Source of the DNA: Scytolyngbya sp. HA4215-MV1 | GTDB lineage: Bacteria > Cyanobacteriota > Cyanobacteriia > Leptolyngbyales > Leptolyngbyaceae | Reading direction: 5' to 3' | Assembly (NCBI GenBank): GCA_019359045.1 | Contig: JAHHIA010000003.1 | Coordinates: 310,001 to 374,000, forward strand | Length of the DNA: 64,000 bases | Part shown: piece after piece, positions 1 through 64,000 of the stretch | How the letters are laid out: each line of letters begins with the position of its first letter | Position numbering within the stretch: the first letter of the stretch is position 1 | Position numbers and translations under genes: made by a program | The notes under the pieces: generated by a model | The model's input: the letters and a program-made list of their open reading frames with translations, nothing else | What the model was told of the DNA's origin: nothing | Databases searched by the model: none

Positions 1-235
1 AGAGAGTGTAGTCGTTGTTTTAGAAGATGTTGTGACGACAGGACAATCGGCAATGAAAGCGGTCGATCGCTTGCGTCAGGCGGGCTATCGTGTTGACCAA
101 GTGATTGCTCTGGTCGATCGGCAGCAGGGAGGAGCCGAACTCTATCAACAAGTTGGGTTAAGTTTTCAAGCACTCTACTCAATTCAGGATTTACAAAATC
201 GTTGGGCACAGTTACATGTTTCATCGCAGAATTAA
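1..235 (+). CDS. pyrE: Orotate phosphoribosyltransferase, C-terminal part (5' end outside window)
   Basis: This is the C-terminal part of a type I phosphoribosyltransferase; the frame is open from base 2 and stops at 233-235. The visible start reads ESVVVLEDVVTTGQS, the PRPP-binding signature in which acidic residues precede TTG(Q/K)S. The tail (RLRQAGYRVDQVIALVDRQQGG) is typical of PyrE, which joins orotate to PRPP to give OMP in pyrimidine synthesis. A different phosphoribosyltransferase is possible, but VVTTGQS followed by 'VDRQQGG' fits PyrE best. The real start lies upstream of the window, so total length cannot be judged. Confidence 0.85.
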   Translation, partial: ESVVVVLEDVVTTGQSAMKAVDRLRQAGYRVDQVIALVDRQQGGAELYQQVGLSFQALYSIQDLQNRWAQLHVSSQN

Positions 236-270
236 CGAGTCGTCTTCATCGATTCGTCCTGATTTTTCTT

Positions 271-477
271 ATGGATAGTAAAGAGCTTGCGGGTTACATA
301 GAAGCGACGAATGGCATTTCAAAACCTTGGTTGTTGCTACAACTTCGCCTTAAAAAATTGCAAGAACGTCGTGCAACCCTTTCACACGAGGCTTACGAAA
401 TCGAACTCAAAGATATTCACCAAGACTTGATGAAATTGGGAGAATGGTGGCATGGCATTGAAGATGAAGTGTTTTAG
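271..477 (+). CDS. Small conserved hypothetical protein (68 aa)
   Basis: A 68-aa soluble protein with no signal peptide or membrane segment. It is rich in charged residues and predicted mostly helical (QLRLKKLQERRATLSHEAYEIE), ending GEWWHGIEDEVF. I chose the ATG at 271. The frame is open further upstream, but that part overlaps the end of pyrE and looks non-coding. No clear ribosome-binding site is visible. It ends 8 bases before ppk1 and is probably co-transcribed with it. I do not recognise a named domain; the compact helical pattern and codon use suggest a real gene. Confidence 0.6.
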   Translation: MDSKELAGYIEATNGISKPWLLLQLRLKKLQERRATLSHEAYEIELKDIHQDLMKLGEWWHGIEDEVF

Positions 478-485
478 CGAAACCC

Positions 486-2894
486 ATGCCCAGACGTAAG
501 AAAGTTCCCATAGAGGGCGAACCAACAGAGGGTGTGTCAACAGGCACGCCAAAAGAGGGTATGACAACAGAGGACACACCAGCAGGTGCTGCATCAGGCA
601 ATGAGATGTCTGTGAATGATGGACTAGTCGATGATGTACCAGTCAATGATGTGCATACCGATCGAGATGCTACCGATCGAGCTGTTATCGATCAAAAATC
701 AACCAGTTCTGGAGCAGTAAAGCGTACGTTACCCGATCAAATTACAGCAGATCAGAGGAGTCCCGCCTCTCCTGTGAGTTATCCAAAGCCTTTCTTTAAT
801 CGGGAGCTGAGTTGGCTAGAGTTTAATTGTCGCGTATTGCACGAAGCCTTAGACCCTCGGACGCCGTTGCTAGAACGCCTGAAGTTTATGGCGATCTTCA
901 GCTCTAATTTGGATGAGTACTTTATGGTGCGAGTGGCGGTTTTGAAACAGCAGGTTGAAGCTCAAGTCAGAAAACTCTCAGCCGATGGACTGACCCCTCA
1001 AGAACAATTGGCAAAAATTAGCCAGCGCTTGCGCCCCGATGTTGAAAAACAACACCGCCATTTTCATCAGGCACTGCGTCCCCAACTGGCAGCTCAAGGA
1101 ATCTATCTCCTTGACTATATTGAGCTTAATCAAGAGCAACGCACCTATTTTCAAAAATACTTTGAAGAACAAATTTTTCCGGTTTTAACTCCGTTAGCGG
1201 TTGATCCGGGTCATCCTTTTCCCTACATTTCTAATCTCAGTTTGAATCTGGCAGTCGTGGTGCAAGATGCGGAAACTGGGGAGGAATTGTTTGCGCGGGT
1301 CAAAGTGCCAAAAGTGTTGCCTCGTTTTTTGCCATTGCCAGAAAATCTTCGGATGCAGCAAAAAGATCGCCTGGCTGTTTGGACGGGGGTTCCCCTGGAG
1401 CAGGTGATTGCCCATAATCTAGCGCCGCTTTTTCCGGGAATGACGATTCTGGAGTACTACCCTTTCCGTGTAACTCGTGATGCCGACCTAGAATTGGAGG
1501 AGGATGAGGCGGATGATTTGATGTTGGCGATCGAGCAAGAGCTCCGTAAGCGCCGCTTTGGCGGATCAGTGGTTCGAATTGAGATTCATACCTCAACTCC
1601 CGATAATGTGCGAGAAATGCTGGTGCGAGAAATGTCGCTTCAGGAGAGCGATGTTTATGAAAGTGAAGGACTGCTTTGCTTGTCGGACTTAATGTCTTTT
1701 ATGGCATTGCCGTTATCAGAACTGAAAGATCCGGTTTGGCAGGCAGTGACGCCACCACGATTGCGCCGTGTCCTTGAACCTGACAAGGAAGAGATGAAGC
1801 GGGAACTGGAAGAAGATTTTTTCACAGTGATTCGTCGCAAAGACTTGCTCGTCCATCATCCTTACTATTCTTTTTCAACAACAGTTCAGCATTTCATTAC
1901 TCATGCGGCACATGACCCCAATGTGTTGGCAATCAAAATGACGCTTTATCGAACGTCGGGCGATTCTCCGATCGTCCAGGCACTTATTGATGCAGCAGAA
2001 AATGGCAAGCAGGTTGCAGTTTTGGTGGAGCTGAAAGCCCGCTTTGATGAAGAAAATAATATTCTCTGGGCACGAAAGCTGGAAAAGGTGGGAGTCCATG
2101 TTGTGTATGGGTTGGTGGGACTTAAAACCCATACCAAAATTGCTCTGGTGGTTCGTCGGGAAGAGGGGCGGATTCGTCGCTATGTGCACATCGGGACAGG
2201 CAATTACAATCCCAAAACGGCTAGAATCTATACCGATCTGGGGCTGTTGAGTTGTCGAGAAGACCTAGGGGCTGACCTGACCGACCTGTTTAACTATTTA
2301 ACGGGGTATTCACGGCAAAAAAACTATCGCAAATTGCTGGTGGCTCCGGTCAATTTGCGCGATCGCATGATGGCGTTGATCCGGCGAGAAATTGACCACC
2401 AAAAAAATGGATTTCATGCCCGGATCATTCTCAAGGTTAATGCTCTGGTTGATCCACGCTTAATTACTACGCTCTATGAAGCATCGCAGGCTGGCGTTGA
2501 AATTGATTTGGTTGTGCGTGGGATCTGTTGTCTGCGTCCAGGCGTCCCAGAACTGAGTGACAACATTCGCGTAATCAGCATTGTAGGGCGCTTTTTGGAG
2601 CATTCTCGTATCTTTTATTTTCATAATCGGGGGCAGGAGGAAGTCTTGATTGGCAGCGCGGATTGGATGCCGCGTAACCTCGATCGCCGAGTTGAAGCTT
2701 GTGTGCCGATCGAAGATCCGGAGATTTCCAAGGATTTGCAAGAAATTTTGGGCGTGATGCTGGCAGATAACCGTCAAGCATGGGACTTGCAACCCGATGG
2801 TCGTTACATTCAGCGTCGCCCCGATGCCAATTGCTCAGAACAAAGTGCCCAAAAAACGCTGATGGAGTTAGCGCAACAATCAGTTACAAGCTGA
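486..2894 (+). CDS. ppk1: Polyphosphate kinase 1
   Basis: PPK1 reversibly transfers the gamma-phosphate of ATP onto inorganic polyphosphate. The conserved N domain begins near residue 103 (FFNRELSWLEFNCRVL). Two conserved histidines sit at His549 (in KTHTK) and His568 (in HIGTGNYN). Their 19-residue spacing matches E. coli His435, the autophosphorylated residue, and His454. The core is about 700 aa, as usual for the family. The first ~100 residues are an extra low-complexity stretch rich in T, D, V, P and S that looks disordered. Internal ATGs at codons 25 and 41 are alternative starts. The gene follows the small hypothetical by 8 bases. Confidence 0.96.
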   Translation: MPRRKKVPIEGEPTEGVSTGTPKEGMTTEDTPAGAASGNEMSVNDGLVDDVPVNDVHTDRDATDRAVIDQKSTSSGAVKRTLPDQITADQRSPASPVSYPKPFFNRELSWLEFNCRVLHEALDPRTPLLERLKFMAIFSSNLDEYFMVRVAVLKQQVEAQVRKLSADGLTPQEQLAKISQRLRPDVEKQHRHFHQALRPQLAAQGIYLLDYIELNQEQRTYFQKYFEEQIFPVLTPLAVDPGHPFPYISNLSLNLAVVVQDAETGEELFARVKVPKVLPRFLPLPENLRMQQKDRLAVWTGVPLEQVIAHNLAPLFPGMTILEYYPFRVTRDADLELEEDEADDLMLAIEQELRKRRFGGSVVRIEIHTSTPDNVREMLVREMSLQESDVYESEGLLCLSDLMSFMALPLSELKDPVWQAVTPPRLRRVLEPDKEEMKRELEEDFFTVIRRKDLLVHHPYYSFSTTVQHFITHAAHDPNVLAIKMTLYRTSGDSPIVQALIDAAENGKQVAVLVELKARFDEENNILWARKLEKVGVHVVYGLVGLKTHTKIALVVRREEGRIRRYVHIGTGNYNPKTARIYTDLGLLSCREDLGADLTDLFNYLTGYSRQKNYRKLLVAPVNLRDRMMALIRREIDHQKNGFHARIILKVNALVDPRLITTLYEASQAGVEIDLVVRGICCLRPGVPELSDNIRVISIVGRFLEHSRIFYFHNRGQEEVLIGSADWMPRNLDRRVEACVPIEDPEISKDLQEILGVMLADNRQAWDLQPDGRYIQRRPDANCSEQSAQKTLMELAQQSVTS

Positions 2895-3730
2895 TAAGCA
2901 CGTTAGGTTTTTGGGAAGGCATTCAATCAGTTTGAGCGGGGGCATTGCTAACAGCAATTGATTAGCAATGCCAATCGATCGACTGGCTTGTGGCTGATCT
3001 AAAGCATGGGAGCAAGATCTCAACGCGCATCTAAAGCAAAAGTTTCTCTTGTTTTGGTGGAGTGAAAAGACAATTTAAGCCCTTGTCTGCTAATCTCTTT
3101 GTGCGATTTTTTTAAGCTTTTTCATTCTGTTGTTTTCATCCTATGCAGTAGATTGATCGCAAATTTGGTCGTAAAAGCGCGAATCCGAGAGATTGATCAG
3201 GATATTCACCGAAAAATCCGGTTTTGTTGCCATCGATCGCTTGCTAACTGGATTCAGACTACATTTTTGGGCAAAAAAGCTTTGGGCTTGTCACAATTCT
3301 GATCTCCTTTGGATGGTGGAGACATGGATCAACACATATCAAAGTGATTGGTCAGGCTGAGGGGAACCTAAATATTATCTTTAGATCAAAAATAAAGGCG
3401 AGGCAGTGATCCATGGGCTTCTCTGACTAGAAATGATCAGGTTTTTTTATCAGTCAATCAATCTTGTCGGTTTAAGAAGGTCACTAGATGTAGGGTGAGC
3501 AAATTCGATCTTTTGGTTGCCACTGCTCTACTCATGGTGTACTCTCTGAGGAAGAATGGTTATGACCTAACTCGTTACCAGGATTTTTAACTCGTTTTGA
3601 GTAGTAGGGAGAAAAGCAGAGATTTTTAACAAGATTTTTTACAAAAATAGTGATTTTTTTGAGAGAACTTTGTTAAAGTTGGAGGCACATTTTTCGCCGA
3701 TTTCTCTCCGATTTGGTTTTCCCCCTTGCG
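2895..3730. other. Gene-free stretch between ppk1 and the sigma factor
   Basis: About 836 bases without a convincing gene. One plus-strand frame at 3099-3302 is open, but it is Phe/Cys-rich, has no ribosome-binding site and resembles no family, so I left it out. The last 150 bases are T-rich. A GGAGG occurs at 3681-3685, but no start codon follows at a useful distance. Such a long leader before a group 2 sigma gene could hold several promoters or a small RNA; no specific element could be identified by eye. Confidence 0.5.
2941..2972 (+). terminator. Hairpin downstream of ppk1, possible terminator
   Basis: A perfect 11-bp inverted repeat (arms 2941-2951 and 2962-2972, 10-base loop) lies 46 bases after the ppk1 stop. 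It is not followed by a T-run, so a canonical Rho-independent terminator is uncertain; it may stabilise the 3' end instead. Confidence 0.5.
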
Positions 3731-4711
3731 ATGACTCTTACACTTTCTTCTGAATCTATCGCTATGGACTTTCCCATTGATGAAGTGGAATTAAATGAAC
3801 TGGAGGAGGCTGCAAATGTCACTCCAGAAGAGCTTACCCAAGCTTTGGGTTTTGCAACGGGTGGTCGTCTAGGGCTATCCGATGACTCTGTGGGTGTATT
3901 TTTGCGGGAAATGGCGCGCTATCCGCTCCTAACTCAAGCGCAGGAGATTGAGTTGGCGCGAGACATTGTGAAGGGGGGCGTCAAAGGTGAGCAGGCGAAA
4001 CGAAGGCTAGTACGGGCAAATCTTCGGTTGGTCGTTTCGATCGCCAAAAAATATCTCAATCGCGGCGTTCCTTTTCTGGATTTGATCCAGGAAGGGGCGA
4101 TTGGCTTAATGCGGGCTGCCGAAAAATTTGACTATGAACGGGGCTATAAATTTTCGACCTATGCCTACTGGTGGATTCGTCAGGGCATCACGCGCGCGAT
4201 CGCGTCTCAATCGCGGACGGTGCGCTTGCCAGTGCATATGGTGGAAAAGCTGAATCACGTTCGTAAAGCTCGCCAGGTGCTTTCCCAAGAATTGGGACGT
4301 AAACCGACGAAGCAGGAACTGGCAAACCTCTTAGAGATGGAGGAAGACAAGCTAGACCAGATTTTGGATGTAAGCCGCCGCACACTGTCGCTTCATGCCT
4401 GGGTTGGCAAAGAAGAAGATACAGAGTTGTTACAACTGATTGAAGATGCCGATAATATTGCTCCCAATGAAAATTTAGACCATAAGCTCCTCTGCGATCG
4501 CCTGAACTCTGTGCTGGAACATTTGAGCGATCGGGAGCGCGAAATCATTAAATTGCGCTTTGGTCTAACGGATGGGCAACACTACACATTGACCGAAATT
4601 GGTGAAATTTATCAGCTTTCGCGTGAACGAGTACGGCAGATTCAGGCAAAAGCGATGCGAAAACTCCGTCATCCTCGGCGCCAAGCTTTGTTGCGAGATT
4701 GGATGAATTGA
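3731..4711 (+). CDS. RNA polymerase sigma factor, group 2 (RpoD/SigA family)
   Basis: A primary-like sigma-70 of 326 aa. Region 1.2 reads [17 protein letters not shown]. Region 2 carries [33 protein letters not shown] and [12 protein letters not shown]. Region 4.2 ends [19 protein letters not shown]. It lacks the long region 1.1 and non-conserved insert of principal sigma factors and is shorter than SigA (about 390 aa), so it belongs to the non-essential group 2 set (SigB-E). The MARYPLL and [10 protein letters not shown] motifs recall SigC, but I would not fix the letter. The start is uncertain: a TTG at 3713 is in frame, ATG 3731 is preferred, and ATG 3764 is possible. Confidence 0.93.
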
Positions 4712-4751
4712 GGATTGGCAAGAAATTTGAATTCGCTTTTGCTCTTTCACT

Positions 4752-4797
4752 AAAATATTAGGCACCCAGAATGATGTATCTGGGTGCCTAATATTTT
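4752..4797. terminator. Bidirectional Rho-independent terminator
   Basis: A perfect 19-bp inverted repeat (arms 4752-4770 and 4779-4797, 8-base loop) with A/T-rich ends giving T-runs on both strands. It separates the convergent sigma factor and ccmK4 genes and can serve both. Confidence 0.93.
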
Positions 4798-4830
4798 TTA
4801 AGCAAAAACAGACCTGAAATGTGGGGATTT

Positions 4831-5184
4831 CTATCGATTGCTTGCCGATCCCAGTAATCCTTGCCCGCCTTCGACCGCCTGGCGAAAAACTTCGACCTGA
4901 TCGGTGTATTCGATCGGAAGCACCGCTTCCACATTTTCATGAGGGTTGGGAATAATCACCCAGGTTTCTACAGTACCCCCATAAACTTTCTCCGCTGCGT
5001 CAACTCCTGCTTCCATCGCTCGCTTGACTTCGGAAATATCTCCCCGAATATTGACAGTAAAGCGCGCGCTTCCTGCCCGGATGTAACCAACCAACGTAAT
5101 TCGACCAGCTTTTACCATGGCATCCGCTGCTGCCAACACAGCCGGGAATCCCTTTGTCTCAATTGAACCAACCGCTTTGGGCAT
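4831..5184 (-). CDS. ccmK4: Carboxysome shell protein CcmK4
   Basis: A 117-aa bacterial microcompartment (BMC) domain protein, a minor hexameric shell subunit of the beta-carboxysome. It carries VGSIETKGFPAVLAAADAMV, the pore segment IRAGSARFTVNIRGD and the PNPHENVEAVLPIEY edge motif. The RAGS pore loop, in place of the KIGS of CcmK1/2, is typical of CcmK4. The ATG at 5184 is fixed by an AGGAGA ribosome-binding site 7 bases upstream (5192-5197 on the complementary strand); the longer open frame to 5262 has none. It lies 91 bp downstream of ccmK3. The usual cyanobacterial ccmK3-ccmK4 pair sits away from the main ccm operon, as it does here. Confidence 0.93.
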   Translation of the reverse strand: MPKAVGSIETKGFPAVLAAADAMVKAGRITLVGYIRAGSARFTVNIRGDISEVKRAMEAGVDAAEKVYGGTVETWVIIPNPHENVEAVLPIEYTDQVEVFRQAVEGGQGLLGSASNR

Positions 5185-5275
5185 TACTGAGTCTCCTGAA
5201 AAAATTGCGTTTGAGCAATATTGCAAACAACTGGGAACTTGCTCTGTTTTCCCAATTGCCAATCCTTTGCCTGAG

Positions 5276-5587
5276 TTATATTCGGAACCGTTCTACTTGA
5301 GCGGTGAATTCAATGGGCAAAACCGACTCAACGTTTTCGGGAGGGTTCGGCACAATGTAGTGAGAAACCAGCATTCCTCCTGGCGGAGCAGCATTGGCGG
5401 CTTCGATACCTGCCTCGATCGCAGCTCTGACTTCAGCCGTAGGTCCACGCACCGCGACAAGAAATTCTGCTCTTTCAGCTAAACCGTAATAAACCAGCGT
5501 CACTCTCGCTGCTTTAACCATTGCATCTGCTGCTGCCAGCACTGGAGGAAACCCCGAAGTTTGAATTACGCCAACCGCAATCGGCAT
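5276..5587 (-). CDS. ccmK3: Carboxysome shell protein CcmK3
   Basis: A 103-aa BMC-domain protein with VIQTSGFPPVLAAADAMVKA, the CcmK3-type pore segment YYGLAERAEFLVAVRGP and the SHYIVPNPPENVESVLPIE motif. It matches the CcmK3 pattern I know from Synechocystis. CcmK3 homologues are reported not to form stable homohexamers and to mix with CcmK4 in heterohexamers, which agrees with ccmK3 being first in this two-gene unit. A GGAGACGGGA ribosome-binding site precedes the ATG. Together the two genes probably tune shell permeability. Confidence 0.94.
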   Translation of the reverse strand: MPIAVGVIQTSGFPPVLAAADAMVKAARVTLVYYGLAERAEFLVAVRGPTAEVRAAIEAGIEAANAAPPGGMLVSHYIVPNPPENVESVLPIEFTAQVERFRI

Positions 5588-5731
5588 TCCCGTCTCCCGA
5601 TATCAAAAGGCCATATCGAACCCATTCTATAGATGTTCATGGTCACTTTTGATAAACATTAACGATAAATTCCTAAGATTCAGAGATGGGGCGATTTGAC
5701 TACACTCAATCCCCTCAGGCTGTGCTGCAAA

Positions 5732-6166
5732 TCAAACTGTTGGAGTTGGGGCTGGGCTGGGTTCTGAAATTGGCAAAAGGGATACATGAGCCGAAACAAT
5801 TTTCCAGCCTTCAGGAAATCGATACCAGGTTTGACTTTGTCGCCCCGATCTCAGGATGCCTTCGATCACTTTGCTAAATTCCACCGTCACAGATGCTGTA
5901 TCTTGACCAAAAGTGACGACCTGCAAGTGGGCAATCTCGCGTTGCAGGTTTACTGTGGGGCGATTTTGTCGAAAATTGCGAATGGCTTCTATCCCATATA
6001 GGTTTTCGGTTGCACCAAACCTGACCACTTCGGGTGTATGCCAAAATAATGCATCCATAGTGGCTAAGTCATTGGTGCACAATGCGGTTTCGTATTGAAG
6101 ATAGAGGTCTGTGAGTTCTGCCACGATCGTGGCGTTGTTGATGGTCCGGGATGAAATGGGAGTCAT
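5732..6166 (-). CDS. hpxZ: HpxZ/AtzH-like (DUF3225) protein, SnoaL-like fold
   Basis: A cytoplasmic NTF2/SnoaL-fold protein of 144 aa from the chosen start (ATG 6166); an in-frame ATG at 6232 would add 22 unconserved residues. Family hallmarks are YLQYETALCTNDLATMDALF, RFGATENLYGIEAIRNFRQ, GRQSQTWYRFPEGWKIVSAH and HVSLL. In gamma-proteobacteria HpxZ lies in the oxalurate (purine degradation) cluster, and AtzH is a related small hydrolase. No purine-catabolism genes are visible here, so the substrate is unknown and the symbol denotes family only. It is transcribed away from the 6246 gene. Confidence 0.75.
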   Translation of the reverse strand: MTPISSRTINNATIVAELTDLYLQYETALCTNDLATMDALFWHTPEVVRFGATENLYGIEAIRNFRQNRPTVNLQREIAHLQVVTFGQDTASVTVEFSKVIEGILRSGRQSQTWYRFPEGWKIVSAHVSLLPISEPSPAPTPTV

Positions 6167-6245
6167 GGAGTGGAAATAGAGAGGTGAAAAAGGCAAGGGG
6201 AAAGGAGTAAATGAATAGCCGTTATACTGCAAAATCTATGGCAGA

Positions 6246-6632
6246 ATGGGCGATGTGCTGCATCCACTCAACCACGGACAGGTTTTCTTTAGCCCCGGAG
6301 GACATTTTAGTTATCGGGTGATTGGACCTTGCTGTCGCTTGTTCGATCGCGAACAGCTACCATGGCCCTGTTGTCGTCTGGAATGGCGCGGGAAGGAGCC
6401 AAGCTGGCGACGGGTAGGGCGACGCTTCATTGTAGATCTGGCAACCCGCAATCATCCTTCTTACACAGTGGAAATTTTGGGGTTGCCGACTCCTGATGAA
6501 CCGATCGTCTTGACGCTCTACTATGTCAACCTTCCCGACCCCATCCAAACTTGGTGGCATTCAAAGACACAGGTGGTAGTTTTGGAGCATGCCGCTCACA
6601 ATTCCTCGCAAAATGTTGGGGTGAGCGGATGA
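6246..6632 (+). CDS. Hypothetical protein (128 aa)
   Basis: A soluble protein of unknown function with no signal peptide. It has Cys and Trp pairs (IGPCCRLF, WPCCRLEWRG) and a strand-rich middle (SYTVEILGLPTPDEPIVLTL). Codon use looks like its neighbours', and it fills the only space between divergent and convergent genes, so I think it is real. Its 3' end overlaps the converging MMADHC-like gene by 72 bases, so one or both C-termini could be mis-set. No clear ribosome-binding site. No family recognised. Confidence 0.5.
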   Translation: MGDVLHPLNHGQVFFSPGGHFSYRVIGPCCRLFDREQLPWPCCRLEWRGKEPSWRRVGRRFIVDLATRNHPSYTVEILGLPTPDEPIVLTLYYVNLPDPIQTWWHSKTQVVVLEHAAHNSSQNVGVSG

Positions 6633-7037
6633 CACTAAAACGGCTGGGTAAACTGCTTTTCCCCATTGAGGATGCAGGATCAAGGTGCATTTGCCGCTGC
6701 GATCGAGGTCATATCCCAGACAGGTATGGACAACCCTGACATCATCTAGCGTCAGATTTCCTGGTTGAGTCAGGACGGGTAGCCCAGTTTTGGGATCAAA
6801 AACATCTACCAAATATCCTTGCTGAAGTAGCTTAGTGGCAACAACTTGTCCAAATTCAAGAAAATTTTGCCGAAGCTGCTGTTTTTGTATTTCGGTTTCT
6901 GGGTTCTGGTTTTCTAGCGACAGTAATGAGGGTTGTAACACCAGCAGGACTGACGAAACAGGCTCTGTCCAGGCAGGCAGCAGCTGATCCAAATGAGTAT
7001 GGATGAATTGATTCGGATCGTGAACTGAGCACTGCAT
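6561..7037 (-). CDS. MMADHC-like protein (methylmalonic aciduria and homocystinuria type D family)
   Basis: A 158-aa protein resembling the C-terminal domain of human MMADHC, which shuttles cob(II)alamin. Matching stretches are VATKLLQQGYLVDVFDPKTG (human: EGYWADFIDPSSG), VVHTCLGYDLDRSGKCTLI and HPQWGKAVYPAVLVSSAHP. It starts 5 bases after the stop of the GT4 glycosyltransferase on the same strand and is probably co-transcribed. The catalytic partner and the role in cyanobacteria are unknown to me; a link to (pseudo)cobalamin is inference from the family name. The C-terminus overlaps the convergent hypothetical gene. Confidence 0.75.
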   Translation of the reverse strand: MQCSVHDPNQFIHTHLDQLLPAWTEPVSSVLLVLQPSLLSLENQNPETEIQKQQLRQNFLEFGQVVATKLLQQGYLVDVFDPKTGLPVLTQPGNLTLDDVRVVHTCLGYDLDRSGKCTLILHPQWGKAVYPAVLVSSAHPNILRGIVSGMLQNYHLCL

Positions 7038-7042
7038 GCCCT

Positions 7043-8203
7043 TTAGATCCGGTTGCTCAGTTTTAAATTAAGATTAACCGTCTCTTTTTGTGCCACTTGG
7101 GTATATAAATCTTCTAATCGACTAATATTACGGCTTAAGGTATAGCGCTCTAGGACTCGACGGCGCGCTTTTTGCCCCAATAGCGTTGCCATTTCTGGAT
7201 GATCATAAAACAGAGGCAACAAGGTCTGTAACTGAGAAGAGACTCGTTGAGGGTTGAGAATCACGCCTGCCCCTTGTTCCAAAACCTCACCATCGGCGCC
7301 AGCATCGGTCGCCAGACAAGCTAAGCCACAGGACATGGCTTCTAGCAGCGACAGCGACAGCCCTTCGACCAGGGAAGGCAAAACAAAGACATCGGCTCCG
7401 CGCAAGATATCAATCCGTCGTTGTTCGTCAGCAACAAATCCCAGCCAGATAATGCCGTGTTCTGATCCATAAAAGGGCATGAGCGAGGCTGCTAGAGTGC
7501 CGTGATTGCCCACAATGACCAGTTTGCTGTCTTCTGGCATATCGGCTTGTTTCCAGCCACGGAGCAGAGACTCGACGTTCTTTTCAGGAGCGACTCGTCC
7601 TTGATAGACGAAGATGCGTCGTGCGCCAATTTCAGCCTTGAGGGTAGAAGTTCCAGGAGAATATTTTTCAACATCGACCCCGTTGGGGATGACGGCGACT
7701 TTGTCAGCGGGCACTCCCAACTTGGCTAACAAGTCTCGCTGGATTTGGGAAAAGACAATGATGCGATCGTAATTTGCCAGGAAGGGTGCATAAAGCTGGT
7801 ACATCAAGTGTTGCGTGCCTGATGTCAGGTTGCGACGGCGATCGAACGGCGGATGAAAGGTCGCGACCAATGGTAGATTTAATTCTTCGCAAATCTCTGG
7901 GAGCAAAAAATCCAAGGGAGACAGCGTGAGCGAGGCATGAACGACATCGGGTCTCAACTCTCGCAAAGACTGAGTCAGTATTTTGCTCGACTTCAGCGTC
8001 GGAATCGTATAAATTTGCGATTTGTAAAGAAAAGGAATGGAAACCTCTTGAAAATCGGGCCAGTTGTCAGGGGCATTTTCTTCCTGGGCGAAGTGGAAGA
8101 AGCTAACCCGGTGTCCCCGATCCAGGAGGGCATTGGTTACTTCTCGACCATAGGTAACGTTGCCACAAAAGGGTGATTTTTTCCCAAGCCAAGCAATGTG
8201 CAT
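7043..8203 (-). CDS. Glycosyltransferase family 4 (GT-B), possibly lipid galactosyltransferase
   Basis: A 386-aa GT-B glycosyltransferase. The N-terminal acceptor domain starts MHIAWLGKKSPFCGNVTYGR. The C-terminal donor domain has VIPNGVDVEKYSPG near 171, the diphosphate-binding GRVAPEKN (Arg203, Lys208) and the retaining-enzyme motif E-x7-E (Glu280, Glu288, in EGLSLSLLEAMSCG). There is no signal peptide or membrane helix, so it is probably cytosolic or peripheral on a membrane. The strongly conserved N-terminus reminds me of the cyanobacterial digalactosyl-lipid synthase DgdA, but I cannot confirm this. A role in polysaccharide synthesis is the alternative. It lies 5 bases upstream of the MMADHC-like gene. 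Confidence 0.9.
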   Translation of the reverse strand: MHIAWLGKKSPFCGNVTYGREVTNALLDRGHRVSFFHFAQEENAPDNWPDFQEVSIPFLYKSQIYTIPTLKSSKILTQSLRELRPDVVHASLTLSPLDFLLPEICEELNLPLVATFHPPFDRRRNLTSGTQHLMYQLYAPFLANYDRIIVFSQIQRDLLAKLGVPADKVAVIPNGVDVEKYSPGTSTLKAEIGARRIFVYQGRVAPEKNVESLLRGWKQADMPEDSKLVIVGNHGTLAASLMPFYGSEHGIIWLGFVADEQRRIDILRGADVFVLPSLVEGLSLSLLEAMSCGLACLATDAGADGEVLEQGAGVILNPQRVSSQLQTLLPLFYDHPEMATLLGQKARRRVLERYTLSRNISRLEDLYTQVAQKETVNLNLKLSNRI

Positions 8204-8301
8204 TCGGGTTAAGGAATTAGAAATTTAAAAGACTTTATTTTGGATCCGGCATCCCCATACAGATCGATCGCAGTATCCGGAGACGGTTAACTGGCTCTCG
8301 A

Positions 8302-10110
8302 TTAAGAATTGTGATGTGATCCTGTATCGGCAATATACCAGGTAAAGAGACCTCCTGAGACGACAAGAATCGCCAACCCCAAGAACACCGCTTGCAAACC
8401 CAAAAAGGTTTCTGCAACCCCCGCCATTGCCAGAGGCAAGCTCAGCGCGATATTAATGGCGTTATTTTGTAAGCCAAAAACTTTACCTCTCATTTCTTCC
8501 GGGGTTTCTTCTTGAATCATGGTCTGCATGGGAACCCCTGCAACTGCCGCAAAGCCCCCAATCAAGGTCAAGAGCACCAGGGTTGGCAAAAGTTGATGAG
8601 AAAAAAGTGACATCCCTACGAGCGATGCTGCGACGCCCATGGAACCATAAAGGCTGAGCCGTTTTCGTGAAAAACGCTGACCGAACTGACCTACAACAGC
8701 CGCTCCACAAGCCATACCCACCCCACCAGCTGCCAGCAAAAAGCCGAACTGGGAAGATTTTATCTCCGGTAGAATTTCTGCCAATCGGACTGCTAACACT
8801 GCTAACGCTGCAAAAACCGAGAACAAAATAACCAATTGAATGAGCGCTGCCCGGACATGTTGTTCTTTACCTAAATAACGCAGCCCGTCTCGGATATCTT
8901 GCCAGACGTGGGGTTGCTCGTGAGGAGGTGCATTTAAGCGAGCGGTTTTTTCATCGGTTCTAAGTGAGAGCAGGATCAATCCAGCGATGATGTAACTGCC
9001 GCCGACGACCAATTCTTTCCCCAGTCCGAAAGCGCCACCTATCTGGCTAACTAGAGCATCAGCGATCGCCAAGAGCGGTTCACCCACAGCAAAGCCTACG
9101 ATCACCGACGCCATCATCGTGGTGGTGTAGAGCGAGTTGGCAGAGAGTAAATCTCGTTTTTCAACAATTAATGGAATCGCCGCCTGTTCGGCTGGGGCAA
9201 AGAATTGCGTCAGGGTCGAGACTAAAAAGGTAATCGCTAAAAGAATACAAAATCCTAAGGGCAAGGAACCGAGTGGTGACCATCCCTGGGAAATCCAGAG
9301 GAGTGGCGAGAGCATGAGTACCAGTGCGCCTCGGAGCAGGTTGGTAGAAACCAGAACGGGTTTTTTGAACCAGCGATCGACATAGACGCCTGCCACCGAG
9401 CCAAACAAGACGGCTGGGATAGTAAAGGCAATCATGATGGAAGAAACCCACCCACTGACGGTTTGATCTGCTTCCTGAAAGCGATTCACCACGATCGCAA
9501 TCATCAGCACCAGATAAACTTTATCTGCCAATTGCGAAAAAATTTGTCCGCTCCACATGGTGAGAAATTTTCGATTTCTCAAAACGGGTAGAAAGCCCTC
9601 TTCGGGTTCTGAATCCTTTGGTTTGGGAGGTTCGGGCAAAGATGGCTGAAGGGCGGCTTTACCATTGCCAGGGTCATGCTTGTGCGGTGTTAGTGCTGCT
9701 AGGGGCAAAGAAAGAGGAGATTCGACTTGGCTATCGGTGCCGTTACCGTTCTGAGTTGCAGTATCGGGACAATCTTCAGCAGGGCTTGTTTGTAGCGATT
9801 CTGGCTGATCGAGTGAGTGGGCTTGCCCCAGCAGCAACCCTTGATCGGTTTGAACAGGCAGCTCTTCGGATAGTAAAGGTAAAGGATTGAGGATTTCTCG
9901 GTTCGTCAAGTCTGCTTGGGGGGAAGTGTGCTCGATCGTAGGAAACGCGCTGATCCGAGATGTGGGTACTGACTCAGAAGCAAGCGAACCAGAAGGGGAC
10001 ATTCTACTGTCCTGGTTAATACCCCAAACGGGTTGGTTATTCTTTCCGGCTCCAGGATGCCACAGAGGGGGCACCATCGCTTCTAGATCGGAATCAGGCA
10101 ATCGCATCAT
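8302..10110 (-). CDS. MFS transporter with long N-terminal extension
   Basis: A 602-aa protein. From about residue 173 (FLPVLRNRKFLTMWSGQIFS) it is a major facilitator of the MFS_3/EntS-like type with about 12 hydrophobic segments and the loop motif GVYVDRWFKKPVL. The mid-helix ends SQLADKVYLVLMIAIVV, and the C-terminal half contains FGLQNNAINIALSLP. Residues 1-170 are hydrophilic, rich in Pro, Ser, Gln and Glu, and probably a disordered cytosolic tail. The substrate is unknown; related proteins export small molecules. The start lies 3 bases after the recO stop, so the two are co-transcribed. Confidence 0.88.
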   Translation of the reverse strand: MMRLPDSDLEAMVPPLWHPGAGKNNQPVWGINQDSRMSPSGSLASESVPTSRISAFPTIEHTSPQADLTNREILNPLPLLSEELPVQTDQGLLLGQAHSLDQPESLQTSPAEDCPDTATQNGNGTDSQVESPLSLPLAALTPHKHDPGNGKAALQPSLPEPPKPKDSEPEEGFLPVLRNRKFLTMWSGQIFSQLADKVYLVLMIAIVVNRFQEADQTVSGWVSSIMIAFTIPAVLFGSVAGVYVDRWFKKPVLVSTNLLRGALVLMLSPLLWISQGWSPLGSLPLGFCILLAITFLVSTLTQFFAPAEQAAIPLIVEKRDLLSANSLYTTTMMASVIVGFAVGEPLLAIADALVSQIGGAFGLGKELVVGGSYIIAGLILLSLRTDEKTARLNAPPHEQPHVWQDIRDGLRYLGKEQHVRAALIQLVILFSVFAALAVLAVRLAEILPEIKSSQFGFLLAAGGVGMACGAAVVGQFGQRFSRKRLSLYGSMGVAASLVGMSLFSHQLLPTLVLLTLIGGFAAVAGVPMQTMIQEETPEEMRGKVFGLQNNAINIALSLPLAMAGVAETFLGLQAVFLGLAILVVSGGLFTWYIADTGSHHNS

Positions 10111-10113
10111 GGT

Positions 10114-11097
10114 TTAGGGATTTGAAGGATCAGTCGGCAGAGAAGCAAAACAGGCATCAATCAAGCTAGCCGAACGAATGGGACGTTCAAAGTGGTACTC
10201 AGTGTACTGGCGCAAAATTTGCTCGATCGATAAACCAATCTGGTCAGGTGAAGCCTCCGGTAGGGCATACTTGGCTAAAGCCAGTGCGGTTTCCGGCTGA
10301 GAAAGCCCTCCTTGTGCCAGATGTTGTAGCAGCTGAAATTCAACTGCTTTGAGGAGGGTGGTGGATCTTACAGACTGTCGAGGAGTGCTATAAGATGGCT
10401 GATTGACAGGAGCCGTCTCAACGATCATTCCCTCTTTGAGAGTACCTGAATTCTGCGATCGCAACGCTGGCACGCGGACAGTTTTCTGCTGATTTCGTCG
10501 TAATCCATTTTCTTCATTGGTAATCCGTTCTAATTCTGACAAAACAACCACTCCACCAGCTGCTGCGCTAAATCCAATTCGCCAATCTGGATTCTCGAAA
10601 TTCGGCAATAGCGGCTGTTGGGTGACACAGCAAGCATGAACCTGAGGAGCAACTCCTGCCAAAGCCAAAAACTGGAAAATTGCAGCGTTGAGAAAAGTCA
10701 ATACTTGCTCAGAGGGTAATTTTTCTAACTGAGCTAAGTGAGCATTGAATAAGCAAAACAGCTCCTCTTGTGCCTGGTCACTAAATGCCTGATACAGAAC
10801 CAGTTCCGCGAGGTATTGGCTGACGGTCAGTTTCCTTAAATCGTGCCCTAGACCTGGATAAGACTTCAGGGTTTCTGCATGGGTAATTTTGTCCAGCGAT
10901 CGCCCCTTGGCGATGAGTAACTCATTCACGACAAACAAACCGCTTCGTCCCCCTAGCTTCGACTGATGCTTACGCGACCCTGCTGCAACTGCACGTACTA
11001 GCCCATGCTCTCGTGTCAAAATTGTAACTAGACGATCGAATTCCCCGATGGGCATACTCTTGAGGTTGATTCCGGTAGCTTTGTAGGTACGACTCAT
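10114..11097 (-). CDS. recO: DNA repair protein RecO
   Basis: A 327-aa RecO, the RecFOR-pathway mediator that binds single-stranded DNA and anneals strands or loads RecA. The N-terminal OB fold begins SRTYKATGINLKSMPIGEFD, followed by RLVTILTREHGLVRAVAAGS and KHQSKLGGRSGLF. The helical C domain contains YLAELVLYQAFSDQAQEELF. The usual four-cysteine zinc site is reduced to a CC pair (HACCVTQQPL), as in other cyanobacterial RecO as far as I recall. It is about 80 aa longer than the E. coli protein because of a linker near residues 210-245. Downstream of deoC on the same strand and directly upstream of the MFS gene. Confidence 0.92.
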   Translation of the reverse strand: MSRTYKATGINLKSMPIGEFDRLVTILTREHGLVRAVAAGSRKHQSKLGGRSGLFVVNELLIAKGRSLDKITHAETLKSYPGLGHDLRKLTVSQYLAELVLYQAFSDQAQEELFCLFNAHLAQLEKLPSEQVLTFLNAAIFQFLALAGVAPQVHACCVTQQPLLPNFENPDWRIGFSAAAGGVVVLSELERITNEENGLRRNQQKTVRVPALRSQNSGTLKEGMIVETAPVNQPSYSTPRQSVRSTTLLKAVEFQLLQHLAQGGLSQPETALALAKYALPEASPDQIGLSIEQILRQYTEYHFERPIRSASLIDACFASLPTDPSNP

Positions 11098-11201
11098 GCA
11101 GCTCTATCAGGAGAATCGAACAATCAGGACAACAGAATTTTAGATTTTGATCTTTAACCGCAGTGAACGATTGACATTGGGTTGGATCAAAAATCTATTG
11201 A

Positions 11202-11918
11202 TCACCCTTCCTTCTTCTCTAGGGTATCGCGTTGACGCAGAATGGCGGGTCCATGAGAAGTGCCTAGCCGGGTTGCGCCATTCACCACCAGTTCCAATGC
11301 TTGCTCTGAGGTGCGGATGCCGCCAGATGCTTTGATCCCAACGCGATCTTTGTTGATGGCTTTCAAAAGGCGGACATCCGCGATCGTCACTCCGCCACGC
11401 CAGCCAGTACTGGTTTTAAGGTAGGCCGCACCTGCATCCATACAAATTTCAGCTGCGATGCGTTTCTCAGCATCGGTGAGTAATGCGGTTTCCAAGATGG
11501 CTTTGATGGTTTGCCCGGTTTCCTCGCAGATTTCGGCGATTTCACGATGGAGTTCCTCAGTTTTGCCCATTTTTAGCAAACCAAGATTAATCACAACATC
11601 CAGCTCGGTTGCCCCATTCTCTGCGGCTTCTTGAGCTTCGTAAAGTTTGATCTTTGAAGTCGATGCCCCCGTGGGAAAGCCAATTACAGTGCAAACTTTG
11701 GGGCTCTTGCCATGGAGTAAACGGGCTGCCAGTTGCACATAAGTGGGATAGACACAAACAGCAGCAAAGTGAAACCGATCGGCTTCTTCACACCATTTTT
11801 CGACGTGTTCTTGGGTCGCAGTTGGATCGAGCAGTGCATGGTCAATCAAGGGAGCGAGATCAATTTCAGAATGGGCTGCCACCGCAAAATCCTCAGTATC
11901 TATACTGACTATATTCAC
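11202..11918 (-). CDS. deoC: Deoxyribose-phosphate aldolase
   Basis: A class I aldolase (DERA) interconverting 2-deoxyribose 5-phosphate with glyceraldehyde 3-phosphate and acetaldehyde. From the GTG at 11918 it is 238 aa, the usual size. Key residues are Asp107 (ELDVVINLG), the Schiff-base Lys168 ([10 protein letters not shown]) and Lys196 ([11 protein letters not shown]). The TIM-barrel phosphate site follows in [10 protein letters not shown]. An in-frame ATG at 12002 would add 28 unconserved residues, so GTG 11918 is preferred, although no strong ribosome-binding site supports it. recO follows 104 bases downstream on the same strand. Confidence 0.95.
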
Positions 11919-12022
11919 TTTTATCAGAAAGTTAAGAAATATTGAAATTGGAACAAGAAGTCGATGCGATCGCTTTGGGGACGCTAGGCTGACAGATCCC
12001 AAGTCTTTCAGGAGAATGGATC

Positions 12023-12553
12023 ATGCCGACTCCGATGAATCGACGACAATTTTGGCATTATCTGGCAGGGGGGACGATCTCGTCTCTCAGCCTGGGCTAC
12101 CTGCTGCCTGCCAGAAGTAGAAAGCCAGATTTGGAAGACCTTTGCTCTCGCTTTCCACAAAACTCTCGTTGTCAGGACTATTTGCCAGGTGTGCAAGCGT
12201 TGGATGAAAAGGGAAATCCCCTTCAACCGGATCTTTTATTGTCTGCTCAGACCTCGGGTGTCCCTATCCCAGTTAAGGGATTGTCCCGCTTGCCTGTCAC
12301 CTATCTGATCGTGACTGACAAGCATGAAATTGCCAATTATGGCATCAACCCGACTTGCACCCACTTAGGCTGTACGGTGAACTGGAAAGCAGAACAAAAT
12401 CGTTTTATATGTCCCTGCCATGGGTCTCAATATGATCCGCAAGGACGAGTCGTTCATGGACCCGCAAAACGATCACTCCCTCTGATTACCGTGGTCGTGA
12501 AGCAACATCAGATTCGCTTGGTGGATCAAAAGCCTGCGCTCGATCCTCGTTAA
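12023..12553 (+). CDS. Rieske [2Fe-2S] protein with twin-arginine signal
   Basis: A 176-aa protein. The N-terminus has a twin-arginine export motif (NRRQFWHYLAGG) followed by a hydrophobic stretch. The C-terminal Rieske domain carries both cluster loops, CTHLGC and CPCHGSQYDP, and the GPAKRSLPL segment. Between them lies LCSRFPQNSRCQDYLPG, a Cys-pair motif I have seen in other exported cyanobacterial proteins. It differs from canonical PetC of cytochrome b6f, so it may be an alternative PetC-like subunit or a separate electron carrier in the periplasm or thylakoid lumen. A good AGGAGA site precedes ATG 12023. Confidence 0.88.
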   Translation: MPTPMNRRQFWHYLAGGTISSLSLGYLLPARSRKPDLEDLCSRFPQNSRCQDYLPGVQALDEKGNPLQPDLLLSAQTSGVPIPVKGLSRLPVTYLIVTDKHEIANYGINPTCTHLGCTVNWKAEQNRFICPCHGSQYDPQGRVVHGPAKRSLPLITVVVKQHQIRLVDQKPALDPR

Positions 12554-12626
12554 GGGTATTGCCTGATTTTTAAGGTCTTTAGCCTGATTTTTAGGCATTG
12601 CTGATTCTGAGTATGAATTTAGAGTT

Positions 12627-12657
12627 GTATGAATTGAAACTTCGTTCCAATTCATAC
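12627..12657 (+). repeat. Imperfect hairpin downstream of the Rieske gene
   Basis: Arms 12627-12640 and 12644-12657 pair over 14 bases with one mismatch and a 3-base loop. It is not followed by a T-run. Just upstream (12559-12597) the string GCCTGATTTTTA occurs twice. It may be a 3'-end structure of the Rieske transcript. Confidence 0.5.
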
Positions 12658-12698
12658 TGCTATTCAGCACTACCGATTTTTAGGATGAGTTGAAATCG

Positions 12699-13577
12699 AT
12701 GCAAACGGGTTTTCTACTAGGTAATGTCGCTGCACCGATCGTTTTATCGACAACTGGAAACGTTTTGGTGCTGATCAGTATTATCCCGCTGGAACTGGGG
12801 GTTCTCTGGTGGTGGGGATGGCGCAGATTGAAAGTCCCGGTCAGTCTGCCTCGACTGCTGTTGATGGTGCTGATTGCCAATTTGGTGACTGCGATCGTCG
12901 GTATTCCATTTGGCTTTAATGTTCAATTTTCAGGCAGTGCAGGAACGGCTTTTTTCTTCATGCCGATCGCGTTGGTCTTATCAATTTTGATTGAGTGGGC
13001 AGTGTATCTCCCCTTTGTGAAATTGGGACAAATGTTCATTTCAAAACGCCGATTGTTTACAGCAACGATGCTGGCAAATTTGGCAAGTTATCTCCTGTTT
13101 TTTGTCTTTCTCAGCACACAAGCTTATCCCAGTCCTTTGTGGAAAGGAAATCCTAGATTTGCCAATCGCACGATAGGGCGAGTCATCTTACTGACAACGA
13201 TTCAATCCCATCTCGAGCGGCAAACTGCCTTTTATCGTCAAAATGATCGGTTTAGCCCTGAAATCGCCCAAAATTTTGCTCCTGATCCGTCGCAATCTCA
13301 GGGGCGGCTGTCGCTCCTGTATCAAATGTATCGATTTGAAGCTTCTACCCAATCAGATCGGGCAGTGTTGATGGCAAAGCCGAAAGAAGCAGATTTTAAT
13401 AGCTATACGGCGGTCGTGTTTGCGGTGAAGAAACAAACGGAAACAATTTTTGTAGAAGGTGTTTGTCAAGCAGATCACCCTTCACTCATCCCTCCTCCAA
13501 TTCCAAAGCGGGTGAATCAGTCCATTCAATGTGCTGCGGGTTCTTCGGCTGTTTATCCCGGAAAGTTTGAGTTCTGA
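12699..13577 (+). CDS. Membrane protein with pilin-like C-terminal domain
   Basis: A 292-aa protein of unknown function. The first ~150 residues hold four or five hydrophobic segments (for example LLLMVLIANLVTAIVGIP and LASYLLFFVFLSTQ). The rest is soluble and resembles cyanobacterial type IV pilin-like proteins: LTTIQSHLERQTAFYRQNDR, then a strand-rich Tyr-containing part and two Cys near the end (VEGVCQAD, SIQCAAGSS). The ATG at 12699 is preferred to the TTG at 12690 because an AGGA lies 13 bases before it. It stands alone between the Rieske and YaaW genes. The pilin resemblance is pattern-based. Confidence 0.7.
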   Translation: MQTGFLLGNVAAPIVLSTTGNVLVLISIIPLELGVLWWWGWRRLKVPVSLPRLLLMVLIANLVTAIVGIPFGFNVQFSGSAGTAFFFMPIALVLSILIEWAVYLPFVKLGQMFISKRRLFTATMLANLASYLLFFVFLSTQAYPSPLWKGNPRFANRTIGRVILLTTIQSHLERQTAFYRQNDRFSPEIAQNFAPDPSQSQGRLSLLYQMYRFEASTQSDRAVLMAKPKEADFNSYTAVVFAVKKQTETIFVEGVCQADHPSLIPPPIPKRVNQSIQCAAGSSAVYPGKFEF

Positions 13578-13783
13578 ATCGAGTTGCGAACGGATGATTG
13601 ACACGATTGTTCATGACCAACGTCTAGAAAGGTTTAAACTGATGCGACAACCCCCTAAGGAAATGACTCCCCAATCCTCACTTTTCCTACAGTAGAATAT
13701 GGGCAAAACAGAACATGAGAAAATCACAATGTTCTTGAACCACGACCTATGGGTAAACAGGTTCCAGTAAGGGAGAGCTAGGT

Positions 13784-14626
13784 GTGGATGAGTTAAGGAC
13801 GGCATTGGAACTGGCAACTGATGATGAGTTGCGAGATCTGACAGAGGTCTTATTTTGTAGGAAATTTAATCCGCTTGACTATGTCAATACTCCCGATCCG
13901 ATCGATGTGCAGAGTCAGGATCGGGAAACTTGGCTTGATACGCTCGAAAAACGCTTTCGCTTTTTGGCTGCCGATGGGGTAACGGTGCTGCAACGGCGCA
14001 CTGATCGGGTGACGTATCGACAGATTTTGGTTCAAGTTTGTCGCTATCTCAAGATTCCTTATCAAAAAGCGCTGGCTACTACGGAACTGGAAGCCGAAAT
14101 TTTTCTGAATCTCTTGAGTCGTGCCTGGAAGCAGTTGCCTGCGAACGAACGAGGCGTGTTGACGCAGCGAGTGCAACAGTCGCTAGTCAATACGCAGCTT
14201 GTTCAACAGTTACCGTTGCCACTGCAAAAAGACCCGATCGGGTTGCTCTTGAAGGGGAGTAGCGCTTTGGCAGTCAGTTCTGTCCTGCAACCTTTGCTGT
14301 TAAGGCATCTTGCGCGTCAATTTGCAATTCACTTTGCAACGTATCAGGTTGCCAAGGATACGCTGATTCGGAGTGGGGCAGTGGCTGCGGCGCAGTTCCA
14401 AAATTATGTGGTGCTGCAAACGGCGGGACGCAAGATGGCGTTGAGTGCGGCGCGCTATGGAGCAGTGCGGGGAGTGTTTGCAGTCATGGGTCCAGCTCTG
14501 TGGGCTTGGTTTTTTGCTGATTTGGGATGGCGGGCGATCGCGACGAATTATGGTCGTGTGATCCCGATTATTTTTGCATTGGCGCAAATTCGTCTGACTC
14601 GTACTGATTGCCTGGACGCCGTGTGA
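13784..14626 (+). CDS. YaaW-family (DUF3944) protein
   Basis: A 280-aa protein matching the cyanobacterial YaaW-type family: MDELRTALELATDDELRDLT, then NPLDYVNTPDPIDVQSQDR and FRFLAADGVTVLQRR. The C-terminal half is Ala-rich and hydrophobic (AVRGVFAVMGPALWAWFFAD) and ends GWRAIATNYGRVIPIIFALA, suggesting membrane association. The start is GTG 13784 with GGGAG 8 bases upstream. Function unknown. The next gene starts 7 bases after its stop, so the two form an operon. Confidence 0.85.
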   Translation: MDELRTALELATDDELRDLTEVLFCRKFNPLDYVNTPDPIDVQSQDRETWLDTLEKRFRFLAADGVTVLQRRTDRVTYRQILVQVCRYLKIPYQKALATTELEAEIFLNLLSRAWKQLPANERGVLTQRVQQSLVNTQLVQQLPLPLQKDPIGLLLKGSSALAVSSVLQPLLLRHLARQFAIHFATYQVAKDTLIRSGAVAAAQFQNYVVLQTAGRKMALSAARYGAVRGVFAVMGPALWAWFFADLGWRAIATNYGRVIPIIFALAQIRLTRTDCLDAV

Positions 14627-14633
14627 TAAGCTC

Positions 14634-16052
14634 TTGAACCGATTTTCTTTTCAACAAAAACATTCTGATCCTCGCTTACAACTCGCTTGGGATCTTACTC
14701 AAATTGGGTTTCTCCTATTACCCATCAGTTTGTTTTTAGGCTGTCTTTGCGCTGTCATTGTGCTGGGAATGGTTTGGGCACAGCATTGGCATCGCTTGAT
14801 CCGACAGCCTTTGCTTCAAGGGTTTGGTGTGCTCAGTTTGTGTTTGCTCCTCTCAGCGAGTTTGGCATATAAGCCAGGAGAAGCATTTTTGGGGTTGGTT
14901 CACTTTCTGCCTTTTTTTGGCATTTTCGCTGCCCTGAGTCTGTTGATCCAAACCTCCGCCCAGCTAAGACGGCTGGCTTGGGTGTTGGTGCTGGGATCAG
15001 TGCCAGTAACGCTGGTGGGTCTGGGACAGATGTTTTGGGGCTGGGCAGGTCCAGTCCAGGTTTTATGGATTGTGGTGAATTGGATTTTACCGCCGACGGG
15101 GAACCCACCAGGACGCATGGATTCTGTTTTTGAGTACGCCAATGTCTTGGCGAGCTACCTTGTGATGGTATTTGTTGTGACCTTGGGGTTGTGGATTCAT
15201 CGCAATCCCTGGAGACCTGAAAATGTTCAGGATCAAAATGAAGAAACGGTTGCTAGTTCTAAAACACTGCCATTGATTGATGCTGAAGATCCACGCCGGG
15301 TGGTTTACCGATCGCAAGCCACGCCTTCGCTCCGGGTTTGGCTGTTTTTGACGGCATGTTTGGGGGCAGATGCAATTGCCCTAATTTTGACGAATTCTCG
15401 GAATGCCTGGGCGATCGTGGTGCTTGTCTGTCTTGCTTATGCTGTTTATTTGGGTTGGCACTGGTTGCTGGTCTTAGTAGGTGGAGTAACCGGCACAGTT
15501 TTGCTATCAGCATTTGGACCCGAACCACTCCGACAAAAATTGCGACAACTGGTTCCAGCATTTTTTTGGGCAAGGTTGACCGATGAAATGTTCCCCGATC
15601 GCCCACTGCCAACTTTGCGAACGATGCAATGGCGCTTTGCTGTGACTATGGCGCAACAACGTCCCTGGACGGGGTGGGGCTTGCGGAATTTTTCCCCCTT
15701 GTACCAAGAAAAGATGCACTTTTGGTTGGGGCATCCCCATAATTTGCCGCTGATGCTAGCTGCTGAAACGGGTATCCCAGCGACAATACTCTTTCTGGGA
15801 CTGGTGGGTTGGGTGTTTGGACGAGGATGGTGGAAACTGAGTCAAGGTTTTGGCACCTTAGCTTCCCCTTCGTTTGAGGATCGTCTAATGTTTTTTACCT
15901 ATCTCCTGGCATTTTCAGCTTGTACCCTCTTTAGTTTGTCCGACATTACGTTGTTTGATGCCCGCATTAACTTATTGGGGTGGTTACTGTTGGCTGCAAT
16001 TCGGGGATATGGCACGAAAGCTGCTTTGCGGTGTGAGAATAATCTTGCCTGA
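14634..16052 (+). CDS. O-antigen ligase/polymerase-like membrane protein
   Basis: A 472-aa integral membrane protein with about ten to twelve hydrophobic segments and one larger non-cytoplasmic loop, as in the Wzy/WaaL (O-antigen ligase) superfamily. Typical pieces are LTNSRNAWAIVVLV, RPWTGWGLRNFSPLYQEK and LGHPHNLPLMLAAETGIPAT, the last being the His-containing loop seen in ligases. The cyanobacterial IctB proteins are in the same superfamily, so the substrate is open, with surface glycan the most likely. The start is TTG 14634, 7 bases after the YaaW stop. Confidence 0.85.
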   Translation: MNRFSFQQKHSDPRLQLAWDLTQIGFLLLPISLFLGCLCAVIVLGMVWAQHWHRLIRQPLLQGFGVLSLCLLLSASLAYKPGEAFLGLVHFLPFFGIFAALSLLIQTSAQLRRLAWVLVLGSVPVTLVGLGQMFWGWAGPVQVLWIVVNWILPPTGNPPGRMDSVFEYANVLASYLVMVFVVTLGLWIHRNPWRPENVQDQNEETVASSKTLPLIDAEDPRRVVYRSQATPSLRVWLFLTACLGADAIALILTNSRNAWAIVVLVCLAYAVYLGWHWLLVLVGGVTGTVLLSAFGPEPLRQKLRQLVPAFFWARLTDEMFPDRPLPTLRTMQWRFAVTMAQQRPWTGWGLRNFSPLYQEKMHFWLGHPHNLPLMLAAETGIPATILFLGLVGWVFGRGWWKLSQGFGTLASPSFEDRLMFFTYLLAFSACTLFSLSDITLFDARINLLGWLLLAAIRGYGTKAALRCENNLA

Positions 16053-16143
16053 CCTTTGGGAAGCGTTTTTGGCAAGCTGAACCTGGTTACAATATTCAAA
16101 GCCAGTCAGGTAATCCGTCCTTTTACTGATTACGGGATTTTGT

Positions 16144-17046
16144 GTGACTCAAGATCAAGCAGCGTCGGGCAATGACACCAATAAGACGCACTCAAAGGCG
16201 ATCGCTCCAACATACTATGGCTTGTTGGGGCTACACCCCTCCGCTTCTGTGCGAGAAATTCGTCAGGCGTATCGAGATCTGAGCAAGCTTTATCATCCGG
16301 ATACAACGAATTTGTCTGCAGCGATCGCCACCGCCAAATTTCAACAGCTCAACGAAGCGTATGCTACACTCAGTAGCCCAGAACGGCGCTCGGTATATGA
16401 TCAAAAAATTGGCTATTCTCGCGTGACGGTTGTTCAACCGTTGCCAGGGTTAGGTCGATCGTCCACTCAGACGAAATACGATCCTTCTGCCTCTGCTTAT
16501 CTTGACCCCACCGATCGTCCACTTTCTGCAGGAGAAATTTTCGCCTTATTTATTTTGGGGTTAACCTTTTTGGCTTGTCTGACGCTTGCAATTGCGATTG
16601 GAATAACTCGTGGAGAATCGGTGGTCCAGCCCATTGCTGAAAAAACACCGTCAATCCAAACAGTAAATTTGGCACACCCTAAACCACCCATAGCAAAATC
16701 TGCTCCTGCCAGAGTGGTGCTTCCAAAACCTTCATCTGTTGCGGCACCGTCAGTGCTTCATTCGCCGTCTGTCCGTGAGCCTAAGCCATCGCTCCCTCCA
16801 ATGGCGCCGATCCATCTTCCTATATTGGAAAAGCCAATGCCTCCTAAGGGAACGATTGAAGTAGTCAAAGACCAACTGAAGATGGATCTGAGTCGTACGG
16901 CTCCTCCAGAGTCTAAGTCTGCTCCTTCTCTACCTATTCAATCTTCTTCATTGTCAACTGCCCCAGCGGGTTCTTCGTCTTCTCCGTTTGATCCCGGTTT
17001 TTCTTCATCACCCCCCGCTCGATTGCATGACACTCCCTCCCTCTGA
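16144..17046 (+). CDS. J-domain membrane protein
   Basis: A 300-aa protein from GTG 16144. Residues 24-90 form a J domain (YYGLLGLHPSASVREIRQAY, with the HPD triad at 51-53 in LYHPDTT), which stimulates DnaK ATPase. One transmembrane helix follows near 129-150 (IFALFILGLTFLACLTLAIA). The rest is Pro/Ser-rich and probably disordered. There is no zinc-finger or C-terminal substrate domain, so it is a specialised (type III) co-chaperone tethered to a membrane. Its 3' end overlaps the DUF3143 gene by 20 bases. Confidence 0.88.
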   Translation: MTQDQAASGNDTNKTHSKAIAPTYYGLLGLHPSASVREIRQAYRDLSKLYHPDTTNLSAAIATAKFQQLNEAYATLSSPERRSVYDQKIGYSRVTVVQPLPGLGRSSTQTKYDPSASAYLDPTDRPLSAGEIFALFILGLTFLACLTLAIAIGITRGESVVQPIAEKTPSIQTVNLAHPKPPIAKSAPARVVLPKPSSVAAPSVLHSPSVREPKPSLPPMAPIHLPILEKPMPPKGTIEVVKDQLKMDLSRTAPPESKSAPSLPIQSSSLSTAPAGSSSSPFDPGFSSSPPARLHDTPSL

Positions 17047-17299
17047 TACACCTTTGTATAATCATCCACTGCCTGAAATTGAGGATTGGCTGAAGTCGCA
17101 TGGCTGCCAGCAAGATCGCCAGGATCTTCATTGCTGGCGTGTTGAGCGACCCGATTGGAAGGCAGAACTCTGGCTAGATATTGATCAATTGACGGTGCGC
17201 TATTTTCGCAAGGTAGGTGTTGATCAAGACATTCAACGATCGTTTAAGTATTCGCTGAGCCGTCAAGATATTGAAAATGCAATCTTTTCGGGTCCTTAA
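17027..17299 (+). CDS. DUF3143 family protein
   Basis: A 90-aa soluble protein of the cyanobacterial DUF3143 family, recognised from SDTPLYNHPLPEIEDWLKS, CWRVERPDWKAELWLDID and FKYSLSRQDIENAIFSGP. Function unknown. I chose ATG 17027, inside the end of the J-domain gene. The open frame upstream to 16988 is the Pro/Ser tail of that gene read in another frame. The 20-base overlap implies translational coupling. Confidence 0.9.
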   Translation: MTLPPSDTPLYNHPLPEIEDWLKSHGCQQDRQDLHCWRVERPDWKAELWLDIDQLTVRYFRKVGVDQDIQRSFKYSLSRQDIENAIFSGP

Positions 17300-17307
17300 A
17301 CCACTTT

Positions 17308-18057
17308 TTACAACTTGCCAAATCGGCGATCGCGTTGTTGATAGGCAACCAAGGCTTGATGAAATTGGGTACGATCGAAATCGGGCCACAATGTGTCAGT
17401 AATGTAGAGTTCAGCATATGCCATTTGCCACAGCAAAAAGTTGCTCAGCCGCATTTCCCCACTGGTGCGGATGAGTAAGTCGGGATCGCAGATTCCAGCA
17501 GTATAAAGGTGGCGTTCAAATATACTTTCATCAATTTGATCGGGTTCCAGTTGTCCCGCTTGGACTTGACTAGCGATCGCCCGACAGGCTTGTAAAATTT
17601 CTTGCCGTCCGCCATAGTTGGTTGCCACAGTAAATTGGATGCCTTGATTTTGCTGGGTGGCAGTAACAGCCCGGTCGATTTCTGTTTGGAGCGATCGCGG
17701 TAAAGCCCCTAAATTCCCCACAAAATTAATGCGGACATCTTCTTGCATCATTTCTCGGAGTTCTTGGCGCAAGACTCGCTCAAACAGCGTCATCAAAAAC
17801 TCCACTTCTTCGAGAGGTCTGCCCCAATTTTCGGTTGAAAATGCGTACGCAGTCAGCGCTCCCACGCCCCAATCTCGACAACAGCGCAGCAAATCTTTGA
17901 GCGCATCCACCCCACGACGATGTCCCATAATTCGCGGTAATCCCTGGCGTTTTGCCCAGCGCCCATTGCCATCCATAATGACAGCCACATGTTTGGGTAA
18001 CCGTCCGCGCTCCAGGTCGGTAGGAAGTTCTTGTAAAAGAGTTTGCTTTGCAGTCAT
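17308..18057 (-). CDS. uppS: Isoprenyl transferase (undecaprenyl diphosphate synthase)
   Basis: A cis-prenyltransferase of 249 aa that extends farnesyl diphosphate with isopentenyl diphosphate to make the C55 carrier for peptidoglycan and surface glycans. The catalytic Asp29 is in [11 protein letters not shown], and further motifs are [25 protein letters not shown] and [18 protein letters not shown], with ITDTLWPDF near the end. ATG 18057 gives the usual length; ATG 18087 adds 10 unconserved residues. Same strand as cdaA and lysA, a linkage I know from other cyanobacteria. Confidence 0.96.
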
Positions 18058-18335
18058 TGTTTCTCCGAACAGCCGATGGATGAGCAATTAAATAAGAATA
18101 ATTGTGAACCAACCTTCCGTTGGTTGCGCTCTCTTTGCTTTGGTTCTGTACAACGCAAATCAAATGGAGCAAGGGCTTAAGGCGCTTGTCTAACGCCCTA
18201 ATCTAGAAACGATCAATTGTGCACCTGCCAGGAAAGCGTCGATCATCTGGATACTTACTGCTAACTTAAACAGTTGTAACCTCCACGCCGCATCTTCATC
18301 CTAGTTCTCCAAAAGCTTTATCAAAGATTAATTCC

Positions 18336-19268
18336 CTAATTCTTCTTCCGAGAAAAATTAAGAAAGCGCCAGACTAATTCGGCTCCTTTAGAACCAATTC
18401 GGCGACCTAAATTGCGCAAATCAGGTGCTACTGTCTCACGCTCAACCGATTGAGAAAAACGGGCTTCTAGCAACTCCTTCAGTTTACTGCTGGTCAGTGG
18501 TCGATTTAGTGCTCCTCTTTCTGCCAGAGAAATTGAACCTGTTTCTTCAGATACAACGACGCAGATGCAATTTTCGACCCGTTCTGTAATTCCCATGGCT
18601 GCCCGATGGCGGGTGCCGAGTTGACGGGAGGCAGTGCGCCCGGAAATTGGCAAGATCACTCCTGCAGCAACGATCCGTGATCCCCGAATCAAAACTGCAC
18701 CATCGTGGAGCAGTGTGGAAGTCTGAAAAATGGTTTGCAGGAGCTCTTTAGAAACTTCAGCATTGATTTTGACACCTGGTACTGAAAAGTCTCGCTCATC
18801 GATCGGACTACCAGTTTCTAAAATCATCAATGCCCCAGTTCGATTTTGGGAGAGTTCCTTCACCGCATCCACGATCTCATCAATTACACTATCGGGATTG
18901 GGGATGGTTCGGCGAGAGGGCTGAAACAATTCCAGAATTTCTCCACGTCCCAATTGTTCTAGGAAGCGACGAAAATCTGACTGCAAAATGAATGCCATTG
19001 CCACAGCTGAACCCACCACCAAGTTGTTGAGTACGAAACTGAGCAAAGTTAAGCCCAAGCGATTACTCACAGCTGCCGCCAGCATCAGGATAATAAATCC
19101 TCTGACCATCCAAAGGGTTCGTCGTTCACCGATAATAACCAGCACCATATAGGTCAGGGTTAAAACCAGCCCAACGTCCAGCAGAAATGGCAAATTTTGA
19201 AGGGTAAAATTCAGCAAAGACCGCATCCAGTTGGAGTCTGTCAGCCATTGCTTCCACAAATATCCCAT
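18336..19268 (-). CDS. cdaA: Diadenylate cyclase CdaA (c-di-AMP synthase)
   Basis: A 310-aa membrane-bound diadenylate cyclase joining two ATP into c-di-AMP, a messenger for potassium and osmotic balance and wall integrity. Three N-terminal helices lie at about 27-95 (VGLVLTLTYMVLVIIGE and following). The DAC (DisA_N) domain has the active-site triads DGA at 189-191 (LLHDGAVLIRG) and RHR at 220-222 (GTRHRAAMGI). The C-terminus is about 35 aa longer than in Bacillus and is basic (KGAELVWRFLNFSRKKN). The gene lies between lysA and uppS. ATG 19226 (MRSLLNF) is an alternative start. Confidence 0.95.
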   Translation of the reverse strand: MGYLWKQWLTDSNWMRSLLNFTLQNLPFLLDVGLVLTLTYMVLVIIGERRTLWMVRGFIILMLAAAVSNRLGLTLLSFVLNNLVVGSAVAMAFILQSDFRRFLEQLGRGEILELFQPSRRTIPNPDSVIDEIVDAVKELSQNRTGALMILETGSPIDERDFSVPGVKINAEVSKELLQTIFQTSTLLHDGAVLIRGSRIVAAGVILPISGRTASRQLGTRHRAAMGITERVENCICVVVSEETGSISLAERGALNRPLTSSKLKELLEARFSQSVERETVAPDLRNLGRRIGSKGAELVWRFLNFSRKKN

Positions 19269-19369
19269 TAGCCCTGGATCAACCCTGAACTTCTTTCAGT
19301 TGTGAGTTCCTAGCTCTCAATGTCACCAGTTTGATTGCAACCTCAAACTTCGACATTTCAAGCTCGAAA

Positions 19370-20779
19370 CTATCGTAATCGCTCCGGTAGGCAATCCTGC
19401 CGAATTAAATCTTGATAGCTTTCTCGTTGCAAAATAATATTCGCTTCACCTTGGTTGACTAAAACCGCTGCCGGGCGAGGGAGGCGATTATAGTTAGAAG
19501 CCATGCTGTAATTGTATGCTCCCGTATTCAAGACAACGAGAATATCTGAAGGTTCCGTTTTTGGCAGATTTGCTTCCTTAATTAAAATATCCCCTGATTC
19601 ACAATGTTTTCCGGCAATAGTAACGGTTTCTGTGCAAGGAGCCGACATGCGATTTGCGACCACTGCCCGGTAAACTGATTGGTAGGTAATGGGACGCGGG
19701 TTATCGGACATGCCGCCATCAACGGTGACATAAGTGCGGATATCAGGAACTGTTTTTTGGCTGCCTAGGGTATAAGCCGTGACACAGGCGGTGCCAATGA
19801 GAGAGCGTCCGGGTTCACAAAGCAGTTTGGGCAGCGGAATTTGATTTTCTTGGCAGGCACTCGTGATCGCTTGACTCACAACTTGAACCCAAGCATCAAT
19901 GCTGGGTGGATCGTCCGCTTCGGTATAGCAAATCCCTAGTCCACCGCCAATGTTTAACTCCTGAACGGGTAACCCATATTGGGCTGCTTTGCTAAACCAC
20001 TGAACCATGACGGTTCCCAAATCACTGTGTGGTTGTAGTTCAAAAATCTGTGAGCCAATATGAGCGTGTAATCCGCAACATTCCAACTGAGGATGCTGAC
20101 TGATAAAACGAAAGACTGCATCCAGCTCATTGGGATCAAACCCGAATTTGCTGTCGAGGTGCCCGGTACGAATATATTCATGAGTATGGCACTCAATACC
20201 AGGGGTGAGACGGATTAAGATCCGGATTGGATTCTGGATGTTAGGGTTGTCGCCTCCCAAATCAACGAGGGTTTTCAGTTCGTGCCAGTTGTCTACCACG
20301 ATTTTGCAACCGTTCTCGATCGCCAAGCGTAATTCTTCCTCAGATTTATTGTTTCCGTGCAAATAAAGTTTGCCAGGGCTAACGCCTGCTTGCAGGGCGG
20401 TAAATAGCTCACCGCCAGAAACAATATCAATGCCCAAGCCTTCGCTATGGACGATCGCACATACAGCTAGACAATTCCAGGCTTTGGATGCATAAAGAAC
20501 CTGGTATTGACCAAGGTAGTGTCGCTGAAATGCTGCTTGATACTGGCGGCAAGTTGCTCGTAGTGTCTCCTCGTCCAAAATGTACAGTGGAGACCCAAAT
20601 TGTTGAATTAGTTCAGTCACATCACAACCGCCAACCTCCAAGCAATCGCGGGAGTTGACCCGTGTTGTCAGGGGAACAAGATATTGGTTGGGTGAGCGCC
20701 CTTCCGCACCTTGATCCATTGTTGGCAAATACCGGCGACCAGAATTTTGAACTCCCACAGCGTTAATTGATCCCATCAC
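19370..20779 (-). CDS. lysA: Diaminopimelate decarboxylase
   Basis: A fold-type III PLP enzyme of 469 aa that decarboxylates meso-diaminopimelate to L-lysine. The PLP lysine is Lys99 (LYASKAWN). Further signatures are HGNNKSEEEL, GLHAHIGSQI, LNIGGGLGICY, LCEPGRSLIG, KHCESGDIL and GAYNYSMASNYN. An N-terminal extension of about 45 residues before the barrel is usual in cyanobacterial homologues as I recall them. First gene of the lysA-cdaA-uppS run; a 101-bp gap separates it from cdaA. Its substrate is also the peptidoglycan cross-link precursor, matching the wall theme of the run. Confidence 0.96.
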   Translation of the reverse strand: MMGSINAVGVQNSGRRYLPTMDQGAEGRSPNQYLVPLTTRVNSRDCLEVGGCDVTELIQQFGSPLYILDEETLRATCRQYQAAFQRHYLGQYQVLYASKAWNCLAVCAIVHSEGLGIDIVSGGELFTALQAGVSPGKLYLHGNNKSEEELRLAIENGCKIVVDNWHELKTLVDLGGDNPNIQNPIRILIRLTPGIECHTHEYIRTGHLDSKFGFDPNELDAVFRFISQHPQLECCGLHAHIGSQIFELQPHSDLGTVMVQWFSKAAQYGLPVQELNIGGGLGICYTEADDPPSIDAWVQVVSQAITSACQENQIPLPKLLCEPGRSLIGTACVTAYTLGSQKTVPDIRTYVTVDGGMSDNPRPITYQSVYRAVVANRMSAPCTETVTIAGKHCESGDILIKEANLPKTEPSDILVVLNTGAYNYSMASNYNRLPRPAAVLVNQGEANIILQRESYQDLIRQDCLPERLR

Positions 20780-20876
20780 GTGATAAAGAAAGAATTGTCT
20801 TCTCAGTCAGAATTATCTTTTCAATCAGGTCTTCCTTGCAGAAGACCGCCAGTCCGTCCCTTTCTTTAGTTTACAA

Positions 20877-21545
20877 TTGCAAGCTGTGTATCCTGAGCAA
20901 TCTCTTCCAGCTTCTCTCACTTGGTTGAAGCTTCAGCCGCTGACGGAAGTACTCTTGCCGGCGGCTCTAGACCTGGATCGTCGGTGCTTTGGTGGACTCT
21001 GGACTTTAGAAGGTTACCAAAGAGAATTGGCAAGTCCCAACAGTGAGCTCTGGGTATTTTGTCAGTCTGCCGAAGAAACAGATCGAAACCAGCCCCGAAG
21101 TGTCGAATCCAGCCAACGACACCCTTTGTCTATTTCGACTCCTCAGCTCTTGTTTTCCCTGCCTCCCCTGCTGGCTCTGGGATGCTTCTGGTCGATTGTG
21201 GAAGAAGCACATATCACCATTTTGGCGGTTCATCCGACTTGTCAACAACAGGGCTTGGGGCAGGCGATGCTCTACACCCTCTTAAAAAGAGCTAGCGATC
21301 GTGGGTTAGAACGAGCCACCCTGGAAGTTCGTGCTTCTAATCAATCGGCATTGCGGCTCTACCAAAAATTTGGATTTCGGGAGGCAGGACGACGGCGACG
21401 TTACTACCAGGATACGGGCGAAGATGCTTTAATTTTGTGGCGTAATAAATTACAAACGCCCGAATTTGACCAAAATCTGGCAAACTGGTCGAGTCAAGTC
21501 GCAACTCGACTCGAGCAGGCTGGCTGGCACCTTTCGCTATCTTGA
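20877..21545 (+). CDS. rimI: Ribosomal protein S18-alanine N-acetyltransferase-like GNAT
   Basis: A 222-aa GNAT acetyltransferase. The acetyl-CoA site reads ILAVHPTCQQQGLGQAMLYT, followed by ERATLEVRASNQSALRLYQK and FGFREAGRRRRYY, the RimI signature. Compared with E. coli RimI (148 aa) it has an insert of about 40 residues (from SAEETDRNQPRS to about LLFSLPP) and a C-terminal tail of about 35 residues. The start is TTG 20877, with GTG 20886 as alternative; neither has a clear ribosome-binding site. It is divergent from lysA. Confidence 0.85.
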   Translation: MQAVYPEQSLPASLTWLKLQPLTEVLLPAALDLDRRCFGGLWTLEGYQRELASPNSELWVFCQSAEETDRNQPRSVESSQRHPLSISTPQLLFSLPPLLALGCFWSIVEEAHITILAVHPTCQQQGLGQAMLYTLLKRASDRGLERATLEVRASNQSALRLYQKFGFREAGRRRRYYQDTGEDALILWRNKLQTPEFDQNLANWSSQVATRLEQAGWHLSLS

Positions 21546-21759
21546 TTCTCAGAAACCTTGATCCCCGGTTCGCCCTAGCACGCTGCTAATAAAATAACTT
21601 TTGCGACGAATTTTGATCGGAATTTTAGTCTCGTGATTTCAGTCTCCGGTTATATTCTGCGAGATCGCAAATTACCTGCTGCGTATGATACCGCTGATGG
21701 GCAGTTTTACTATGCTAGAATCAGCAGTACCGGCACGCAGCAGGTGATAGAAATACGCC

Positions 21760-24231
21760 ATGTTTGAACGCTTCACAGAAAAAGCCATCAAGGTTATCAT
21801 GCTTGCCCAGGAAGAGGCTCGTCGCCTGGGACATAACTTCGTGGGTACAGAGCAGATCCTCCTGGGTCTGATTGGAGAAGGGACCGGCGTCGCCGCCAAA
21901 GTGCTGAAATCTATGGGTGTCAACCTGAAAGACGCTCGGATTGAGGTCGAAAAGATCATTGGTCGGGGATCAGGGTTTGTTGCAGTCGAGATTCCATTTA
22001 CCCCCCGCGCCAAGCGAGTTTTGGAATTGTCACTGGAAGAGGCTCGCCAATTAGGGCACAACTATATTGGTACCGAACACTTGCTCTTGGGATTAATTCG
22101 CGAGGGAGAAGGGGTCGCTGCCAGAGTTCTGGAAAATCTGGGTGTTGACCTCTCCAAGGTAAGAACTCAAGTCATTCGGATGCTGGGTGAAACAGCGGAG
22201 GTCTCCACAGGGGGCAGCCAAGGACGGACGAAAACTCCCACGCTCGATGAGTTTGGCTCTAACCTGACTCAAATGGCGTCAGAAGGGAAACTTGACCCAG
22301 TTGTGGGGCGACAAAAAGAAATTGAACGGGTTATTCAAATTCTGGGTCGTCGTACCAAAAACAATCCGGTGCTGATTGGTGAACCCGGTGTGGGTAAAAC
22401 TGCAATTGCTGAAGGCTTAGCCCAACGGATTGCGAATAACGATATTCCTGACATCCTGGAAGAAAAGCGAGTGGTCACTCTCGACATCGGCCTACTTGTG
22501 GCTGGAACCAAGTATCGAGGCGAGTTTGAAGAACGCTTGAAAAAAATTATGGATGAAATCCGTTCCGCCGGTAATGTCATCCTCGTCATTGATGAAGTCC
22601 ATACTTTGATTGGTGCGGGCGCTGCGGAAGGCGCGATCGATGCGGCAAATATCCTCAAGCCTGCTTTGGCACGAGGTGAGCTTCAATGTATCGGCGCCAC
22701 AACTTTGGATGAATACCGCAAGCATATTGAGCGAGATGCTGCGTTAGAGCGCCGCTTTCAACCAGTTATGGTGGGTGAGCCTTCGGTCGAAGAAACGATC
22801 GAAATTCTTCACGGTTTACGCGATCGCTACGAGCAACATCACAAGTTAAAGATTTCGGATGCTGCCCTCGAAGCTGCTGCTAAGCTTTCTGATCGTTATA
22901 TTTCTGACCGCTTTTTGCCCGATAAAGCGATCGATTTGATCGATGAAGCAGGCTCACGGGTTCGGTTGATTAATTCTCAGTTGCCCCCAGCAGCAAAAGA
23001 GTTGGATAAGGAGCTACGTCAAGTCCTAAAAGAAAAAGATGACGCGGTACGTTCGCAAGATTTTGATCGAGCGGGCGAATTGCGCGATCGCGAAATGGAA
23101 ATTAAGGCTGAAATCCGAGCGATCGCACAAAGCAAAAAGGGTGAAAGCGGCAGCGAAGACGACTCTCCTATTGTGGATGAGGAAGACATCGCTCAAATCG
23201 TTGCGTCCTGGACAGGTGTACCGGTGAACAAGCTGACCGAATCTGAATCGGAAAAGCTGCTGCACATGGAAGATACCTTGCACCAACGTTTAATTGGTCA
23301 AGAAGAAGCTGTAAAAGCTGTATCCCGGGCAATCCGTCGCGCTCGTGTCGGTCTCAAGAATCCTAACCGTCCGATCGCCAGCTTCATCTTCTCTGGACCG
23401 ACTGGGGTTGGGAAAACCGAGTTGACCAAGGCGTTAGCAGCCTACTTCTTCGGTTCGGAAGAAGCCATGATTCGATTAGATATGTCGGAATACATGGAGC
23501 GGCACACGGTTTCCAAGTTGATTGGTTCCCCTCCTGGCTATGTTGGCTATAACGAAGGTGGTCAATTGACTGAGGCGGTTCGTCGTCGTCCTTACACGGT
23601 GGTTCTATTTGACGAAATCGAGAAGGCTCACCCTGATGTTTTCAACATGTTGCTGCAAATCTTGGAGGACGGTCGCTTGACCGATGCCAAGGGGCGGACG
23701 GTTGATTTCAAGAATACGCTCCTGATCATGACTTCCAACATCGGTTCTAAGGTCATTGAGAAAGGTGGTGGTGGTCTTGGCTTCGAATTCTCTGCGGCTG
23801 ATGCGGCAGAATCTCAGTACAATCGCATCCGTTCTTTGGTCAACGAGGAACTGAAGCAATACTTCCGCCCAGAATTCCTCAACCGTTTGGATGAAATTAT
23901 TGTCTTCCGTCAACTCTCGAAAGACGAAGTCAAGGAAATCTCCGATATCTTGCTGAAGGAAGTCTTTAACCGCCTGAAGGAGCAAGGCATCACGTTGGAA
24001 GTGACCGAGCGATTTAAGGATCGGTTGGTTGAGGAAGGATACAATCCCAGCTATGGGGCACGTCCTTTACGCCGTGCGATTATGCGACTATTAGAAGATT
24101 CTTTGGCTGAAGAGATTCTCTCTGGTCGTGTGAAGGACGGAGATATTGCTGTGGTTGATGTCGGCGAAGATGGTCAGGTTAAGGTTCTGCAAGGACAAAA
24201 GCGAGAACTCCTACCCCAAGCGGCTGAATAG
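21760..24231 (+). CDS. clpC: ATP-dependent Clp protease ATPase subunit ClpC
   Basis: An 823-aa HSP100 unfoldase feeding ClpP/R in cyanobacteria, near the family's usual length. In order: two N-terminal Clp_N repeats ([15 protein letters not shown] and [15 protein letters not shown]); the first AAA+ module with Walker A GEPGVGKT at about 207; a UVR motif near 434 ([16 protein letters not shown]) typical of ClpC; and the second AAA+ module with GPTGVGKT at about 546. The C-terminal D2-small domain carries [13 protein letters not shown] possible -10 element (TATGCT) lies about 50 bases upstream of the ATG. Ends at a strong terminator. Confidence 0.98.
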
Positions 24232-24260
24232 TTTGGATATGTAGGTAATTGGTAAATTCG

Positions 24261-24290
24261 AAGGGACAGAGAAATCATTCTCTGTCCCTT
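24261..24290. terminator. Rho-independent terminator after clpC
   Basis: A perfect 12-bp stem (24261-24272 with 24279-24290, 6-base loop) followed by TTTAATTTT, 29 bases after the clpC stop. The complementary strand also gives an A/T-rich tail, so it may also stop transcription of the converging 24366 gene. Confidence 0.9.
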
Positions 24291-24365
24291 TAATTTTAAG
24301 TAGAACGAATTAATTTTCTGGAATTATCTAAAAATTGAATCAGGAAACTCAGGGGCGGACTGCAT

Positions 24366-24797
24366 CTAATGAGTGAAAACTTTTTTGATCAAGTCTGGAA
24401 AGTGCCCAGGCAGCAAATTAATGCCCGCTGCTGATTTCAGCAGGTAAACCATAAGAACAATTAAGGCACTGATAATAAGATTGGCTCCTAACAAAAAAAA
24501 GACCGCAGCAATAATATTACCAATACGAGCAATGCCTTCTGGTTCATGCTTTCGAGGTTTTTTACGCCGATCTTTGCCAACGAATAGCACAACATAAAAT
24601 CGCGCGATAATCAGGTCAACCACAAATCTTAAATCGACTAATTTAGGAGAGGATTTTGGGATGGCTTCATTCAACAGCCCGCGCATGATGCTTAGCTGGT
24701 TGGAGTTGAAGGTGGCTAGAGTCTCAGTATCAATGCGGGAGAGGTAATAGTCAGCAGTTCGGAGGGTATAGTCAGGAGGATTGATTCTGCTATTCAT
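24366..24797 (-). CDS. Hypothetical membrane protein (143 aa)
   Basis: Function unknown. The N-terminal ~60 residues are soluble (YLSRIDTETLATFNSNQLSI and SSPKLVDLRFVVDLIIARFY). A basic linker (GKDRRKKPRKHEPEG) precedes one or two C-terminal helices (IGNIIAAVFFLLGANLIISA and following). The positive linker next to the helix suggests a cytosolic N-terminus. It converges on clpC. Length and composition look like a real gene, and I have an impression of similar cyanobacterial proteins, but no family name. Confidence 0.7.
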   Translation of the reverse strand: MNSRINPPDYTLRTADYYLSRIDTETLATFNSNQLSIMRGLLNEAIPKSSPKLVDLRFVVDLIIARFYVVLFVGKDRRKKPRKHEPEGIARIGNIIAAVFFLLGANLIISALIVLMVYLLKSAAGINLLPGHFPDLIKKVFTH

Positions 24798-24975
24798 ACA
24801 AGTTTTTCCAATAGGGTGACTGATGGAAAATGCGGGTAGCGTACGGAAAATGGACTGCGGGTTGCTGAACCTGGCTATGAAACGATTTCTTAAAGCCTTG
24901 AGGCTCTGTCAAAAATTCGGCAAAATCATAGTGCCATTCAGCAATGCCTGGACTGCTGTCAAACTTGAATGGATG

Positions 24976-25410
24976 TCAGAATGTTTTGATGTGTAATAGC
25001 TGTCCTGCTCTTAAGCCCAAGTTCGTAACCAATAGCAGTAAGCAAAAGATTTGTGCTTTCTTGAAACCAGCAAAGTTAAAACTTTGGGCGATTAATGCCA
25101 AATTGAGCATGAGAACCATACCGAGCAACCAACTAAAGGCGAGGGCAATCGCCCACACTGATGCACCAATCCAGGGAATGCCATGAAACCAGGCATTCGC
25201 AAGAGTTGCCGACCACATAATGGTAACAATCCCAACCGTTGATAATGCGATCGCCCCGGCGCCTACCCAGGTGAGATGGCAAATCATGGCTTCGACCGCC
25301 AGCCAGATAAGCCAACTTGCATCATAGGCAGACAATAACCATCCAGCGACTCCATAGCCGAGAAATACGATCAACAATTTTATCCAGTTGGCGTACGAAA
25401 GTCTCAACAT
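24976..25410 (-). CDS. Hypothetical membrane protein (144 aa)
   Basis: A small integral membrane protein with about four helices (WIKLLIVFLGYGVAGWLLSA; WLIWLAVEAMICHLTWVGAG; AIALSTVGIVTIMWSATL; WAIALAFSWLLGMVLMLNLA, then LLLLVTNLGLRAGQLL). It has very few charged residues and no recognisable domain. It is 178 bp upstream of the 24366 gene on the same strand and divergent from aroC. The transporter-like ATP synthase subunit I (AtpI/UncI) pattern was considered, but no key motif supports it. Confidence 0.65.
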   Translation of the reverse strand: MLRLSYANWIKLLIVFLGYGVAGWLLSAYDASWLIWLAVEAMICHLTWVGAGAIALSTVGIVTIMWSATLANAWFHGIPWIGASVWAIALAFSWLLGMVLMLNLALIAQSFNFAGFKKAQIFCLLLLVTNLGLRAGQLLHIKTF

Positions 25411-25589
25411 GCCCAGAGCGATGTTCCCAATTTTTCTTCCATAGTGTTCCCAGGTTAAGGAGGATTGACACGATGAATAGAATTCTTTGGTAATGAAGTC
25501 TGGAAAACCGATGAGAGTTTGACCTCAGCCGGTTCTGAACGGTCTATTTCCAGGTACGATCGAAACTCTGGATATTAGGACTTAGTGCA

Positions 25590-26678
25590 ATGGGCAACAC
25601 CTTTGGTCATCTCTTCCGCATCACCACTTTTGGCGAATCTCATGGAGGTGGGGTTGGGGTGGTTATTGATGGCTGTCCTCCACGCCTGGAAATCTCCGCT
25701 GAGGAAATTCAGGTTGAACTCAATCGCCGTCGTCCAGGGCAAAGCAAAATTACGACGCCTCGCAATGAAGCAGATGCGTGTGAAATCCTGTCAGGGGTCT
25801 TTGAAGGGAAGACACTAGGAACCCCGATCGCCATTATGGTTCGCAACAAAGATCAGCGATCGCATGACTATAACGAGATGGTGCAGACTTATCGCCCATC
25901 CCATGCCGATGCCACCTACGATGCCAAATATGGAATTCGGAATTGGCAAGGGGGAGGACGATCGTCGGCACGTGAAACGATTGGTCGAGTGGCTGCGGGC
26001 GCGATCGCTAAAAAAATCTTGTATCAAGTCGCAGGGGTAGAAATTGTTGCCTACGTTAAACGCATTAAGGATCTAGAAAGTGTCATTGATCCGGAAACCG
26101 TTACGTTAGAGCAAGTAGAAAGCAACATTGTGCGCTGCCCTGATCAAGAATGTGCTGAACGGATGATTGAACTGATCGAGCAGATGCGGAAACAAGGGGA
26201 TTCGATCGGCGGAGTGGTTGAGTGTGTTGCTCGGCGAGTTCCTAGAGGTTTGGGTGAACCTGTGTTTGACAAACTCGAAGCCGATTTGGCAAAAGCGGTG
26301 ATGTCTCTACCCGCTACCAAGGGGTTTGAGATTGGCTCAGGCTTTGCTGGTACCTTACTGACAGGCAGTGAGCATAATGATGAGTTTTACACCGACGATC
26401 GCGGCGAAATCCGCACAGTAACCAATAGATCGGGAGGGGTACAAGGTGGAATTTCCAATGGTGAAAACATCATCATGCGAGTTGCCTTTAAGCCCACTGC
26501 CACGATTCGCAAAGAACAACGCACCGTGACCAGCCAGGGTGAAGAAGTCACGTTATCCGCCAAAGGCCGTCATGATCCTTGTGTGCTACCTAGAGCAGTG
26601 CCTATGGTTGAAGCAATGGTTGCACTCGTATTGTGCGATCATTTATTACGCCATTCTGCTCAATGTAAAACCTTGTGA
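25590..26678 (+). CDS. aroC: Chorismate synthase
   Basis: A 362-aa, FMN-dependent enzyme converting EPSP to chorismate, the last common step of aromatic synthesis. It begins [20 protein letters not shown], the first signature with the catalytic His. Further motifs are [51 protein letters not shown] and [20 protein letters not shown]. Length is typical. It stands alone; about 900 bases without a gene follow. Confidence 0.97.
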
Positions 26679-27580
26679 GATGGAGCAGAATAGCTGTGTC
26701 TAAACCTGAGTGCTGATTATTTATTGACATTTAGCTGATTTAAGTCTTTAACAATGACGTACTGATGTTCTAAACATAGATCGGGTATGGATTAAATCAG
26801 TGATTTTAGTGAATATGAGCAGGGTACTCTCTATTTTTGAGTATTTTTCTACTAAGGGAAATATTGAAGCTGCCATGATTTGAGGCGTGAATGGTAGTAT
26901 CTCATGCCACACAGCATCACTTTTTAAGAGATGTCTAGAAAAAATAGTCATCCCCTTTCTGAATGAGGTCGATTGCTTTTTGCGATCGTCCTGGAAGATG
27001 GATCTATTCATAATTGACAGAAAAGCCCTTGAAAAGGGCTTTTTGGACATTTTTACTCTTACTAAAAAGAGCTTGAAAATGCAGATTGTAGAACAGTATT
27101 TATTACAGGAACCAAAATAATCCCAGTGTGTTTATCTAAGTAAGGTATTAAAAAGCACTTTCATGATTCGCGGATATACTGGAAGAGAAAAGCGCTTCGA
27201 GCAACTTTCAGTGTTTGTCTGGTTCGTTAAGAATGACTGCTTGGGTACGCTGTTAATAGTTGATATTGAGTCATCTTGAAGTCTGCATTGGTTCTCAGAT
27301 AGGTTTCAAGGCATGAATCCAGGAAATTGGGCTGCCTAAAACAACGACTAGATGAGTCTATAGAGGCACTTCTGGATGTGCGTTAGAAACATTCTGAACA
27401 ACGAAGTTCCTCCTTTGGTTCGCCTTGGGAGAAACTCCTAGCCACTTCCAACCCAAAATAAGTGGTGTAAATCTTTTAACCCTTAGTTTCTTGGTTTAAG
27501 GCGGTTAATCCGTCACGGTTCCGGCTGCAATTTTGTGCTGACGTCTCTAGTTTTTTGTCATTCAATTAGGTTTCCAAGCT
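26679..27580. other. Gene-free stretch upstream of the surface-protein locus
   Basis: About 900 bases without a convincing gene. The only open frames (26748-27050 minus, 26887-27120 plus) look non-coding: they overlap on opposite strands, lack ribosome-binding sites and resemble no family. It contains the hairpin at 27021-27043. The promoter of the 27581 gene should lie near 27450-27560, but no element is clear by eye. Confidence 0.5.
27021..27043. terminator. Compact hairpin, terminator-like
   Basis: A perfect 10-bp stem (27021-27030 and 27034-27043) with a 3-base loop, its right arm ending in a T-run (TTTTT). It lies 342 bases past the aroC stop. It could end a long aroC transcript or an unannotated small RNA. 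Confidence 0.6.
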
Positions 27581-30013
27581 ATGAAAAAACGAACTCGTTG
27601 GCGCTGTCGCCAATTGCTGACTACGACTCTGGCGATCGGGGGAACGCTATCTCTAGTAGTGCCAGTTTTGGCAAATGGAACGGCTGCCGGAACCACGATC
27701 AGCAACACGGCTACAGCAACCTATCAAGATCCCAATGATCCTGCAACCACGCTCAATGCCACCTCCAATACCGTGGTGGTGCAAGTGGCAGAAGTCGCAG
27801 GTATTAGCATGACTCCCCTCGCAATTACAGACACCGATCCAACTGACCCAGTTCTCCCCGGTGACATCCTCCACTACGATTTCCGCCTGACTAACGTTGG
27901 TAATGATCCGACTCAGTTCATTATTCCCGGTGTGGCAACCGTAGGAGGACCTGGGACTGCTGGCACCCTGATTGCTGACTTAAATGGTGATGGGATTTAC
28001 GAAACAACCATTCCTGCCGCAGGTTTCACAACTGGACTCATCGCACCCGGACAATCAGTCTCTGTTCGGGTGCCTGTAACCGTAACTGCGCTGGCATCCT
28101 CTGGTTCCACCATTTCAGTGCTTTTGGGGAATACAGGTGCGAACGATAATAGTGCAAATACCCAAAACCAACCAGATGGTACGGCTCCCAATGGCAATGA
28201 TGTCAAAACACTGGATGGAACAGCGGGCAACACGGTTATCTTCAATGGAGTGACTTACACTGAGTCAACGGGCGCTCCGGTGAATGGTGAACGGGAAGCG
28301 AGTGCAATTCAGCAAGTTCTGGTTGGTTCTCAACCTCAAGCATTCGCAACGGTACTCAAAACCCGGACTGGATATACAGACAACGCTACACCTGCCATTC
28401 TTTCCGATGACACCTTAACCTACGCATTGGCACTGCGAGTAGAATCTCTTGCGCCCAATGGCAGTTCTGGATTGACTCCTGCCAACTTGGTAGGGACTAC
28501 GGTCAACGGGATTGGTGCAAACCGTGTTTTGGTTTCAGATGCGATTCCTGCCAATACGGTCTTGACAGGGACACCAGTTGCTCCTGTGGGTTGGACGGTG
28601 GTTTACACCACGAATCCGCTGACTACCACTGCAAATAATGCGACTTGGACAGTGGCACAGCCGCCTTCTGGTGTAACCCGTGTAGGTTTTGTTTATGATG
28701 CCAGTACAACTCCGATCGTGGCGGGTACAACCGTCAGTGGTTTCTCGTTTACTGTGACCACCAGCGGTGTCACGACAACCACTACGATCGCCAATATCGC
28801 TCAAGCTTTTGGTCAAACCCAAAATGGTGGTACCACGCTGGTGTACGACGAGTCAGGTGACCAATCTCCCAGCAACTTTAATGACAATGGCACTCCTGGG
28901 TCTAACATCCCGACGGATGGAGTTGCTGATCCTCTTACTCAAGGGATAGACAACAACAATAACAATACTGGGATTGGACCTGGGGGTGAAGACTTTGTAT
29001 TCACAATTGCGTCTCCTGGCGCGATTTTAAGTGGTCCGAATGGGCAACCTGCTGCCGTAGGCCCTACGGACAACAATGATGACTTTACTAATAAGTCCAC
29101 GCCAATTCCGCTAAACACTGCACCCAATAGCTTGATTGACCCTGCTCCAACAACATTCTCCAATACGATTAACAATCCCAGCACAAGCGCAACTTTGACA
29201 AATGTGTTGTTGGTTCCAGATACGTTCAACTTTACGGCAACCACAGGTGAAGTGCTTCCCCCCACCGGGACGACCGTTACCCTGATCTACGGAAACCAGT
29301 CGGCAACGTATACCTTTGATGGCACCAACTTTATCTTTACCTCTGGATCTGCCATTACGATTCCATCGCTTGCACCGGGTGCTTCGGTGAACTACAACGT
29401 CACGGTTGATTTGCCCAACAACACCCCTTTGTCTACTGATACGAGCCAGGGATTCTCAATTCCCCTCTATGCGTTTGTTGATGGATCGGGAAGCACATCA
29501 GCCGGTAGACCAGATGCAGGAGATACCACCCTCAACAGCACGATCGATCGGGTCTATACCGGTTTCTTGAAACTGATCAAGGATGCTCGTGTGCTCGACA
29601 GTAATGGGGCTGTTGTTTTGGATTATCCGGCAACCCCTGGAACGACTAACATTCCAACCGCATTAATTCAACCAGGGCGATTTATCGAATACCGGATTAC
29701 TTACACCAATATTTCGATCGCACCTGTTGGCGCAGGCAACATTACGCTGAATGCTGGCAATGTGGTGATCACTGAAAATGGCACCATTGCCCCCAACAAC
29801 TGGGCAATTGATCAAGATGCCAATGGAGTCATCGACACGAGCAACGTAGTGACTTCTGCAACAGCAACCTATGGTTCCATTACTTACTCCCCCAGTGGCG
29901 ATCAATCCGGCAACACTCAAGCAACTGATGTGACTCAGTACGTCAACAGTGTTGGAATCTCCATTCAGCCTGGTGCAAGCGGAACGTTCACATTCCGTCG
30001 CCGCATTAATTAG
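27581..30013 (+). CDS. Exported DUF11-type repeat protein (810 aa)
   Basis: A secreted or surface protein. It has a Sec signal peptide with a basic start (MKKRTRWRCRQ) and a hydrophobic core, with likely cleavage after VPVLA near residue 31. The rest is Thr/Asn/Gly-rich, low in Lys, Arg and Cys, and built of Ig-like beta domains of the DUF11 (conserved repeat) type: NTATATYQDP near the start, PGDILHYDFRLTNVGNDPTQ, and a last domain from about residue 662 (FLKLIKDARVLDSNGAVV, then PGRFIEYRITYTN). It ends in a strand, GTFTFRRRIN. First of five exported-protein genes. A structural or adhesive surface role is inference. Confidence 0.85.
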   Translation: MKKRTRWRCRQLLTTTLAIGGTLSLVVPVLANGTAAGTTISNTATATYQDPNDPATTLNATSNTVVVQVAEVAGISMTPLAITDTDPTDPVLPGDILHYDFRLTNVGNDPTQFIIPGVATVGGPGTAGTLIADLNGDGIYETTIPAAGFTTGLIAPGQSVSVRVPVTVTALASSGSTISVLLGNTGANDNSANTQNQPDGTAPNGNDVKTLDGTAGNTVIFNGVTYTESTGAPVNGEREASAIQQVLVGSQPQAFATVLKTRTGYTDNATPAILSDDTLTYALALRVESLAPNGSSGLTPANLVGTTVNGIGANRVLVSDAIPANTVLTGTPVAPVGWTVVYTTNPLTTTANNATWTVAQPPSGVTRVGFVYDASTTPIVAGTTVSGFSFTVTTSGVTTTTTIANIAQAFGQTQNGGTTLVYDESGDQSPSNFNDNGTPGSNIPTDGVADPLTQGIDNNNNNTGIGPGGEDFVFTIASPGAILSGPNGQPAAVGPTDNNDDFTNKSTPIPLNTAPNSLIDPAPTTFSNTINNPSTSATLTNVLLVPDTFNFTATTGEVLPPTGTTVTLIYGNQSATYTFDGTNFIFTSGSAITIPSLAPGASVNYNVTVDLPNNTPLSTDTSQGFSIPLYAFVDGSGSTSAGRPDAGDTTLNSTIDRVYTGFLKLIKDARVLDSNGAVVLDYPATPGTTNIPTALIQPGRFIEYRITYTNISIAPVGAGNITLNAGNVVITENGTIAPNNWAIDQDANGVIDTSNVVTSATATYGSITYSPSGDQSGNTQATDVTQYVNSVGISIQPGASGTFTFRRRIN

Positions 30014-30120
30014 GTGCAACGCAGGGGGAGAGGTCATCACACGGTGTTGATGGGTGCTTTAGACTTCTCCCTTGCACTGGATGTCACACTCTGAACTTTT
30101 CAAGAATGAGGTCAAAGATC

Positions 30121-30684
30121 ATGAAACGGATGTCAGCCATCGGCTTAGGTGCCGCGATCGTCTTGTTAACGGTTCCCTTTGCCGGGAAGCCTGTATTTGC
30201 AAACATCTGGGATGCAGGGGTCACGATCGCCGAGAACCTGCAAAAGCCCCACATGCAGTTGGATTTAGTTGGTGAGAAGCAGATCGTGACGAAAAACAAT
30301 GGGGGCAAGGAGCAGGTGACCTGGGAAGCTGATAGCAAACTGGTTGTGCGTCCCGGTGATGTGGTTCGCTATAGCCTGAATGGGAAGAACGATAGCAAGC
30401 GTCCTGTGAAAAATTTGGTGCTAACCCAACCCATTCCTCAAGGAACCCAGTACGTTTTGAAATCGGCTCAAGCAGACTCCCAGGTTGCCATGCAGCTTAC
30501 TTACAGCATTGATGGAGGGCGTAACTTTGTGGCAAACCCAACGGTTCAGGTAACGTTGGCTAATGGCAAGGTGGAAACCCGTCCAGCTCCGGCTGAAGCT
30601 TACACACACGTTCGTTGGCATGTTGATCAGTCTATTATTCCGACGCAAATGGTGAAAGTTGCGTATCAGGTGAAGGTGCGCTAA
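30121..30684 (+). CDS. Small exported DUF11-like protein (187 aa)
   Basis: Signal peptide (MKRMSAIGLGAAIVLLTVPF, cleavage after KPVFA) followed by one Ig-like domain with the DUF11 pattern RPGDVVRYSLNGKNDSKRPV and LTQPIPQGTQYV. It ends MVKVAYQVKVR, like the ends of its larger neighbours. GAGGT lies about 8 bases before ATG 30121, favouring it over ATG 30106. At one domain it could be a subunit or capping piece next to the large repeat proteins; this is inference. A terminator follows directly. Confidence 0.8.
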   Translation: MKRMSAIGLGAAIVLLTVPFAGKPVFANIWDAGVTIAENLQKPHMQLDLVGEKQIVTKNNGGKEQVTWEADSKLVVRPGDVVRYSLNGKNDSKRPVKNLVLTQPIPQGTQYVLKSAQADSQVAMQLTYSIDGGRNFVANPTVQVTLANGKVETRPAPAEAYTHVRWHVDQSIIPTQMVKVAYQVKVR

Positions 30685-30699
30685 CGCCTCAAGTCGTTG

Positions 30700-30748
30700 C
30701 CTGGGGGAATGCCCTTTAGATGATGGTGTTGCCCCCAGGTTTTCTTTT
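30700..30748 (+). terminator. Rho-independent terminator after the 187-aa gene
   Basis: An 8-bp G/C-rich stem (30700-30707 with 30732-30739) followed by a T-rich tract (TTTTCTTTTCTC). It splits the locus: the two genes upstream end here, and the 30884 gene needs its own promoter or read-through. Confidence 0.8.
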
Positions 30749-30883
30749 CTCTCTTGCAACCATTCTTATCAACTCAGGTGGGTGCGATCGCTGCGATCGC
30801 ACACTCAGGGGATTTGTTTTACTAATTTTTCTGTTTATCGGTTGTAGCCTGCTCAGCCGCAGCTTCCAGGAGAAAGCCCAGTC

Positions 30884-32473
30884 ATGAATTTGTCACGACT
30901 TTATCAGATGAACTCACATTGTCTGAAACCGCTATTCGCAACCGTCTTGCTGGGAAGTCTCCTGCAAATGTCAACGGTTCAGGCTCAAACACCGCCTCAG
31001 ACATCTGCTTCGTCGATCAAACTCCATAACGAAGCAACTTATACTTACGATGCGATTAACGAACCGTTGTGTAATCCCCAATTTGGCAATAGTCAAAACT
31101 GTGGCTTCAATCAAATTATTCGGATTCAAGGTACAACTCCGCCAGTGGGGGCTGAATTTACCCCTCGCGAACTGGTTGATCCACTTGGACAGATTACGGG
31201 TTGTGCTGGGGAAACACTACCAGACTATAGCGGCTTTAGCGTTGGCATCTATGAAGTTGATCCCTCTGATCCAACTGGGAGCAGCATAGGGCAACTCGTT
31301 TCTTTGACCCCAACTGAGGTGCCAGACATCCCAGGAAATGGCATCTTGCTGGGATTGAAACCCAACATTCAAAATAGTAATCCTTTCTTTTTGACCGGCA
31401 GAGATAGCGGCACCTATAACTTCTTCCTAGATGTACAGCGAGGTCAGCTTGATCCGGGGCGTGCCTACATTCTGGTGGTCAATCCTCGTTCGGGCAGCAT
31501 CTATAGCCAGCGGCGCGTCAGAATTGTCATTGGCGAACGCAATGGCAACTCGGTCAGTTATACCGCGACCTCTTTGGATGGCAGACCCATCAGCTCGACG
31601 GACGATCGCACGACCTTAACTGGTACCCTCGCCATTCAAGATGCGGCGCAAACTGGGATTGTTTTGGCGGTTTTGGATCTCAGAACCAGTATTTGCCAGG
31701 CTCAGGAAGTCCAAATTATCAAAACGGGCGATCGGGCTGCGGCTGAACCAGGCGACACCGTCATCTATCGACTCTCTGTTCGGAATCTTGCCAGTGCTGC
31801 GATTAGCAACCTGACCATTACAGATAATCTGCCGCTTGGCTTCGATTTTCGAACCAATTCGGTGCGGGCTGAGTTTGCTGGCACTGCTGTACCGATTACT
31901 GCCACCCAAAACGGTTCGACGGTTACTTTCAACCTGTCAGGTGTGACACTCCCTGCTAGTTCCAGCAGACAGGATGCGGTTCTCAACATCGCTTACGCCG
32001 CAATTTTAACCCCAGATTCGATTCGAGGCTCAGGACGCAATAGCGCGATCGTTCGGGGGCAGCGCATCGACAATTTGCAACCCGTCAAAGATGGTCCTGC
32101 TATTCACCGGTTACGCATTCGTAATGGCATCATTTCAGACTGCGGCACCATCATTGGTCGCGTTTTTGTAGACAAAAACTTTGATGGAGAGCAACAACCG
32201 GGTGAACCGGGTGTTCCCAATGCGGTGGTGTTTATGGAAGACGGCAACCGCATCACAACAGATGCCAATGGGTTGTTTTCCGTCGCCAATGTGCTCCCTG
32301 GTTATCGCACTGGCGTTTTGGATTTAAGCAGTGTTCCGGGTTACACCTTAGCTCCCAATCTTCGTTTCAACGAACGCAATAGCCAATCTCGTCTAGTGCA
32401 TTTAGAACCGGGTGGGCTAGTTCGCATGAACTTTGCAGTCACTCCAACTTTCCGTGAGGCAGGCAAGCCATGA
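30884..32473 (+). CDS. Exported DUF11 plus SdrD-B-like protein (529 aa)
   Basis: Signal peptide (CLKPLFATVLLGSLLQMS, then TVQAQ) with likely cleavage after VQA. Residues about 35-270 form an unrecognised N-terminal region with four Cys early on (PLCNPQFGNSQNCGF and GQITGCAGETL). A DUF11 domain spans about 276-395 (EPGDTVIYRLSVRNLASAAI, NLTITDNLPLGFDF). A SdrD-B/Cna-B-like domain runs from about 423 (GRVFVDKNFDGEQQPGEPGV, then TTDANGLFSVANVLPGYRT), a fold common in surface adhesins. AGGAGA lies 10 bases before the ATG. The stop overlaps the start of the barrel gene (ATGA), so the two proteins are made together. Confidence 0.85.
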   Translation: MNLSRLYQMNSHCLKPLFATVLLGSLLQMSTVQAQTPPQTSASSIKLHNEATYTYDAINEPLCNPQFGNSQNCGFNQIIRIQGTTPPVGAEFTPRELVDPLGQITGCAGETLPDYSGFSVGIYEVDPSDPTGSSIGQLVSLTPTEVPDIPGNGILLGLKPNIQNSNPFFLTGRDSGTYNFFLDVQRGQLDPGRAYILVVNPRSGSIYSQRRVRIVIGERNGNSVSYTATSLDGRPISSTDDRTTLTGTLAIQDAAQTGIVLAVLDLRTSICQAQEVQIIKTGDRAAAEPGDTVIYRLSVRNLASAAISNLTITDNLPLGFDFRTNSVRAEFAGTAVPITATQNGSTVTFNLSGVTLPASSSRQDAVLNIAYAAILTPDSIRGSGRNSAIVRGQRIDNLQPVKDGPAIHRLRIRNGIISDCGTIIGRVFVDKNFDGEQQPGEPGVPNAVVFMEDGNRITTDANGLFSVANVLPGYRTGVLDLSSVPGYTLAPNLRFNERNSQSRLVHLEPGGLVRMNFAVTPTFREAGKP

Positions 32474-35400
32474 AACCCCCAAAAAATACACTGAATTTGC
32501 TCTGGCTGATACCACTCACGGCTGAATTGCTAATTTTAGGTTTCTTGAAAGCACCTGCCCAAGCGACGACACCTGCTACGGAACCATTGCCTGTGGATAC
32601 GGCTCAGGCTAGCTCAACCGAGACTGTGTCCTCAGTCAATTCCGTGACAATCTTAACAAGCCCTGCAACACAGGGGACAGCAAAAGATGCCTCAGTGGCA
32701 AATGTTGCTGCCGAAGCAACGGATTTAACTTCTTTAGATTCTGTAGGTGCACCGAATATTGTGGATGCGTCAAGCATTCCTCCTACGGCTCGAGGGGGAA
32801 CTGCTGAAGATGCTTCGCAGTTCAGCCAGCCCAAACAGTTAACTGAGCAGAATGCCCAAAATGTTGGCTCAGGTGAGGCAGCCACGACACCTGCTATGCC
32901 AACCACAGATTTGCAACCTCAATCTCCTGCACCGGCTCCTGTTCCCCTTGTGCCTGGTGAGGTACGTATCCTCACACCAACGGTTGATGCGGTGTTGGAT
33001 GTCCCTGCGGCAACGGTAATTCTGCAATATGCCGAAGGAAGTCAGGTTGAGTTGCGGGTCAATGGGGAATTGGTGTCTGCGGAATTAGTCGGTAGGACAG
33101 AGACAGATACTGCAAACCATGTTGTGACCCAAACGCTGTATGGTGTTGCTCTGAAGGATGGTACGAATACCCTCACTGCTCAAACCAGTGTTAATGGTGC
33201 AACTGGAACGATGACTTCTGTTGAAGTACAGGTTCGAGGGGCATTCAAGCAAATGACGCTGGAAGCAGTTGAAGCTCGGATTCCAGCCGATGGACGATCG
33301 CTGGCAACGCTGCAAGGGCAATTGCTGGATGAGCAGGGCAATCGTTCTAATCGAGATGCGATCGTGACTCTAGTGAGCAGTGCTGGAACCTTTGACGGAG
33401 CAGATGTTGACCCCGATCAGCCTGGTTTTCAGGTGCAGGCACGGCAAGGACAATTTAGTGCGGCTTTACGTTCTGGTTTGGAAGCGAAAAATGTAAATGT
33501 TCGGGCGACGACTGCAAACCTGGAAGCCTTTGCCCAACTGCAATTTGAAACTAGTTTGCGTCCTTCGATCGCCACAGGGGTGATTGATATCCGACTAGGA
33601 AGGCGGGGCACCAATTTCTACGGTAGTTTGCGTGATTTCCTACCTGAAGATGGTGATTATGGCACGGACTTAGATGTCAAGGCTGCGGTGTTTGCAACCG
33701 GCAAGATTGGTGAGTGGCTATTTACTGGAGCTTACAACAGCGCCCGTCCGTTGAACCAAACCTGTGATGGTGATACGCGCTTGTTCCGGGATACTCAGTT
33801 TTGTGACCAGACGTATCCTGTGTATGGCGATAGCTCCCAGTCGGCAATCATGACTCCCTCGATCGACCACTGGTTTTTGCGGTTTGAACGCAATTCACCT
33901 GTGGTGGGAGCCGGGATTGACTATGCTATGTGGGGCGACTACGATACGCAAGAATTTGCCCGACGATCGCAAGAATTCACCGCAACGACTCGCCAACTCC
34001 ATGGATTTAAGGCAAACTACAACCTGGGAAATCTACAAATTACAGGCTTGTACGCCAATAACGTAGAAGGGTTTCAGCGAGATACGATCGCACCAGATGG
34101 CACCAGTGGCTATTACTTCCTCTCTCGTCGTCTGTTAATTGAAGGCAGTGAAAATGTTTTTGTTGAATTGGAGGAACTCAATCGCCCAGGAACGGTGATC
34201 GATCGACAACAGCTAAGCCGGGGACCAGACTACGAGATTGACTACGATCGCGGCACGCTGCTATTCCGTCAACCCATCCTGAGAACGGATGTCGGCGAAA
34301 ATGGTGAAACACTGGTGCGGCGGATTGTTGTCACTTACCAATATGATCAACCCGGTTCTGATAATCATATTCTGGCTGGGCGATTGCAATATCATCTCTC
34401 TCGTAAACTCAATCGGGAAAGCTGGTTGGGTGCAACTTATCTCCAAGAAAAACTGGGTAGCCGTGACTTTGAACTGTATGGTGCCGATGCCTATATTTCT
34501 TTGGGCGATAAAGGGCGATTGATTGCAGAATACGCCCATTCCAGCAATGATTCGGTGGAACTGGGTGAGGTCAGTGGCTCTGCTTATCGGGTCGAACTAG
34601 AGGGAGAAATTGCCAAAGGGGTGAATGGTAGAGCCTATTACCGGGCTGCAGACACAGGATTTGCCAACAATGCGACGATTAGTTTTGTGCCAGGACAAAC
34701 CCGCTATGGTGCTCAGGTTACGGCAAAGCTTTCGTCAACAACTAGCCTACGGGCGCAATATGACCACGAAGATAACAAAGGGGTTGCACCGCGCGTTCTC
34801 ACGACCTTTCAAGATCTGTTCGATCCACGCACGAATGCAGTTCCGGGTACACAGGTAGATAACTCGCTGACGACAATTTCTTTGGGACTTCAGCAAAAGA
34901 TTGGTTCGGCAGATTTGGCTGTCGATTGGTTACACCGGCAACGGGAAGACCGACTCAATCCCAGTACACTGAATAGCACTTCGGATCAATTGCGATCGCG
35001 CCTCACAATTCCTCTGGCAAAGAACCTGACGTTTCTAGCACAAAATGAAACGACGCTTTCTGCCCATGTTGATCCCGTTTATTCCGATCGCACGTTGTTG
35101 GGGTTGAACTGGGAAGCCATGCCTGGTATCAATGTGCAACTGGCACAGCAGTTCTTTACGCGCGGACAGTATTCGGGACAATCAATAACTAGCCTGGGCG
35201 TGACTGGGGATTACAAACTGGGGTCTGATACCACCATTCATGGGCGCTATTTGCTATTGGGGGGTGCGAATGAGATGACGATGCAAGGGGCGATCGGGTT
35301 GAACCAGCGGATTCGATTGGCACCGGGCTTGCGGATGGATTTGTCTTACGAGCATGTGTTTGGTAACTTCTTAGGGCGCAATGCGGCGGCTACTCCCTTT

Positions 35401-36432
35401 GCTCAACCGTTTGCAGCCGGTCAAAGTGCATCGGCACTGGGTTTGCAAAGTGGGGATAACTTTAGTGCCAGCATTGAATACACCGATAATCCTGATTTTC
35501 AGGCAAGTGCGCGATTTGAGCACCGTTCGTCTTCATCGGGCAACAATACGGTGATTTCAGCAGGGGCTACAGGTAAGATTACGCCTTCCCTCACAGCCTT
35601 GGTTCGCTATCGACAAGCGAGTGCTGCCAACCAAAAGCTGACTGGATTGGGAGATACTGCGGAGTTGAAATTGGGCTTGGCATACCGTAACCCAAAGGAC
35701 GATCGCTTTAATGCCTTGCTTCGGTATGAATACCGCAAGAATCCTGACACGATTCCTGACACGACGCTGTTTGGCAGTGGTACCGGATCTAAAGCACATT
35801 TGCTGGCACTAGAGGCAATTTATGCGCCCAATTGGCGCTGGGAATTTTATGGCAAGTTTGCTTTGCGGAATAGCACCAGCTATTTGGCAAGGGATTATGT
35901 CGGTAGCAGCACCACTTACCTAACTCAAGCGCGTGCAACCTATCGCTTAGGTAAGCAGTGGGATTTGGTGGCTGAGGCGCGTTGGATCAACCAGTCGGCT
36001 ACGAACTTCAGTGAGTTTGGTGGAGTAATTGAAGCAGGATATTATCTCACACCAAATCTGCGACTTTCAGCGGGGTATGCCTTGGGGCGGGTGAACGATC
36101 GTGACTTTGATGGGTCTCGCTCGGCGGGTGGTGCCTACGTTGGGTTAACCATCAAAGTCAACGAACTGTTCAACGGCTTTGGTTTGCAGAAAGTGTCTCC
36201 TGCTCAGCAACAAGAACCCCAGGCTCAACCTTTTAGCCGTGTACAGCCTGCGGATAAGCAGGCTACTCCTGAGATTGTTCCTGCAATTTTGGGTACTACG
36301 ATACCGAGAGCAACTGAAACTAGCCTAGTACCTGCTCAGTATGTTATTCGAAACATGGATGCAGCCCCAAAAGCTGAGCCTGTTGTCCCAGGCACAGCAG
36401 CAACTTCTGCTGAATTGCTGCTGGTTCAATGA
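32470..36432 (+). CDS. Large predicted outer-membrane beta-barrel protein with Ig-like N-terminus (1320 aa)
   Basis: Signal peptide (LLWLIPLTAELLILGFLKAP, then AQA), then about 120 residues of Thr/Ala/Pro-rich linker. Ig-like domains follow: one from about 158 (GEVRILTPTVDAVLDVPAA), one from about 262 (MTLEAVEARIPADGRSLATL, an invasin/BIG-like pattern). From about 370 to 1238 the sequence is a long series of alternating amphipathic strands with aromatic girdle residues, ending GGAYVGLTIKVNELFNGFG. A conserved-looking block at about 544-630 includes GTSGYYFLSRR, LSRGPDYEIDYDRGTLLFRQ and VVTYQYD. A tail of about 80 residues follows the barrel. It could anchor or export its DUF11 partners. No TonB box or plug domain seen. 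Confidence 0.82.
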   Translation: MKPPKNTLNLLWLIPLTAELLILGFLKAPAQATTPATEPLPVDTAQASSTETVSSVNSVTILTSPATQGTAKDASVANVAAEATDLTSLDSVGAPNIVDASSIPPTARGGTAEDASQFSQPKQLTEQNAQNVGSGEAATTPAMPTTDLQPQSPAPAPVPLVPGEVRILTPTVDAVLDVPAATVILQYAEGSQVELRVNGELVSAELVGRTETDTANHVVTQTLYGVALKDGTNTLTAQTSVNGATGTMTSVEVQVRGAFKQMTLEAVEARIPADGRSLATLQGQLLDEQGNRSNRDAIVTLVSSAGTFDGADVDPDQPGFQVQARQGQFSAALRSGLEAKNVNVRATTANLEAFAQLQFETSLRPSIATGVIDIRLGRRGTNFYGSLRDFLPEDGDYGTDLDVKAAVFATGKIGEWLFTGAYNSARPLNQTCDGDTRLFRDTQFCDQTYPVYGDSSQSAIMTPSIDHWFLRFERNSPVVGAGIDYAMWGDYDTQEFARRSQEFTATTRQLHGFKANYNLGNLQITGLYANNVEGFQRDTIAPDGTSGYYFLSRRLLIEGSENVFVELEELNRPGTVIDRQQLSRGPDYEIDYDRGTLLFRQPILRTDVGENGETLVRRIVVTYQYDQPGSDNHILAGRLQYHLSRKLNRESWLGATYLQEKLGSRDFELYGADAYISLGDKGRLIAEYAHSSNDSVELGEVSGSAYRVELEGEIAKGVNGRAYYRAADTGFANNATISFVPGQTRYGAQVTAKLSSTTSLRAQYDHEDNKGVAPRVLTTFQDLFDPRTNAVPGTQVDNSLTTISLGLQQKIGSADLAVDWLHRQREDRLNPSTLNSTSDQLRSRLTIPLAKNLTFLAQNETTLSAHVDPVYSDRTLLGLNWEAMPGINVQLAQQFFTRGQYSGQSITSLGVTGDYKLGSDTTIHGRYLLLGGANEMTMQGAIGLNQRIRLAPGLRMDLSYEHVFGNFLGRNAAATPFAQPFAAGQSASALGLQSGDNFSASIEYTDNPDFQASARFEHRSSSSGNNTVISAGATGKITPSLTALVRYRQASAANQKLTGLGDTAELKLGLAYRNPKDDRFNALLRYEYRKNPDTIPDTTLFGSGTGSKAHLLALEAIYAPNWRWEFYGKFALRNSTSYLARDYVGSSTTYLTQARATYRLGKQWDLVAEARWINQSATNFSEFGGVIEAGYYLTPNLRLSAGYALGRVNDRDFDGSRSAGGAYVGLTIKVNELFNGFGLQKVSPAQQQEPQAQPFSRVQPADKQATPEIVPAILGTTIPRATETSLVPAQYVIRNMDAAPKAEPVVPGTAATSAELLLVQ

Positions 36433-36548
36433 AGCAATTCACGATTGACTTCTTGTCTTTATAGGCTATTGGTCGCCCCCAATCTGGGATATTTACTTCA
36501 ACCCGAAGTATTACGACTCCAGTCATGCAATCTCCTAGGACTCTAACT

Positions 36549-39500
36549 ATGCAATCTCCACTGCAATACCTCAGAAAAATACTCAGTGCTAAGCCTTCGC
36601 ACCAGTTGGAAACAAGCCCACATAAATCGATGAAACTAGGGCGCTGGCATCAACCTTCACGATGGGTTCGGTATAGTTTTGAGGTTGTATTGTTCACCAG
36701 TACTTTTTTGTTGCCTTTGAGTCTGCTCAATCCTCAAGCAGTTCGTGCTGCATGCAGTGCGGGCACAATTACCCGCGTGTCTGCACCTATTTTGTATATT
36801 GATACTGGGATTACGCCGGCACCCAGAGGTATGCATGTTGGCTATCGGATTACCAACACCAGTGGTGCCGCTTATTCGGATTTGTGGGTCAAGTTGGAAA
36901 GCTTTACCGGAGGTGTCGTCTCTCTGGGACCCAATGAAGACGGCATTATGCATGTGGGACCTCTGGCAAATGGTGCCAGCAAGATGGTGTACTTTTTTGT
37001 CACCGCTACTGGAGCAACTGCAACCGCTCAAACCCATACGGTTAGTCTGTATGCTACTCGCCCTGATCTGGCAGGTAGTTCTCTTTGTGGCAGCCCATTT
37101 CCCCTGACGGTAGAAGAAACGATCAAAGCGGTTGCCAACAAAATTGTTACCAGTACGGCTGGACCCAATCCACCAGAGTTAGGTGGAATCATGACTATGA
37201 CGATTACGGGACAAACCGGAACGATCGGTGCTGCCGGGATTTTTGCGGTGTCGCCTGCTTCCTATCTAGATTGGCCCGCCAATTCCTATCAATTGGTGGG
37301 AACGCAAATTACTATGTCAGGTGGCAACACCACTAGTTTTACAGATGTTCTCTATGGTTCCGGTTTAAATAGCCCTGCGACAGATTACACGATCGTTTAT
37401 ACTTTTGTGGCAACGGGTTCAACTGCTGCTCCAACTACCGTCAGCCCAATTAGCGAAATCAGTAGCGGCACCCAGATCAAACACAATGATACAGGTAGTG
37501 GTACTCTGGCTGCCATTCAGCCCACCGCCAACAAAACTACCATCAGTGGCAAAACTGCCAGCCCCAGCATCTTACCAACAGGCGGCGTAGTCACTTACAC
37601 CGTTACCTTAAACAATGCTGGAGCCGTGGATGTCACGTTGGATGACATTACCGATATTCTGCCTTCCAGCCCTGCCAACGTCACCTACACCGCAGGGTCT
37701 GCTAAATTTAATGGGGTGACGATAGCTGATCCTAAAATAACCGGACAAACTTTAACCTTCCTGGGACTGTTTACGATTCCGGCTGGCACGAGCCGCACGT
37801 TGACTTATCAGGCAAATGTGCCAGGCACGCTGGGTAGCTATACCAATCAAGTAGTTGCTCACATTGGTAACACCCAAATTGATACTACGACCAATACCGG
37901 CGACAATGCTCCTGCTACTGCTACCGTCAGTGTCGGTAATGCGGATGTAGTTGTCACTAAGACAGGACCGGCAACTGTTGCTGCGGGGAGTAACTTCACC
38001 TATAGCATTACAGCCACCAACAATGGTCCAGCAGCAGCGGCAAATGTTGTTCTTAAGGATACATTACCTGCCGGAGCGACGTTTGTCAGTGCGACCAATG
38101 GCGGTACATTAGCCAGCGGAGTGGTAACTTGGCCTACCATTGCCAGTTTAGCCAGTGGTGCCAGTGTGACTTATCAAGTAACGGTTCAGGCACCTGCTAG
38201 TGGTACATTGCTCAATACTGCTTCCAGTACATCGACTACAGCGGATGCTAACCCAGCAAATAATAATGGTAGCTTGCCTGCATCCCAGGTAAGTACGACG
38301 GTGACCCCCTCTGCTGACTTGTCGCTCACTAAAACCCATGGTGGTTCGTTCACCGTGGGACAAAACGCTACTTATACGTTGACGGTTGCTAACACGGGTC
38401 CCTCTACTGCGTCTAGCCCGATTACTGTCACTGATACTCTCCCAGCAGGACTCACCTTTGTCTCAGGAAGTGGAACAGGCTGGATTTGTAATGCAGTTGG
38501 GCAAACAGTGACCTGTACCAATCCTAATTCGCTGGCTTCGGGAGCCAATTCGACGATTTTGCTCACGGTCGCAGTAGGGGCAAGCGCATCTCCCAGCGTT
38601 ACTAATACTGCAATGGTTTCCAGTACCACCAGTGATCCAACCCCGGCAAATAATACTGCTACCGACCCGACAGCAGTGACTCCGGCTGCCGACTTAAGTA
38701 TTACGAAAACTGATGGACAAACCAGCACCACACCAGGGAGTCCCATTTCTTACACCATCACGGTCACCAACAATGGTCTGAGTACGGTCAATAGTGTCAC
38801 CGTTACAGATGCAGTGCCTGCTTCGATTCAGTCTCCCGTCTTTACCCCAAGTACCGGCAGCTACAACAGCGGCACTGGAGCATGGACAGGCTTGAACCTA
38901 GCTGCTGGACAAAGCATCACCTTAACTATAAGTGGTACGGTTTCAACCTCAGCATCAGGAACCATTACCAACACGGCAACGGTTGCGCCTTCATCTGGCA
39001 CAATCGATCCTACTCCTGCAAACAACAGTGCAACGGATATCACCACGATCACAGCGTCAGCAGATCTGAGCATCACCAAAACTGATGGCAAAACTAGCAT
39101 CACACCCGGCAGTCCCACTGCCTATACCATTACTGTTACTAACAATGGTTCCAGCACGGTCAATAGTGTCACTGTTACAGATACCGTGCCTGCTTCGATT
39201 CAGTCTCCTGTCTTTACCCCCAGTATCGGTAGCTACAACAGCAGCACCGGAGCTTGGACAGGTTTGAACCTGGCAACCGGGCAGAGTATTGTCTTGACTG
39301 TGAGTGGTACAGTGGCCACCTCTGCAACGGGAACCATTACCAATACGGCAACGGTTACGCCTCCGACTGGCACAGCGGATAGCAACAATACCAACAATAG
39401 TGCAACTGATACTACGACTATTACATCGATTGCTGATCTTAGGCTAACTAAAACGGTAGATGTTCCGGTACCAGCAGTTGGAGCAACAATCACCTATACC

Positions 39501-40361
39501 GTGAGAGTGACCAATGTGGGTCCCAGTGATGCAACAAATGTTGCTGTGCAAGATTTGTTGCCCGCAGGCTTAACCTTTTCATCTGCAACTCCCAGTCAGG
39601 GTAGCTATGACAACACAACAGGACTTTGGACGGTAGGCACGATCGCCGATGGCAGTAATGCCGCATTGCAAATTGCGGCGATTGTCAACACAAGCGAACT
39701 TATCACTAATACCGCAGAGGTGTCGGCATCTGATCAAATCGATCCAAACTCTACCCCAAACAACCAGATTTCGGGTGAAAACGATCAAGCTAGCGTCTCG
39801 ATTCCCTTTGCGCCACCTCATCTACAACTCATCAAACGTATTACTTCAATCAACGGAGTTTCGTTATCAACTGTGATGGATGATCCGACCTCAACGGCTG
39901 ATAACGCGGCTAACTGGCCTCTGCCCCTTGATGTAACCAGTGGAATCAGTTCCTATTTACGAGGAGTGATTGATGGTGGCACGGTTCAACCAGGCGATAT
40001 CCTGGAATACACTATTTACTTTTTGTCGGATGGTGGGACAGCAGCAACGAATATTCAACTTTGCGACTTGGTGCCTGCAAACAGCACGTTTGTTCCAAAT
40101 TCGTTTGCGAGTATGCCGGAGTCGGGGATTGCGTTAGCGATCGGTGCAGTCACTACCAATTTAACAAACGTCCCAGATAGTGACGGAGGTGAGTACTTTG
40201 TGCCAGGTTCGACCCCTTCAGCCAATTGCTCTGCTGCCAACACCAATGGTGCAGTAGTGGTCAAGATTGTTTCTAGTCCAACGAATTTGCCCAATGCAAC
40301 TGCACCCGGTGTGCCTGCGAACTCCTACGGGTTTATTCGCTTCCGTGCTCGGGTGAAGTAG
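36549..40361 (+). CDS. Exported giant DUF11 tandem-repeat protein (1270 aa)
   Basis: A signal peptide with an unusually long basic leader (hydrophobic core FEVVLFTSTFLLPLSLL, cleavage after AVRA). After an N-terminal region and one diverged unit come five tandem DUF11 units of 124-125 residues starting at bases 37941, 38313, 38688, 39060 and 39432, each beginning AD(L/V)-x-(L/I/V)-TKT and holding TVTDTxPA. A distinct last domain starts near 39813 (PPHLQLIKRITSINGV) and ends YGFIRFRARVK. ATG 36549 has TAGGA 8 bases upstream; ATG 36525 is the alternative. Probably a long extracellular fibre-like stalk; that is inference. Confidence 0.85.
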   Translation: MQSPLQYLRKILSAKPSHQLETSPHKSMKLGRWHQPSRWVRYSFEVVLFTSTFLLPLSLLNPQAVRAACSAGTITRVSAPILYIDTGITPAPRGMHVGYRITNTSGAAYSDLWVKLESFTGGVVSLGPNEDGIMHVGPLANGASKMVYFFVTATGATATAQTHTVSLYATRPDLAGSSLCGSPFPLTVEETIKAVANKIVTSTAGPNPPELGGIMTMTITGQTGTIGAAGIFAVSPASYLDWPANSYQLVGTQITMSGGNTTSFTDVLYGSGLNSPATDYTIVYTFVATGSTAAPTTVSPISEISSGTQIKHNDTGSGTLAAIQPTANKTTISGKTASPSILPTGGVVTYTVTLNNAGAVDVTLDDITDILPSSPANVTYTAGSAKFNGVTIADPKITGQTLTFLGLFTIPAGTSRTLTYQANVPGTLGSYTNQVVAHIGNTQIDTTTNTGDNAPATATVSVGNADVVVTKTGPATVAAGSNFTYSITATNNGPAAAANVVLKDTLPAGATFVSATNGGTLASGVVTWPTIASLASGASVTYQVTVQAPASGTLLNTASSTSTTADANPANNNGSLPASQVSTTVTPSADLSLTKTHGGSFTVGQNATYTLTVANTGPSTASSPITVTDTLPAGLTFVSGSGTGWICNAVGQTVTCTNPNSLASGANSTILLTVAVGASASPSVTNTAMVSSTTSDPTPANNTATDPTAVTPAADLSITKTDGQTSTTPGSPISYTITVTNNGLSTVNSVTVTDAVPASIQSPVFTPSTGSYNSGTGAWTGLNLAAGQSITLTISGTVSTSASGTITNTATVAPSSGTIDPTPANNSATDITTITASADLSITKTDGKTSITPGSPTAYTITVTNNGSSTVNSVTVTDTVPASIQSPVFTPSIGSYNSSTGAWTGLNLATGQSIVLTVSGTVATSATGTITNTATVTPPTGTADSNNTNNSATDTTTITSIADLRLTKTVDVPVPAVGATITYTVRVTNVGPSDATNVAVQDLLPAGLTFSSATPSQGSYDNTTGLWTVGTIADGSNAALQIAAIVNTSELITNTAEVSASDQIDPNSTPNNQISGENDQASVSIPFAPPHLQLIKRITSINGVSLSTVMDDPTSTADNAANWPLPLDVTSGISSYLRGVIDGGTVQPGDILEYTIYFLSDGGTAATNIQLCDLVPANSTFVPNSFASMPESGIALAIGAVTTNLTNVPDSDGGEYFVPGSTPSANCSAANTNGAVVVKIVSSPTNLPNATAPGVPANSYGFIRFRARVK
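38688..39431 (+). repeat. Two adjacent near-identical 372-bp repeat units
   Basis: Units 38688-39059 and 39060-39431 of the DUF11 gene are the same length with no gaps, and about 80% of residues are identical by hand count. Shared stretches include SVTVTD, VPASIQSPVFTPS and TGAWTGLNLA. The flanking units are much more diverged, so this pair looks like the most recent duplication. Confidence 0.9.
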
Positions 40362-40603
40362 TTGCCTACAGGTTCAAGGTGGCGAAAAGATTGCTGGTAG
40401 TTTCTGTTGAGCAAAGCCTGTAAAACTGCTGGCAATCTATCGAGTCCTCAATCATTGGTGGAAAAAAGAGGCTTTGTGCAAAAGAGTTTCTTCAGAACGC
40501 TCTTTTACAATCCCAATAGGAGCGCGATCGCTGAAACTTGTTTAATGTGAAGTGGGCGGAATTGGCAAAAAGTTTGGAGCGCTATGAGGACAATCGATTT
40601 TGC

Positions 40604-41746
40604 TTATTTCTTTCTCTTCTCTGTGCCGTTGTTTGCGGTTTGCAAGGGTAGCTGAACCGTTGCCTGAGCCCAGCCTCCTTCACTCGTAATTTGAATTTTG
40701 CCTTGCATACGCCTAATTAATTGTTTGATCAAAGTTAAACCCAAGCCGCTGCCACCTTGCTGCCAGCAATCGCTACCGGGTACTCGATAAAATTCGTTAA
40801 ATAGATAGGCGATCGCTTCAAGGGGGATGTCCGCCTCATTACTGACTACCAACGTTGTTGGGGGAACTTCCGCTGTGTTTTCCATCAGTGGACTTCGATG
40901 GATTTCAAGAAAAATTTTGCCTTTGGGGGCGGTGTATTTACAAGCGTTATCGAGCAATTCTCCAACGATTCGTTGAAGATCTACTGAATCAACCAGGAGC
41001 GTTGGTAGGTAAGGTGGAACGTTAATTTGCAGCGATTGCTGACGTTCTTTTGCTTGCACCTGATAGGGCTCAATGCTGTTGGGCAACCAGTCTTGTAGTC
41101 TCAGAGCCTCCAAGCGCTGGGGACGAGAATTCGTTTTTAATTGTTGGAGTTCTAAAAGGTTGTTGATCAAGCCAATTTCACGCGAACATTCTGCTTGGAC
41201 TAATTCGACATAGCGTTGTTGTCGCTCTTGGGTCAGAAGGTTTTTGAGCATCTTGACGGCAACCAAGATGTTCGTCATCGGTGCACGCAGTTCATGCGAT
41301 GCGATGTTGAGGAATTCGTCTTTGTTAAGATTGTCTGCTTGCAACGTTTCAACTCGCTGTTGCAGATGTGCGATCGCGGCTTGTTTATTGAGTCGGGTGT
41401 TGATGGTTGCGAGTAAATCTTCTCGGGCAAAGGGTTTGGTCAGGTAATCGTCTGCTCCCAGATTCATGCCCTGGCGTAGATTGTCGAAAGACCCCAGTGC
41501 AGTCAAAAAGATGAATGGAATGAGTGCGGTCTTGGGTTCATTTCTTAATGTTGATAAAACTTCATAGCCATCCATGTCTGGCATCAAGATGTCACAAATG
41601 ATGAGGTGAGGATTTTCTGCCTGTGCCCGTTGAATGCCGATCTGTCCATTTTCTGCACCAATACTTTCAAATCCTTCCATTTCTAGGAGGTCAAGCAGAC
41701 TTTCTCGCAGATCACACTCATCTTCAATCAGCAGAATTTTAAACAT
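40604..41746 (-). CDS. Response regulator-histidine kinase hybrid
   Basis: A 380-aa cytosolic two-component protein with the receiver domain first: acidic pocket EDE at 8-10, phospho-acceptor Asp52 (ICDILMPDMDGYE) and Lys104 (LTKPF). A short coiled coil (LQQRVETLQADNL) leads to the HisKA domain with His151 (FLNIASHELRAPM) and the HATPase domain with N box ELLDNACKYT and G box GSGLGLTLIKQ. There is no sensor domain, so it probably takes phosphate from another kinase or a protein partner. It is a single gene, divergent from the lipoprotein gene and downstream of (facing) the surface-protein locus. Confidence 0.93.
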   Translation of the reverse strand: MFKILLIEDECDLRESLLDLLEMEGFESIGAENGQIGIQRAQAENPHLIICDILMPDMDGYEVLSTLRNEPKTALIPFIFLTALGSFDNLRQGMNLGADDYLTKPFAREDLLATINTRLNKQAAIAHLQQRVETLQADNLNKDEFLNIASHELRAPMTNILVAVKMLKNLLTQERQQRYVELVQAECSREIGLINNLLELQQLKTNSRPQRLEALRLQDWLPNSIEPYQVQAKERQQSLQINVPPYLPTLLVDSVDLQRIVGELLDNACKYTAPKGKIFLEIHRSPLMENTAEVPPTTLVVSNEADIPLEAIAYLFNEFYRVPGSDCWQQGGSGLGLTLIKQLIRRMQGKIQITSEGGWAQATVQLPLQTANNGTEKRKK

Positions 41747-41918
41747 TGCATCGTTGCTAGGAACGGTTTCTTTACGAATAGCATTCCCTGTCAGGTTGCA
41801 AAAGTAAAAAATGGGGAAGGCACCAATTTCTTAGAGGCGATCGAGGAATCGTGTGACGATCTAGTCGTGATGCGGCTTGGCAATGCAAAGATCAGGGCTT
41901 TTGCTGAACTAAAATTTC

Positions 41919-41953
41919 TAGTTATTTTTTAGAAAATTTCTAGAAAATAACTA
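41919..41953. promoter_or_regulatory. A/T-rich 35-bp inverted repeat in a divergent intergenic region
   Basis: Arms 41919-41935 and 41937-41953 match over 17 bases with one mismatch around a single central base. It lies in the 347-bp gap between the divergently transcribed hybrid kinase and lipoprotein genes, 173 bp from the former's start and 141 bp from the latter's. It may be an operator or a hairpin; I see nothing else in the gap. Confidence 0.55.
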
Positions 41954-42093
41954 AAGATAGAAGCGTTAGCAGGTTGTCCCCGTTAAACTGAGGGCTGTGC
42001 GTCTCGCAGTTATGGGTAGATTTTCTCGGTTATGAGGGCGTGATCGACGACACGCACATAATTGAGTAATCTTAATTTATCTAGGAGAATAAA

Positions 42094-42606
42094 ATGCTTT
42101 TTCCCAAGTGGCGTAGAGTGTTAGCTCCACTGTTTTTGTCGTTGTTACTGCTGATCAGCAGCTGTGCGCTGAAGCCTCCTTCGCCCTACGCTCAGGCTCA
42201 GCAAGAAAGTACACAACGCGGTGCCCAGCCAGCGATCGTTAAGAATGCTGAACAGGGCAGCAGTTTTAACCGATTTTTCCCAAAACCAGGTAACGGTTAT
42301 GAACGAGTTTTTACTCAGGAGAAAAAAGGCTTTGCAGAAGCCAAGCTCAAAAAAGAGGGTAAAGATTTAGCAATGTTGGCAATTTCTGACACGATCAGTT
42401 TGCCAAGTGCCTCTCAAAAGTTTCAGACCAGTTCTCAAAAAATTTCAGGCTATCCGGCGGTAGAGGTGGGTAATACTCAAACTGCTGTGTTAGTTGCCAA
42501 TCGCTATCAAGTCAAGGTGCTTTCTCGTAATCCTGCTTTTACCCAGAACGATCGGCAAGCATGGATTCAAAAATTTGACCTGAATGGACTGTCTAGACTG
42601 AAGTAA
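42094..42606 (+). CDS. Predicted lipoprotein (170 aa)
   Basis: An N-terminal type II signal peptide with hydrophobic core APLFLSLLLLISSC; the lipobox Cys is residue 24, so the mature protein is lipid-anchored. After a short Gln-rich linker the domain starts FNRFFPKPGNGYERVFTQEK and continues SGYPAVEVGNTQTAVLVANR and KVLSRNPAF. I do not recognise a named family, though the pattern is familiar from cyanobacterial lipoproteins. AGGAGA precedes the ATG. The 42635 gene follows 28 bases later. Confidence 0.8.
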   Translation: MLFPKWRRVLAPLFLSLLLLISSCALKPPSPYAQAQQESTQRGAQPAIVKNAEQGSSFNRFFPKPGNGYERVFTQEKKGFAEAKLKKEGKDLAMLAISDTISLPSASQKFQTSSQKISGYPAVEVGNTQTAVLVANRYQVKVLSRNPAFTQNDRQAWIQKFDLNGLSRLK

Positions 42607-42634
42607 ACCACCTAATCCAGGAGAGCACATTTGT

Positions 42635-43522
42635 ATGAGTAAACCCATTTTTGAGCTGGTGGATGAGTTGCCAACGGGTGGTATTACAGTGATGGCGCTG
42701 CGATCGCTCGATTTTGTGGTGCCGGGTCAATGGCAGAATTTAGTAGGATTCAATCACACCATTCAGACGGTGACGGGGGAAACAGATGAAAGCCTGATTC
42801 AGCAAATTGGCGAACGAGCTGTTCACCTCTATAACGATAAATCTCAAGGCTACCAGCGGGCACTTTGGCTCTATCAAACTGTGGATAGTGCTTCGGGTGC
42901 ACTAGGTGCAGCGGCAATGGCAAATAAGGTGGGACAGGATATTTCCTTTTTAGGATTCTTAGGGAATCTGACACCCAAGCCCGAAAAGGCGCAAAGCATT
43001 GATCTTTGCATTAAGTTGGTGGTTGAGTTGGTGGCTTTTTGCCAGATCAACGGGATTCCAGGCGATAGCATTGGGGACTTCTTAGCGGCTTTAGGAGACT
43101 ATAGCGGCGAATCGTTAATGCGGATGGCAGCGCTAGTTTGCTTTGATGGCTTAATTCCGCTAGGTCCTGATTTTATTTTGAAAGGACTCTCAACGATTCA
43201 GGGCACCAGTCCTGCTGAGCTAGAGCATAACCAAACCTTCCAAGGGGTTCGTGATCTAATTCCGGGTGGCAATGCAGCGGGTCAACTGGGTTTCATTACG
43301 CAAAGCTTTGATTCAGTCAAGGGTTGGATGGGGGATTTTGTGGCCTCGCGTGGGTTGACCCCAGAAACGGTGGTGGATCATCTAACGCAATTTGTCGAGA
43401 TCTCCAAAGATAAGCTAGATTATCTTGGTGCTTTTATGGACATTGCAGTGAAGTATTACAGCCATACTGGCACCCAAACGCTAGCCCGACGGTTAATTGA
43501 GCGGGCTGTGGCTGAGTTGTAG
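42635..43522 (+). CDS. Conserved hypothetical protein (295 aa)
   Basis: A soluble, mostly helical protein without a signal peptide. It starts SKPIFELVDELPTGGITVMA and contains NKVGQDISFLGFLGNLTPKP, NGIPGDSIGDFLAALGDYSG and CFDGLIPLGPDFILKG. No known domain recognised. AGGAGA lies 11 bases before the ATG. It probably forms an operon with the upstream lipoprotein and ends at a bidirectional terminator. Confidence 0.8.
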   Translation: MSKPIFELVDELPTGGITVMALRSLDFVVPGQWQNLVGFNHTIQTVTGETDESLIQQIGERAVHLYNDKSQGYQRALWLYQTVDSASGALGAAAMANKVGQDISFLGFLGNLTPKPEKAQSIDLCIKLVVELVAFCQINGIPGDSIGDFLAALGDYSGESLMRMAALVCFDGLIPLGPDFILKGLSTIQGTSPAELEHNQTFQGVRDLIPGGNAAGQLGFITQSFDSVKGWMGDFVASRGLTPETVVDHLTQFVEISKDKLDYLGAFMDIAVKYYSHTGTQTLARRLIERAVAEL

Positions 43523-43567
43523 TAACGATCAGGAACTCCGGATCAAAGTAGCACGAAGAAATCGACG

Positions 43568-43613
43568 AATCCACCCAACCCTTAAGTGCAAATTGCAGGC
43601 GGTTGGGTGGATT
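43568..43613. terminator. Bidirectional terminator
   Basis: A perfect 13-bp stem (43568-43580 with 43601-43613, 20-base loop) followed by TTGTTTTA. It lies between the convergent 42635 and 43618 genes, only 4 bases from the latter's stop. Confidence 0.85.
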
Positions 43614-43617
43614 TGTT

Positions 43618-45336
43618 TTACTTGGCAGATTTGAGTGCCAGGACGACTTCGAGGTGATTGGTGGTTTTGTTGGGCCAAAAGGCAGAAGCACCGATACCTT
43701 GGATGGAATTCAACATGGCGGCGGTTTGGGGGGGAATTGTATTGGGTTGAGCTGCTAGATTGCGGTTGACCAGTACCATTACCTTTTCCATGTCTATGTA
43801 GAAGTAGCCCATGTTGGGTTGGGGGAGTGAGGCGGTTGCATTTTTGAAGGTGGGACTGCCATCCAGGGGTTGCGTGGGCTTGGTTGAGATGGCGTCTACT
43901 AAGGGTTGCCCCATGGCGACAAATACTGAGTCTTGATCGAGCCAGCCATGTCCTAGCAAAACCCCTTGAGGGACTTGCCATTCAGTGACTTTTTTACCCT
44001 GGATATCACGTTCTGCTACTTTGACGGAGTTGCGTTTGGCAAAATTGTCGATTTTGGTGAGGGTGGCTTCTGCGGTTTTGCGATCGCTGGTATCAAACAC
44101 CATCACACCACCAAAGCCGATCGGAGCCAATAATCCCTGGTTTGAGGAAATCGCACCGATCGCAAATTCTCCATCCATCCATCCAAAGAGCTCCTTGTCC
44201 AAATCGATATCGGCGGCAGCTTTCAATTGTTGGCGAACCTGATTAAAGGTAGCAGCAGTGTTTTCATCGGACTTGGACTGCTCAGAGATTTGCTGCCAGT
44301 AATGGTTGATGCCCGCACCGCTGAGAAGTGCCATAGTCTCAGCCGGAAATTGGGAAACAATTTTGCCTGGGGCAGGTTTGTATTCAATTTTGGCGGTTTT
44401 GGGATCGATATTGGCGACGGCTTTGAAGCGGAGACCCTGATCGTCAACCCCAATTCCAGCGACGACAGATTGTACCTGTTTGAGTTGGCTGAGTCCCTGA
44501 GGAGAAATAGGGCTGCCTTTGGGATTGTTGGCAGCAAGTTGTTGAATGGCACTGGCGTAGTCGGGTAGGTAGATGCGAGCGAGGGGATTTTTGAGATCGA
44601 TCGCATCGGCTGCGAATAGGCTGGATGCGCCTGCTTTGCTGGCAAAAGAAGGTTGTCCTTTAGAGGTTTCGATCGCCTGTTCGACCCATTGTCTCTGAGG
44701 CGCTAGCACCAGATAGTCTTGGATGACCGCAGAGTAGGTGGGGCTACCTTTGCCTGTGAATTCAGCAATCTTAACGCCTTTATAATCGCTCTCTGTACTC
44801 TTCACCCCAGCCTGCGATTTCATTTTATTAGCAAATTTTAAGGCACTGACTTTGTCTTTAATGCCGACCACCAGTAGCAGATTGGGGGGAACGGGTTTAT
44901 CGGGCGTGGTTTGTTGAACGGGTTTGGCTGCTCCGGATGGGAGGGCGGCAATCATGACACTGCCAACCCAGGGTTTCACGTCTTTTTCAAAATCAACTTG
45001 CGATTCGGTCAAAAGTTTTTGTTGAAACTCTTTGAGGCTTGCTCCAAAGTATTTTTGTGCTTCAGGCGTGCCAAATTTCTGAAGTTTGGACCAGGTTGCA
45101 TCATCGGTCGAAATAAAACTTGTCATGATGGCATCGTCCGGTACAATCTTTGCACTTGCCATCGGACTAAACGCTTCTCCACTACTGCCGCTGCCTTTAA
45201 GGTACAGGTAGGTTGCTGCGCCCCCTGCGATGACCACGGTTGCCGCGATCGCAGGAATTAATAACGATTTTTTCCCAGGCATTGTTGTCATTATCCTTGG
45301 TTGTGAATGGTTGGGAGCGTCCTCATTGTGGGTCAT
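43618..45336 (-). CDS. DUF3352 family protein (572 aa), membrane-anchored
   Basis: One N-terminal transmembrane segment (LLIPAIAATVVIAGGAATYL) and a large non-cytoplasmic DUF3352 domain: IVPDDAIMTSFISTDDATWS, KLQKFGTPEAQKYFG, DVKPWVGSVMIAALPSG, and near the end ISTKPTQPLDG and MGYFYIDMEKVMVLVN. It is paralogous to the 46731 gene; the two share the PDDA/PQGA start of the domain, KFGTPE/EFGTPE and a PWVG motif. Function unknown. ATG 45291 (MTTMPGKK) with AAGGA just upstream is an alternative start. It is divergent from cofH. Confidence 0.85.
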   Translation of the reverse strand: MTHNEDAPNHSQPRIMTTMPGKKSLLIPAIAATVVIAGGAATYLYLKGSGSSGEAFSPMASAKIVPDDAIMTSFISTDDATWSKLQKFGTPEAQKYFGASLKEFQQKLLTESQVDFEKDVKPWVGSVMIAALPSGAAKPVQQTTPDKPVPPNLLLVVGIKDKVSALKFANKMKSQAGVKSTESDYKGVKIAEFTGKGSPTYSAVIQDYLVLAPQRQWVEQAIETSKGQPSFASKAGASSLFAADAIDLKNPLARIYLPDYASAIQQLAANNPKGSPISPQGLSQLKQVQSVVAGIGVDDQGLRFKAVANIDPKTAKIEYKPAPGKIVSQFPAETMALLSGAGINHYWQQISEQSKSDENTAATFNQVRQQLKAAADIDLDKELFGWMDGEFAIGAISSNQGLLAPIGFGGVMVFDTSDRKTAEATLTKIDNFAKRNSVKVAERDIQGKKVTEWQVPQGVLLGHGWLDQDSVFVAMGQPLVDAISTKPTQPLDGSPTFKNATASLPQPNMGYFYIDMEKVMVLVNRNLAAQPNTIPPQTAAMLNSIQGIGASAFWPNKTTNHLEVVLALKSAK

Positions 45337-45450
45337 AGCTCGCCCTTATTCACACAACACATTGATTCTTCTGCTTTCAGGATTCCCTGTAAAAATTAAG
45401 AGAAGTGTCCGGATCAATTGTTTTAAAAGTGTTCAACAAAATATTTTGTG

Positions 45451-46596
45451 ATGACTGTCATGATAGATGCCATTCTTGATCGTGCCTTGATCGGAAAAGA
45501 TCTTTCTCCAGCGGAAGGGGTTGTGTTGCTCCAGCAACGCGATCAGCAGGCGATCGCTCAGATTCGAGCAACTGCTGATCGCTTGCGACAGTTGCAAGCG
45601 GGAGAAACCGTGACCTATGTAATCAACCGCAATTTGAACTTTACCAATATTTGTGAGCAGCACTGTAATTTTTGTGCCTTTCGTCGGGATGAGGGGGAGG
45701 CAGGTGCATTCTGGCTCGATCGATCGCAAATTTTAGAAAAAGTTGCTGATGGGGTGCGGCGGGGTGCTACAGAAATTTGTATGCAAGGGGGCTTAAACCT
45801 GAAAGCAAAGTTGCAAGGGTCTTCGTTGGCTTACTACCAAGGTCTGATTCGAACGATCAAATCTGCTTTTCCGCAATTGCACCTGCACGCTTTTTCTCCA
45901 CAAGAAGTGCAGTTTATTGCGCGGGAAGATGGGTTGACCTATGCCGAAGTGATTGCAGCGTTGCGGGATGCAGGGGTGGGGTCGTTGCCGGGTACAGCGG
46001 CGGAAGTGTTGGACGATCGAGTCCGTCGGATTTTGTGCCCTGAAAAAATCAACACAGCGACCTGGCTAGAAATTGTCAGTACTGCGCATCAACAAGGGTT
46101 ACGAACCACCAGTACGATGCTCTCTGGGCATATTGAAACGCCAGAACAGCAAATCCAACATCTTGATTTATTGCGGCGATTGCAACAAGCGTCGCTTCAC
46201 AAAGGGTATGAAGGGATCACTGAATTCATTTTGTTGCCTTTTGTGGGACAAGAGGCACCCAAACCGCTGCGGCGACGGGTAGGACGGGACCAACCAGTGC
46301 TATCGGATGCCTTGTTACTGATGGCGGTGGCGCGCATTTTTCTGGGACGGTGGATTCCTAATCATCAGCCGAGTTGGGTGAAGTTGGGGCTGGCTGGGGC
46401 GATCGACGCGTTGACCTGGGGCTGCAATGACATTGGCGGGACGTTGATGGAAGAACACATTACCAGCATGGCAGGGGCACAAGGAGGAACCTGTATGGAA
46501 GTGGAAACGTTGCAAGCGGCGATCTCGGATTTGGGAAGACCTTATCAGCAAAGGGATACGGTGTATCGCACCTTGTCAGCCGTAGGCAGCAGGTAG
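45451..46596 (+). CDS. cofH: Deazaflavin (F0) synthase subunit CofH, radical SAM
   Basis: A radical SAM enzyme of about 381 aa that joins tyrosine-derived hydroxybenzyl to 5-amino-6-ribitylaminouracil, the first half of F0 (8-HDF) synthesis; CofG does the second half. The 4Fe-4S motif is C-x3-C-x2-C ([12 protein letters not shown]). CofH-type stretches are [60 protein letters not shown] and [19 protein letters not shown]. In cyanobacteria F0 serves as a photolyase antenna. No cofG lies in the window. ATG 45451 is chosen; GTG 45448 and ATG 45460 are adjacent alternatives. Confidence 0.92.
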
Positions 46597-46730
46597 CTGA
46601 CTCGCATGGGGTGATGCAAAACCAGGGACGGAGTGATCTTTAACCTGATCACTAACCGCGAATCCTGCATACTTTGCTAGAGTGGCAAGGGCGTTGCCTA
46701 TCCTATGCAGTGAAGTGAAATCCCTCTCCC

Positions 46731-48539
46731 ATGAGCGAGAAAAAAAATAAGCCGAGTGAGACCAAGAATAAGCCTGTTGTCAGCTATCGCAAAAAGAAAT
46801 TTCCGCTTCTCATTACCCTCGGCACGGTGAGTCTGTTGATCGGGGGTGGTGCTGCTGCTTACTGGTATTTGACTCAGGGAAATTTTGGTGCGAGTAGCCT
46901 GCCAGTTGGTGCGAATGTGATTCCGCAGGGAGCGCTGATGACGGTGGCGCTGTCTACGGAACCGGAGCAGTGGCAAAAGCTGCGCGAGTTTGGTACGCCT
47001 GAAACTCAGGTGATGTTGGATAAGAATTTGGCGCAGTTGCGCGATCGCTTTCTGACTGCCAATGGGTTCAACTATCAGCAAGATATTCAGCCCTGGGTTG
47101 GCAAAGAGGTTTCGTTGGCTTTTCTGGCGCCTGCTGCCAAGTCGGCGGCTCCAACCGAACAAAATTTGCCCGCTTCAGTCAATTCGCAGTCGGTGATGGT
47201 GGTTTTACCGATTCAAGATCCGCTAAAGGCGAAGCAGCTTTTGGAAAAGACTCAGGCCTCTGCCACGAATCGATTGAGTGATCGCATCTATAAGGGATAT
47301 GCCATCAAAGAATCGCAGGGATCGGCGGGTGGCTATGCTGCGACGGTATTGGATGGCAAGTTTTTGGTGGTGACCACTGCTCCGAAGGCGATTGAGCAGG
47401 CGATCGATACTTACAAAGATGGCAACGCGCTCACCAATACGCCTGGCTATGCCCAGGCATTTGGTCAAATTCAGGTGGCTCAACCGTTTGCCAAGTTGTA
47501 TGTCAATGTCCCGGCTGCCGCAGCCGTGGCGACGGCGAATACTTCGCCAGTGCCCACGCAAGATTTTTCGCAGCAGCAGAGTCAGGGGGTGGCGGCGACT
47601 GTCACCTTAGCATCTGAAGGGATTCAATTTAAGAGTGTTTCTTGGTTGAAGCCCAATAGTGAAAGAAAGTATGAGGTGAGTAATACCGCGCGTCGAATGC
47701 CTGATTTGCTCCCTGAGGATACGCTGATGATGGCATCTGGCGGCGATTTGAAACGGCTTTGGCTGGATTATACGCAGGGAATTGCTGCCAATGCTCGGAA
47801 CTTTGATCCGAATGAGCTGAGAAAAGCAATTCAATCCACGATCGGCATGGATTTGGATCGGGATTTTCTGGAATGGATGCAGGGAGAATATTCTCTATCG
47901 ATGATTCCGGCTCCCAAAAATGCCCCCCCGAGTTTACCGATCGGGTTGATGTTGATGGTGCAGGCAACCAACCGCCAAGCGGCGGACAGTTCGCTGAGTC
48001 GTTTGGACGAAGTGATGGGAAGTAAGTATAAGTTGAAAGTGGAAGCTGCCAAGGTTGGCGAGCAAGCAGTGGTGCAATGGACCTTACCCTCCGGCGGGCT
48101 GACGGTGACTCGTGGATGGATTGGTAACGATATTGCTTTTATCACTTTGGGCGCGCCGATCGCCAGTAAGGTGTTGCCTCAGCCAAACCCTGCGCTGTCA
48201 GGCAATGAATTGTTCAAAAAGACGACGGTTTCTGGACTCAATCCCAACAATGGGAATTTCTTTATTGATGTCGATCGAGCAATTAATGCCAATGCGTTTC
48301 CGTTGATTCCCTTGCCCGCCGGCAGTCAACCGTTGGTCAAGGCGATTCGGTCGATCGGCGTGACGGCGGCAATTAGTAGTGAACGCAGTTCCCGATACGA
48401 TATTTTTGTGCTGCTCAAAAAGGGAGGTACTCCTCAGCCTCTTCCGAGTCCTTCTGCCAATGACGCTAGTCCCACTCCCGCAAGTCCGGCTCCGGCTTCT
48501 CCGCCAGTTTTGGAGCCTTCGCCAACTCCATCGCTTTAA
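46731..48539 (+). CDS. DUF3352 family protein (602 aa), membrane-anchored
   Basis: A basic cytosolic N-terminus (SYRKKKFP), one transmembrane helix (LLITLGTVSLLIGGGAAAYW) and a large DUF3352 domain outside the cytoplasm: VIPQGALMTVALSTEPEQWQ, KLREFGTPETQV, QDIQPWVGKEVSLAFLAP and NGNFFIDVDRAINAN. The C-terminal ~35 residues are a Pro/Ser/Ala-rich tail (SPTPASPAPASPPVLEPSP). Paralogue of the 43618 gene on the other side of cofH. Function unknown. No ribosome-binding site seen before ATG 46731. Confidence 0.85.
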   Translation: MSEKKNKPSETKNKPVVSYRKKKFPLLITLGTVSLLIGGGAAAYWYLTQGNFGASSLPVGANVIPQGALMTVALSTEPEQWQKLREFGTPETQVMLDKNLAQLRDRFLTANGFNYQQDIQPWVGKEVSLAFLAPAAKSAAPTEQNLPASVNSQSVMVVLPIQDPLKAKQLLEKTQASATNRLSDRIYKGYAIKESQGSAGGYAATVLDGKFLVVTTAPKAIEQAIDTYKDGNALTNTPGYAQAFGQIQVAQPFAKLYVNVPAAAAVATANTSPVPTQDFSQQQSQGVAATVTLASEGIQFKSVSWLKPNSERKYEVSNTARRMPDLLPEDTLMMASGGDLKRLWLDYTQGIAANARNFDPNELRKAIQSTIGMDLDRDFLEWMQGEYSLSMIPAPKNAPPSLPIGLMLMVQATNRQAADSSLSRLDEVMGSKYKLKVEAAKVGEQAVVQWTLPSGGLTVTRGWIGNDIAFITLGAPIASKVLPQPNPALSGNELFKKTTVSGLNPNNGNFFIDVDRAINANAFPLIPLPAGSQPLVKAIRSIGVTAAISSERSSRYDIFVLLKKGGTPQPLPSPSANDASPTPASPAPASPPVLEPSPTPSL

Positions 48540-48734
48540 CCCGAATCTTCATCTGAGGACGGTTGTCATTAGCTTTCAGTTTAGGGTTGGCCGTCGATCG
48601 TCCAAACACTAATTGATAGTGGTGTTTGGGCGGTTTGGATCTGGGCTATTGTCTATTCGTAGAGATAAGATGAACAAAGACTGAAAGACTGATCGAGCCG
48701 AGCCGAGTCGATCTTCCTTGGGAGAACACTATCC

Positions 48735-49760
48735 ATGAATTTGATTGCCCTTCAGAATATTCTGGACAACATTTCATTTGCTGTTTTGTTTGTCACCATG
48801 CTGGTGTATTGGATCGGGGTTGCGTTTCCGAAAGTGCCTATTCTCCCCGTGCTGGGAACGACCGGAATGGCGATCGCCAACCTATGCACTGCTGCACTGC
48901 TGGCTGCTCGATGGATTGAAGCGGGCTATTTCCCTCTGAGTAATTTATATGAGTCTCTCTTCTTCTTGGCATGGGGGATTACCACCATACATTTGGTCGC
49001 AGAGAACATGAGCCGCAGTCGGTTAGTCGGCATGGTAACTGCTCCCGTTGCCATGGGAATTACAGCTTTTGCTGCACTGACATTGCCGTCAGAGATGCAG
49101 TCTTCTGCACCGTTGGTGCCTGCGCTCAAGTCCAACTGGCTGATGATGCATGTCAGCGTGATGATGTTGAGCTATGCCACGTTGATGGTGGGTGCCCTTT
49201 TAGCGATCTCCTTTCTGATCGTGACCCGAGGACAGGCGGTAGAACTCCGGGGTAGCTCTGTGGGGACTGGCGGTTATCGGGACAAGCCCTATCGGCTGCG
49301 CTTGTCAGGTGAACCGGAGAATGTTGACGCAGGAGATAGCTCTGTATCTTCCGATCGGGCGAGCGCAGGGAATGGAGTTGCTACGGCTGTGTTAGAAAAA
49401 ACAGATATTTCCGTTGCGACTTTGCTCTCCCCTCAACGCTTAAGTCTGGCGGATACGCTCGACAATATTAGCTATCGCATTATTGGTTTGGGGTTCCCTT
49501 TGTTGACGATCGGCATCATTGCTGGCGCAGTTTGGGCAAATGAAGCTTGGGGATCTTATTGGAGTTGGGACCCCAAAGAAACCTGGGCACTCATCACTTG
49601 GCTAGTGTTCGCTGCTTATCTCCATGCGCGGATTACGAAAGGATGGCAAGGTCGCCGTCCCGCGATTCTTGCAGCAACAGGGTTTGTCGTAGTTTGGGTT
49701 TGCTATTTGGGTGTTAATCTTTTAGGCAAAGGACTTCATAGCTACGGTTGGTTCCTTTAA
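48735..49760 (+). CDS. ccsA: Cytochrome c biogenesis protein CcsA/Ycf5 (CcsB in TIGR naming)
   Basis: A 341-aa membrane protein of the system II cytochrome c maturation pathway, handling haem delivery to apocytochromes on the lumenal or periplasmic side. The tryptophan-rich WWD haem motif is [18 protein letters not shown]. Conserved histidines are in [22 protein letters not shown] and [11 protein letters not shown], with [12 protein letters not shown] earlier. It has about eight helices and a hydrophilic insert near residues 170-230 that is variable in the family. GGGAGA lies upstream of the ATG. glgA follows on the same strand 167 bp later. Confidence 0.95.
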
Positions 49761-49927
49761 GACGCAGCATTTTGCTGACTAATTTTTCGGAATCCTGCTC
49801 TGCATAGACAGACAGACCGTCCCTTTACTCGGTATGATCTGAGCGGTCAGTCATTCGCGCTTAAGCTGTCGGTCAGTTGCCAATTGCTGACAGCCTTAGC
49901 CATTTATGGGGAGACAGGAAATCTAGC

Positions 49928-51349
49928 ATGCGAATTTTGTTTGTTGCTGCCGAGGCTGCTCCAGTTGCCAAAGTCGGTGGGATGGGGGACGTGGTTGGAG
50001 CGCTGCCCAAATTCTTGCGGAGAATGGGGCACGATGTGCGGATTTTCCTGCCTTATTATGGCTTTCTGCCGGACAAGATGAAGATCCCTAAAGAGCCAGT
50101 TTGGAAGGGCAACGCTATGTTTCAGGACTTTGCAGTCTATGAAGCTGTCCTCCCAGGAACGGATGTGCCGCTCTACTTGTTTGGGCATCCTTCGTTTATG
50201 CCGCGTCGGATCTATTTTGGCGAAGATGAAGACTGGCGCTTTACCCTCTTTTCGAATGCAGCCGCAGAGTTTGTCTGGAATTATTGGAAGCCTGATATTG
50301 TGCATTGTCATGACTGGCACACAGGGATGATTCCAGTTTGGATGCATCAATCGCCTGATATTGCTACGGTGTTTACGATTCATAACCTGGCGTATCAGGG
50401 GCCCTGGAGTTGGAAGTTGGAAAAGATGACCTGGTGCCCCTGGTATATGCAGGGACATAACACGATGGCAGCCGCGGTTCAGTTTGCCGATCGTGTCAAT
50501 ACGGTTTCCCCCACCTATGCCCAACAAATTCAGACTGCCTCCTATGGTGAGACGTTGGAAGGCTTGTTGTCGTTTATTAGTGGCAAGCTGTCTGGGATTT
50601 TGAATGGCATTGATACAGAGCTTTACGATCCATCTGTAGATAAGCACATTACTCAGACCTTCACCGCAGAAACGATCGACCAACGACCTGCCAATAAAAT
50701 TGCTTTACAAGAAGAAGTGGGCTTAGAAGTCAATTCTTCTGCCTTTTTGGTTGGCATGGTGACTCGCTTGGTGGAGCAGAAAGGGTTGGATTTGGTGATC
50801 CAGATCCTGGAGCGCTTTATGTCTTATACCGATGCTCAGTTTATTTTGCTGGGAACAGGCGATCGCTACTATGAAACTCAAATGTGGCAAATTGCCTCTC
50901 GCTTCCCAGGTCGCATGTCGGTTTATTTACTTTACAACGACGCGTTGTCACGCCGCATTTATGCAGGCTGCGATGCCTTTTTGATGCCCTCCCGGTTTGA
51001 ACCCTGTGGCATTAGCCAGATGATGGCGCTTCGTTATGGTTGTGTACCGATCGTTCGGCGGACTGGGGGATTGGTGGATACGGTGTTGCATCACGATCCA
51101 AACAATCATGTGGGAACTGGCTATTGCTTCGATCGCTACGAACCGCTCGACCTGTATACCTGTTTAGTTCGTGCCTGGGAAGGTTTCCACTACAAACAAT
51201 ACTGGCAAGAATTACAGCAACGAGGCATGGGGATGAACTTTAGCTGGGATAAATCCGCGAAACAATACATCGAACTTTATCGCTCGATTTTGGGTGTTCC
51301 AGAGGATACGGAAGCTCGGGAGAAACATATTGAATTGATCAATCAGTAA
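49928..51349 (+). CDS. glgA: Glycogen synthase (ADP-glucose type)
   Basis: A GT5 glycogen synthase of 473 aa transferring glucose from ADP-glucose to glycogen. The [14 protein letters not shown] motif binds ADP-glucose. Further motifs are [44 protein letters not shown] and the donor-site [19 protein letters not shown]. It resembles the Synechocystis GlgA1 type more than GlgA2, from memory. ATG 49928 is supported by AGGAAA upstream; the frame is open to 49877, but those residues are not conserved. Confidence 0.96.
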
Positions 51350-51619
51350 TCGATGAGTGTCTCGAAAGTTGGCTTAGGATCGTGGATTAAATAACATCGG
51401 CAATTTTCCAAGCGTAAGGGCTTGGCATACCCTACGGGAAGCAAGCTACGGGCTAAAACCTTGGCAATGAGTAAAAAGTTGCCTGCCGAATGCTAAGCCC
51501 CTACAACAGAATTCACGGTTTTATTGTGTTCTCGTTCCTTAAGTCAGCTTTCGGCAACCAGACTGCTTACTAAGCCTGCCAAAAATTTCTGTACGTAGAG
51601 GGTTTCAACCCAGAATTCG
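51350..51619. other. Gene-free stretch with a possible interspersed repeat fragment
   Basis: 270 bases between convergent glgA and the cupin gene. At about 51417-51456 it holds a copy of CATACCCTACGGGAAGC followed by CTACGGGC, which resembles short interspersed repeats I know from filamentous cyanobacteria. No gene or terminator is clear. Confidence 0.4.
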
Positions 51620-52120
51620 TTAAATCCTAGTGGGTTTAATGTCCACTTTCGTCGATTGCTGAAACTCTTCAACGATCGCCTGAACGATTGTCAGATCGTA
51701 AGGCAGTCGCCTCTTTAAAGGACGATAATCTCGTTCGTGGGGTGGACCATGACGAATTACGGAATTGATCGCAACGCAGGGTTCAGCATTGATGTTGATT
51801 GCGCCGTGCGGAATTCCCGGTGGAATTTTGACCACTTGGGGGTGGCGATCGCTCATCAAAATATATTGATAAGTGCCATCTTGTAGTACTACCAGCACAA
51901 TGCTGCCTTTGACAACCAACAGTTGATCGGTTTGGAAATGGTGTACAAATAACTCTTCAACGCTTCCTGGTGCAATGTAAACCAGGTTGGTTTCGTGACT
52001 GGATGGAATACGAAACTCGGTAACATTGGGTACATCAACATCGACCGAACAAATATCCACTCCTTGGGTTGCATGGATACATTCCAGGTCGGAAATCGCA
52101 ATCGTTTTTGTCAAACTCAT
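51620..52120 (-). CDS. Cupin-fold protein, sugar-epimerase-like
   Basis: A 166-aa single-domain cupin. The double-stranded beta-helix is seen in HHFQTDQLLVVKGSIVLVVL and HPQVVKIPPGIPHGAININA. It recalls dTDP-4-dehydrorhamnose 3,5-epimerase (RmlC)-like proteins, but the full RmlC active-site set is not obvious. The start is ATG 52120, with GGAGG 8 bases upstream; ATG 52135 overlaps that site and is unlikely. No sugar-nucleotide genes lie beside it, so the substrate is unknown. Confidence 0.75.
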   Translation of the reverse strand: MSLTKTIAISDLECIHATQGVDICSVDVDVPNVTEFRIPSSHETNLVYIAPGSVEELFVHHFQTDQLLVVKGSIVLVVLQDGTYQYILMSDRHPQVVKIPPGIPHGAININAEPCVAINSVIRHGPPHERDYRPLKRRLPYDLTIVQAIVEEFQQSTKVDIKPTRI

Positions 52121-52559
52121 CGGGTGATCCTCCACGCGAAGCGATGCTTTGGAGCGTCAGTTCAAAGCGGGATGCAAGGTCTCAATTTAAAGTAGATCGA
52201 CTCACGGTTGGGATATTTAGACAATTGCAAGATGGTACTCCGTACCTGAAGTGTTGTCTATCCCAAGCTATTTTCATTATTGCGCACCCAGACTTGATCG
52301 TCATCTCTTGGCGATCGAGCAATTTGGCTAGCTAAGTCCTCAATGCTAGGGATGGTGTTGATGCTCATTCAATAACTTAAAAGCGTTTTCTCGACAAACT
52401 TTGACTTAAGTTATGGCTTAACTGCATTTATCTGGTCTGGTGATTCCTGTTTGCAAGCTTGAAACTAAGTGATAGGCAGCCAACAACGAAGCCCCGTGGG
52501 TTATCTCCTCTCAACACAGCTCTAGTTTGGTCTACTTACTTGCTCCCTAGGAACTCTCC
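52121..52559. other. Gene-free stretch upstream of the propeller protein
   Basis: About 440 bases between the divergent cupin and propeller genes. No convincing gene, hairpin or repeat seen; it should hold the promoters of both. Confidence 0.45.
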
Positions 52560-54710
52560 ATGCTTAACGATACTCGCTTTTTCTCTCGTCTTGCCCCAGA
52601 ACAAGCCTTCCCGATTCGTTATCATGCTCCTACCGATCAGAATTTAGGGGATGCCCTTGCTACAGATCCGATCGTGCCACGGGGTCTGCGAGGTGCCAGC
52701 TCCGCCAGTTTGACAGTTGCCCCGTCCGTCAGTGCCGCCAGTGCTGCCTCGCCTAGCGCGCAAGCAACTATTGTATGGCGCAACTATGCCACGGGTGAAA
52801 ACGTGATCTGGCAAATGAATGGCACCACCCCATCGGGGACCATCCCTCTACCCACGGTCACTGATTTAAATTGGCGGATTGAAGCAACGGCTGATTTTAA
52901 CGGTGACGGGCAGCAAGACCTGCTTTGGCGCAACTATGGCACTACTGGTTCAGAAGCAGGCAAAGTCTATATCTGGACGATGAATGGGCAAACTGCAACC
53001 GCAACGATCGTGATGCCTGTAGTCGTCAATAACCCTAACTGGCGCATTGATGCGGTGGGAGATTTCAACCAGGATGGGTTAGTGGATCTCGTATGGCGTA
53101 ACTACGATACGACTGGAATCGAAGCGGGTAAGGTCTCTATCTGGACAATGAATGGCGTAACACCGATCGCAACCGTACAAATGCCCTTGATTGTCAATAA
53201 TCCCAACTGGCGGATTGAAACGGTGGGAGACTTCAATCAGGATGGGAAGGCAGACTTAGTATGGCGGAATTATGACACAGCGGGAATTGAAGCAGGCAAG
53301 GTCTATATCTGGACGATGAATGGACTAGCGCCCGTTACCACGGTGCAGATGCCGTTGGTAATTAATGACCTCAACTGGCATATCGAAGGAGCAGGAGACT
53401 TTACCGACGATCGCAAATTTGACCTACTTTGGCGTAATTCCAGTACTGGCAAGAATACGCTCTGGCAGATGGATGGGACAACCCCCATTGCGAGTGTTGA
53501 CTTGCCTGATGTGTCAGCGCCCAACTGGGTGTCGATCGTCTCTGCGCCGCCCCCACCGATCGCTACGATTATCCGCATCCCGACGACCAACCAGACCAAT
53601 GACATCACATTTACGATTTCTGGCAATAACCTGGCGTGGCAGGGCTGGGATGGTCAGGATTATGAAATCTTTCTCTATAACGGTACGACTGGCGTAACGC
53701 AGCAACTAACAAACAACACCGTGAATGATGTGAATCCCAAAATTTCTGGCTTGAATGTGGTTTGGGAACATGTCACAGGAACCAACAATCGGGATGTTTA
53801 CTTCTATAACGGCACGCAGACAATCATCTTATCTAATAGTGCTTTTGATGATGCTAATCCCATAATTTCGGGTTCTAACGTGGTTTGGGAGCGACAGATG
53901 AATCCCAGTACTGCCAACAGTAACAAAGATCTTTATTTGTACAATGGCACCACAACGATCGCCCTAGCGACCAACCCGCTAGATGATACCAATGCCAGTA
54001 TCTCTGGTTCCAATGTGGTCTGGCGAAGCTTTTTTGATATTGATCCAGATCCTGCTGTAGATAACCCCTCTGCCGATATCTTTTTCTATAACGGTGCCAC
54101 GACTCGCCGCTTAACGAACAACGATAAAGACGAAAGTTCGCTCCGCATTGTGGGTGCCAATGTCTTTTGGATTGGCATGGATAACAATTTCTTCGACCAG
54201 ATCTTTCTGTTCAATGGTGCTACGGTTCGGCAACTGACAACCGGTAATAACGCAATTCCAGCTTTAGGAATCACGGTGTCTGGCTCGAATATTGTTTGGC
54301 AAGTTGAAACAGGTGCCTTTACGAGAGATCTCTATTTCTATAACGCAGTCACCAATACCGCTACTAAGATTGGCTCAGCTGTCGCTCAGGGCAGCGGTGT
54401 TGTCACAGTCAGGGTGGCTGGCTCTAATGTTGCTTGGTCTAGTTTTGATGGCAATGATAAGGAACTTTTTCTCTACAACGGTGCCACAACGCGACAAGTC
54501 ACCCACAATACAACGAATGATGTTTTGTTTGGCTTTTCTGGCTCCAGGTTGATTTGGAAGAACTCTGGCGGGAATGGCACCTTTGTGGATCAGGGAGGGG
54601 CGATCGGACAACTCCCAACAGGTAACGCTTTTCCTATCACTTCAGGCGACTATCTTGCCTGGGCAGGTGTTGAAAATGGCGTCTCGCTTTTTCTTGCCCA
54701 ATTGATTTGA
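52560..54710 (+). CDS. FG-GAP/VCBS-type repeat protein with a second beta-propeller (716 aa)
   Basis: The N-terminal ~70 residues are a Ser/Ala-rich segment without a clear signal peptide. Four repeats then start at residues 104, 160, 216 and 272, exactly 56 apart, each reading NW(R/H)I(E/D)-x4-DF and holding the calcium-binding loop (DFNQDG, DFNGDG) and LVWRNYDT. A shorter last unit begins near 322. From about 350 a different propeller-like series follows, with blades of the form ISGSNVVW and LYNGTT, as in TolB/WD-type domains. Probably extracellular and calcium-binding; the export route is not evident. Function unknown. Confidence 0.82.
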   Translation: MLNDTRFFSRLAPEQAFPIRYHAPTDQNLGDALATDPIVPRGLRGASSASLTVAPSVSAASAASPSAQATIVWRNYATGENVIWQMNGTTPSGTIPLPTVTDLNWRIEATADFNGDGQQDLLWRNYGTTGSEAGKVYIWTMNGQTATATIVMPVVVNNPNWRIDAVGDFNQDGLVDLVWRNYDTTGIEAGKVSIWTMNGVTPIATVQMPLIVNNPNWRIETVGDFNQDGKADLVWRNYDTAGIEAGKVYIWTMNGLAPVTTVQMPLVINDLNWHIEGAGDFTDDRKFDLLWRNSSTGKNTLWQMDGTTPIASVDLPDVSAPNWVSIVSAPPPPIATIIRIPTTNQTNDITFTISGNNLAWQGWDGQDYEIFLYNGTTGVTQQLTNNTVNDVNPKISGLNVVWEHVTGTNNRDVYFYNGTQTIILSNSAFDDANPIISGSNVVWERQMNPSTANSNKDLYLYNGTTTIALATNPLDDTNASISGSNVVWRSFFDIDPDPAVDNPSADIFFYNGATTRRLTNNDKDESSLRIVGANVFWIGMDNNFFDQIFLFNGATVRQLTTGNNAIPALGITVSGSNIVWQVETGAFTRDLYFYNAVTNTATKIGSAVAQGSGVVTVRVAGSNVAWSSFDGNDKELFLYNGATTRQVTHNTTNDVLFGFSGSRLIWKNSGGNGTFVDQGGAIGQLPTGNAFPITSGDYLAWAGVENGVSLFLAQLI

Positions 54711-54852
54711 GGTCAGGTCATCAGGTTGCGATTGGGTTGCGTAAGACCTGCGATCGCGGCTGATAAGTAAATCCTGGCACTGATTAGCCGACTTGCTCTG
54801 ATGCAGCAAAGCTCTAGATTTTCAATTCAAGTTTTCACCCAGGAGTTCACTC

Positions 54853-55326
54853 ATGATTCATCACATTTCAATTCCCGCCCAAAATCCTCTACGTGTTGCA
54901 ACGGTATTGGCAGAAATCCTCCAAGGCAAAGTTTTCCCCTTTCCGCCTCATCCAGGCAGCTATATTACCGTACCCTTTGATCAATATGGCACTGCGGTTG
55001 AGGTCTACCCCATCGGCACAGAATTGACCCCTGCACCAGAGAATGCCGCATTCGTGCAAAAGTCAGTGCTTCCGGTGCCCACCCTCACTCCCTTTCATGC
55101 CGCAATTTCGGTTCCAACCAGTCTGGAGCAACTTCAGCAAATTGGCGATCGCGAAGGATGGCGGGTGCAACTGTGCGATCGAGGTCCCTTCAAAGTCGTT
55201 GAATGTTGGCTGGAAAACTGTCTCTTGCTGGAATTTCTCCCGCCTGATCTTGCTAGTGGGTATCTGGAATTTACTCAATCCGAAAACGCAGTGAAATTCC
55301 TGGCTGAACCTATTCTGGCTTCGTGA
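54853..55326 (+). CDS. VOC (glyoxalase-fold)-like protein, 157 aa
   Basis: A soluble protein beginning MIHHISIPAQNPLRVATVLA, which resembles the first strand and helix of a vicinal-oxygen-chelate domain. It continues TPFHAAISVPTSLEQLQQIG and CWLENCLLLEFLPPDLA, giving possible metal ligands His3/His4, His82 and Glu. The substrate is unknown. AGGAG lies upstream of the ATG. Single gene. Confidence 0.7.
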   Translation: MIHHISIPAQNPLRVATVLAEILQGKVFPFPPHPGSYITVPFDQYGTAVEVYPIGTELTPAPENAAFVQKSVLPVPTLTPFHAAISVPTSLEQLQQIGDREGWRVQLCDRGPFKVVECWLENCLLLEFLPPDLASGYLEFTQSENAVKFLAEPILAS

Positions 55327-55510
55327 TCTTAAGCACTTCTTACTCTGTGACTGAAAGGACTGAACTCGATGAATATATGCAACTACAGCCCATGAATATA
55401 GAGTTTCACTCAGACAAGTAGAACGCTGTAATGCTGGTATGAGTCACTGACTAAGCAGAAAATCGGGGACAGTAGGCGACCTTCTTGTAGACTCAGAGGG
55501 CTATCTAGGT

Positions 55511-56119
55511 CTAATTGTTGACTTCTGCCATCTCAATCACTTGACCATCGAGATCTTTGACTAGAAAATTAAGCGGTTTCTCGCGGCGGATTTTATGTTT
55601 AATCCCTCGCATCTGAACCCTTAAGAGAATCTGCTCGAGACAATCGCGATCAAAGCAGACATGCCGTTGGCGAGCCTTTTCGCCGGTACTGGCACCTGAA
55701 ATGATGTGGAGTTGGGTATTCTTCTTGATCTGATACCAGAGTCCATCAGAAGTCTTCATGCCTTTGACGACTGTCCCCACTGGGTTCCCTGACATATAGA
55801 GCGGATCTATGGCACTGACTCCAATTGATTGCTCATAGTTATAGTAGTAATGCAAGGGGACATCGGCGACTGGCAAATCTAGCAAACCTTCATAAAACCG
55901 TTGGGCGAGTTCTACATCCGACACCATGACTGTGTGGACCTTGGGTGCACTGGTGAGAAACATCCACATGGCACCTGCATAGGCTGCCAGCAGGATCACC
56001 ATAATGCCTTGAGTGGACAACAAGCCATCTAGCGGTAGCGACCAAAACGACGCTAATGGGAGTGACGAGTAGACAGAAGGAATATGATCGATTCCTGTAA
56101 TCATGAGTTCGCCGAGCAT
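55511..56119 (-). CDS. VOC-family protein with N-terminal membrane segment (202 aa)
   Basis: Residues about 37-57 are a transmembrane helix (GIMVILLAAYAGAMWMFL). A glyoxalase/bleomycin-resistance-like domain follows: VHTVMVSDVELAQRFYEGLL, RHVCFDRDCLEQILLRVQM and FLVKDLDGQVIEMAE. The combination of membrane anchor and VOC fold is uncommon. Starts at 56119 and 56104 are both possible; neither has a ribosome-binding site. It is divergent from the sigma-like gene. Substrate unknown. Confidence 0.72.
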   Translation of the reverse strand: MLGELMITGIDHIPSVYSSLPLASFWSLPLDGLLSTQGIMVILLAAYAGAMWMFLTSAPKVHTVMVSDVELAQRFYEGLLDLPVADVPLHYYYNYEQSIGVSAIDPLYMSGNPVGTVVKGMKTSDGLWYQIKKNTQLHIISGASTGEKARQRHVCFDRDCLEQILLRVQMRGIKHKIRREKPLNFLVKDLDGQVIEMAEVNN

Positions 56120-56349
56120 GAAGAATGAGAGTTTAGGAGGAATGAAATTGATCGCTGGAAACGCCCTAGGAGGTTCTACACCTATCTTAAGGAGTTCACT
56201 GATTTTATCAAGGTTAGATTATCTCTATCGCTCGCTTATCTTTGATCAATTGCCCAGATCCGTCAACTCAATGCACTTATCTTAATACGTCAACCGGATG
56301 GAAGTTTTTGGTAAAAATTAAAGAATTCGGATGCATTTATGAAGTCTGT

Positions 56350-56412
56350 GTGTACACTAGGGGGCATTCCTATCAGGTGACCTGACGTGAGATCAAAGAC
56401 TGGGTGACCTGA
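56350..56412 (+). promoter_or_regulatory. Direct repeat and palindrome upstream of the sigma-like gene
   Basis: GGTGACCTGA occurs twice (56376-56385 and 56403-56412, 27 bases start to start), and the first copy lies in an odd palindrome TCAGGTGACCTGA (56373-56385). A further palindrome, GTGTACAC, is at 56350-56357. The block ends 37 bases before the GTG at 56450, a good place for an operator or for promoter elements read by an alternative sigma factor. Confidence 0.5.
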
Positions 56413-56449
56413 AGGTGTGGTTGAAAGTCGAGCCATTGGTTGAATAACC

Positions 56450-57115
56450 GTGCAAATTCCTCAATTTCCTGAAAGCAATCATCCGATCGTCAAAGCGCTC
56501 TTTCACTACAGCGATCAAGATCTCTTGACCCTATTTCAGCGCCACCCCGATAGCGGACAGTACTTCACCGCGATGTTCTGCCGCTATAGCCCTATGATTT
56601 ACACACTGATTCGCCATTCGGCACGATCGCCCGTCCAGGCAGATTATCTATTTGCCAACACCTGGCGGCACATTTTTCATGAATTGGGAGGGTTGGATCT
56701 GCGCCAATCGGTGGCTGAGGGGATGAACCTGCAAAGCTGGCTGATCAACGTCACTGCGATTTGCATTAATCGGGCAGATTTACCCCCGGTTGAGTCGATT
56801 CATTACTCGCTTCAAGCATCGCCGCCGCCGCTCTGGTGCTATCTGGAGCGAGCCTTGGATCAACTGCCTCCAGCTCTGCGACTCATGATTTTGATGGCTC
56901 AAACATTTCGTTGGAGCGAAACTCGCATTGCCGCTTATTTGCAGGCAGAAGGGGAAGTGATTTCACCTGCCGAAGTGAGATCGCAACTCCAAGAAGGATA
57001 CCAACTTTTGGAAGCTGCGCTGCCGGAAGATATCCGCACGATTTATCTCGATCATGCTCAGATGCCACCCGGTTTTGGTCGCAGTGAGCTGGTTCAGGAA
57101 GCCGGAATTGAATAA
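56450..57115 (+). CDS. ECF-like sigma-70 family protein (221 aa)
   Basis: A soluble helical protein that looks like a diverged sigma-70. A region-2-like part reads FTAMFCRYSPMIYTLIRHSA and ADYLFANTWRHIFHELGGLD. A region-4-like part reads ALDQLPPALRLMILMAQTFR, then WSETRIAAYL. The canonical -10 recognition residues are weak, so it may act as a regulator rather than a true sigma factor. Start GTG 56450. Its stop is followed directly by the GTG of the TPR gene, so the two are translated together, as ECF sigma factors often are with a regulator. Confidence 0.7.
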   Translation: MQIPQFPESNHPIVKALFHYSDQDLLTLFQRHPDSGQYFTAMFCRYSPMIYTLIRHSARSPVQADYLFANTWRHIFHELGGLDLRQSVAEGMNLQSWLINVTAICINRADLPPVESIHYSLQASPPPLWCYLERALDQLPPALRLMILMAQTFRWSETRIAAYLQAEGEVISPAEVRSQLQEGYQLLEAALPEDIRTIYLDHAQMPPGFGRSELVQEAGIE

Positions 57116-58180
57116 GTGAAATTTATGAGATACGCCGGACCGAGTATTGGCATGATGGCAATCACCTCTTTACTGGGGCTGCCTGTTGGGTTGGCACAGT
57201 CTCCTCCCAATGCCGAAACAACTCCTCCTACCCTGAACCAACAATTTAATTCGCTCTCCGTCGATCGTAAAGCAGCGAGAGACGCTGCCGATCGACTAAC
57301 TCTTCTGGGAGAGCAAAAAGCCCGTGAGCAACAATATCGGGAAGCGGTGACTGCCTGGTTACAAGCGCTGGATATTTACCGAGAAATTGGGGACTCTCCA
57401 GCCCAAGAGCAAGTTTACGAATATTTGGGTTTTACCTATGCGACCCTGGCACGCTACGACGTTGCTGAGGATGCTTTCCGCCGACAGTTAGCGATCGCGC
57501 GCTATAACCAGAGTTTTCAAGGGCAGATTTATGGACTCAACAACCTCGGTAACTTGCTGTTGAAACGCGGCAATCCTACTGCAGCGCAGGCAGTATTTGA
57601 AGAAGCACTCACCATCGCCAAAAATATCGAAAGTCAGGAAGGTCAGGGATTATCGCTCAGTAATTTAGGACAAGTCTCTGCAGCGAGAGGCGATAACGAC
57701 CAGGCGATCGCGCAATATGAAGCTGCTTTGACCTTCTTTCGGCGTGCTGGGGGTGAAACAAAACAAATCAGCACCTACAATAATTTGGGCAATGCCTATC
57801 ACCAAATGCAGCGATATCCGGCTGCAGTGACCTCTTATCGGTTTGCCCTTCGTTTGGCAAAAGACCACCGCGATCTCCCCAATCAATTTCAGGCACTTGC
57901 AGGCTTGGCAACGAGCTATACCGCCTTAGGTCTGTATTCAGATGCCTTGAGCTTTGTCAATCAGTGGTTAGCCCTGGCTGAATCTCAAGAGGATCTGCGC
58001 CAGCAACTCATGGCTCAACGATCGCTGGCCCAACTCTATTATCAAGCAGCGGATTATGCCTCTGCCCAAACTGCCTATCAACAAGCGATCTCAACTGCTC
58101 GCCTGCTCAACGATGAGCGAGCAGAGACCTTTCTGATTAATCAACTTGCCAGCTTGAAACTAGAAATTTTGTCCCGCTGA
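57116..58180 (+). CDS. Exported tetratricopeptide-repeat protein (354 aa)
   Basis: An N-terminal signal peptide or anchor (MRYAGPSIGMMAITSLLGLP, then VGLAQS), then six to seven TPR units, for example YREAVTAWLQALDIYREIGD, YGLNNLGNLLLKRGNPTAAQ, AIAQYEAALTFFRRAGG and ASAQTAYQQAISTARLLND. TPR arrays bind partner proteins; here probably in the periplasm. The first possible start is the GTG at 57116, with ATG 57125 three codons later. Coupled with the ECF-like gene. Confidence 0.88.
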   Translation: MKFMRYAGPSIGMMAITSLLGLPVGLAQSPPNAETTPPTLNQQFNSLSVDRKAARDAADRLTLLGEQKAREQQYREAVTAWLQALDIYREIGDSPAQEQVYEYLGFTYATLARYDVAEDAFRRQLAIARYNQSFQGQIYGLNNLGNLLLKRGNPTAAQAVFEEALTIAKNIESQEGQGLSLSNLGQVSAARGDNDQAIAQYEAALTFFRRAGGETKQISTYNNLGNAYHQMQRYPAAVTSYRFALRLAKDHRDLPNQFQALAGLATSYTALGLYSDALSFVNQWLALAESQEDLRQQLMAQRSLAQLYYQAADYASAQTAYQQAISTARLLNDERAETFLINQLASLKLEILSR

Positions 58181-58316
58181 ATATCAATGGCTAGGGATTC
58201 GGTTGATAAAACTTTAGATGCCAAAATTCAGCCCGTTTGAGAGATTTTCCGCAGAATACAATACAGCGTCTTTTCTCAGGCGCTCAAGTCAGGATCTCAA
58301 GTCCATGTTTGACCAT

Positions 58317-58904
58317 CTATTCTGTAAAAAACAGGCCTGTTTTATGGATCACTAAGGCATGGCGGTTGGCATTCATGTCCTGGGTTTCAATCAACCTCAC
58401 CTCCAGAACGTTAGACTCTGCTGATGTTTGAGAATAGATTCGGATAAATCTTTTTTCTTTTGGATAAAAAGTAAGGGTTGTTGGTAGGGACGAGACTTCC
58501 AGATTAACTGTTGCTTTGGGTAGCAATCCTTGGGACTGAGACTCTCCCAAGACGCCATATTGGACTTCTACCGAAGCCGTATTCACAACCTTGATTTTCA
58601 CCTTGCCTTCGACGGGTTGCACGCGGAATGGAGTAGCGTTGGCTGGGAAGATGGGGGGCACAGGTTCCTCGATCGCAGGCGATGAGCCAGGTGGCAAGGG
58701 AGTTGCCGAATTTTGCGCCAGTTGAGCAAGTTTTTGCCATGGCAGGGCGCGATCGTTTACCGTTTGCTGAGATGACACTGGGCGCGCATCGCTCAGCACC
58801 ACTATCAAGCCCAACAGCGCAAGCGTTGACCAAGCAGTAAAGGGACGATCGGCAATTTGTCTAAAGAAAGCCTGAGAAGAAAACGGCTGAGGGTGTGGAT
58901 GCAT
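58317..58904 (-). CDS. Exported or anchored hypothetical protein (195 aa)
   Basis: A hydrophobic N-terminal segment (WSTLALLGLIVVLSDARPVS), a Pro/Ser linker (TPLPPGSSPAIEEPVPPIFP) and a strand-rich domain (KVKIKVVNTASVEVQYGVLG; LEVSSLPTTLTFYPKEKRFI). No family recognised; the domain looks Ig-like. It converges on the TPR gene, and the FHA-kinase gene lies 80 bp upstream on the same strand. It ends in a region with the palindrome AAAACAGGCCTGTTTT (58328-58343), inside its last codons. Confidence 0.7.
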   Translation of the reverse strand: MHPHPQPFSSQAFFRQIADRPFTAWSTLALLGLIVVLSDARPVSSQQTVNDRALPWQKLAQLAQNSATPLPPGSSPAIEEPVPPIFPANATPFRVQPVEGKVKIKVVNTASVEVQYGVLGESQSQGLLPKATVNLEVSSLPTTLTFYPKEKRFIRIYSQTSAESNVLEVRLIETQDMNANRHALVIHKTGLFFTE

Positions 58905-58984
58905 CAGTGACTTTTTTCCAATACAACTTTCCCCTAAGATACCGATTTCGCTACTTTTGTGCCCACCTTGCCTCAGAAAATCGA

Positions 58985-60385
58985 TTACCGCAATTGGCTC
59001 AGTGTCTCTGCCAGAGATGCTGCACTTGGATAACGCTCTTCGGGTTTGGGGTTGGTCAATGTTCTGATGATATTGACCATTTCGGGCGAGAGACCCGGCA
59101 CATATTCAGCATAAAGTCGGAACCCTTGCTCGCGATGTCCATAAAAAGTAATCGGTTCTTGTCCGGTTAACAGATAAACCAGCGTTGCACCCAGAGAATA
59201 TAGATCTGAAGCAGGGGTTGCATGTCCTTCCTGCTGTTCAGGAGCGGTATACCCGGTAGAACCAATCTGAGTCCCTGATTCCAGGGCTAGAACTTTGACT
59301 GCACCAAAATCCACCACTACGATCTCATGAGAATGGCGAGGAATCGAGCGTTGGATCAAATTATCTGGCTTGATGTCCCGATGCAAAATGGGGTGCGACT
59401 GAGTATGGAGATAATCCAAAATTTCACACACTTCCAGACCCCAAGCGATCGCCTGAGACTGAGAAATAGCTCCTTGCTGGGCGATATATTGCCCTAGTGT
59501 TTGACCATACACCATCTCCATCACTAGATAAGGCTGACTATCGATGGTGAAAAAATCTAGCAAATGGGGAATTCCAGGGTGATTCAACTGTTGGAGTGTC
59601 TTTGCTTCGCGCTCAAACAATTCCAATGCTTTTGCATGGGTGACCCAGTCTGGGTTCAGGGTTTTCAAAACAACAGACTGCCCTGCTCGCCATGCCAGGT
59701 AGGTGATTCCCATACCACCTTGACCCAGCATTTTAACTATCTTATAAGCTCCGATCGACTCAGATATCCACAACGGTTGCCCACAGTCAATACAAAACAA
59801 CATCTCTGGATTGGCACGGGGATGAAGACAAGGCGTTGCAACCGATTCAAGTTCTAAGGGAACATCTCCCACCGCAGACGTATCGGGTACGTCGATGTTA
59901 GTTTTTGGTTGCTCAACGGTCACTGCCGCAACCTCTTCGGATAACTCCAAATGAGGAGGCACTGGGAGCAGTCCGGATGCTTGCCCAGTCTCTAGTGAAT
60001 TGGATGACTCCGGCAGTTTTTTCTTACGACGTTGAGAAATGGTTTCCTCACCCGATAACTTGGGGGGGGGGTCGGGTGAACTCGTTTCGTCAACACTGAT
60101 TTGGATATTGGGACCTGATCGTGCCAAACGAATCGTGACCCCATCCAACAAAGGGACTTGAGTAATCCGTTTACCCTCTAGATAGGTGCCATTCGCACCC
60201 AAATTCACGATTTCCCATTGCCCCGCAGTGCATCGCAGCTCTACATGATGCCTTGATACAACTGCGCTGTAGAGAATGACATGATTATCGGTTGAGCGAC
60301 CAATCCGAACAACAGATTCGTGCTCAAAGGTCCAGCTTTGAACGGGAGTTGATTGCAGTGGGTGGAGAAGAGTGAGCGTAATCAC
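58985..60385 (-). CDS. FHA-domain serine/threonine protein kinase (466 aa)
   Basis: Domains in order: an FHA phosphopeptide-binding domain at about 25-95 (VVRIGRSTDNHVI; SRHHVEL; NGTYLEGKRI); a linker of about 90 residues; a small cysteine site C-x-H-x9-C-x2-C (Cys186, His188, Cys198, Cys201); and a protein kinase domain from about 214. The kinase has the Gly loop GQGGMG (221-226), Lys241, HRD 335-337 (LHRDIKPDNLI), DFG 359-361 and an APEQ motif, all intact, so it should be active. No transmembrane helix. Upstream on the same strand is a second FHA protein, a likely partner or substrate. Confidence 0.93.
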   Translation of the reverse strand: MITLTLLHPLQSTPVQSWTFEHESVVRIGRSTDNHVILYSAVVSRHHVELRCTAGQWEIVNLGANGTYLEGKRITQVPLLDGVTIRLARSGPNIQISVDETSSPDPPPKLSGEETISQRRKKKLPESSNSLETGQASGLLPVPPHLELSEEVAAVTVEQPKTNIDVPDTSAVGDVPLELESVATPCLHPRANPEMLFCIDCGQPLWISESIGAYKIVKMLGQGGMGITYLAWRAGQSVVLKTLNPDWVTHAKALELFEREAKTLQQLNHPGIPHLLDFFTIDSQPYLVMEMVYGQTLGQYIAQQGAISQSQAIAWGLEVCEILDYLHTQSHPILHRDIKPDNLIQRSIPRHSHEIVVVDFGAVKVLALESGTQIGSTGYTAPEQQEGHATPASDLYSLGATLVYLLTGQEPITFYGHREQGFRLYAEYVPGLSPEMVNIIRTLTNPKPEERYPSAASLAETLSQLR

Positions 60386-60837
60386 ACTGGCGGAATCAAG
60401 CCTGACTAAAGGGCTGAAGAGACAAAAACATGAAAAGCCTAAAACGTTTCCAGCAATGCTCCTAAAATGCCTTCAGGATTTAATTTTGATACATTCTAGT
60501 TGTATTGGCACCGGAGTCAGCACATCTTTCTTGGAAATCAAAATAACTGCAAAATACCCTCATGCTTTTTTGAGTTTGTTGAGATGAGGAGATTTCTAGC
60601 AAACAAATTACCCGCTAGCTTAGACTCTGCTCAGCCAGCTTTTGCCCTGAGAGAAGTCTAAAGGCAATGGCAGAGGGTAAAATCTTCTCTGGAAATCTCC
60701 TGAGCAACTTTTCATCGATTCTACGAATTTTTTTGCGAACCGTCGAATTCAAAAAATGACAAGCAATGCAAATCAATACACTTTGAAATTATAGATTGGA
60801 CACTCTTTAAATTGGCTGACAAAGGATGTCAGAAAAC
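60386..60837. other. Gene-free stretch between the two FHA genes
   Basis: About 450 A/T-rich bases. A plus-strand frame at 60372-60587 is open, but it overlaps the kinase start and looks non-coding. No hairpin or repeat stood out. It should hold the kinase gene's promoter. Confidence 0.45.
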
Positions 60838-61599
60838 TTACGAAATTTGGAAGAGAAAGGTTACTCGATCTCCCTTACCCAATGCAATTCGATCGCCGGA
60901 TCTTAAACGGTGACGGTTTCCCAGAGGGAGCGGTGTGTTGTTAATGTATGTGCCATTAGAACTTCCAACATCTTCGATATAGTAAGCATCTCCCTCTAAG
61001 CGGATATCCGCATGGATACGCGAAACAATTTCAGCATCGGGAAAGCCAGATAAATCAATATCGGGTGGAATGCGATCATTTTGCTTACCCAGGTGAATCA
61101 CCGTCAGGTTCTGTGGCAATTCCAAGGATGTGTTGGTTTGCACATGCAAAAGATGAGCAGATTGCTGCTGCAATTGGGTCTTGGGTCCACTACTTTCAGG
61201 TACCAAGACTGGGTGCATCTCTGGTGATGGCATCACAGGGGGTGATGGTGGCGGTAGTGGCGGCAATTCCGCAGATGCCGGGACTGGCAGATTTTCTTCA
61301 TCTGGGAAAGAGGCCCCAACTAAAGGTTCAGGTGTTATCAATGGGTCAATTTGGATTAAGTCGGGTGTGCCTTGCAGAGGTGGCGAAGTTGCCATCGCAA
61401 TCTCTGCCTCTGGAGGAGCAGCACTGGCAACTTCACCTTTTTGCACATTAAAGCCACACTGCCCACAAAAGTTGGCATCTGCCTGAGCAGACGCACCGCA
61501 ATTGGGACAGTTAATCATAGCGGGGAGGGGCGTGTAGCAAGCTTCACACTGTACTGCGCCATCGGGATTGGGATGATTGCAATTTGGGCAAACCACCAT
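60838..61599 (-). CDS. Double zinc-ribbon FHA-domain protein (253 aa)
   Basis: Two N-terminal zinc ribbons: Cys4/7/18/21 (VVCPNCNHP; QCEACYTPL) and Cys31/34/45/48 (INCPNCGAS; NFCGQCGFNV). A Pro/Glu-rich linker of about 110 residues follows, then a C-terminal FHA domain from about 165 (VIHLGKQNDRIPPDIDLSGF; IVSRIHADIRLEG; DVGSSNGTYIN). The FHA core residues (S-R-x-H and S-x-N-G) are intact, so phosphothreonine binding is expected. With the FHA kinase downstream it suggests a local phosphorylation module. Confidence 0.9.
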   Translation of the reverse strand: MVVCPNCNHPNPDGAVQCEACYTPLPAMINCPNCGASAQADANFCGQCGFNVQKGEVASAAPPEAEIAMATSPPLQGTPDLIQIDPLITPEPLVGASFPDEENLPVPASAELPPLPPPSPPVMPSPEMHPVLVPESSGPKTQLQQQSAHLLHVQTNTSLELPQNLTVIHLGKQNDRIPPDIDLSGFPDAEIVSRIHADIRLEGDAYYIEDVGSSNGTYINNTPLPLGNRHRLRSGDRIALGKGDRVTFLFQIS

Positions 61600-61775
61600 A
61601 AGGCTTTGCTTCCGTAATTTTCAGCAAATCTTTAACAGAACCAGGATCAAGACAGAACTTGACAAAATTTGATCTTAAAGCAAGCCAATTAAAAATTGGT
61701 ACCCCAGACTCTTAAATCCTAGTTCTCTCTAAAATCATATTTCGCCAGGGTATCGTTTGATTTCTCTGAACCTGC

Positions 61776-62519
61776 TTAAGCGCTGATCTCCACTATAGAA
61801 GGCTGTACCTGCTTGCCTGCAGATTGATCGAGCAACCACCACAATTCCTCCTGTGGCTGAATTAGCCGTGCAGGACAGTGATTTGCATCTCCGTTCTCAG
61901 CAAAAATTTCAGCCAGGGCAAGTTGTTTGCTGGCACCTGCAACCAAAAACACGACCGTTTTTGCCTGATTGATCAGGGGGGCAGTAAAGGTAATTCGAGG
62001 CTGCCCGTCTTTATTGCCTACAGTAATTAGGCGATCGTGAACTTTTAAAGCTTCTGTAAACGGAAACAGAGATGCAGTATGTCCATCATCGCCAATCCCT
62101 AACAGCACCAAATCAAGGGCTGGAAATTGCCCCGGCGGAATTTGAAAAAATGTCTGTAAGTGAGCTTCGTACTTTTGGGCTGCCAAAGCTGGATCCGCTT
62201 CATCGGTTGGCATTGGGTGCACATTGGTTTCAGGAAAACCGACCTGATCCAACCAGGCATGGCGAGCCATGCCCTGATTACTATCAGGATGATCGGGGGG
62301 CACATACCGCTCATCTCCCCAGAAAATATGAATTTTCTGCCAGGGCAAACCCTGAGTTACGATAGCTTCGTACAGAGGTTTAGGAGTGTTTCCCCCTGCC
62401 AAGGCAACAGTGAAGACTCCCCGTTCAGCGATCGCTGCTTGGGCTTTCTCTAAAAAGATGTCCAATGATTTTTGAATCAGGGCGGTCTTGTCTATTAAGA
62501 CTTCGACTATTTTTTTCAT
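61776..62519 (-). CDS. pgl: 6-phosphogluconolactonase
   Basis: A 247-aa enzyme of the oxidative pentose phosphate pathway hydrolysing 6-phosphogluconolactone to 6-phosphogluconate. Signatures: TVALAGGNTPKPLYEAIV, IHIFWGDERYVPPDHPDSNQ, PMPTDEADP and LVLLGIGDDGHTASLFP (phosphate and catalytic region), with VVFLVAGASKQLAL near the end. Length is typical. It stands alone on the minus strand. Confidence 0.95.
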   Translation of the reverse strand: MKKIVEVLIDKTALIQKSLDIFLEKAQAAIAERGVFTVALAGGNTPKPLYEAIVTQGLPWQKIHIFWGDERYVPPDHPDSNQGMARHAWLDQVGFPETNVHPMPTDEADPALAAQKYEAHLQTFFQIPPGQFPALDLVLLGIGDDGHTASLFPFTEALKVHDRLITVGNKDGQPRITFTAPLINQAKTVVFLVAGASKQLALAEIFAENGDANHCPARLIQPQEELWWLLDQSAGKQVQPSIVEISA

Positions 62520-62779
62520 AGATTCCCCGGAGTAAAGAGGGCTAACAGTTAGAATACTGACATCTTGCGATTTTGTTCACGTTTGTTGTAACAGATTCAA
62601 TGATTCAGCTTTTAATTTTACTGAGCGCTTAGAATTCTGGGTGTATATGGATTTTTGAGCCTGGTTATTGATGTCCTCAGCCACGATCCGAAAACGTATC
62701 TGGCTCGCTGCATTGCGCCAGTTCATCTCTAGAATTTTGCGAACCACTCCATATTCCTCATTCGATTTGTTAAGTACTG

Positions 62780-63589
62780 ATGAAAGCATCTGATAATCGA
62801 CAACTGTCTTCCTTTACGTCTCTAATCTTGATTCTGATTGGGGTCTTGATGGCTCTGGCGTTTCTGGTAGATTGCTTCACGCTCATTGTTCCTTCTGATC
62901 AACCGAGCCAGTTGGGCAGTCTCGATGGGGTTCGCTGGCAATTAAATTTGGTCAACCAAATCGTAGATCGAGGGGTTGTGCCCCTTGTGGGACTCGTTTT
63001 GGTGGTGCTCGGTATTTGGGTAGACAGTTTGTTTGGCATTGCTGCCAAGTCAAAACTTCGGCAGAATCTGGGGTTGGCTGCCTTTATTTTGTCCAGTTTT
63101 TTGGGGTTGCTTTTTTTGTTGATGGTACCGATTCACGTCAATAATTCCTACCGAGCTTATGGTTTGACGATGACTCAGGTACAGCAACAAGCCACCCAGT
63201 TGGAAGGTCAGTTAGGTCAGCGTCTACAGTCAGAAGTCGAGCTCATTAGTCAACTGAGTAAAGATGATCAGAAACTGCAACAGGCGCTTGCGAGTGGTCA
63301 ACTTGCTCCCCCTCTGGCTCAAGCCTTGCAACAAGGAAAAAATAATCCAAAGGCGCTGCAAGATTTTATTGATAAACGATCGGTCGAAGTTAAAAACAAG
63401 ATTCAGACCGAAGTACGCACTCAGCAACAGCAGGCTGAGCAAAAAGCGAGTGTGGAGTATTTTAGAACAGGTGTCCGAATCAGCTTGACCAGTCTCTTGT
63501 TAGCGATCGGTTATGTCACGATCGGTTGGACGGGTCTCAAAAACTTGGGGGTGCAGAGAACAGAACGTCGTAAAACTCCCGCTCGATAG
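62780..63589 (+). CDS. HpsJ-family membrane protein
   Basis: A 269-aa protein with helices near 12-34 (LILILIGVLMALAFLVDC), 62-82 (VPLVGLVLVVLGIWVDSL) and 96-120 (LGLAAFILSSFLGLLFLLMV), a long Gln-rich coiled coil at about 135-225 (MTQVQQQATQLEGQLGQRLQ) and a last helix near 232-252. This is the layout of the HpsJ family linked to hormogonium polysaccharide and gliding in filamentous cyanobacteria. A glycosyltransferase gene follows 20 bases later, which agrees with an hps-like setting. Confidence 0.78.
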   Translation: MKASDNRQLSSFTSLILILIGVLMALAFLVDCFTLIVPSDQPSQLGSLDGVRWQLNLVNQIVDRGVVPLVGLVLVVLGIWVDSLFGIAAKSKLRQNLGLAAFILSSFLGLLFLLMVPIHVNNSYRAYGLTMTQVQQQATQLEGQLGQRLQSEVELISQLSKDDQKLQQALASGQLAPPLAQALQQGKNNPKALQDFIDKRSVEVKNKIQTEVRTQQQQAEQKASVEYFRTGVRISLTSLLLAIGYVTIGWTGLKNLGVQRTERRKTPAR

Positions 63590-63609
63590 CATCCCTAAGC
63601 AATTTCGGT

Positions 63610-64000
63610 ATGTTCTCAATTTACATTCTCACCTACAACGAGGAAGTTGAGATTGCTGCCTGTATTGAGTCAGCCCAACTTTCGGATGATGTCGTTGTGG
63701 TTGATTCATTCAGCAGCGATCGCACGGTTGAAATCGCCAGCCAGTATCCTGTACGGGTTGTGCAACATGCGTTTGAAAGCCACGGTCGTCAGCGCACCTG
63801 GATGCTCCAAGAAGTGCCGGTCAAGCATGATTGGGTTTACATCCTGGAAGCAGACGAGCGTATGACCCCTGCTTTGTTTCAGGAATGTTTAACAGCGATA
63901 CAGAGCGAGGAATATATCGGTTATTACGTGGCTGAGCGGGTTATGTTCATGGGGCGATGGATTCGCTTTAGCACGCAATATCCTCGCTATCAAATGCGGC
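63610..64000 (+). CDS. Glycosyltransferase family 2, N-terminal part (cut by window end)
   Basis: The first ~130 residues of a GT-A glycosyltransferase: MFSIYILTYNEEVEIAACIE, then SDDVVVVDSFSSDRTVEIA and the acidic metal-binding motif in VYILEADERM. The arrangement fits the waaE/KdtX-like GT2 group. It starts 20 bases after the HpsJ-family gene and is probably in its operon. The 3' end is outside the window. Confidence 0.88.
   Translation, partial: MFSIYILTYNEEVEIAACIESAQLSDDVVVVDSFSSDRTVEIASQYPVRVVQHAFESHGRQRTWMLQEVPVKHDWVYILEADERMTPALFQECLTAIQSEEYIGYYVAERVMFMGRWIRFSTQYPRYQMR

Follow-up and report, generated by a model that had tools for sequence, protein, structure and literature searches.

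A cyanobacterial relative of ECF sigma factors genetically linked to envelope proteins: a sigma factor that may have been put to new use

A 64,000-nucleotide stretch of the genome of Scytolyngbya sp. HA4215-MV1 (the window) encodes a sigma-like protein which is a relative of the ECF sigma factors, whose DNA-gripping features seem to be gone and which is genetically tied to envelope proteins. Taken together, these properties suggest that it may be a sigma factor put to new use by evolution. We propose, with an even chance of being right, that a former ECF sigma factor has been reused as a cytoplasmic component in an envelope system, where it would dock on a membrane protein with a C-terminal SPOR-like domain (TM-SPOR). 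The fuller proposal is tentative and falls somewhat short of an even chance: an ECF-derived subunit without a promoter role would be docked on, or fused to, a peptidoglycan-facing SPOR-like membrane protein, perhaps ancestrally clustered with PspA/IM30 and now often with a TPR protein. If true, this would clearly exemplify how the fold of a transcription factor can move out of transcription, and it would caution that "sigma factors" recognised by weak domain matches may be misnamed. The linkage of a sigma-shaped protein with SPOR-like, PspA/IM30 and TPR proteins offers a testable entry into the way in which cyanobacteria watch or build their envelope.

The source genome is 6.6 Mb in size (G000) and the window lies on its contig 5. 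The features of the locus are collected in Table 1.

Table 1. Features of the sigma-like/TPR locus (window positions) and genomes in which TM-SPOR adjoins the sigma-like gene
Feature	Position	Strand	Basis or remark
Sigma-like protein gene	56450..57115	+	221 aa, GTG start
Sigma2-like domain (residues 18-116)	56501..56797	+	Recognisable by fold, not by Pfam
Region 2.2 equivalent ADYLFANTWRHIF (residues 64-76), incomplete ECF D..QE core-binding signature	56639..56677	+	Alignment
Inter-domain segment PPLWCY (residues 126-131), family mark	56825..56842	+	Alignments, nearly invariant
Sigma4-like domain (residues 130-191), recognition helix apparently no longer basic	56837..57022	+	Pfam, fold
TAA stop abutting GTG start	57113..57118	+	Direct reading of window letters
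Gene of TPR protein, most likely exported	57116..58180	+	354 aa; Pfam TPR_12 E 4.6e-41
Export-type N-terminal segment of TPR protein (~residues 1-28)	57116..57199	+	Hydropathy
TM-SPOR gene next to sigma-like gene			G045, G082 (f5); G060 (f20); G063, G077, G090 (f23); G095 (f29)

The first-pass annotation had described a TAA stop followed at once by GTG between the two frames. This junction is present, the letters of the window being gaattgaaTAAGTGaaattt with TAA at 57113-57115 and GTG at 57116, and Pfam matched the first frame, below cut-off, to a sigma factor family and the second to TPR. An in-frame ATG at 57125, three codons on, is an alternative start of the TPR frame and would leave a 9-nt gap, so that translational coupling of the two frames is only possible. 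The same annotation described the two proteins as translated together, which did not hold as a property of the pair beyond the window's genome: among 43 pair loci with a called TPR start (two further loci yielded no start), the gap is zero solely there and ranges from -4 to 237 nt in the other 42, where individual values may be off as the start caller is biased toward ATG and hydrophobic N-termini. Therefore, gene order and not joint translation is the property of the pair, and coupling was rejected as its hallmark. Upstream of the sigma-like gene, a 10-nt direct repeat GGTGACCTGA (56376 and 56403) was considered as a regulatory site and rejected; its core is doubled only in the window's genome, and of the 92 upstream regions compared with it a single one contains the core, in one copy. 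A promoter-like element common to many relatives of the same group was set aside, as it is absent from the window.

In Pfam, the sigma-like protein matches Sigma70_r4_2 with E 1.7e-4 and 21.6 bits, below the cut-off of 25.7, while Sigma70_r2 has no match in it; among 60 family members, Sigma70_r4_2 was obtained at E <= 0.05 in 40, and Sigma70_r2 is absent from the families listed for them. The combination by which ECF sigma factors are recognised, Sigma70_r2 with r4 or r4_2 above cut-off, is thus lacking in the sigma-like protein. Nothing reached a cut-off in NCBIfam, and a sequence search of the PDB with the family profile gave nothing significant, the best E being 0.16 for a TAL repeat protein, with a true ECF factor at 0.24. 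An AlphaFold2 model based on 60 sequences had a mean pLDDT of 91.3 and a pTM of 0.84, residues 204-221 being not confident. The top 26 rows of a Foldseek search with this model were all ECF sigma factors (best E 1.8e-3). The sigma2-like domain fitted region 2 of E. coli sigmaE (4lup_C) with Z 9.3 and an rmsd of 2.8 Å over 89 residues, a score to be read with the caution that values below about 13 are common among helical models with this structural aligner, and the sigma4-like region fitted known sigma4 domains to ~1 Å over 57-60 residues. Whole-chain fits were poor (rmsd mostly above 10 Å, query TM-score at most 0.34), which may reflect a different placement of the two domains. When the family profile was compared with a profile of the five ECF sigma factors of the same genome, a full-length match was found (probability 96.2, E 2.4e-9). 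By predicted model and profile kinship, the protein has the two-domain sigma2-sigma4 fold of ECF factors. The structural fits and the profile match together therefore identify it as an ECF relative. The family is well kept overall, members in alignment A1 being 39-75% identical to the window protein, and its PPLWCY segment was not seen in the five ECF sigma factors of the window's own genome.

The regions by which ECF sigma factors contact DNA and core enzyme were compared between 94 family members and 32 ECF controls, the latter consisting of 30 loci from 13 genomes minus three own-genome repeats (27 loci) plus the five own-genome ECF factors. A first control set selected by Pfam region 2 was dropped, its scores and sizes suggesting primary-type sigma factors. 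The net charge of the recognition helix has a median of -1 in the family (-5 to 3) versus +5 in the controls (4 to 7), and that of region 2.3-2.4 has a median of -2 (-3 to 1) versus +4.5 (1 to 6), the controls covering a few ECF types and the members of both sets not being independent. Judged by these medians, the basic -10 and -35 contact surfaces of ECF factors are missing from the family. For region 2.2, an ungapped register set against the own-genome ECF factors L106-L108 has Y at the D position in 94/94 members, versus D or E in all 32 controls, and A, G or S at the Q position in 94/94, versus Q in 27 of the 32. In the register of the profile alignment the acidic residue is kept (D/E in 89 of 93), but Q and E are again missing; the D..QE-like core-binding signature is incomplete in 94/94 members. 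Taken together, and as read from sequence, the DNA-gripping and core-enzyme contact features seem to be gone from the sigma-like protein. With the basic DNA surfaces and the core-binding signature lost, it is probably no normal sigma factor, and comparison of the 94 members with the 32 ECF factors gave no support to the view of the first protein as an ordinary sigma factor. The charge retained by some members (recognition helix up to +3) and the D kept in one register are points on the other side. The sections consulted of a survey of cyanobacterial sigma factors express doubt that families with r4_2 only serve as RNA polymerase subunits (PMC11119718).

The sigma-like protein is the single match to its family across the whole of its own genome. 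The family was found in 88 of 97 relatives (E <= 0.001), at 64 loci of a second genome collection and in at least 105 of 386 genomes of the phylum, where the best seven or fewer candidates per genome were scored and absences may be misses. The annotation had named conservation of the gene pair as a check beforehand, and the pair is conserved: a TPR gene lies downstream on the same strand within 1 kb in at least 51 of the 88 sigma-like genomes. This count required the same contig and strand with less than 1 kb between aligned ends (largest distance 746 nt, intervening genes being possible), and it is a lower bound as it used the better TPR matches per genome at an E cut of 1e-20, the others being inspected by eye for neighbours. 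The adjacent gene is the genome's best TPR match in 49 of the 51 pairs, and no adjoining TPR gene was found in 37/88 genomes, both among the matches listed. One further TPR match, 4.7 kb downstream of the sigma-like gene (G049), was left out of the count. A divergent copy of the sigma-like gene is present in G071. At 20 of the 64 loci from the second collection, the first gene called downstream belongs to the TPR family; over both collections, such a neighbour is present at 45 of the 90 loci with enough flank (four of 94 were not judged). The sigma-like/TPR pair is therefore conserved yet not universal, and the TPR-neighbour state shows at least ten changes on a quick, weakly supported tree. 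Other neighbours of the sigma-like gene recur as well, for instance ndh-like genes at seven loci.

A hydrophobic N-terminal segment was observed in all 43 start-called TPR proteins, with a caller that favours such starts. None of the 43 has a lipobox-like motif, and by simple hydropathy, used in place of a dedicated predictor, none has a second membrane segment. Going by these sequence features, the TPR protein is most likely soluble and exported, which agrees with its earlier description as an exported protein without a cytosolic domain. Such a protein would by itself be unable to contact a cytoplasmic sigma factor. Moreover, it has only the export-type N-terminus in place of the membrane span and cytosolic sigma-binding domain of membrane anti-sigma factors, and it therefore does not look like an ordinary member of that class. 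A plain ECF sigma factor with an exported TPR anti-sigma factor was rejected, since no cytosolic part is seen in the TPR protein, which is probably not the direct partner of the sigma-like protein.

A likelier partner is TM-SPOR. In three genomes (G086, G073 and G054), distant homologues of the sigma-like protein (23-33% identity) form the N-terminal part of frames of 387-461 aa, which continue into one strong membrane window and then a C-terminal SPOR-like domain. The N-terminal part of the fusions matched the family profile with probability 97.8 and E 8.8e-13 over 190 columns. TM-SPOR was reached by searching first with one of the fusions and next with the unfused membrane protein encoded in G045; the C-terminal part of the fusions matched its SPOR end (probability 95.5, E 1.4e-8), only this end and not the helix or the span being aligned. 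In seven relatives (Table 1), a bitopic TM-SPOR gene, with one span by hydropathy, lies directly after the sigma-like gene on the same strand, at a spacing of about 10 to 162 nt calculated from coordinates. The adjacency spans four family groups and the fusion occurs in a fifth. The seven cases belong to other genomes of the relatives set than the 94 loci taken from this set and the second collection, none of which has TM-SPOR adjoining. In G069, TM-SPOR is encoded on a different contig, the sigma-like gene being followed by a transposase-like frame, and this genome was not counted as adjacent. Among the matches listed, the neighbours of the 88 sigma-like genes are thus TPR in at least 51, TM-SPOR in seven, a fusion in three and none of these in 27.

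An alignment of 16 TM-SPOR proteins revealed a conserved N-terminal helix with the consensus L..AL.SLD..LEEEL.RYRR, more divergent in the f5 and f29 forms, and a DYLESSEELL-like motif ahead of the span in most of them. By eye, an EEL..F...WR-like helix precedes the span in two of the three fusions (EELAAFEAWR and EELAAFESWR), with a weaker RRFERWQ in the third. Pfam SPOR was obtained at E <= 0.01 in 12 of the 16 proteins (best 1.8e-5), the copy from the window's genome having E 0.0035, below cut-off; two of the fused proteins gave E 0.009 and 0.011 and the third no match. As a matter of gene association, the envelope link of the sigma-like protein is real. Of the envelope-sensing pair suggested at first, the connection to the envelope is thus supported, by way of a TM-SPOR that is fused in three genomes and adjacent in seven. 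A role of the TPR protein as immediate sensor or anti-sigma factor is not supported, given its apparent lack of a cytoplasmic part and the genomes in which no adjoining TPR was found among the matches listed.

The two genes also occur together across the phylum. With TM-SPOR taken at E <= 1e-18, a line picked after the data were seen, it was found in at least 82 of 386 genomes, 80 of which also carry the sigma-like gene and two do not, the counts being uncorrected for ancestry, SPOR-only proteins not fully separated and some matches covering the SPOR end only. In this search the best four or fewer candidates per genome were scored and absences may be misses; 25 of the 105 sigma-like genomes were without TM-SPOR at this level, 20 of them having a weaker match and five none at 1e-10. 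At E <= 1e-10, 100 of 109 TM-SPOR genomes also have the sigma-like gene, with nine exceptions. Among the 97 relatives, 79 have both, nine the sigma-like gene only (three of these being the fusions), three TM-SPOR only and six neither (Fisher p 3e-4, kinship ignored); the three with TM-SPOR only are fragmented assemblies, their contigs numbering 690 to 1150. Neither the sigma-like gene nor TM-SPOR at 1e-18 was obtained in the f2 and f30 genomes listed, four f30 genomes having weaker matches.

In the window's genome, TM-SPOR (474 aa, E 1.7e-90) is encoded on contig 23 (L263:2855-4279), unlinked to the sigma-like gene. Two PspA/IM30 genes come after it (PF04012, E 7.3e-59 and 2.6e-63). A PspA/IM30-like gene was found downstream of TM-SPOR, and on its strand, in 10 of 21 genomes examined, that is, in this genome and in nine of 20 others, as identified by motif within the available flank and with a Pfam check in the window's genome only. 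In G060, the sigma-like gene, TM-SPOR, a small hydrophobic protein and two PspA-like genes follow one another on one strand. A glyoxalase-like label for one neighbour gene was dropped, since it had no Pfam match. According to the sections consulted of a survey of PSP systems, PspA/IM30 proteins act in envelope stress and membrane remodelling (PMC11237479).

From these observations the following mechanism may be put forward. The sigma-like protein retains the sigma2-sigma4 fold and would no longer read promoters; as a cytoplasmic partner, it would dock on the N-terminal helix of the bitopic TM-SPOR. The latter would consist of a cytoplasmic helix, one span, a mostly proline-rich periplasmic stretch and the C-terminal SPOR-like domain, which probably touches peptidoglycan. 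Jointly, the two proteins might report on envelope state or organise it, and couple it to the cytoplasm or to envelope machinery, in whichever direction the signal would run. The exported soluble TPR protein could be a periplasmic companion in the lineage of the window and in many others. Against this model, it should be noted that TM-SPOR adjoins the sigma-like gene in just seven of 88 genomes and is unlinked to it in the window's own.

Other readings of the same data were weighed. The sigma-like protein might be a sigma mimic held by TM-SPOR which, on release, titrates the anti-sigma factor of a true ECF factor, as the sigma-like domain of PhyR titrates NepR in the general stress response of Alphaproteobacteria. 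Like PhyR (as described in the consulted part of PMC8103513), it has an ECF fold in which the promoter and core regions are degenerate, and the genome does possess true ECF factors, a frame beside one of them (L104) looking by eye like a bitopic anti-sigma factor. We nevertheless regard a mimic as rather unlikely: a receiver domain is absent from the Pfam matches, no anti-sigma gene was recognised beside the sigma-like gene within the window, and fusion to a membrane protein is easier to reconcile with a permanent partner at the membrane than with a decoy that is set free. The order of sigma-like and bitopic genes in the seven genomes resembles an ECF/anti-sigma pair, and it could instead point to a genuine ECF sigma factor that has diverged, TM-SPOR being the membrane anti-sigma factor that belongs to it. 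An HTH-like sigma4 remains in the protein, 4cxf (CnrH-CnrY) is among the fold matches, and the N-terminal helix of TM-SPOR could be a minimal anti-sigma domain, of which CnrY is an example. The non-basic recognition helix and region 2.3-2.4, the region 2.2 signature incomplete in every member and the covalent fusion to a membrane protein in three genomes make an active sigma factor distinctly unlikely.

The neighbourhood itself admits two further explanations. The sigma-like and TPR proteins could form the functional pair, with TPR co-transcribed for dosage or as a target and TM-SPOR loosely related; the frequency of the adjoining TPR gene, and its rank as best TPR match of the genome in nearly all pairs, would fit this, whereas the seeming lack of a cytoplasmic part in the TPR protein and the 37 genomes in which no adjoining TPR was found among the matches listed speak against it, and we consider such a pair very unlikely. 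Least probable of all, with only a slight chance, would be a neighbourhood without function, in which the house-keeping role of the sigma-like protein would have nothing to do with its neighbours. The 27 genomes with none of the three arrangements among the matches listed, and the recurrence of the ndh-like genes, are in line with it, but chance can hardly account for a fusion that is accompanied by adjacency in four further groups of the family. The preferred reading thus remains that of a former ECF sigma factor acting on the cytoplasmic side of an envelope system that includes TM-SPOR, at the even chance given above.

Compared with known systems, the protein resembles the ECF (group 4) factors of the sigma70 family in its sigma2-sigma4 fold and distant full-length kinship; it differs from them in having no Sigma70_r2 match, a sigma4 match below cut-off, loss of the basic surfaces and of Q (and E), and the PPLWCY linker. 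Pairs of an ECF factor and a bitopic anti-sigma factor such as CnrH-CnrY are similar in that, in seven genomes, the sigma-like gene is followed by that of a single-span protein with a conserved, putatively cytoplasmic helix. Here, however, the sigma-like member seems to be inactive on DNA, the membrane protein has a SPOR-like far end and three fusions exist. FtsN has a cytoplasmic N-terminus, one span, a long linker and a periplasmic C-terminal SPOR domain, and acts in the divisome. By hydropathy, the layout of TM-SPOR is alike (N-terminal part, one span, long linker and SPOR-like end), whereas its N-terminal part is long in most members and has conserved motifs of its own. The interest of the SPOR link lies in the reported absence of FtsN from cyanobacteria, where the consulted portion of one paper describes it as missing except for Slr0702 in Synechocystis (PMC7766704) and that of another as undetected (PMC4748335).

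The PspA/IM30-like gene after TM-SPOR in 10 of 21 genomes recalls the PspA/Vipp1 systems. In the portion consulted, the PSP survey describes, for cyanobacteria, both PspA pairs and thioredoxin, as well as a sigma factor tied to Toastrack operons, and that portion reports no SPOR partner (PMC11237479). In open-licence literature, no cyanobacterial paper was found that joins a sigma factor-like protein with a tetratricopeptide protein, and none that joins a cyanobacterial SPOR domain with an anti-sigma factor or the sigma-70 family, both findings carrying little weight. PhyR, as presented in the consulted part of PMC8103513, contains a sigma-like domain that is ECF-shaped with degenerate promoter and core contacts, and a degenerate ECF-like domain is likewise found in the present family. 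The receiver domain of PhyR had no Pfam match in the window's sigma-like protein or in six distant homologues. Unlike PhyR, the sigma-like protein described here is cyanobacterial and is tied to a membrane SPOR-like protein.

Upstream of the sigma-like gene, a perfect 10-nt direct repeat was found in the window; comparison of the regions upstream of the sigma-like genes revealed no conservation of this repeat in the relatives. A promoter-like element (GTGTCA, 17 nt, TATATA in the example CGTGTCAATTTGCCAAAAACGGCTTATATAT) is common to many relatives of the window's group, and no element of this type was found in the window.

The family of the divergent neighbour is present in 29 of the 65 loci, its usual place being a short distance 5′ of the sigma-like gene. 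A Pfam search with the window's member gave no match, and an N-terminal hydrophobic stretch was recognized by eye. In seven loci (L033, L045, L050, L052, L057, L058 and L062), ndh-like relatives lie near the sigma-like gene in divergent orientation; the reference for these neighbours is the genes resembling ndhA and ndhI in L045, some loci also having relatives of ndhG- and ndhE-like genes, with all four names assigned by eye from L045 alone.

Features of the window and related loci
Feature	Location	Strand or context
Neighbour gene, 202 aa	window 55511-56119	minus strand, divergent from sigma-like gene
Direct repeat GGTGACCTGA, 10 nt, perfect	window 56376-56385 and 56403-56412	upstream of sigma-like gene
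Promoter-like element, e.g. CGTGTCAATTTGCCAAAAACGGCTTATATAT	~40-60 nt 5′ of sigma-like start	many of L002-L027
Small hydrophobic protein, 116 aa	L267:4050-4400 (relative G060)	between TM-SPOR and PspA

In the cluster of G060, which contains the single-span membrane protein with a SPOR-like end (TM-SPOR), the hydrophobic protein is possibly a further member. In the relative G069 (L217, L220), a frame resembling a TnpB-like transposase by eye lies 3′ of the sigma-like gene, and TM-SPOR is located at the edge of another contig.

The window's own genome also carries a true ECF sigma gene (L104, contig C15), whose adjoining reading frame resembles, by eye, a bitopic anti-sigma factor. The layout at L104 looks like the usual ECF/anti-sigma arrangement, from which the sigma-like/TPR pair of the window differs.
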